From NCBI GenBank assembly GCA_948470475.1, contig OX419338.1, positions 5,151,266-5,215,265 of the forward strand: DNA of 64,000 bases, in the 5' to 3' direction. Origin of the DNA: Galaxea fascicularis (taxonomy: Eukaryota; Cnidaria; Anthozoa; Scleractinia; Euphylliidae). How positions within the stretch are numbered: position 1 is the stretch's first letter; every line of letters starts with the position of its first letter. The translations under genes were made by a program, and so were the position numbers. Under the pieces are notes generated by a model. It saw only the letters and a program-made list of their open reading frames with translations. It did no database searches and was not told the DNA's origin. Positions 1-64,000 of the stretch are shown in pieces.

Positions 1-513
1 AGGGGTGACCGGGTGCTACTAGGGCACAGCCTTGACTGATCTAGTCAATGTCCACAAGAATGACTGCAAACCTGATGTTTCTTAAAACCGCTAAGCCAAA
101 TTGAAGATGTTGCAACTTCGGAACCAAGTGTTTCCTTAGCGAAATCTCAAAAGATCTCAGTTATGTTTTAATCTCTCTGGAGATTTTCTCGATATTCATT
201 AATGTGATCTTAAACTTAGAACTTAGAATACACTGTAGATACTCGGAGTCCCCAAACCGTAGTTTCCACAATACCAGGAGGATGTGGCTAGTGTCGTTTA
301 GAGTCTGCGCAGGTGACTGGGCACTCTGTGGGATCTAATATGAGGTAGTGAGTTCAAGACTAGTTGTTCTTGGAAAAATAGAAGAGTAACTGAAGGCTAG
401 GGTCTGTGATGGACGGGGGGGGGGGTGGGGAGGATGGTAACACAGTGTGGATTAGCTGAGACTAAAAGGGAACTTTGTTTTTTCTGTCTTGTTCATCTTT
501 TTGTTTTTAATAG
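1..513 (+). other. ASCC3 intron (partial)
   Basis: Intron sequence upstream of the first visible exon. No coding or RNA feature seen; a short G-tract near 416-427. Confidence 0.7.
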
Positions 514-639
514 ATTGCGTTGCCTGCCGATGCCAAACGTAAGAACACCAAATTATTTGAAGAGGTGTTTATTCCGCCAAACAACCCGGTGCCACCAAGG
601 GAAGGTGAAACACCGATACCTATTTCATCATTGGACGAG
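514..639 (+). CDS. ASCC3: ASCC3 exon 1 of window (pre-helicase linker)
   Basis: Acceptor TTTAATAG and donor GTGAGT bound 42 codons in phase 0. The peptide starts [10 protein letters not shown] and ends SSLDE. It matches the segment just before the first helicase cassette, including the KLFEEVFIP stretch. Upstream exons are outside the window. Confidence 0.93.
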
Positions 640-2847
640 GTGAGTCATTTGTCAAATGGTAATTGAATATTGATCATTCCTAAGCGGGACGGTAATTACA
701 AGGCAATAAAACAATGCTTTTCTTCTGAGGAGCATTGACGGTGACTCTGCACAATCATTCTTTATATACTTTTTCTGACAAGTTTAATACAGCAATTTAA
801 AATGACAAAATTGATGTTAAGGGTTTTTTGAGAACGTGGAGTGAACTCACAACAGTTTCAGGTATAAAACAACAACAACAACAACTGAAACTCAAAACAA
901 AAATACGAACTTGGCCCGTCGCCAAAGACGCAGTCACAGGACGGCGCGTAATTAGCATCATGACTGCTGTGATTTGTAGACAGCGCTAACTTTTACCTTT
1001 TTTAACGTCAACTTTCTCCCTTAGATTGGACAAATGGGTTTTCAAGGCATGAAGCGACTGAACAGGATTCAGTCAATTGTGTTTGATGCAGCTTACAATA
1101 CAAATGAGAACTTATTGATCAGTGCACCAACTGGAGCTGGCAAAACCAACATTGCCATGTTGACAATCTTACGGGAAATCAAACAGAACATCGAAGCAGG
1201 TGTCATCCAAAAGGACAAGTTTAAGGTATATTGTTTTCCACTGATCGCAAAGTTTCTTGGCGTTCGTCTTTGCGGTACTAATTTTAACACAAATAGTTTT
1301 GGAGATTCATCTTCAAGAATTTACAAGAGAGAATAAAAAATTTCAACTGAAATTATTACAGTGGAGTCCTACCTCCCTAAAGGTCGTCCAATATGATTAT
1401 TTCCTCGTTAACCATTTAAACCCTAAGATCAAAATTAAATTCTTATTTGTTGCCCCTTCACATTTCCTATGGAAGTAGTAGGGAGAAATTGTTAAAACAT
1501 CAAGCAACTCATTTTGTGCGATCCTGTCCTTAATTCTCATGACCACTCTGTTTCATAAAGCGTTAATATTACAAGAAGAAATTTGATGCTGATCAAAAGG
1601 TTAAGGACTGTTCGTCGGTCTTGTGACAAAGGGTATACTTAAACTTTTCAATTAACCTCCTGACTGCGGACAGTGTTCCGGTCCAGACTGAAACAACTCC
1701 ATGAAAAGTTAGCCTCGTTAATAGGGACAATTTGGCTAATTTTGAGCTAAAAATCTTTTCAAACGTTTTTTCTTTCCTCCAGATTATTTACGTGGCCCCC
1801 ATGAAGGCTCTTGCAGCTGAAATGGTTCAAAACTTCGGCAAGCGACTAGCATCTCTGGGTATTTCAGTCAAAGAGCTCACTGGCGATATGCAACTCACAA
1901 AAGCTGAGATCCTCAGGACTCAGGTATGTGATAATTTTCAGGGATAACAATCCGTCATTGATCGATCGATCGATCGATCGATCGATCGATCAATCAGTCA
2001 GTCAGTCAGTCAGTCAGTCAATTTATTAGCATCAATACGTGGGATGAGGTTGCCCTCGGCTGTATCCGAGCCAGAGACTCATGTGTGATACGCATGATCC
2101 AAAGCTGAGCTGGAAAAAAGTCGGACTGTTAACTTTTCACGAAAGTCGCAGTTTTAAAGACCAACTTTCGTCCGTCTGTACCCCACCCCCCTCCCCCCCT
2201 CTCGCTTCCGCCATCCTGTAAATACCCGTCCCGTAAAAGTTTTTTTGCTGAGTTCATTCTCGCAAGTGATGCTGATTTTTGTATAAGTTTTACCGCTTGA
2301 AGACTGCAATTCACGTGGACAAAAACCAAAGGTCAACTGACGTCCATGAATACACCAAGTGAATTGTGGATAGATACAGTCTTTAAGTGGCCGTTCGCCT
2401 CCGCAAAGGACTGGGTCTTCCCACAATTCACTAGGAACTGATTATTAGCACGGTACCGTTTCTCTTTTCAGATGTTGGTAACCACGCCTGAAAAGTGGGA
2501 CGTGGTGACACGCAAGAGCACAGGGGACGTGGCTCTAGCTCAGCTTGTTAAGTTATTGATCATTGATGAAGTGCATCTTTTACACGACGACAGAGGTTCC
2601 GTCATCGAATGTTTGGTTGCTAGGACGCTGCGGCAGGTTTGTCTATCTTTGTTTTTTAGCTTCCGTAACCGTAACGGCATTGTGAATGATGTATATGAAA
2701 TAAATCATATGCGAACTGCGGAAATGAAATCAAGTGAAGGATGATCCTCGCAATTGTGAACGCAATTTATGAAATTGCGTAAAGAAGCCTGAAAACTTTA
2801 ACGGGGTTTGAACCCGTGACCTCGTGATGCCGGTGCGATGCTCTAAG

Positions 2848-2880
<33 letters not shown>

Positions 2881-5800
2881 AGATCCATTGTGGCATTGTT
2901 TGTACAAAATCTACCTTCTCACTTAAGTTCTTTTTACCCTTGCCAAAGCAAAATCACGAAACCAAGACGTCTTCGTCATCAGTCTCCTCTCTGGTTTGAT
3001 TCGAAGCCGGCTGTTGTTGGAAGCACAATTAACGGTAGTCGGAGTTAACTACCATGCCAACCTACAGGTTCTGAGTCAAAAGCAAAGAGCGCTAGTTATT
3101 CTTGCGACCATCGTTTAACCGTAAGATGCATGAGCAGACGTTTTTAGCTGCGTACACGTGGCGTTTATTTGAGAGAGCGTGAGGATTCTCTGGCAGCATT
3201 GAGCGCCAAGAGGTTTGGACGGTATTTGTTTTGTCTTCACCTCCCCCCCCCCGTCCCTTCCCCTCCCTCCTCCGGTTGATGGTTCCATTGCGTGGATGCA
3301 ACGATGTAGAACTGTTGTCAATCACAGGTAACCCAGGATTATTTCTAATCGGCCTGTGTACAATGCTAATTTTTGACGGAAAGTGAAGGTCACCTTTGTC
3401 AGAATATTACTGGCCGCGATTATACTCTACTTTTAAGTCTGCAGTTCAATGGAAAAATGAATTTTAATACATGAAAATTACGTTACAGAGCACTTAAATG
3501 TTCCTCATACGTTTTTATGACATCATTCAGTACTGATCGTTTCACAAGTTTATGAATGAAGTGCAGTCCTTTCCGATTGACGCCAGCCACTTTAGAATTA
3601 ATTGTCGGCCGTTGACCATCGTGGTGTCACTCCATAAGGTGGAACTTGTTGAGCGCCATTTAATCGAAGTGTTTGATGATTCAATGGAAATCTCCCTGCA
3701 AGAGGCCTGTGTTGGAATCCAGCTGGACCGCGAGGTCTGAAGCCTGGTGCTGGGCGTAGTCGCGATGGCCTATAAACAGGAGCCATTGCGGGCGCATCGT
3801 ATCGCTGGAGTGGACCTTTGCGCTGGTCGTCTGCCTTGCGGTGAAAATGGGAAGGAATAAATTCCTTGGCATATGCGTTTAACGAACGCTCGTGTTTATC
3901 GATCCCAGTGTCTGTTGCGGTGAAAACAGCCGCGGCTCTTTCTATAACTCCCCCAAAAGATGGAGTTTGTAATTGGTTATGAATAGATATTTGTGTGGAT
4001 GGGACAAATTCTTCAGCTTTTGCGTTTAATTTAACTGGATCTTTAACTTCTCTTTCAACCTCAGCGCTTTCTCTGTTTCTAACAGCCATTGTCCTACCAT
4101 CAGCTCCACCAAAGGTGAATTCTGAAAAACGAATTTGCCGAGGAACGAATTCCTCTTCTTCAGCGTTCATTCCCAGCGGATAACGTTTGGCGGGGCCTGC
4201 ATCAATCTGGGATCCAACTGCCTGCACTTGAGGTGTGATGGTTTCTGAACTTTCGTGTTTTTTTGGACAACAAAGGTTATTGACCGTCTTGTTGAGAGTT
4301 TCCACTTTTGCTTGGATGGGTTTAACTTCTGCAGAGCACTTTGGAGCAATTTCGCTAATCATGTCCCTTTCCACGGGAATCTCTTTAACAATTTCCTTGG
4401 TAGCTTCGCCCTCGATGGGGACCTCACGCCTAACAACGCTTTCAGTTTGTTGTTGTGAAGAGAACTCGTGAGCAATCGCGTGGGGGACCCCCTCTTCGAG
4501 GACAATTTCATTGAGAACACTGACATTTTCGACTTGGAAAGCAGGCACACTGATCTCGCTGACAGTTTGTACTTCCAAAGACAACTCGTGAGCAACGCTG
4601 TTGACTGTTTGCTCTTTCAAAGGGATCTCCTTGATTTCTCTGACACTTTCCATCTCGAAAGGAAAGTGAGGGACAAAATCACTGACAGTTTGTTCTTTCA
4701 AAGATAATTCATGAGGAACACCGTAGGCCTTCTCCTCTTCGAGCTGAATCTTCTTGACTTTGTTGACGCTCTTCTCAGTTATCGCAAACTTGGCCAAAGC
4801 TTCACTGACACTTGGAATTTCTACAGACATTTCGTGAGCAATGCCGCTGACTTTCACTTCGTCGAGGGGATTCTCTTTGACATCACCGACAGTTTGTTGT
4901 TCCAAAGACAACTCATGAGCGATGCTGCAGACTTTCTCTTTTTCAATCTCTAAAGCAAACTGAGGCACAAACTCACTGACAGTTTGTTTTTCTAATGACA
5001 ACTCATGAGCTATGCTGCAGACTTTCTCTTCTTCAAATGAGATCTCTTTGATTTCGCTGACGCCTTCAATCTGGAAAGCAAACTCAGGGGTAAACGCGTA
5101 AACGATTTCCATATGAACAGGAATTTCTTGAATAATCGCGGCTAGCTGCCACTCCACAGGGTTGCAATCATCATTACTTGTGAATATTGTGATGTAATTA
5201 CATTCCGTTTTTTCTGTTTTCACGTATTCTCTGACACCGTTGTTCTTCAAGCTGAAAATTAAATAGATGACGAAACCTTAGAAAATAAATAAAAGATTCC
5301 CTGCTCGCTTGACTTTGTGTTGGAGGCGCGTTTTCGTTTTGATGTCCTTTTCTCCCGGGGTTTCTTTTACGCTTTTTCCATTTTATAATCTAGTCTTGGT
5401 CAAAGCTACTTGGAATATTTCGTCAGTGACAAGTCTTCGAAAAACTTGCAACCTTGTCAAAGTTGGTTGAAACTGTTTTTGACGAAAGTACTGCTCGCGG
5501 ATTCGCCGCTAGTATATCGCATTCGTTCCACAGATTTTAGAGCAAAAGAGAGACTGCACACAGTCTAGTTTTATTTCTGTGACTCCATGTAGTTATAAAG
5601 GTGTGAAAACTAGAAAAGGTCTTCGTGATATAAATCTAACGATGCTTGTTACGATTTTCACTGAAGTTCGCAAGGACGGATTTTCGCCGAGGATATGAAT
5701 AAAGATAGCTAAGGATGTCATAAATTACCTTTGCTGAAGTATCATATTCGCCAATTTAGCTGAATCTTTTCCGTAAAAGTACCTCCACAGCTTGTATGCC

Positions 5801-8800
5801 GCAATATAACTGCACCAGAAGGTAGCAACAACCATCCTGGCGCCTTGTAAAAAGCTTTTACTCTACCATTGTTTACGTTAGGTTAGATAACGTCATAGTA
5901 AAAAATTCGTCATTGGTGGAATGTGGGACGCAGCGCGCGCTGTAGATCGGTGACTTGTTGATTTACTGGCCCCGTCCACGTATCCGGATATTTTTGAAAA
6001 CGGAGATATTTTTTCCGTATTTGAAAAAAATCAGCGTCCACACGCAGTGTATTCGAATGGTATTTGCCGGATTTTAACACGCAAGTCTTCCGTGAAGAGT
6101 ATGCGCGCGCATGCGCTCTTTATAACAGCACAAATCTGACGTTATCGTATCGAAAAACCTACGTTTTCGCCCGTCCACACGTATACGATTAGCTGGCGTT
6201 TTCAAAAATATCCAGTCTGACCGAAGACGCCGGTTATGTGTGGACAGAAGGCGAAAACGGAGGAAAAAAATCTCCGTTTTAAAAAATATCTGGATACGTG
6301 TGGACGGGGCCTTTGTCAGCACGGTTTGTAGTCGAGAGAAATTAAAAAAAATACCAGTTTTAAAAAAAAAACATAGGTGCTAAACCATGTGGCTAAGAAT
6401 ATTAGACGGAATTTGCTGCGAGCGAAGTTAAAGTTGAATCAGAAATAATTTAAATTTTCCTTCGCTAGAGTTATTTGTTCCTGGGCTTAAAAAAAAAAAA
6501 AAAGCAAAACCAAAAAACCAAAAAAAAACCCAGATGTTTTAGTGGCGCTTATGTGTTGGGCTTCAGGCCAGTGAACTAGCTGTACAACTGTTGTGTGGGC
6601 ATCTTTATTTGCGTTCTGCTGTAAAAACGGTTCCTTCTAATTTACCTCCGTTTTCCTTAACACAAGTTGAAAGATTGTAGCACTGCTACCAAAGTCATAA
6701 AAACAGTCGTGTGCTAATGAAATTAATCTATTAAATGAAGTCTGATCCTCGTAGTTCTGAATGCAATTATATGCAATTGCGTCAAGAAGCCTGAAAAAAA
6801 AAAAATCAGGACTTGAACGGGGTTTGAACCCGTGACTTCGTGATACTGGTGGACGCTCTCACGCTCCCAATTGAAATTTTTAAGCAGTATAGAATTACGG
6901 TAGGAGCCATCTTTAGCGTCAAAGATGGAATTGGGGTTAACATTGTCTACGCCGAAAACATTGAGCCTCTTTATCGTAACTAGCTAACTACTTATAACAC
7001 TTGGTGGTCACACAAATTAGTTTATTTTTATTTTTCCTATTGTTTTGGGTTGTTTGGGATACAGTTTTAGGCCCCGTCCACACGTATCCGGAGATTTTTG
7101 TATCCGCAAATTTTTTTATGCGGATACACCTAGCATCCACACGTGTCCGCCGTATACGCTCGGTGTATCCGGAGTTTTCTGTATACGCTGTGTATCCGGA
7201 TACGTGTGGACGCTCGTATCCGTATATTTTTTGTATACGCTGACGTCAGAGTATCAGAACCAGTCTTTTTCCGCGCGAGATTTTCCAAAATGGCGGCGAG
7301 CGGAAAGCCGCGAATTTGGCGCCAAAATTATCGCAGGCTCAGCTTTCTTTGTAATGCGCATGCTCTGTTAACTAATCCTTTGAGATGTCCGGACACGAAT
7401 CGGATACGTGTGGACGGTCGTATACGATTCGTATACGGTACGTGCGGACGCAGATGTTTTTGTATCCGCATAAAAAAAATTTGCGGATACAAAAATCTCC
7501 GGATACGTGTGGACGGGGCCTTAGTCTCACGAGGCCTCAACAGTCAAACTAGCGCTACTAACAAGCTCTCAGTGGGATCGCCTGGACATCTCTTAACGGT
7601 AATCTGAAACAGCTTTCATGTAAAAAAAGAAATTGAATAAATCTTTTTTGACAAGACTGGCGTACTTAACTACATTGAGTCGTATTATAGAAATCAAACA
7701 CAAAACATTGCGCTTATGGAAGGAAGGGACTAATTGACAGAAATTATGGTCAAAAAACGAAGTGATTTTAAATTGTACAACAAAAGAACAGAAAACAAAC
7801 CTGAGCACCGAATCAAATTCGCGAAGAGCGTGCAAATAAAGTGGATTGCGTTTGCTTCTCATCATTGTTGGGCTCCCTCTCTCTTAAATTATCCTCAATT
7901 TGCTGGATATGTGTCATTTCTAATTAAAATCACAGATATATTTGTGGGGAGTTTTTCGGCATTCGCTTGTTAATTATAACGTTTTCTCTCTTTTCATTAT
8001 TTTCTTGTCAATTCCGCCGATTGTTTTAGTTCTTATTGGTTGATAACCACTGACGTCACTCGTTTCTTATTGGTTCCTCGTTACGCAATTGTTATTTGCC
8101 TGTCACCACCTGGATGGTTCGGCGAAATGAGTCAACCGAGCGCTCGTTGAATTCTCACCATTCTATCCGTTTTTCTCCAATGATGCACCCATCCACCCAT
8201 CTATTTATCCACCACCCCAGACCTCTCCCCCGGAGTCAGCCAATCAAGCGATCCAATTCCTCTCATTCACTCACCATTTACTCTAACTCATCCCTTCATA
8301 CGCTATCTCATCAATATCCGCTATGATTTTGTGGGGACAATGACGAAAAGGCGCAAAAAACGTGCGGTACTTGTTGCCAAGCGCATTAAAAGCTGGTGTA
8401 GATGCGACCTAACTTTTCCTGTTTTGTCTCCTTGTAGGTTGAATCAACCCAGAACATGATCCGACTCGTTGGTTTGTCAGCCACACTTCCAAATTATATC
8501 GACGTGGCGCACTTTCTGCGGGTCAACCCGTACGAAGGGCTGTTTTTCTTCGATGGGCGTTTCCGTCCCGTCCCGCTCGGCCAGACCTTCATCGGGATCA
8601 AAAGTTCGGGTCACGTGAAACAGTTACACGACATGGATACTGTTTGTTATGAGAAGGTTCTGGACAATGTGCAACAGGGACACCAGGTATGCAGATATTT
8701 GTTCTGGTCTCTCTGTGTAGAAGCTAATTTCTAAGTGGCTATCATAAATTGTCTTTACACGGGATCACAACGATACATTTTTTTAAGCTGCTGTTTTTAC

Positions 8801-9401
8801 AGATATACATAAACTTTTGTGATGAACACGGTAAAAACAGCTTGCAAACATGTTTTGCAAGCTATTTGCTTAACTTGTCTCTTTTCTCGCCAGCAGTTTC
8901 AGACTTAGTTTGTGTTTGAAGAAATGACGCTTTCCAGGCTGGTGTCACCGGAGAAAGTTGCAAACGAGGAAATTAAGTTTGTCTTGAAGACTCGCCTTAA
9001 AACTGTCGCATTAAAAGCGTATCATTCATGTTTATATTTTTACCCTTTTTGACTCGGTAAATGCTAAAGGCTTCCATTGCAAGACCCGTGAAGTTCTGTC
9101 TGTATGATTGAATGTCGTAATTTTTGTGAATGTAAATATGAAATAGTGGCTTTTACAAGGGGTTCTCTGGTCAGCATTTTGTAAAAAACTGTCCCACAAA
9201 GGCCCGTGTTCGCGTCCAAAAGAACGAGCAAGCCGTTGTTCATGGACTTAAAAAGAAGGAAAAATAAGTTGATTAAATATGGTGATACTTACCTTTGGTA
9301 CAGTCGTAAGGGTTACCATACATGCGTATTATTTGTAATAATACTGTAGTTAGGGTATTAGTAGCCGAAGAGCCACCTCGTAGAAGTACTACTAATAAAT
9401 C

Positions 9402-9433
<32 letters not shown>

Positions 9434-12400
9434 TCGGGTGACTTGAAGCCTCTTTAATGGTACCGAAGTTATGTTGTTAGCGCGCATTATCCCTTGATTG
9501 CCGGAAAATGAATAATTAATGATACTGTCATGAGTTTTAACAGCCGTGGACAGCCGTTTTGTAAACACTGCATAACTACCAAATAGGGTTAAAGTTGCCG
9601 CACAAGTAAGTTATCGTTTTCCTGTCGTTCACTGAAAATACTACAGCATTTTTTCTTGGCAATAAAAAGTCAGAGATCCAGAGGAGGCGTGAGTCCCTCA
9701 AACACCTGGAAAGTATTTCAGGCCCGAAAAGCTGCTTTATTTAGATCAGGAATTCCGTTAGCTAATGCAATGTACACTGGAAGCTTAAAATATTAAGATC
9801 TCATTGGATTTGCACCAAAAGCGATTTCAAAGTTTCATCATGGGTTTTGAGACAGTTCAGAAACAGCAACAAACGAGATCCAGAGCATGCTTTATACGGT
9901 TTGTCAAGAGCGCACCTCGTGTTGACCAAAACTCAAGCGGGCTCACGGGATGAGATGAAATTCCCACATGGGAAGCCGAGTCCAGGGCGTAAACCCGGTT
10001 AACGAGTGGGAGACGAGACCTCTGTCCAGTGCTCCTCGGGTTAATCAAAGAGGGACATTTTTTAATTTACAGGTGATGGTTTTCGTGCATGCGCGGAACG
10101 CCACTGTCAAGACAGCACTGACGTTACGAGAAATGGCAGCCAATCAGGGAGATGCAGCACTGTTTCACGCACAGCAGACTCCTGAGTATGGGGCGGCTGA
10201 AAAACAGGTATACTTTAGGCGAATTCTATTGGGTAGTATCAGCTATCCTGTTGAGCAGGCGTATTTGGGTGGACGAGCGATACGATACAAGTTACGATAT
10301 GCCGCCATCTTGGATGATGATACTCACAGAGGCTTGGGGCGAGCTAAAACATGATTCCCATAGAGTGGACAACGGGTTTGCTGCGCATCCAAAATGGCGG
10401 TCTTGAAACGAGCGTTCGTACACCAAAAAACGCCTACTTCGCAGGTTAAGTACCAGCTGACCAAAGCAGGGTTAATTGTTGATGTGGAGTGTGCCACTTT
10501 AATCGCTGATTGTACGAAATAAAATGTCTAAATTCGCTGTTTCTGAAAATGATGCCTTGTGTCCCATTTTGAAAGCTAAATTCACCTAAGTAGGGTTTGT
10601 TTCTTGCTAAATTATAACCTCTGCTACAAATTGCATTGACTTTCTTCCGTTCACGGACTGATCGAAATGCTCGTTCTATTAAATGGACAGTTTAATACTT
10701 GCACACTTAGATTTGTGAAGTGTTTCGAAATCCGGTGCCATTCACATGTAACTCGTAATCTTAATTTTATGATTTATAAACTTGCACATTTATCTTCATT
10801 CCTGGCCTTATCGTCTACCTACTTTCTTTAGTCAAGACATGCCCCACTTAGAATCAAGTAGCACTAGCTACCTGTGGGCAAATCTAGCACTAGCTATTTG
10901 TAAACCTTATATATTAGAAAATGAAGAACGGAACTGAACTTGTTCCTAGGCGATTAACAATCAGCTGTGAGACGAATAAACCGCAAGGCCTATCATCAAT
11001 ACCGCTGCCGCTGTTGTGGGGATTGCATCCCCACTTCATTGTTCATCTTCTGTGAGCGGAGGTTCCCTAATCTCCCCACGAGGGTGTATCTATGACAAAT
11101 AGTCAAAAATAGAAACTTAAAACTTAACTTTTGAAAAGATTACGATATTTTTTAATCTGTAAGACATGTTTCGATGTGACTCACGTCATCGTCAGTTACA
11201 AAGAGTGTTTGAAAAACCGTTTGAACTTATAACAACCTAAATAAGCATGCATGATTAAATATACTAACAAGTATAAATTAATAAACGGTTTTTCAAACAC
11301 TCTTTGTAACTGACGATGATGTGAGTCACATCGAAACATGTCTTAAAGATTTAAAAAATATCGTAATCTCTTTTTAAAAGTTACGATTTATTTGCTGCTC
11401 TCTCTATTATTGGTTCCATTATCCGCGATATAAACTTGAAACTTGTTTGGATTATTAATACGTGGATCGTTTGGATCGAAGACTAATATTTTATGCTATT
11501 TTGATTCTTATTTATTTAATGCTTAGGTGATGAGGTCCAGGAACAAACAGCTACGCGAGTTGTTCCCGGATGGATTCAGTATCCATCACGCTGGAATGTT
11601 AAGACAGGACCGTACAATGGTTGAACAGTTGTTTTCTAAGGGGCTCATCCGCGTGCTGGTTTGTACGGCTACCTTGGCCTGGGGTGTGAATCTTCCAGCT
11701 CATGCTGTGGTCATCAAGGTTAGCGGAACTGTTGATCTTTATGTGAATGATGTATATCATATATGAAGTAAATCATATATGAACTTTGGAAATGAAATCA
11801 AGTGAAGGATGATCCTCGCAGTTGTGAACGCAATTTATGTAATTGCGTAAACAAACCTGAAAAAATTCAGGACTTCAACGGGGTTTGAACCCGTGACCTC
11901 GTAATACCGGTGCCATGCTCTAACCAACTGAGCTATGAAGTCGCCAACGTTGGGAACTGGTCAATTTGTGGGTTTGTTTGTGGGTTCATATGTTCACGGG
12001 AACAAATGAACCCACAAATTGACCTGCTCCCAACGTCAGTGGCTTCATAGCTCGGTTGGTTAGAGCATCCCCGTTGAAGTCCTGAATTTTTTTCAGGCTT
12101 CTTTACGCAATTACATAAATTGAGTTTACAACTGCGAGTATCATCCTTCACTTGATGTTGATCATTATGTTAGATCGTGCAGCAACGGACTGTATGTGCT
12201 CTGATTAAAGTAGTTGGGATTCCATAATCTCTATACCCTTGAGATCCAGGGCGCCCAGCTTTTACGCTTGGTGCAAAAACTAATATTTCCTGGTCACTCA
12301 AAGGGAAAAGTAAGTCGCCAAGGGCCATCGGGCTTTGCTTGAGCACAACCCTGAGAAGTTATCAAGGTTAAATCTTGGCCTAAATCCCTAGCTTCAAGAT

Positions 12401-27516: not shown

Positions 27517-28513
27517 AGGTCAAATGTTGGTTTACATGCTCCCGTAAAAGATATGTATATGAATGATGTTTATGAAATAAATCATATACGGACCTGCGGA
27601 AGTGAAATCAAATGAACTTAAAAGAACCCGATAAAACAGGCTTAAACATCTCTCACGGTTCCTTCATACTAAAACACACCAAACCAGAGATAACGTTCTG
27701 CAGGGCCCGGTTGTTCGAAAGCCGATTAACCTAATCCAGGATTAGCGTAAACTTTGGTTGCAGTTTTTAACTTTTGGATGAAAGTTGTTTCGACTGCTTT
27801 TTGTTTTTCAGGATTGACTTCCCCTAATCTAAAATTTTGCAGAATATTAGCAATGAACAACGTTTGGGGAAAGAGAATTAAGCTTCTGGATTAATTTTAA
27901 TCTTGGATTAGCGTTAATCGGCTTTCGAACAACCGGGCCCTGTTCAGTAATACTTTTCTACCCGTTCCTATCCAACCTCCTTTGGTTTCTGGACACATCA
28001 CGTCAGTCAGAGCAACTAAGTCAAAAGGTAGCATGTCGTCTTGAGTTTTTCCAAGGTAAAGCTTACAAGAAGAAATCTCTATTGACAGGAAAGTTGCAAT
28101 AGACAAAGTTGGTAATTCAGTTATTTTATAAATTTACTATTTTTTCTATTTTTATAGTATTTTCGTAGTGTTTCTTGATCCTTGTGCAACAGCTTTCGTT
28201 TCCTCTTTAGGGTCACCGCTCTAATACAAAAGCGCATGCGCCGTATTTCCCCAAGGCCAAAGACGTTGGATGGTGGGTAGTTTTGGGTGAGATGGACTCG
28301 GGTGAGCTGCTGGCTGTGAAGAGAGTGGGGCAAGTTCGCTCTACGAGCACTGTGCCCTTATCATTCTACACGCCGGAAGACCTTGGCAGGAAGATCTATA
28401 CGGTGTACCTCATCAGTGACGCTTACATGGGAATGGACCAACAGTATGATGTACCTTTGGAGATTATCGAGAGCAATATCTGTAGCCAAGTGAACACCGA
28501 GGTCGATTTTTGA
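514..28513 (+). CDS. ASCC3: ASCC3 helicase (activating signal cointegrator 1 complex subunit 3), 28 exons, 5' part outside window
   Basis: ASCC3 is a Ski2-like 3'-5' helicase with two RecA-pair cassettes, each followed by a winged helix and a Sec63 region. In other animals it unwinds DNA for ALKBH3 alkylation repair and, in the RQT complex, helps split collided ribosomes. Exons read here: 514-639, 1025-1225, 1783-1923, 2472-2636, 8438-8686, 10073-10207, 11527-11718, 12674-12898, 13599-13718, 14224-14388, 15130-15216, 15570-15746, 16577-16802, 16961-17214, 17857-18092, 18757-18910, 19621-19706, 20191-20503, 21062-21325, 21487-21624, 22307-22560, 22640-22877, 24387-24521, 25243-25298, 25679-25847, 26383-26649, 27034-27240, 28211-28513. 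Every junction keeps phase, with no internal stop. Both cassettes have Walker A ([16 protein letters not shown]), DExH boxes (DEVH; DEIH) and motif VI (GRAGRPQ). About 1760 residues are visible against about 2200 in human, so roughly 400 N-terminal residues are missing upstream. A nested antisense gene lies in the fourth visible intron. Confidence 0.97.
1025..1225 (+). CDS. ASCC3: ASCC3 exon 2 (cassette 1, Walker A)
   Basis: 67 codons, phase 0 to 0, between CCCTTAG and GTATAT. It carries MKRLNRIQS upstream of the cassette-1 nucleotide-binding loop [13 protein letters not shown]. Confidence 0.97.
1783..1923 (+). CDS. ASCC3: ASCC3 exon 3 (cassette 1, motif Ia)
   Basis: 47 codons between TCCTCCAG and GTATGT. 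Motif Ia [10 protein letters not shown] and motif Ib region KELTGDMQL are intact. A GATC/GTCA microsatellite begins about 35 bp after the donor. Confidence 0.97.
1958..2023. repeat. Tetranucleotide microsatellites (GATC)n then (GTCA)n
   Basis: About eight GATC units run straight into about six GTCA units, in the ASCC3 intron just after exon 3. Confidence 0.95.
2472..2636 (+). CDS. ASCC3: ASCC3 exon 4 (cassette 1, DEVH box)
   Basis: 55 codons between TCTTTTCAG and GTTTGT. It carries [13 protein letters not shown] and the Walker B motif [10 protein letters not shown]. The 5.8-kb intron that follows houses the antisense PAM2-motif gene. Confidence 0.97.
2681..2891 (-). mobile_element. tRNA-derived SINE, copy 1
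   Basis: Read on the - strand it begins with a tRNA-like head: A-box-like TAGCTCAGTTG and B-box-like GGGTTCAAACC. A body with CAGGCTTCTTTACGCAATT follows, then a palindromic tail near ATATGATTTATTTCATAT. Other copies are at 6735, 11738, 11966, 18325 and 27312. The lack of tRNA folding beyond the promoter boxes argues against a functional tRNA. Confidence 0.85.
3598..5251 (-). CDS. PAM2-motif protein, exon 2 (repeats, PAM2 motifs, stop)
   Basis: A 1654-bp exon open throughout, preceded by acceptor AATTTTCAG directly before CTTGAAGAAC. It carries the HELSLE repeats and all three PAM2-like motifs, and stops at TAA. A possible ATTAAA signal lies about 130 bp downstream on the - strand. Confidence 0.85.
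3598..5835 (-). CDS. PAM2-motif, internal-repeat protein nested antisense in an ASCC3 intron (586 aa)
   Basis: Two exons (5835-5729 and 5251-3598) join in phase 2 into 586 codons. The ATG has an A at -3 and G at +4, with in-frame stops upstream. Residues 1-22 are hydrophobic and aromatic ([20 protein letters not shown]), possibly a membrane anchor. Residues about 100-330 hold six degenerate repeats of 27-41 residues, each centred on an HELSLE-like core. Three PAM2-like motifs follow: [10 protein letters not shown] (397-406), [10 protein letters not shown] (444-453) and [10 protein letters not shown] (493-502). Two of them fit L-N-x-x-A-x-x-F-x-P. The C-terminus is rich in Arg, Pro and Gly. 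PAM2 peptides of PAIP2, ataxin-2 and similar proteins bind the MLLE domain of poly(A)-binding protein, so a role in mRNA regulation is inferred. I do not recognise the family. Confidence 0.82.
5729..5835 (-). CDS. PAM2-motif protein, exon 1 (start codon, hydrophobic N-terminus)
   Basis: 35 codons plus two bases from ATG to donor AG/GTAATT. It encodes the hydrophobic leader and [13 protein letters not shown]. This exon is too short to stand out alone. The strong ATG context, upstream in-frame stops and exact phase match to exon 2 support it. Confidence 0.68.
5968..6311. mobile_element. MITE with GGCCCCGTCCAC termini, copy 1
   Basis: The ends GGCCCCGTCCACGTATCC and GGATACGTGTGGACGGGGCC are inverted repeats. 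The inner halves also mirror each other (CGGAGATATTTTTTCC; GGAAAAAAATCTCCG). No clear target duplication (ACT left, TTT right). It lies about 130 bp upstream of the start codon of the nested antisense gene. Confidence 0.85.
6735..6862 (-). mobile_element. tRNA-derived SINE, copy 2 (partial)
   Basis: Same body and GGGTTCAAACC box as copy 1, with a 12-A run. The head is broken just before the A-box. Confidence 0.75.
7070..7520. mobile_element. MITE with GGCCCCGTCCAC termini, copy 2, TTA target duplication
   Basis: Begins GGCCCCGTCCACACG and ends CGTGTGGACGGGGCC, with many internal CGTATCC/GGATACG mirror units. TTA lies on each side (7067-7069 and 7521-7523). The 3-bp TWA duplication with GG..CC ends points to the PIF/Harbinger group. 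Confidence 0.88.
8438..8686 (+). CDS. ASCC3: ASCC3 exon 5 (cassette 1, motif III)
   Basis: 83 codons between TCCTTGTAG and GTATGC. Motif III is [13 protein letters not shown], followed by [16 protein letters not shown] at the start of RecA2. Confidence 0.97.
8687..10072 (+). other. ASCC3 intron 5
   Basis: About 1.4 kb with the ATT microsatellite and no other feature I can support. Confidence 0.6.
9402..9433. repeat. (ATT)n microsatellite
   Basis: About ten ATT units within an ASCC3 intron. Confidence 0.95.
10073..10207 (+). CDS. ASCC3: ASCC3 exon 6 (cassette 1, motif IV)
   Basis: 45 codons between AATTTACAG and GTATAC. Motif IV is [15 protein letters not shown]; the helix after it is less conserved. 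Confidence 0.96.
11158..11204 (-). ncRNA. Hammerhead-ribozyme-like motif, copy A
   Basis: On the - strand: CTGACGA, a hairpin GACGTG-AGT-CACATC with one C/A mismatch, GAAAC, a two-base loop, then GTC followed by TT. This is the order of the hammerhead core (CUGANGA, helix II, GAAA, short helix III, GUC). It has one extra U between the core A and helix II, and a mismatch, so activity is doubtful. Confidence 0.45.
11301..11349 (+). ncRNA. Hammerhead-ribozyme-like motif, copy B
   Basis: CTGACGA, perfect 6-bp helix II GATGTG-AGT-CACATC, GAAAC-AT-GTC, then TTAAAGA. The TTAAAGA can pair with the TCTTT..AA before the core as helix I with a 2-nt bulge. Two-base-pair helix III is known in hammerheads of Penelope-like retroelements. 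One unpaired U before helix II departs from consensus. Confidence 0.5.
11527..11718 (+). CDS. ASCC3: ASCC3 exon 7 (cassette 1, motif V)
   Basis: 64 codons with [17 protein letters not shown] and motif [14 protein letters not shown]. The donor is the weak GTTAGC, and a SINE starts 20 bp after it. Confidence 0.96.
11738..11965 (-). mobile_element. tRNA-derived SINE, copy 3 (left half of inverted pair)
   Basis: Full-length copy: palindromic tail, body with AATTGCGTAAACAAACC, B-box GGGTTCAAACC and A-box-like TAGCTCAGTTGG on the - strand. It begins 20 bp after the exon 7 donor. Confidence 0.88.
11966..12170 (+). mobile_element. tRNA-derived SINE, copy 4 (right half of inverted pair)
   Basis: Same family on the + strand: TAGCTCGGTTGGTTAGAGC, then a jump to GTTGAAGTCCTGAA, so the B-box part is deleted. 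It pairs with copy 3 through AACCCACAAATTGACC and its complement. Confidence 0.85.
12674..12898 (+). CDS. ASCC3: ASCC3 exon 8 (cassette 1, motif VI)
   Basis: 75 codons between CACCCACAG and GTAAGG. It carries motif [19 protein letters not shown] and the first part of the winged helix. Confidence 0.97.
12900..13598 (+). other. ASCC3 intron 8
   Basis: No gene seen. At 13260-13380 short GC-rich units (CCCGCGCTTGG) recur three times in an otherwise AT-rich intron. Confidence 0.5.
13599..13718 (+). CDS. ASCC3: ASCC3 exon 9 (winged helix 1)
   Basis: 40 codons. The acceptor CTCCCTAG is good but the donor GTTCGG is poor. Phase and the conserved [15 protein letters not shown] stretch support the boundary. 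Confidence 0.9.
14224..14388 (+). CDS. ASCC3: ASCC3 exon 10 (start of Sec63 region 1)
   Basis: 55 codons between TTTACAG and GTGAGT. It carries [18 protein letters not shown] and [13 protein letters not shown], the usual entry to the first Sec63 region. Confidence 0.96.
14780..15035 (-). mobile_element. Second tRNA-derived SINE family (tRNA-Ser/Leu-like head)
   Basis: On the - strand: ATGGCCGAGTGGTTTAGGG (A-box and long D-arm style of class II tRNAs), then GACCCGGGTTCAACTC as B-box. A body of about 200 bp follows and ends CAATAAAGTTTTTATTTA. The TTTA-rich end is typical of a SINE tail. Confidence 0.75.
15130..15216 (+). CDS. ASCC3: ASCC3 exon 11 (Sec63 region 1)
   Basis: 29 codons between TCTCTTCAG and the weak donor GTGACA. 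Peptide [19 protein letters not shown], then a QEFEQVK end. Confidence 0.93.
15570..15746 (+). CDS. ASCC3: ASCC3 exon 12 (Sec63 region 1)
   Basis: 59 codons between CTGCGTAG and GTATAA. It carries [19 protein letters not shown], a strongly conserved Sec63 helix, and ends YVAQ. Confidence 0.95.
15747..16576 (+). other. ASCC3 intron 12
   Basis: About 830 bp. No feature I can support; open frames here have no recognisable motif. Confidence 0.5.
16577..16802 (+). CDS. ASCC3: ASCC3 exon 13 (Sec63 region 1)
   Basis: 75 codons plus one base (phase 1 donor GTATGA). It carries [19 protein letters not shown] and [15 protein letters not shown], typical of the Sec63 helical bundle. Confidence 0.96.
16961..17214 (+). 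CDS. ASCC3: ASCC3 exon 14 (Sec63 region 1, FN3-like part)
   Basis: Starts by completing the split glycine codon of exon 13 (EI-G-HMIRHP). It includes [16 protein letters not shown] and [20 protein letters not shown]. Donor is GTTGGG. Confidence 0.95.
17215..17856 (+). other. ASCC3 intron 14
   Basis: About 640 bp. The phrase AATTGTACGTGAG occurs twice (near 17370 and 17522); nothing else seen. Confidence 0.5.
17857..18092 (+). CDS. ASCC3: ASCC3 exon 15 (end of Sec63 region 1)
   Basis: 78 codons plus two bases (donor GTGAGT). It carries [27 protein letters not shown] and [13 protein letters not shown], which lead into the second cassette. Confidence 0.96.
18325..18450 (-). mobile_element. tRNA-derived SINE, copy 5 (partial)
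   Basis: Body with AATTGCGCAAAGAAGCC and a B-box on the - strand (CGGGTTCGAACC). The head past the B-box is lost. Confidence 0.78.
18757..18910 (+). CDS. ASCC3: ASCC3 exon 16 (cassette 2, Walker A)
   Basis: Completes the split Arg codon, then [19 protein letters not shown] (Q-motif side) and Walker [16 protein letters not shown]. Donor GTACGC. Confidence 0.97.
19168..19412. mobile_element. 245-bp MITE, TTA target duplication (PIF/Harbinger-like)
   Basis: Ends GGCTATGTCTACACTAT and CTGTAGTGCAGACATAGCC form terminal inverted repeats, extended by GCGGATAGCT/AGCTATCCGC. TTA lies on both sides (19165-19167, 19413-19415). No coding capacity. Confidence 0.88.
19621..19706 (+). CDS. ASCC3: ASCC3 exon 17 (cassette 2, motif Ia)
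   Basis: 28 codons plus two bases between ATCTTCCAG and GTATTA. Motif Ia is [15 protein letters not shown]. Confidence 0.96.
19982..20036 (+). ncRNA. Hammerhead-ribozyme-like motif, copy C (duplicated segment)
   Basis: CTGACGA, then hairpin GATGTT-TGC-AACATC, GAAAC and, after a 17-nt tandem duplication of ACATCGAAAC, ATGTCTT. Relative to copy B the sixth helix II pair changed G-C to T-A on both sides. The duplication should disrupt helix III. Confidence 0.42.
20191..20503 (+). CDS. ASCC3: ASCC3 exon 18 (cassette 2, DEIH box and motif III)
   Basis: The largest visible ASCC3 exon (313 bp). It carries [25 protein letters not shown], Walker [16 protein letters not shown], the conserved [13 protein letters not shown] and motif [17 protein letters not shown]. 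Donor GTATGT. Confidence 0.98.
21062..21325 (+). CDS. ASCC3: ASCC3 exon 19 (cassette 2, motif IV)
   Basis: 88 codons between ATTTTTCAG and GTGAGA. It carries [16 protein letters not shown], the [10 protein letters not shown] segment and motif [15 protein letters not shown]. Confidence 0.97.
21487..21624 (+). CDS. ASCC3: ASCC3 exon 20 (cassette 2, RecA2)
   Basis: 46 codons between TTATTTAG and GTCAGT. It includes [18 protein letters not shown], equivalent to the [10 protein letters not shown] segment of cassette 1. Confidence 0.97.
22067..22255. mobile_element. 189-bp MITE with 41-bp terminal inverted repeats
   Basis: Left arm ATAGACCCATTCGGCTTACT... is mirrored by the right arm over 41 bp with a single mismatch; the centre is AT-rich. 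It lies in the intron just before ASCC3 exon 21. Confidence 0.88.
22307..22560 (+). CDS. ASCC3: ASCC3 exon 21 (cassette 2, motifs V and VI)
   Basis: 84 codons plus two bases. Motif [17 protein letters not shown] and motif [17 protein letters not shown] are intact, followed by [11 protein letters not shown]. Donor GTAAAT. Confidence 0.98.
22640..22877 (+). CDS. ASCC3: ASCC3 exon 22 (winged helix 2)
   Basis: Completes the split Ser codon. It carries [19 protein letters not shown] and [16 protein letters not shown]. Donor GTGATA; a MITE inverted repeat begins about 20 bp downstream. Confidence 0.96.
22896..23070. mobile_element. Inverted-repeat MITE, GGCCATTTCCGA family, copy 1
   Basis: Arms GGCCATTTCCGAG...CTCTATTTCAAAGCGAG and its reverse complement flank a short centre. 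It starts about 20 bp after the exon 22 donor. Confidence 0.85.
23070..24133 (+). other. ASCC3 intron 22, middle part
   Basis: About 1 kb with A-rich tracts (23285-23340, 23911-23925, 24025-24041). No gene seen. Confidence 0.5.
24134..24304. mobile_element. Near-perfect palindromic foldback element
   Basis: Arms of about 70-80 bp (CAATTCGCTCTTGTCACACG... against ...CGTGTGACAAGGGCGAATTG) surround a centre of about 30 bp. The palindrome makes both strands read the same peptide, so those frames are not genes. It lies 82 bp before exon 23. Confidence 0.85.
24387..24521 (+). CDS. ASCC3: ASCC3 exon 23 (Sec63 region 2)
   Basis: 45 codons between TTTCTTTAG and [26 protein letters not shown] marks the entry to the second Sec63 region. 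Confidence 0.95.
24634..24832. mobile_element. Inverted-repeat MITE, GGCCATTTCCGA family, copy 2
   Basis: Diverged relative of 22896-23070: GGCCATTTCCTGATTACC at the left and GGTAATTCGGAAATGACC at the right. A long hairpin GTGCTCATCCTTTCATATG / CATGTGAAAGGATGAGCAC fills the inside. Confidence 0.82.
25243..25298 (+). CDS. ASCC3: ASCC3 exon 24 (Sec63 region 2, 56-bp exon)
   Basis: A short exon of 18 codons plus two bases: [18 protein letters not shown]. Donor GTGGGT was chosen because it alone keeps the frame into the next exon (split Gly codon). Confidence 0.92.
25679..25847 (+). CDS. ASCC3: ASCC3 exon 25 (Sec63 region 2)
   Basis: Completes the split Gly codon. It carries [18 protein letters not shown], a hallmark of the second Sec63 region, and ends RILQ before GTGAGT. 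Confidence 0.96.
26383..26649 (+). CDS. ASCC3: ASCC3 exon 26 (Sec63 region 2)
   Basis: 89 codons between CTTCCAG and GTATTA. It carries [17 protein letters not shown] and [10 protein letters not shown]. The loop between SLFRVEG and ECLPEL looks shorter than in the vertebrate protein. Confidence 0.95.
27034..27240 (+). CDS. ASCC3: ASCC3 exon 27 (Sec63 region 2, FN3-like part)
   Basis: 69 codons between CTTTGTAG and GTAAGA. It includes [14 protein letters not shown] and [16 protein letters not shown]. Confidence 0.94.
27312..27615 (-). mobile_element. tRNA-derived SINE, copy 6, with a second partial tail
   Basis: Body, partial B-box region (14 bp deleted) and A-box-like TAGCTCAGTTGG on the - strand. 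A second copy of the ATGAATGATGTTTATG tail segment follows at 27556-27615, as if two insertions abut. Confidence 0.82.
27701..27942. mobile_element. 242-bp MITE, CAGGGCCCGG termini
   Basis: CAGGGCCCGGTTGTTCG at the left and CGAACAACCGGGCCCTG at the right; the repeat extends through AAAGCCGATTAA. No clear target duplication. Confidence 0.87.
28211..28513 (+). CDS. ASCC3: ASCC3 terminal exon 28 with stop
   Basis: Acceptor CTCTTTAG, then 100 codons and TGA. It carries [33 protein letters not shown] and MGMDQQYDV, and ends SQVNTEVDF. The tail is slightly shorter than in vertebrates. No clear AATAAA was seen close by. Confidence 0.97.
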   Translation, partial: GHRSNTKAHAPYFPKAKDVGWWVVLGEMDSGELLAVKRVGQVRSTSTVPLSFYTPEDLGRKIYTVYLISDAYMGMDQQYDVPLEIIESNICSQVNTEVDF

Positions 28514-31146
28514 TGTCTGGTTTAAAATTACCCTAAGTATTACTAAGACTGAGAATTTATAGCTTCGCAGGCCGCTTTCGTTTGAACATTTTCAAAGTTT
28601 TAAATGGGCTGAGGGTGTTTACAGCGTTTTCAAGGCGATTTTCCAGCAGTGACAAAGCGAGAGAAAAGCCACAAAGAGGAGCTCCAAGAGTAAGCTTGTT
28701 AGTAGAAATCATCCATTGCAAAAGACACCTTAATATATTATAAACTCAGGTCGCCCTGTCAGACTGCCCTGTCGGCTGCCCTGCTATCAGTAGGGGCCCT
28801 GAATATCCTAAAATTACATATATGTACATGATTTAAGATTACATCCATTGAAGATGAGAGTCCCAAATCGCTAAAGTATTCGTTGGTATGCACGTACGCA
28901 TGTCAAGTAAATCTGAAACAGTTTGTCGTCAAGCATTTCTGTTGCTTGAAGTGGAATGCTTGGGGTTGATGGTTTAGCTTCGCCAAACATGTTGAATGCA
29001 CGGGGCTCCAAGTGTTCTCCTTTACTAATCATTCAGCTGTGATTTTGCTTCTTGGCCCTTACGTCCTAGAGGACAGATGTCTTCGTTTTTCGTAAGTCAA
29101 GGCCATTTTATGATCACAACACGCATTGGAAGTTTTAAAACACAGGTTAAAATAGTTTGGCAATTTGTTAGCTCATTTAGTGAGGATGTACTTGAGTAAA
29201 TACCAAGTACTAAAGACACACTCCTCTTTTGGCGAAGAGGGTCTTCGGGTGATAAACGTGGGCTCATTTCCCGAGGCAGCGGATGGGAAACAGCCTGAAA
29301 GAAGGGCGTTACGTGTGGTGCGAAGAGGGAAGGAGGGTTAATATCTTTGCTGACTACGTTGGAAAAACAGTATAAGACACTATGATCTAACCACACCGAA
29401 AAACGAATACTCAAAGTTGTTATTTTAGTATTTTAATGATACTTAAATCAACAAATTATTTAGCGGTCTGTCGCAATTTACAAGTGTTTTCGGTTTACTC
29501 ACAGAGCGTGCTCTTTGAGCCTGAAAGATGCTTTTTTCCAAACTGTGCATCTCAGATTAACCTACTTGTTACCCTGCTTACAGGGGCTTTTCCTTTGAGC
29601 TTCTCGCTTATTTTGTCTCTTATCTCGTCGCGGTTTGGGTTTCGCGTTGTTTAAGTTGAAAACAAAAACAACGCGAATACAAGCTGCAGAACACGCGAAC
29701 GACTTTGTTGCACGGTAGAAGACTTACACAAAGAAAGCTCTACTCGCATGATACCAACCTGGAGGTTTGGAAATAAAACCCCTTACGCATATTTCTTCGC
29801 CTTTAGCTGTGCATCTTTCTCTTTTGATATGGATAGCTGGCAAGTATGCAACACATCGACACAGCAGTCACGTGCAGAAAGAAAAAACATTATCGTCCCT
29901 TCTGGTTCTGTCTTGTAATTAGGTAAAGTACACACAACGACCCTTTTTATTTACGCAGTGTTAACATTGCAGAATATTTTTGCATAAGGGGATTTCAAGT
30001 TTGCCTGAAATTTGCTCTCAATATCATTCTAGCAGCATCTTCGATTCTGAAGCCAATATGGAGACGGGAAGCAACATTTCTGTGGCAATTGCGCATGCGT
30101 GAGTCGTTTGACCGCATTGCATGCTAGCGCACTGCGTTTTTTTTCTGTGGCTACCGGCCTGGGTTCGACAACAAACATATGGCAAATTGTTTTTATATTT
30201 AATTCGCTCAAATAAGCGCCTGGCTTACGGACTTACTGTTTTGGGGTTCAGCGATAAGAAACAGATAAACTAATATCAATGCCAGGACCCTAGTAGGGAC
30301 CTCTGTATTGTGGTTATAGTTTTTTTGTTACTGTTTTGCTACAGAGCAACATGCGTATAGCCACCATGCAACATGCTACTAAAAGTCTCTTGGACAGAGG
30401 TTTTTACTCAAAATTGTAAATAACGATCGACGTAAACTACATTTCAAGCATAAAGGCAGTCCGAATAGACTTATCAAACAAATCGAACGGCCGGTCATTT
30501 GGTGTTTGGGCTGTTTGTTTCTACTAAATACCCATTGCATTTCCATCTAAAATTGTAAAATCGCTCTAAAGCTCAACGACTAGTCAAAATAATACTTTTA
30601 AAAAAAGCTGAACAAAAAGAAAAAAATACCCTTTTAGAGAAACCATGAAATCAGGTGGCTTTGGAGGTGAGACACTTCTGTCGGAAACAATTTTTGGATT
30701 TATTTTCACGACTGCTATAATAGTGTTCATAGCTGTAATGATCACTTATATCTTTAATTTTTGGGATCTTTGGTTGCCACCATTTTACGCTAGAAGCATT
30801 TGAGTGAAAGGAAATTTAATTACAGACAAATGAAACGGAACTTGCTCTGGTGCAATCCCCTCAACTCTTCTTTAAAAACATGAATTACGCTCGCCAATGC
30901 TTTGACCTTTCTTTTGTCTCTTTAAAGTAGGTTTAACAGAAGTGGACATTGTAGTAACGCAAAAAAAAAAGAAAAAAGGAAGAAAAGCATTGAGCCACTC
31001 ATGCCCCTCCCCTACCCCTGGGTAGGGATATGTCATGAATGCCTGGTTGATGAACTTGATATCACTTGGTCTAAATGCGCAAAAGTCGACTTTCAAGGAA
31101 ATGGGTAAATGATGTTGATCCAAGATCACGTGGGGTGTCATGATGT
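28514..31146. other. Intergenic space between convergent genes
   Basis: Lies between the stop codon of ASCC3 (+) and the stop codon of the channel gene (-), so it holds both 3' UTRs. AATAAA occurs near 29771. No other gene seen. Confidence 0.6.
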
Positions 31147-31382
31147 TCACACCATTTGTGGCGTGATTCCATTTTCATCCTGCTCAATAGCGCGCACCCT
31201 TTGTAACCAGGCATCGTAAAACTCTTCATATTCCTGGATGAGTTTCTTGATTTTTACCGATTTGCATTTGATACTCTGGATTGTTTGATGACTCAATAGC
31301 ATTTCGTGGCAGTCGCAGCTGTTTTGTGCTGAGGTCAGTGCGATATGCGCACTGTCGCTTTCTGTTTCCTTCTTGCTGTGAC
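31147..31382 (-). CDS. K+-filter GluR-like channel, exon 7 (cytoplasmic tail, stop)
   Basis: 236 bp from acceptor TTTCCCAG to TGA. A charged tail with a CDC motif and a helix-prone segment IKKLIQEYEEFYDAWLQRV that could form a coiled coil. Confidence 0.88.
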
Positions 31383-34300
31383 CTGGGAAAGAAACAAATC
31401 AACCTAATATATGGTTTTTAAACTCAGAAGACGTTATTAGGACCCGTTCATTGTTACATTCGTGGAACCAGTTTGGCAAATATTTCTTTTCTGTCGCTGT
31501 ACAGGACTCTCGGACTTCTTCAATGAACCCCCAATTAATCCTAATCCATATTCCAATCCGCATTCTTAGCTTACCCTGAAGCATGCATTCAACAACAACT
31601 TATGGTTTGAACTATTCGTGTCTGTATTTAGCTGTATGGCCACAGCCTTCTGGTACTCCTTAACTAACAACCTCTAGAGCTGCCTCTTCCCTTTATAACT
31701 TAATTAGAGCAACCTGACGACGTAATTTTACTGGCACACAATAGGCCCTTTGCAGTTTACGATAACATGGTAACACCTTGGTTGAGAGCAAATTGCTTTT
31801 TGGGACATCCAAAGCAAAGAACATTAAGTTGCTTTGATTTGGATGTCCCAGTCAGCAATATGCTCTCCAGCAAAGTCAGGTTTTTTGTACCATGTGATCA
31901 TAAACTGCAAAAGGCCTATTAGGGTAATTAGAACACTTGTTAAATTTAGTATTTTAAGATTTACGACGTTTAAGGGTTTCATTCTTAGTATTAAGATTTT
32001 TAAAGACCTTGTTTCAAATTTTTCCTCTAACAGACACTAGCTGGTCTCACCTACTCACAAATTTGAGACTGAATTGAGCTCAGTTGAAACACTTACGTCG
32101 CCTTGGTCGATTGATGAGAAATTCCCAGCCCACCCCCACTAACACAAGAAATCCTAGCATGCCCAACAGGATGAAAAGAACTTGTTTGAACGCGCCCTCT
32201 TGGTAAAAGAACAGTCCCTCTGAAGCTTTGACCTCCTGGCTCACTTCATCCGTAGGATTCTGAAAAAAGGAATTGAAAAAAAAAACCTTCTAGAACTTTG
32301 CTAAAGTAAAGTACCAATAACATGGATGTCCCATTATTTTACACCCCAGAAAAATCTTACAGAGCCCGAGGAGCAGTTTCTAAAGTACGGGGACCACTCC
32401 CGCCTCTTCTTTTGAGAGACCATTTTAACTCAGTTTAATTCGTTAGACTTATTCCGCCAGACGAAATTTGGATGTTTTCCCGTTAGGTCCGCCAACTGTG
32501 GCCGACCACAATAATCCCGTGAAAGTACTTTTCAGTTTTTGAGATATATTTTATTACTTTTATTATTTTTTTGCACAAAAAATTGGGGGAAGGGGTCGGT
32601 CGGTCGGTGGGACTTCAACTAAAGATCAAGGATAGAGTTTCAATGATAACCAATGGCGGATTGTAGGAACGCTACTAAACGCCAATGACGAGTTAAAACA
32701 GGTTAATTTGTGTCACTATGGCAAGCCAAATGTTTTACCTCTGAATCCTCTGATTCCGCCATATTTGTTTATAGAGTAATGTCCAGTACCCCGCGAATTT
32801 CATGTCTCGTCCCAGTCCCCAAAATTAAATAAAAAAGTGCGGACATTGAATGAATTGCACGATTGAATTGAATGAATATGAACCAAATGAATTGAAAGAA
32901 TTTTGGTCAATTAATTAACTAAATAGGGACGAACAAAATTGAATTGAATTAATGCTTTGGTAAATTGAATTGAATGAACGTTGGAGAATTGAATTGAATG
33001 GATATGAAAGTTTTAAATTAATATAAGGATTAAATTAAATGAATACGGTCATATTGAATTTTGCTACATTTGGCTTGCCATATGCCACACAGCAAAAATC
33101 ATGTGTGTCAGTTGGAAACGGAAAATTTCACGTCACTTCTTACCTTGAGTGGCTCAAGATTTTTTGCAATGATTTCAAACACCTCCTGAGGATGATTACG
33201 CACATAACGTCTGAAGCAATTCAACATGTCTGATGACTCGTTGGCACGAACAGAAAGACCATAGGTGATTGCGTGCTCAAACGTGGTTTCTATACGGACG
33301 TCATTATCCTTTACGAAGTCACTGTAGTATGTCAGGACGTAGTTGTCGATCAGAGAACCTTTCAACTTCTGGCTCATTAGATCTTTGTTCATTTTTGGTA
33401 TTGAATGATAGGCTAAAAGCAAGATTTATGACTTGGTTATTTATATTTAAATCACTGACTTGTTAAATATACAGGATGCTTGGAAGAAATCATGTCGGGT
33501 ACCATACCGCCTACAAGTCCTGGGACTTAAGTAGTTTACACTCTAAAGTTTTATTATGAAGTGACCGGAGGCAATTTAACTTTTTCAAAATGAGCACCTT
33601 TGCGTTACCGTTGCTATGGCAACAGCTGTTGCTTGGAAGCAATGAGAAAAAAAAAACTGAAGTCATACGTTGAAAAGATGTTGTAGTGTCAATGAAGGAA
33701 ATCGAACCTTGTCTTCTATAGGAAATTTTTATTTCAACACTCCAGAGCAAAAAAAAAACAAAAAAACAAAAAAAAAAAAAACTGGTGCGAGCGTCCCTAA
33801 AGCGTGAATTGTAACAATTCATTCATCCTGCAATTGTTTTATCGCAGTCATAACTGCAAATTAAAAACCTTGAATCACTGAAAGGATGTATTAAAGTTAA
33901 CAAAGAGTGTTAACTTTTATTCGCTCGATGCGATTGGCCATCCTCAGGGAGTTTCTCTAGCACTATTTTCGCCAAAAACTCTAAAGTACTTTGAAGTATG
34001 CCTCGGAAATTTTCAACTTACCTTTCAATTCAGCGTTCAAACTAACTCCAAGTCGCAACTCCTCACTGCCATTGACAGCTCCAATCTGAGAAGTAAAATG
34101 AATGTATATCAAATTAGACGTACCGGTTACATGTTTATTTGAAGCTCTTGTAAGCTTTGATTAAATATTTTTTGCGTGATCAGGGCCGTAGCTACGTTTT
34201 GTAATATAAAGGCGGGGGTGGGGATTGTCGGGAGTGCTAAAGGCACGAGCTTTGCAGGTGAACAAGGATAATAAGGCATGTGCTTTCAGTGGTTACAACA

Positions 34301-37300
34301 CTGTTTCCGACCTTATGTCCTCTTATTTCACTGCGTCAATGGTCAAGCAAGTTCCAGACACTCTCTGTAAATTAGAGTGAATAGGGTGTTTTGCTTCGTT
34401 TTGTATTTCAGTTGCACGCACCTTGGACGCACTCTAAGTCTCCACAATCAAACTGACCGGGTCCAAAGTAAACAAATCCTTCTCCCCTGCCTCCCGCTCC
34501 CGCGTTTTTCCCAGTGCATGTGTACTCTGGCATCAGGGGCATCATTAATGACTGGTTTTCTTCAGACCTTTTAGGCCGTTCACAAATAACAGAAGTCGAC
34601 TCTTATTTATCTTCAAAAAGTCTGATCTCGTGTGGCGTTCCCCAAGGCTCTGTGTCAGGCCATTGTTATTCTTGATCTACATCAATGATATTCATAACTC
34701 TTCCGATAAATTGTCATTCTATCTCTTTGCTGATGACACTAACTTGCTGTATGCTGACAAAAATCTGAAATCTCTTGAGGAAACTGTCAATAACGAACTG
34801 CTTAAAGTCTCTGAATGGCTTAATGCAAACTAGAGGCCGTAATGGCCTTCACTCGGGCTTTTCGAGTGGCAAATGGATGTTGTGGATGATTTCCGCACAG
34901 CCTAATATATAAAATTATACATGTGTTTTGTGACTCAACTCGATTCGTTAAAGCATTGGGCGGCCTGTGTGAGTGTGCGTGCTAGCGGAAATAAACACGA
35001 CAGGACCGTGGGAACACAAACAAGCTTAGTTTTCTGCTTTTCTGTGACAGACGTTTTAGCTTTTTCACTGGTATCCTACGTCTTGATGGCACATGGCATT
35101 CACGGTTGTCGTTAAAATACACAAACTTAGCATAACGAGATCTGAATTCCTTTCTATATTTTATTTTCACTAAGGCATCACGTTGAGCATGTACAGATAA
35201 CTGCGTTGCCTTCTCAAATACCTCGCATTTTTCAAGTACATCCGACAGTTGTGTTGATAAAACTGATAAACTTACACATTCATGTAGAACACGCGAAGGT
35301 ACAAGATTACACATAAAACTAACACACCACACAGACTTGATACAGCTGATAATCCACAATCTAAAGTATACAAAAGAAATGAAATACTGGTGACAATAGC
35401 CATAAAAGTAAAAACGTTACTTGCATCTTCGCTATGCCTGCCCATATGTAGCAATATTTAATCCTTGTTGATTTATATTTGATTTGATCTTATTTTCTTT
35501 TAAATTTAAACTTCATGTCCAAAATGTATTTAAATTTAAACTGAAATTCAATTTAAATTAAAACAAATTCAAATTTAAATTTAAACAATTTTTTTTTATT
35601 TTATCTTGTTTTCCATTTAAATTTAAACATTTAAAATTATTTTAAACCTTACTGCAATATTTTTTAAAATTGCTTAAGTTTGATTTAATCCTTTTTATTC
35701 ATTTAAATTTAAACTTTCCAAATTTTATTTAAACTTACGAATTTATATTTGATTTAAACTTCGAAATTCTATTTAATCTTCCTGGGACGAGCTCGGCCAG
35801 GGTCACGCGTGTAGCCATTAGTTTTTCGATGTCTCGTCAGTAAATATAGACGACGAAGGCACCGGTAGAGTGTCCAAATTACTAAGCGAAGCATCCAGGC
35901 TTTTCCCTTCGTCCTACAGCCCTGCTGTGAATGCCAGTCGTTCAGCAGCGACGATCAATGAAACTCTCGGGTTCGCTTAGAGACTGCTTCGGGAAAGTAC
36001 ATGCACCGGCCTCCGTGGGCGACTGAACTGACAATAACATTTGCGACTGAGAGCGACATGTAAAAAGTGTTAACAGGCCTCCTAAATAGTATTGTGCGTG
36101 ACGCGAAAGAAAACTGCAATAAAAAAGTTTTCTTTCGCGTCACGCACGTCGGACTATAAAGCGAAGTAGGGACTACTCGTAGTCTACTATTTAGGAGCCC
36201 CCATTATCTCATATCGCAAGGGAAAATCCCAAAAAGGCATCCTACTTAAAGCGAACCGGTGCATCTGCAAACTGCAGATGTTTTGAGCAGGCCTGTTAAC
36301 CCTTTTTACATGTCGCTCTCAGTCGCAAATGTTATTGTCAGTTCAGTCGCCCAAGGAGGCCGGTGCATGTACTTTCCCGAAGCAGTCTCTAAGCGAACCC
36401 GAGAGTTTCATTGATCGTCGCTGCTGAACGACTGGCATTCACAGCAGGGCTGTAGGACGAAGGGAAAAGCCTGGATGCTTCGCTTAGTAATTTGGACACT
36501 CTACCGGTGCCTTCGTCGTCTATATTTACTGACGAGACATCGAAAAACTAATGGCCGCCGATGATGAACTTGTGACCCTGCTATACGCGTGACCCTGGCC
36601 GAGCTCGTCCCAGGAAGATTAAATAGAATTTCGAAGTTTAAATCAAGTACAAATTCGTAAATGTTTAAACTTAAATGAAAAACAAGATAAAATGAAAAAA
36701 ATTGTTTAAATTTAAATTTGAATTTGTTTAAATTTAAATTGAATTTCATTTTAAATTTAAATACATTTTGGACATGAAGTTTAAATTTAAAAGAAAATAA
36801 GTTTAAATCAAATATAAATCAACAAGGATTAAATATTGCTACATATGGGCAGGCATACTTCGCTTCGATGCGTGGGTTCTTCATCACCCAACATGAACGC
36901 TTTCCTGTTGCTGTTGTTACTACTGCTGTTCGTCTTTGTACCTCTAATCTCATCATCAACGGGTATCTTGTATTCGCCAGCACCTAAACTGTTCGTGTCA
37001 AAGTTTCCACTCAACTTCTTCAAGGAACATTTCTCATCGGTAGTCAAAGCCTTTGTACACTTTTTGTACTCATTGATGGCTCATTCAGCTCATTTGATCT
37101 CATAATATTTTTCACGTTTGCTTCGAGTTCGCGGAGCGATCCGTTTCGAAATGTACGCTCACCATCATCCGATTTAAGTGGGTCTACCGCGAATGGCGTG
37201 TGCGTTTGTAAGTGGTTTGAGCGTATTGGATACGACACCATTTGCCATAGCTGTAGACAGGTCAACTTTTTCCTTTGAAAATCCGTCGAGGGATCCACAG

Positions 37301-38288
37301 TTGCTTTGTGCCTTGCTTTTCAACACACAAGACAAGCGTAAACTAAACATAAACAGGTTTTTACCGGGTTTTACCGGTTCATCGTTAGCGCCTGCGCAAA
37401 TACGCCGGAAATGAGGTTTGTAGAGAACAACGAAAAAAAAAAAGAAAAACGGACGACAGATTTAGACTCGGGCCTTCCACAGGAAGCCCGAGTAATAAAC
37501 TATCGCTCAATGATGAAATTCAAAATTATGTCATCCTCCATCCTTATCAGCGGAAGCTGGGTTATTCGGTTAATAATAATAATAACTTTATTTAAGTCTC
37601 AAATCGTTCTAGCTGACCACGAATGTTCTATTCATTGCTCGCCTTAGGCACTTCGTTCCCCTCTGTACTCTTTTAAATACCTATCGTTCCTTGATATTTC
37701 CTTACATGTCATATGGTTTAGCTGCTTGGGGTCAAGCTGCTAAAACCCATCTACAAAAACTCCTTGTACTGCAAAAACGTGTTCTCTGTTTAATTTATTT
37801 TTCTAAGCCCAGAGCACACGCCGTGTCTCCGTTTATCTCCTCAAATATTCTCCCCCTAAACATGCTCTATGTTGAAACTGTTTCTTCTTTAATGTACGAC
37901 GTCTCACGTTTGTCTGTTCCGTCTAATATCAGTGATCTCTTTACTTAGTTAATGAAATACATGATCACAAGACCAGGAGCTCCTCTTAGGGCAACATTTA
38001 TTCTAAATCTTCGAGTCTGAGCCTAAATCAAAGGTCCTTTGGAGCTGAACTCTGGAATTTCTGCCGGGACAAATTTCAACAACTCCTCAAAAGTGCCTCT
38101 AAAAAGCATGTACCCGGTTTGTTACTCCCAATTATGAAGGTTAAGGATGATTATGTTGAAACTCCTATTCTTCTGCATGAAACTGCCAATTTTACATAAT
38201 TCATGTATACGAATCATATTTTTGTTAGACTCTCTTAAACTTCTTATCCTCCCGTATTCGTTTCCATATAATAATAACTAATAATAAC

Positions 38289-38365
<77 letters not shown>

Positions 38366-41300
38366 ATAATAATAACTTTATTTAAGTCTCAGATCTTTCT
38401 AGCTGAACACAAGTGCTCTACTAATTGGGAGACTGTAAATCAAATAAACTCTAAATTAAATCAAATGTTGGGTTTTGAGGAGAGGGGAAATCCGGAGTAC
38501 CCGGGGAAAAACCTCTTTTCATTCCTTTAATCTAATATTGTTGTAGCTTGTGTTGTGACTGTACTGATAATTACTGGTAATTCTTAATGGATTTAAGTTG
38601 TTGTAATTTATTCCTTAATTTAATCATGATCGTGATTAGTTGATCGTTAAACCATGGACTGCCGTATTATTTTTAGCTCCGCCCACCGCGATTAGCCTTT
38701 GCTGTTTGTGGGCGGAGATGGACCATAACATTTTGTATCTGTCTGATTGTCTGTTCTGATTTATTATGATTATGATTTTATCAAACTTAACTTAATTAAA
38801 CTGAACTTAACGTCTGAACGTCTGAACGTGGGAAGAACGAAAAAGGACGCTATCTTCTGAAGTTCTTTGTGCGTTGTCAGAGTACAAATGAACTGGCAAA
38901 TGGAACCTGTATGCTTTATACGTTGTTTATTGCCTTTCATCGGTTCATGACACCATTCGCAATAATCACAAACTCCTCTATAGAAGCCAATAAAAACGCA
39001 AGGTTTTCACCGTCCATTAAATAAAATTTAATAGTGGAGTTTGGGTATTTGTACTACGAAACTCCCAAGACGGCTTAAGAGTTTAAGCCGACTGATCGCC
39101 GGGTAGGTAGAAGATATTTAGTCTAGCTCCCGTGGGAACTCTTTTCATACAGTGATTTACTCAGGACTTACTACAGAGCCATGCACAGTGAAATGGTGCT
39201 GGATGCTGGCTGATAACGAAGCTGTAACGATAGCAGTGAATATAGCAATGATGATTATTCCAACCAGAATCCACACGATGCAAAATATTCGCGCCAAAAA
39301 TGACTTGGGTGCGCGGTCACCATACCTAACAAGGAGAAGAATAACGGATCTGAATCATCATGGCTTAAAAATCATGAACTATCCAGTTTGACTCAATGCC
39401 TAGGCAACTGCAGTTATTACTTAAGTTCTATCACATTACCCTCCCTGAGTGAAAGAGGTATGTTTTGTAGCCGGGGTACATGAGAAAGAAAAGTGCTTGC
39501 AGTTGGTTTTCTTTCACTAATTCTGCTTTGAATACACTGTAAATTTTACTCTTTATATGCAAATTAACTTTGTTATAGCTCAATTCTCTGACCAGACTGT
39601 CATGGTAAATAAGTTTTTTCTGGGTGTTGAACGCGCATCTCAAGTAAACACCTTTTTATTCATTTTCTATGCGAAGATTTTTTTAAAACAATTTTTAAAA
39701 AACTAAACCAGTGGCTAGCTCTCTTGTTTTAAAAAACTAACACGGTGAGTAGCACTCTGCTAACTGTGAGTTGTAAAACGTTTTTATTCTTCTACAAGTT
39801 TCGTCTAACTATCGTATACTTCTTCAGGGAGTTTGCGCATACAACATACTGAATCTTTCAGAAGGCAATTGAAGCAAACACATTGATGTATCCGGCTCCA
39901 AGCCCGCGAAAATGCGTAGGAAAAGGTTTTGGAATTGCTTCTCATTAGTTGAGAAAATTAGGAGTTTTGCTAACCAATCACAAAGCGGTGCCAATCACAA
40001 AACTCAGAGTTAGATGAATTGTTTTCGACAATCAACTGTAGAATACTCTAGACCATTTATGATAGTACGCGTGGGACTGTTTAGCGTTACGTACTCACCC
40101 AACCGTTGTCATAGTAACAAAAGCCCACCAGAAGCCTTCCCAGGTGCCATTGATAAACGATCGCGGGAACTCGTCCGGGTTCTTCAGACGGTCCTATAAA
40201 GGAACATAACTTTTTGAATAAAATGATATTTCCAACCATTTCTCGTTGAACTGGCAAGCAAATGTCATGGGTAACCACAAGATGTTGAAAATCCTTTGTG
40301 GCTACGTCACGGAAATGGAACAAGAAAGGAGCAACATGTTGGAGAAATTCACTGCTTCAACAGCCTTATGACCACACAATCCTTATAGGGCGTTTTTACA
40401 TGACGTCAGGGCGGCCATATTGGTGTAGCAAAACAAAGGAACGGCGGCCATATTGGTGTACCAGGCTAACCCTCTGGGAATCGAACTCTATTTTGTTACA
40501 TCTAACTGATATGGCCACTGGTCTCGTGAGTGAAAACGCTCTATAGCGTCTATCTGGCTTATCTTTGGAAGGGGCTTGGTTAATACCATTCCTTCAGGTA
40601 TTCAGATTTTGATCCAAATTTTATACTGAAAACGAATCTGAAAATTATCACAATAATTTGCGTACGACAAGAAGTATTTGTATCTTTTGTCTTTCTTCAA
40701 TGATATGAGCTTGCATTTCAATTTTTGTTAATTTGTAATCACTTGATCTTCAGTAAAATAAACATGCAGATTTAATACTTATTGTCTTCAATTACAATTC
40801 TAATCGCTATTTTTCTCTGCTGATTTCCTGTCCAATGGTCGTTTTTTTCCATAAAACAAAGGCGAGTTTCGATTAAAACGGAACCGCTTCAGCTGGAATC
40901 CAATAATTTGAATTTTAAACTGATTCTTGGTACCAAAAGCAAACATTACGGGTTGAATAAACACAAGATCGGCGACTTTTAAGATTGCGATGTTTATAAC
41001 TGAGGAGATTTTGAAATGTTTACCCAAAGTTGTTAGAGAACTTGATTGGCCGCTTAATATGCAAATCACATATTGGTGGGTGCTATGCTCTGTCGTCAGG
41101 TTAACCCAATTTACATACCTGTTATATTGCTTCGGCTGTTTTGTTTTATTTTTTTTTCCGAAAGCGAAAGAGATCAGTAGAAACACCCCAGTGGGCTTCA
41201 GAAATTAAGACAACTAACTGTAAATTTGCCGAAACCATCAAAGAAGACCGAGATTTACATTAAACATTAATGATTGGTAAATTTTAATCACGCAGAAACG

Positions 41301-42794
41301 ATATCTTTGATGTCAAATTGTGATAAGTTTCTTATTGACAGCTTACAATACGAACGCATTTCAATTAGTGAAAGCAACGAAAAATTGGGTAGAATTAAAA
41401 ACCAAAGAAAGCAGAGACAAAGCTTCACCAGCATTAGAAAGAATAAGTTTACAAGATAACAACAGTCTGTTAAAACGACTTAAAAAACTTGGTGAATGAG
41501 AGAGAAAACCAGAACCGGTTTGTCCACCTAATATCCTTTTCTTTGCAATAACTGAAACATCAATCAATAAAATGGAGTACTCCCAAAAAACCGGCTTTAC
41601 AAGGTGTAGTCGGGGTAGGAACGGCATCTAGATAGCAGAAACGGAGCCTAAGGCAGTGCGAGAACAGTCGACTGAAAGAACGACTTGAATTATTCCTGTA
41701 AAGATAAGGAGATTTACGCGGTATACCTTCCTTTTCTTGTCATTTTCAGTTCCAAATGTTTCCTTCAAGATGACTTTATTGCCGGCGATAATTATACTTA
41801 ATTAATTTGAATTTCCTCGTTATACCTCTTAGCAATATTATATACGGAAACTTAAGGGATATTTCTAATTTCACGCACAGAATGATCGCTGAAGTTTTTA
41901 TAATTCGATCTCAACGCTTTTATTTTCAAGCACGATGTTTTGCAACTCTAGTGGAGGACGGTTATGTGGTTATGATGTACATGAGGCAGTGCGTTCTGTC
42001 GTTTGAATGAACTCAGGAAATAGTACTGGAAACTTTAATCAGTAACATGGTCGATGTTGGTTGAGTTCTCACATACGTGAAGCTTTTTGGTTTACATTAA
42101 CAAAAAAACTTACCAGCAGCCAGATGATAATACCAGATAGAGTTGCTGCTACAAGTATAAATATAAGAATGGGCCATGCTTTGAACACTGTGTTCAACAG
42201 CTGTGAGGTCTTGCTGTCTTCCGTCTTGTCACGAACAAGTAGAGCCACTCGTGGAGCCTGGACAAACGGCACATAAGGTATATCTTTGAATGATTCATCT
42301 CCCAGGCTTCTTCCAGTGACAGGAAAGGTAAAATCATAAATCATTTTAGGCTGGTCGAGCTGCCTTTCCAACGCCTGGATAGCGCCAAGAATCTTTCCAT
42401 ATTTTACCGTAGTCGCCCTGTTGCAGCAGACATGAAGCATTTTGTTTATGAGATGAGGAAAAATACCCTCAACGCCAATTTTTCCTTTAACAACTTTTGG
42501 CTTTGCATATGGGCCATAATATTGCCACGCGGCAGACAATGGAACACCTCGAGAACACTTCTCGTCAACCGTAAATCGAGATATTTCATCTTCAGTCAGT
42601 ATTTTCCCGGTAAAACTAACGTTTGCCATTTTGAAATAGGTGCTGTTTTTGGCGTAGACGTCGGTTGTAGCAAAATAAAAACCCTCGGGAGTTTTTCCAG
42701 AGGTGTTCAGTGACTTGGTAGGTACGCTTTCACTTCCACAGGCCACTCCGGCCATCAGAAGCAGTAATGCCATACGAACCCCAGCTGCATCCAT
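31147..42794 (-). CDS. Glutamate-receptor-like channel with potassium-channel selectivity filter (553 aa)
   Basis: Seven coding exons (42794-42114, 40193-40099, 39325-39172, 34085-34022, 33412-33144, 32259-32097, 31382-31147) join in phase into 553 residues. Order: signal peptide (1-20), S1-like extracellular lobe (about 21-205), M1 (207-228), re-entrant pore with MTTVGYGD (255-262), inner helix (271-297), S2-like lobe (311-446), third membrane helix (448-470), cytoplasmic tail. This is ionotropic glutamate receptor topology without the large amino-terminal domain. TVGYG is the K+ filter of K+ channels, of bacterial GluR0 and of rotifer AvGluR1. The prediction is a ligand-gated, K+-selective, possibly inhibitory channel at the plasma membrane. 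In S1, R162 (PVTGR) could be the ligand-binding Arg; in S2, the acidic residue in SLIDNYVLTYY could be the amino-group contact. Ligand identity is unknown. Other Ion_trans_2 proteins are less likely because of the S1/S2 lobes. Confidence 0.88.
31784..31868. repeat. Inverted repeat in channel intron 6
   Basis: GAGAGCAAATTGCT..GGGACATCC mirrored by GGATGTCCC..AGCAATATGCTCTC; a hairpin of about 30-bp arms. Confidence 0.75.
32097..32259 (-). CDS. K+-filter GluR-like channel, exon 6 (third membrane helix)
   Basis: 54 codons plus one base between TTTTTTCAG and GTAAGT. It carries the end of S2 (EGLFFYQEGAFKQ) and helix VLFILLGMLGFLVLVGVGW, which returns the chain to the cytoplasm. Bacterial GluR0 lacks this helix. 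Confidence 0.9.
32845..33060. repeat. Degenerate GAATT-rich minisatellite in channel intron 5
   Basis: Irregular repetition of ATTGAATTGAATGAA over about 215 bp. Confidence 0.8.
33144..33412 (-). CDS. K+-filter GluR-like channel, exon 5 (S2 lobe)
   Basis: 269 bp, phase 1 in and phase 0 out (donor GTAAGA). It carries KLKGSLIDNYVLTYYSDF and FEHAITYGLSVRANESSD, an S2-like arrangement with a candidate ligand-contacting aspartate. Confidence 0.92.
34022..34085 (-). CDS. K+-filter GluR-like channel, exon 4 (start of S2)
   Basis: 64 bp between acceptor CTTCTCAG and donor GTAAGT: IGAVNGSEELRLGVSLNAEL. An NGSEE element at the start of S2 is common in receptors of this superfamily. Confidence 0.88.
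34480..34834 (+). pseudogene. Non-LTR retrotransposon reverse transcriptase fragment (CR1/L2-like)
   Basis: Carries ISCGVPQGSV, then after a frameshift near 34650 LLFLIYINDIHNSS and the catalytic FADDTNLLYADKN, ending KVSEWLNAN before a stop. The two acidic residues of the YADD-type motif remain. It sits in channel intron 3 on the opposite strand. Confidence 0.88.
35433..36857. mobile_element. 1.4-kb foldback element (long near-palindrome)
   Basis: Left arm 35433-36080 and right arm 36289-36857 are reverse complements with indels. The outer ends are TATGCCTGCCCATATGTAGC and its complement. The outer third of each arm is an array of TTTAAATTTAAAC units. The inner part is unique GC-richer sequence. 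A second inverted repeat sits in the centre. No transposase seen. Confidence 0.9.
36079..36197. mobile_element. Nested inverted repeat in the centre of the palindrome
   Basis: CTCCTAAATAGTA and TACTATTTAGGAG bound the segment. Inside, GTGCGTGACGCGAAAGAAAA and its complement form a hairpin (36095-36148). Possibly a small MITE whose insertion separated the large arms. Confidence 0.7.
36846..37300 (-). pseudogene. Possible decayed coding fragment, unknown protein
   Basis: On the - strand, open stretches in two frames overlap near 37090: one ends KNIMRSNELNEPS, the next continues INEYKKCTKALTTDEKC and GAGEYKIPVDDEIRG. A single shift would join them. No family recognised; it stops where the palindrome begins. 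Confidence 0.3.
37574..37635 (-). mobile_element. Retroelement 3' tail, TTA-repeat type, copy 1
   Basis: On the - strand ends GAGACTTAAATAAAGTTATT(ATT)n. The same segment recurs at 38361. It appears inserted in the LINE remnant. Confidence 0.65.
37636..38265 (+). pseudogene. Non-LTR retrotransposon RT C-terminal fragment (CR1/L2-like)
   Basis: Peptide IFPYMSYGLAAWGQAAKTHL, LLVLQKRVLCLIYFSKPRAH and later SFGAELWNFC, with stops between. These are thumb and C-terminal hallmarks of CR1/L2-type reverse transcriptases. Same strand as the fragment at 34480. Confidence 0.85.
38269..38375. repeat. Compound microsatellite (AAT)n(ACT)n(AAT)n
   Basis: About 100 bp of AAT and ACT triplets between two retroelement ends. 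Confidence 0.95.
38361..38530 (-). mobile_element. Retroelement 3' tail, TTA-repeat type, copy 2
   Basis: Repeats the GAGACTTAAATAAAGTTATT segment of 37574-37635 and extends further, including ATTAGTAGAGCACTTGTG on the - strand. Confidence 0.6.
38531..39171 (-). other. Channel intron 3, distal part
   Basis: No feature I can support in this 640-bp stretch. Confidence 0.5.
39172..39325 (-). CDS. K+-filter GluR-like channel, exon 3 (YGD and inner helix)
   Basis: Completes Gly259, then YGDRAPKSFLARIFCIVW and inner helix ILVGIIIIAIFTAIVTASL. The first helix glycine could be a gating hinge. The iGluR SYTANLAAF motif is replaced by FTAIVTASL. Donor GTAAGT, phase 0. Confidence 0.92.
40099..40193 (-). 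CDS. K+-filter GluR-like channel, exon 2 (pore helix and first half of filter)
   Basis: 31 codons plus two bases between ATTTTATAG (acceptor side) and GTGAGT. The peptide ends GFWWAFVTMTTV. The aromatic FWWAFVT pore helix is as in K+ channels. The intron splits the first filter glycine codon. Confidence 0.92.
40385..40545. mobile_element. Small MITE-like inverted repeat
   Basis: ATAGGGCGTTTTTACATGACG at the left resembles CGTGAGTGAAAACGCTCTAT at the right. Inside, GGCGGCCATATTGGTGTA is repeated in tandem. Confidence 0.6.
42114..42794 (-). CDS. K+-filter GluR-like channel, coding exon 1 (signal peptide, S1, M1)
   Basis: 227 codons from ATG to donor GTAAGT (phase 0). Signal peptide MALLLLMAGVACG, several N-x-S/T sites (NTS, NST, NVS), cysteines 80, 123 and 124, the S1 core YDFTFPVTGRSLGDESF and the membrane helix WPILIFILVAATLSGIII. 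An acceptor CTTGCAG 39 bp upstream of the ATG marks a 5' UTR exon boundary. Confidence 0.9.
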
Positions 42795-43048
42795 GATGGA
42801 ATTAACGTTATTCAACTTCGGTCGCCTCAGCCCCTGCAAGTGTAAGAATATACTTTGTAATTTAATGGTGTATTTTCTAAAAATTTCTTTCGGTCTTGTG
42901 TTTTTGTGGCGCACAGAAACTTGGCAGTTTCTACCGACGCACTTCGCCCATGTGTTGGAATGACGTACAAACTGGTTGAAAGAAAACTTTCCACTTTTTA
43001 AAATTAGTTTTGCCTCGACCGACTTCATAGATTTGGAAGCTGCTTACC
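42795..43048 (-). other. 5' UTR of the channel gene with a short intron
   Basis: A likely non-coding exon ends at 43048 with CAACAG/GTAAGC. The intron (43047-42834) ends CTTGCAG, and 39 bp of UTR precede the ATG. The transcription start was not located. Confidence 0.55.
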
Positions 43049-56020: not shown

Positions 56021-57334
56021 TGCATAGCGGAGCCTGGAGCCCTAGATTAATTTCTCGGCTTAAGCATATCTCCGTCTGCCGGAAGACTGTCGTGGTTATT
56101 AGCAACTTGTTCTTCACAAGGTGGTGGTGTTTTGTCTACAGGTTTCAGCTGTACTCTGTTGCCCCTCAACTCAGACCCATCAGGTGTCTTGAGTATGTAG
56201 GACCTCGGCTCGCCTGTCTCTTCTTTTACCTCTACTAGGGTCCAGGTCTTTGTTCGAGGCTGGAACATGGTTACTTGCTCGCCTTGGTTCAATTTTCTAA
56301 GTCTGCGTGTCGATTTGCTATCATACTGTTTTCTTTGCATGTCCTGCCGATTCTGTAGCTGCTCTCTGTGGCGTATCAAAGGCTTGTGCACGTTGCAGCC
56401 ATCCACTGCATGGCAATTGTGTGCGGTAATCTCTGTGGTTTAGCAGCTGGGAAGGTGACGGTAAGTTGCTGTCTACAGGTGTGGTGCGGTATGTCAGCAG
56501 TGCCAGATATGGATCCTGCCCTGAGGCTTCCGCTTTTCGTAGCAGGTTCTTGACTGTCTGAACTGACCGTTCCATAAACCCATTGCTTTGTGGATACAAT
56601 GGTGAGCTTGTCACGTGGTCAATGCCCCACTGCTTGCAAAAGGCTGCGAATTATTGACTACTGTATTGGGGGCCGTTGTCTGACACTAAGGTTTCTGGTA
56701 TTCCGTGCACTGCAAATACCGACTTGAGGTGGTTTATCACTGCGGCAGACGTGGTTGAGTTTAGCTTTCTTACGATGGGGTACTTGCTGTAGTAGTCTGT
56801 TACCAACAGGTACTGGGCTCCTTGGTAATCGAACAGATCGGTGCCAAGTTTTTGCCAAGGAAAGCTTGGCACATCGTGAGTGTGCAGTGGTTCCTTTGGC
56901 TGGCGTTTGGAGAACTGCGTACACGTGGGACAGTTGGCGGTCATTTCGTTAATGTCTTTTGTAATACCCGGCCAAAAGACGCAGTCTCTAGCTTTCAGGT
57001 TACACTTCTCAGCACCCAAGTGGCCTTGGTGGATAATTTGTAGAATCTGAGGACGCAGGTTGCTCGGAACCAGAAGACGATGCCCCTTTAGGATAAGGCA
57101 ATTTTCAACACTCAAGTCCTCTCTGAAATTCCAGAATTCTTTAAGGTCTGGAGGACACTCGTTCGGATACTCAAGCCACCCTTGATGAATGACATCCTTC
57201 AAGTGGTTAAATACAATATCCTGGCTTGTGTGCTCTCGTATTTCATCTAGTTTGGCGGGGCTAGCAGGCAAGGTGCTGGTAATTGCATCAACTTCGACTA
57301 GTGGTACACCTTGGTATTTGTCAGAGGTTTCCAT
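56021..57334 (-). pseudogene. pol remnant: integrase
   Basis: HHCC zinc-binding region (HQGHLGAEKC, CPTCTQF) and core with all three acidic residues: LGTDLFDYQG, VSDNGPQYSS and QSNGFMERS. A TAA sits between the second and third. The C-terminal part is frameshifted near 56400. Confidence 0.91.
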
Positions 57335-57337
57335 CCA

Positions 57338-58110
57338 TCAGACTCTGGAAAGGGCATCAGCAATAACATTTGTCTTGCCTTGGATGTATTTCATTTCCAC
57401 GTTGTATTTGGCCATTTTCAGGAGGAGCCGTTGTAGAAGTGGCGATGTACTAGGGATGTTTTTCTTCCATATGCTTTCCAGTGATTTGTGGTCTGTTTCA
57501 ATGAGTACTTGTTTGCCAAAGACGTAGTGGTTGAACCTCTCTAGAGACCAGCAGGCGGCGAGAAGCTCTCTCTCAATGTTGCTGTATCGGGATTCTGTAT
57601 CACTGAGTGATCGGCTTGCGTAGCACACTGGCTTGCCGTCCTGCATTAGTACACAACCAATCCCCTTTTGGCTTGCGTCTGACTGGATCACATTGTCCTT
57701 TTCTGGGTCATAATAGGCCAGGACGGGTGCTTCAGTGATTATTTGTTTGAGACTCTGAACCGCTTTGGTATGTTCTGGTTGCCATACAAAGGGTGTGTCT
57801 TTCTTCATCGTAGGGGCTCTGAGGTCTGGGCTATGACGGGGGAGAATCTGTTCAGGTAGTTGACCATTCCCATGAAGGTCTGCAACTCGGCTAGACTCTG
57901 TGGGATAGCTTTGATTTTAAGATCATCGGGTCTTAATCCGCCCGGGGTCCACGTAAACCCGAAAAATGATGTTTGGTCCACTTTAAACTGGAACTTGTCT
58001 GGGTTGAAGCGTATGTTGTTATCCCGTGCTGTGTCAAGGACGTTGAGTATATGCTGATCATGCTCAACTTCACTCTTGCCATAGACAAAAGTATCGTTAG
58101 CAATTCCACT
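57338..58110 (-). pseudogene. pol remnant: RT palm/thumb and RNase H
   Basis: Just after the frameshift the catalytic pair reads SGIANDTFVYGK, with Asn where the family has Asp. RNase H follows: VIQSDASQKGIGCVLMQDG, ERELLAACWSLERF and IETDHKSLE. It ends at an in-frame TGA. Confidence 0.9.
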
Positions 58111-59225
58111 CAGGCATCAAGTTTTCCGAATACAGTGTCCATTTTCTCTTGGAACACATTTCCACTGCAGGTAAGTCCGAATGGCAACCTTTTCCATCTG
58201 TATTTGCCCCATGGGGTACTGAAGGTGCACAGTTTGCTGCTTTCGTCATCTAGTTCTAATTGCCAGAATCCACTGCGGGCGTCTAGGATACTAAAGTGGG
58301 AGGCTCCACTGACTTCGGGTATCACATCATCTATGGTTCTCACATAGTATGGGGTGCGCTGGATGGCTTTATTGAGATCACGGAGGTCCAGGCACAGGCG
58401 AATTGTTCGATTAGGCTTTCTTGTAACAACAGTGCAGTTGACCCATGGCGTGTATTCATCGTGTATTGGCAATAGGATGCCTGCTTGTATTAGTCGTTCC
58501 AGTTCTTCTTGGTAGGCACCTTGTAGCTGGATTGGGACTTGCCTTGGAGGGTGTTGTACTGGGGGCACGTCCTGGTTGGTGTCTATATGGTATGGGGGCC
58601 CTGGGAAACAGCCAATGCCAGTAAAGACATCTTCATATTCTTTCAGGAGATATTCTTTTGTCAGTGGGAAAGGGTGTGGCTTACCCCGTACATCAAATAG
58701 CTTGGAGGGCTGAGCAGTGGGTTTGCTGTTGCTCTCAATGGTGACCGCCCAATTGAGCTTTTGTAGAAGGTTTAAACTTTGCGCTGACATGTTGCCTATT
58801 ATGGCTGGGCAATCAACATCAACTACTTCTGCTTGGATTGCTTTGGGGTTTGGGTTGTTGGGGCCCTGAATGTAAACTTGGCAAGATCCCAGGTTTGGGA
58901 TTTCAGACCCACCATATGCTTTCAACTTCATAGTAGGTTTGCGTAGATTCATAATTCTAGGACGAAGCTGATTGTACAGGGACTTAGGTATGATGTTTGT
59001 TTCAGCACCAGAGTCTATCTTACACAGGGCACGTGTTTGTTTCTCGTCTGGGCTCAGTGCACAGCAAACCTCTAAAAGGGCTTTTTCTTTACAGGCGATG
59101 GCATGGACGTCGCTTGTCAACGGTGTTGCACTAATTGGGCCCAGAAACATGTGGTCACTGGGTATCTGACTTGGGTCTCGCACCGACTCACTTGCACCAT
59201 CACTGGTAGCTTTAATGTCATGCAC
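58110..59225 (-). pseudogene. pol remnant: aspartic protease and reverse transcriptase fingers/palm
   Basis: Protease active site KIDSGAETNII, then RT blocks CTVVTRKPNRTIRLCLDLRD, FSILDARSGFWQLELDD and LPFGLTCSGNVFQEK. The open frame runs 371 codons before a frameshift. Confidence 0.93.
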
Positions 59226-59244
59226 ATCTTTCTTTTTAAACTTT

Positions 59245-60002
59245 TACAGACATACCTTAGCCAGGTGTCCTACTTTGTGGCAATTAATGGCATGTGGAAT
59301 TCTTTCCGGGGCATTGCTCTCGGGGATGGGGACCCCAACCACAGTTCCTGCAAGCCTGTGGTTCACCTACACCACTGTTATATAAGATTTTGTCGCTGAT
59401 TTCTTTGGCCTTGGTACCCTCTGGAGGTATAGATAGAATGTTCTTCGGTATTCATTAGCTGGAGTTGTTTGTCTGCTGACTCTTCTGACTTCGCCATCTC
59501 ACGAGCTTCCTTAAATGTGAGGGCATTTCCTACTTTGAAGCAGTCCTTTCGCACACGGTCAGAGTTCGTACCCAGTACTAAGAAGTCTCTAAGGAATCGC
59601 TCGTTGTCCTCAACCGGATAGTTGGCTTCCTTCACAAGGATTCTTAACCTTGCAATGAATTCTTCGAGAGAGAGAGAGAGTACCTTGTCGAAGGTTGTAA
59701 AGCTCCCATGCTGCGATCAACTCGTTTGAGTGCGGCTTCACGAAATTTTCGAATCTTTCCCAGTAGTTGTCCAACTTTTTCTGTTCCTCTGCGGACAGAT
59801 CCCAGCTGTTGAACAGTTCGATGCCTCGCTCTCCCGACCAGTACAGCAAATGTTTACATTTGACTTCTTCGTCAATCTTCCCCATTGGCCCAGTAAACAA
59901 CAGTTCACATCTCTGTTTCCACATTTTAAACCGGCTGTATAAGTTCTCGTCTGTGCTCCAGTCGATTGAAGGACCTTTGTCGATGAAGGAAGGAGTCGCC
60001 AT
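59245..60002 (-). pseudogene. gag remnant with zinc knuckle
   Basis: Starts MATPSFIDKGPSIDWS and is frameshifted near 59640 at a GA-repeat, continuing VKEANYPVEDNERFLRDFL. A CX2CX4HX4C knuckle (CRNCGWGPHPREQC) lies near 59320; a second knuckle is broken. Confidence 0.85.
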
Positions 60003-60103
60003 GTTGTTTGTGGCACTCGATCGCTAAGGCTTTGTAGACTTACACCAGTCTTCTCGGTTAAATTGCTGTCTCCTTGAACGGTAAGTGTTTTTTGTTTTTT
60101 CAA

Positions 60104-60120
60104 TCGCACTCCTGGCACCA
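60104..60120 (-). other. Primer-binding site
   Basis: TGGTGCCAGGAGTGCG directly after the LTR, with the TGG expected for pairing to a tRNA 3' CCA end. The tRNA was not identified. Confidence 0.65.
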
Positions 60121-60261
60121 TGTAAAAGTAGATAGTGGGTTCCCAAGATTTGTATTTCATAGTTCAAGACAGAGGCGAAACAACAACACAATCAAACATG
60201 TGCTTCGGACTAATCGACTGCGCATGCTCAACACTATTGCGCAAGCTTAGATTATGTGACA
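60121..60261 (-). repeat. 141-bp 5' LTR
   Basis: Begins TGTCACATAATC and ends CTACTTTTACA (TG...CA). The primer-binding site follows directly. A short LTR for this superfamily; without a second copy its outer end is inferred. Confidence 0.68.
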
Positions 60262-61755
60262 GAGCCCACAAACTGAAGCTGGTCAACGAGCTCTCCTTCG
60301 GTTTTTCGTGATGTCTTCATTTATAATTTCCTACGCCATATTTTGTAGATCTGGAATGATTTCTGGTTACGTTATGGATCATCTTTTCGATCCTCGACTT
60401 CTTAAGTTATCTGAATATTTTGTCCGCAACGGAACCCCATGCTTTTCAGGAGATTTCGTTGTAAACGTTGGTTCAGTAAAATGAAGGCTGGGGCCAAACT
60501 TCCGATTTCTCAAATAGACTGCGGAGGCGTACAATCGAAAAAAATACGGTACTCAGAATACGCAAAATATGCTTTTGGCGGGAAATCTCCGCACGGCCAG
60601 GCGGCCCTAGACGTACCACCGGAAGCCTAGTTCTGACACTTTACTCCCGCGCAACTCTCCGCGATGGTTTTAGTCCTCTACCAAGCGCATTTTTTAGAAA
60701 ACCTTATTCTCTCATTCTTAAAAACTGAGAATACAAACGAAACAAATAGGCGCCCTCATCTTTCCAAAAGAACCAAACCCTTAATTTCACTTGCTTAATA
60801 TCACTTCACCCGCACTAATTATACTCCTAAGATCGCCCCTCGGGAATATCCAATAGCAGACCACTTTTAATTCAAACGAGAATTGCATTCTCAAAGAAAC
60901 TCTGATGCCCCTAGGGCTTTGTAATAAACCGAAAGTGAGTTAATTTTTAGTTGAGTATAATTTACAAATTTCGCGAGAAATGACAATTATTGATTTGAAA
61001 TTCTTGGGTTTCATTGAGATAATTTCAACTTCAAGGTGTTTCAAGTGAGAGTTATTCAGAACCATTGCACGATCGGTTAGGGTACCTTGTTCTGATGCCA
61101 TTACCTCCTGTTTTAGTCATTCCTAAGTTGGAGAAGCTGATGTAAAATAAATGACGGCATTCAAAAATATTCAAAGAGCTAATGCCTTCTGGTTAATCAA
61201 GGATAACTTAACATGCATGTCTGAGTTCACGGTACGAGTAAACTTAAAGACCCGCAATAGATTAGAATTTGAAGTATTTTGATTGTTAAGTCATTTTAGT
61301 GGGAGCAATTTGTAGATTGACCACGGTGTTTATGTAATGTCTGAGGGTTTTTGAAAGATTAATTGACATTTCTACGGATTGATCGTTATTACCTGTCACG
61401 TACAAAGGGGTCTGAAGTAATAAGCCGATCTGAAAGTTGTGTTCTCCGTATATATGGCCCTTTCATCTTTCCCGATTTGATTTTGAGATTTTGTTTGAGA
61501 TGTTAAATAAACCATTTCAAACTTTGATCTTTAAAGTAAGCTTCATTCTGAAACGTTTTGGCTATTTCCTTTGTCTCAATTACAAATACGTATAGATCAT
61601 GACATTATATTTTCAGATTATCAAAGAAAATAATATAGGAATTCGGTAATAAAATACGTTTCTGGTTTCGTGATACTCACAGGATTTAATTTGTGTGGTC
61701 TTCTTGTCACTCGAAGCCACATCCCACAAGCTTCACATTATATCTTTTTTCACAG
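60262..61755. other. Intergenic, nothing supported
   Basis: No motif-bearing frame or repeat recognised. Confidence 0.5.
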
Positions 61756-61874
61756 TCAGCATAGCTGTTCATCAATGTTACTTGATTACTGTCTTTGCCT
61801 ACAACTACCAAGTGGCTTCAGTCTGTACTCTCTCAGGTTCAAATCGTCCCTTGGAGACCAAGCCGTAGTTGCAG
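61756..61874 (+). other. Candidate spliced exon (119 bp), unassigned
   Basis: Bounded by TTTTTTCACAG and GTAAGA, and open in one frame (SSMLLDYCLCLQLPSG). No neighbour exon or homology found, so it may be a UTR exon or chance. Confidence 0.2.
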
Positions 61875-63178
61875 GTAAGACCTCAGTAAATTAAGTAAAT
61901 TGCCGCTTACTCCAGGATGAATAAACATGAAGCCACTTAAGATCTCGTTTGAAAGAGTGGTGTTTTGTTCATCGATATTATCATTAAATATATGCAGTAA
62001 TAGCCGACGATTACAAGTGATTGTTTACAAGCATGTTGTCTAGGTCAAAACCAAAACTAAATGTTAGTTATACTGATTGGAGCGGCTTCGGCTTTCATCT
62101 CTTAATAGATTAAAAATGCTCTTTAATTAATGGTATTTCAAGGTAAAAGACGCCTAAAATGCCTCGTGGAGGTAAAAAAAACAAAACATGGAGTACCCTT
62201 GATTTCAAAAAAGTTTTAAGGGCTGAATGTTTGAGAGACTGAAAAATTTTCATCGGCACTGGCAGTAAGGAGATCTTTTTCCCCCACGCCGTTCTCTAAA
62301 CTCATTGACTTTTGGCGGAAAACCCTATTTTTTTTTATCATTTCGGCTTGTGACGTTTTAGGATATGCGGCGTAACAACATCTTAATTGCTTGCTTATTG
62401 GATTGAAATTAAACTCATGAGTCGACTCTGTTCTTGAAGAATTAGAGAAGTTAGCAAAAATAAAATAGCGAATATATTATAATGATTGTAGAAGCACGCG
62501 AATTAGTCGTGTATAAGCAAACAAAAAGCAGTAAAAACAGGTGAAAACAGTTAAAAATAGAATGTGGGTCTTTTTTGTGCCACTGATTTTATGCTTCACC
62601 CCACGAAAAAGTCTTACTATAAAAATCACTGCCAATACGTAGAAGGGTGTGTTGATAGAACGATAGTCTCATTCTGACGGGATCTGAAGGAATTACCGCG
62701 TTTTCTTTCGTTCAAGATCAATTAAAAAAATCGCATCTTTCATTGTCATTATACTAATTGAGACGAAGAAGAATGTGGATCGTCTCTCTTAACATCCAGA
62801 CATTTGATGCGTTCCTGTGTAGATACATACAGTAGATTGGGCGAGTGAAAGGGATATCAATAGTTATCAGTTTTTTCAGTAAAAGTATTAAACTGGCGGA
62901 GGCTATAGACGTCAAGCATTCCATAAAGTTACAGCGTCTTGGATGTCCTGGAAGGCTTGAGATGTTCTTAAAATCGAACGATATTACAAATGACTTATAA
63001 ATAGCAGTGAAATTGATGGATTCATCCCATCAATGTGAAAAATGTCCTCGAAAAATGTCCTCGAAAAAAGCCGAAGTCAATCCCTTGAACCCTGTCTACT
63101 TCTCATTCAAGTCAGTTTAAACAATATTTAATTATTTCTTCGATGAGCGGGGTGTGTTTGTGCAATGCTTGTCAATCA
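61875..63178. other. Intergenic, nothing supported
   Basis: AT-rich. No feature seen. Confidence 0.5.
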
Positions 63179-63306
63179 GGGGCCGGTTCCTGAAAGGTGA
63201 ATAACTCTATTCCAAGGATAGATGTGCCTTATTTAGTTATTTGTCCCTGGAATCAGGCACACGTATCCATGGAATAGAGTTATTACACCTTTTAGGAACC
63301 AGCCCA
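63179..63306. mobile_element. 128-bp MITE with about 45-bp inverted arms
   Basis: GGGCCGGTTCCTGAAAGG and ACCTTTTAGGAACCAGCCC are the ends; TAACTCTATTCCA/TGGAATAGAGTTA is the inner pair. Confidence 0.83.
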
Positions 63307-64000
63307 GGGACGCTATAGTCGAGCTTGGAGATTCAAATTAATACGGAGGCGATGCAATTACGGCCGTTGCCATTTTTAAGACACTGATAGAGAAAATCTT
63401 TCTTATTAAAAAATAGAAATTTCCAACGCAGAATTGACAGAACCTGGACCCTTTGCTTGCTATGATCTTTCCCTAACCACTACGCTACCCCGATGATAGG
63501 CCACAGACCCCAAAAATTTTAAGTATATATTATAGTTAACTGACTTTCACAACTGATACTGATCTATAACAGGTCACCCTAGCTCTATCCCGAAATATTA
63601 ACGCAATTTAACTAGGGCTTAAACGTCGCCCTTTCTAAGACGATTTGAAAAGTTACAAATTGCCTTATTTTAACGCAATCCATAGCTCATAAAATTACAC
63701 CGGCCCTACTAAACGCTTGGTTACCAATGATGGCATCGACCTATAATAATGGCAACGACCGTTTACGAAAGGGAAATAGGCGTAGGCGATCCTGTTCTTT
63801 ATTGACCTTGACTTCCTGATGTTTATAATAATCATCTATCAGAAAATAATTTCAACTGAACACGCCGGCCACTGAAATTAATCATCCTATATCTTTCAAG
63901 ATGACACCTGTCCAGCTTTTTAAACATTGATGCCAGCGGCAACGATATATGGTCGTCATTGAGTTGGTTAATTGCTTTGGTAATGAGAGTCAATCAGCAG
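63307..64000. other. Intergenic to window end
   Basis: A degenerate tRNA-like stretch on the - strand (GTAGCGTAGTGGTTAGGG, near 63470-63495) may be a SINE relic; otherwise nothing seen. Confidence 0.35.

Follow-up and report, generated by a model that had tools for sequence, protein, structure and literature searches.

Corals and other animals carry a family of predicted glutamate-receptor-like channels with a GluR0-type potassium filter

A gene of 11.6 kb on the minus strand of a 64,000-nucleotide stretch of Galaxea fascicularis DNA (hereafter the window, meaning the whole stretch analysed) belongs to a widely conserved, expressed animal family. Its members have a pore of the GluR0 type, their fold is predicted to be that of a glutamate receptor, and a function is strongly suggested for them. 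The reading we favour, to which we assign a probability of about two in three, is that the protein forms ligand-gated K+ channels as a tetramer, with a K+ filter between the two lobes of a clamshell.

Results

The gene comprises seven exons and six introns, with 553 codons plus a stop and a frame open throughout, and our reconstruction recovered the same exon coordinates and length as a first-pass annotation made from the sequence. All six introns are bounded by GT...AG, and the exon 1 donor reads GTAAGT. Exon 1 (42114..42794; this and the following exons on the minus strand) encodes residues 1-227, including the start codon, a likely signal peptide judged by eye, the S1 lobe, and most of M1. 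Exon 2 (40099..40193, residues 228-259) adds the end of M1, the pore helix, and the beginning of the filter (...MTTVG), while exon 3 (39172..39325, residues 259-310) supplies the filter remainder YGD and then M3 with FTA...TASL. The S2 lobe begins in exon 4 (34022..34085), where the Ser/Thr position S317 lies near the GST position of iGluRs, and its bulk is encoded by exon 5 (33144..33412); exon 6 (32097..32259) carries the linker and M4, and exon 7 (31147..31382) the tail and the stop codon. In the joined-exon reading the TVGYGD filter is divided between 40099..40106 (5' part) and 39316..39325 (3' part), both on the minus strand, and the intron splits the codon of the first filter glycine after base 2 (phase 2). 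P0001, a transcript-like contig 1975 bases long (source 'lgn', four member sequences), encodes all exons and 553 residues, with six differences from the joined protein. Being too short for an 11.6 kb intron-containing gene, this contig reflects a spliced message, and the pore exons, which the first-pass annotation had left in need of transcript support, are retained in it. The seven-exon gene and its K+ filter are real and not a product of chance.

Several repetitive elements were also observed in the window. Intron 3 contains LINE-type reverse transcriptase-like pieces at 34552-34833 (+) and 37613-37948 (+), recognised by eye from the FADDTNLL region and the C-terminal region, as well as a large inverted repeat at about 35780-36620 with identical peptides on opposite strands (35822-35980 and 36389-36547), which is likely a non-autonomous mobile element. 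Elsewhere, an LTR retroelement is suggested, by eye, at 56651-59243 (-), where frames resemble integrase, RNase H, and reverse transcriptase, and a 559-residue open frame at 3598-5277 (-) contains imperfect repeats of the SIAHELSLEQQTVS type.

The filter of the joined protein reads MTTVGYGD, in agreement with the TTVGYGD pore loop reported before. In the structure model, which covers a single, ligand-free chain, two lobes accompany M1 (residues 207-228), a pore helix (240-255), M3 (268-299), M4 inside a helix at 443-490, and a long C-terminal helix (504-543) in the tail. Predicted structure and profile comparison agree on a clamshell binding domain whose two lobes are split by the pore module, and a Foldseek search with the predicted structure matched the combined LBD-TMD to animal iGluRs (absence from the VIA-align list of folds, e.g., of epsilon-type LBDs, excludes nothing). 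A clamshell fold with three membrane helices and a pore loop is thus predicted, much as the first-pass annotation had described when it called the architecture glutamate-receptor-like with S1 and S2 lobes. The first lobe is predicted to be extracellular, since the CUB, Ig, or FN3 domains that precede S1 in relatives are normally found outside the cell.

The Lig_chan pore (PF00060) scored 39.5 bits in the joined protein against a cut-off of 30.8, and was passed by three of the five relatives scanned (P0046, 31.6 bits; P0129, 38.3; P0115, 37.1), with the other two below it (P0083, 30.0; P0102, 22.6). Neither PF00497 nor PF10613 matched in the six family members scanned, and PF01094, the amino-terminal domain, was likewise absent on the Pfam scan, where the control P0191 has both PF01094 and PF10613; the earlier observation that this domain is missing holds on that scan. 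In hhalign comparisons the resemblance of the family M4 to the iGluR M4 was suggestive, with a probability of 42-51% over 22-26 columns, compared with 1-19% for four other helix pairs, and 30 column-shuffled family M4 profiles scored at most 14.5 versus 23.6 for the real one, a weak control because shuffling destroys the hydrophobic run.

The binding pocket was read from a family alignment of 99 of the 120 listed proteins, from which 21 fragments, near-duplicates, and some long forms were omitted. D354 (codon at 33345..33347, minus strand) is invariant in 99/99 rows and is the sole invariant column outside the pore region. A profile alignment with GluR0 places it at the acidic residue of the GluR0/iGluR S2, which we take to be the amino-group anchor in both. 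Also kept are Y96 (in a PY pair; 92 of the 95 rows with letters), P158 (97/98), and a Ser or Thr at 317 (97/99), and Y382-G383 is strongly conserved; Y96, S/T317, Y382-G383, and D354 presumably all sit at iGluR ligand-contact positions. The carboxylate-anchor arginine is not kept: across columns 158-177, arginine reaches at most 22 of 99 rows in any one column, although 44 of the 99 carry one at some point in 158-176, counts to be read with an alignment that is uncertain around this position because S1 is short and divergent. A motif of the R..(V)DFS type occurs in 1 of 82 family members, compared with 65 of 76 GluR0-type sequences and 73 of 74 iGluRs, and in the lone bearer, P0096, it lies outside the aligned stretch 150-188 that forms the anchor region.

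With the acidic amino-group anchor kept and the carboxylate arginine lost, these residues lead us to propose a ligand that bears a cationic group, such as an amino group, and makes no conserved carboxylate contact. The ligand is therefore likely not glutamate, as had been suspected from the sequence, and an amine or other cationic compound would be our first guess. The arginine loss could mean that the clamshell binds no small molecule, and the family might then be a K+ channel that no small ligand opens, its lobes structural or protein-binding (cf. delta receptors) and its pore leaky or gated by a partner. The near-absence of the arginine motif, the strong divergence of the S1/S2 lobes, and the adhesion-type CUB, Ig, or FN3 domains of several relatives are all consistent with such a channel, but a dead pocket would have no need of the conserved Y96, S/T317, Y382-G383, and D354, and we consider it unlikely.

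The gene is not confined to one coral but belongs to a multi-copy animal family. Named relatives among the matches listed (best 120 of 200 and best 120 of 171 passing, with about 8000 candidates sharing most words scored) come from three phyla: cnidarians (anthozoans, hydrozoans, and a scyphozoan), hemichordates (Saccoglossus, Glandiceps, and Ptychodera), and annelids (Dimorphilus and Owenia). Because only the best-scoring homologues are listed, three phyla is a lower bound that does not imply absence from other groups; no named rotifer is among the homologues listed. The closest named relative among these matches, at 77%, belongs to the coral Porites harrisoni, in keeping with a stony coral as the source of the window, and a Nematostella relative (P0012) is 64% identical. 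Record names in the same lists are mostly uncharacterised, predicted, unnamed, or hypothetical, with some potassium channel and one Cubilin. Of the earlier claim of a ligand-gated K+ channel in an anthozoan, the K+ filter stands, whereas the lone anthozoan gene gives way to a multi-copy family in three phyla. As to domain composition, CUB and Ig domains lie ahead of S1 in P0046, P0053, P0079, P0085, and others, and FN3 domains are found in P0102/P0117.

The filter TTVGYGD is present in 184 of the 190 relatives among the matches listed, across three phyla. The six without it are P0026, which reads TTMGYGD, three fragments without a Pfam pore (P0073, P0080, and P0092), and P0142 and P0143. A TVGYG filter alone is no proof of selectivity, six residues being insufficient to read it from, and a pore loop of opposite orientation to that of K+ channels is predicted; the protein might hence be a GluR-type receptor channel whose filter is non-selective for K+ in practice, in which case its ligand would depolarise the cell. 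Such an outcome is improbable given how widely the filter is kept, and given that selectivity for K+ over Na+ in AvGluR1 (passages of PMC12226733) and for K+ in GluR0 (PMC12332018, PMC13099474) is described for channels with this type of filter.

To place the pore and lobes, prokaryotic genomes were scanned with the family alignment and the best 80 of 509 related stretches were kept. All 80 carry the K+-filter frame, a count biased towards K+-filter relatives because the search patterns were the family's own pore; 78 of these 80 GluR0-type loci continue for 160-180 residues past the filter, the two short exceptions being L066 and L074, and PF00497 surrounds the pore in all three GluR0-type proteins scanned. 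Filtering by length or motif and for redundancy left 82 of the 99 family sequences, 76 of the 80 GluR0-type sequences, and 74 of the 120 iGluRs for building profiles; the iGluRs were drawn from a single search, and most of those with names are labelled AMPA-type, kainate, or delta. On the family, the GluR0 whole profile had a median of 143 bits and the iGluR profile 17 bits, and the pore profiles had medians of 107 (GluR0), 19 (iGluR), and 63.5 bits (Kv1.3). On iGluRs the GluR0 pore profile had a median of 26 bits, compared with its 107 on the family, while the GluR0 lobe profile went the other way, with medians of 9.8 bits on the family (range -2.6 to 32.6) and 82 on iGluRs. The iGluR lobe profile reached a median of -0.9 bits on the family in hmmsearch (78 of 82 reported), and such weak lobe scores bear out the very divergent S1 seen earlier. 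Judged by these profiles, the two animal groups are opposite, the family having retained the GluR0 pore while its lobes drifted. Profile-profile comparison aligned the family with GluR0 over 294 columns (E 8.7e-49, one comparison) and, for the lobes only, over 186 columns (E 7.9e-12, one comparison). By alignment and profile comparisons, the pore module is a GluR0-type M1-P-M3 with a TVGYG filter. The idea that the gene is an ordinary animal iGluR with an altered filter consequently fails, since its pore is closer to bacterial GluR0 than to animal iGluRs.

The trees for phylogenetic placement were built on rows chosen by hand or by sampling (33 family, 32 GluR0, and 17 AMPA/kainate/delta-type iGluRs), without epsilon, NMDA, plant, or protist receptors and with long branches on both sides. 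The family falls on one side of a branch with 100/100 support, and the iGluRs likewise. In a quick tree the two occupied separate branches of the GluR0 set, and a constraint test was better with both together (p-AU 0.951); a more careful tree also separated them, with weak inner support (48/25, 87/83, and 78/69), and a second constraint test again came out slightly better with both together, by 4.4 log units (p-AU 0.664). On these alignments the family and iGluRs may be sisters, or the family may have had a separate bacterial origin. A GluR0-like protein from an Olavius algarvensis symbiont (L063) joined the animal iGluRs in the quick tree, a placement that the careful tree did not repeat.

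Within the same genome, 76 exon matches to P0001 were found below 1e-5, some of which lie in long open frames and probably belong to ordinary K+ channels. Sixteen of the 76 are separate exons spanning residues from about 217-230 to 259-278 and resembling exon 2, which suggests at least 16 copies or remnants, and several matches lie within about 180 kb of the gene. Two paralogues (L101 and L102) are located on contig C4 at about 5.25-5.27 Mb, ~35-55 kb past the window end, and further matches occur on C4 at 5.30-5.37 Mb. From M1 onward the exon borders of both paralogues are identical to those of the gene, including the phase-2 intron in the filter glycine; upstream of M1, the S1 of L101 is apparently split over two exons, and matches to L102 begin at residue 144. 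A first, stricter pattern for the filter intron matched only these two paralogues. K2P genes of the same genome (L107, L121, L125, and L128, the four readable loci of eight tried) likewise show an apparent intron within the codon of the first filter glycine, in phase 1 and thus one base off that of the family. Borrowing of the pore from a K2P gene is unsupported given these phases, and the two introns may reflect parallel insertion or a shift.

That the gene is an ordinary animal K+ channel of the Kv/K2P type, with pore exons beside unrelated extracellular exons, is very improbable: the best 60 of 369 matches in a PDB sequence search are K+ channel entries only (one named Lmo2059 protein), some relatives are recorded as potassium channels, and K2P genes share an apparent filter-glycine intron, but that intron differs in phase, a single transcript-like contig covers all exons, the pore is closer to GluR0 than to Kv1.3, and around a single filter, with no voltage sensor or second pore domain, the model's flanks make one clamshell across the pore, unlike a two-helix K+ channel family.

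Discussion

Under the ligand-gated K+ channel that we favour, a small ligand would bind the outer clamshell and close it, closure would pull the pore open, and K+ efflux through the open pore would leave the cell hyperpolarised and quietened, the hyperpolarisation following if the channel is K+ selective. Selectivity is proposed here by analogy with GluR0 and AvGluR1, and the tetramer and ligand gating by analogy with the superfamily. The many genomic copies and divergent S1 lobes suggest chemoreception of a kind resembling that of insect ionotropic receptors, though with an output that would inhibit. More broadly, we lean somewhat towards the view that a further lineage of glutamate-receptor-type channels has been overlooked in animals, one of inhibitory, K+-selective chemoreceptors with a GluR0 pore, a lost carboxylate anchor, an M4 and coiled tail, a CUB-Ig/FN3 diversification in cnidarians, and relatives in hemichordates and annelids.

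If true, ionotropic inhibition could run directly through K+, with no part played by G proteins or by Cl- channels of the GABA/glycine type, and a ligand could inhibit cnidarian cells by opening a K+ pore directly. With many copies in three or more phyla, the family would make K+-filter glutamate-type receptors a standing part of animal receptor repertoires. Further, it would provide GluR0 relatives that occur in nature and can be expressed, as material for the old question of kinship between K+ channels and glutamate receptors, and would offer ready-made ligand-gated silencers.

Sequence criteria used in earlier surveys may explain why the family was overlooked. Family members have 0-3 of the nine SYTANLAAF residues in 99/99 sequences, as opposed to 6-9 in 120/120 listed iGluRs (a range taken without motif selection and the same as in the motif-picked 110/120), and 47 of 76 GluR0-type sequences have fewer than four. 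A 2018 survey of animal glutamate receptors is described, in passages of PMC6307864, as excluding any sequence in which fewer than four SYTANLAAF residues are conserved, a threshold by which the family may have been missed; a 2025 survey of eukaryotes retained only sequences linked to a tight iGluR similarity cluster (passages of PMC12226733), possibly a further reason. In main-text passages of PMC6307864, PMC12226733, and PMC12332018, mentions of K+ filters concern GluR0 or AvGluR1, and the family is not mentioned. No earlier description of it was found in the open-access literature, a scope that leaves subscription papers, preprints, and supplementary files outside.

Among known systems, bacterial GluR0 (Synechocystis, Nostoc), a K+-selective glutamate receptor, shares the K+ filter and the M1-P-M3 type with the family. 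GluR0-type frames end after S2, without M4 or a tail, whereas the family model has both, and the arginine motif and PF00497 that are usual in the GluR0-type sequences (65/76, and all three scanned) are nearly or wholly missing from the family (1/82, and 0/6 scanned). In passages of PMC12226733, no animal receptor besides AvGluR1, from the rotifer Adineta vaga, is named with a K+ signature; they call it 'highly atypical' and report that glutamate and hydrophobic amino acids open it, and a 2025 review calls it an evolutionary intermediate (passages of PMC12332018). Its LBD fold matches the family model, and the rest of the comparison draws on its description. Animal iGluRs of the AMPA/kainate/delta type share with the family model the S1/S2 clamshell around the pore and a predicted M4 in the equivalent place; unlike them, the family has a K+ filter and lacks both the amino-terminal domain and the arginine motif. 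Insect ionotropic receptors are excitatory cation channels that occur in many copies, with divergent binding lobes and often without the glutamate-binding arginine. On this description, they resemble the family in copy number and lobe divergence, and the output expected of the family would be the opposite of theirs.
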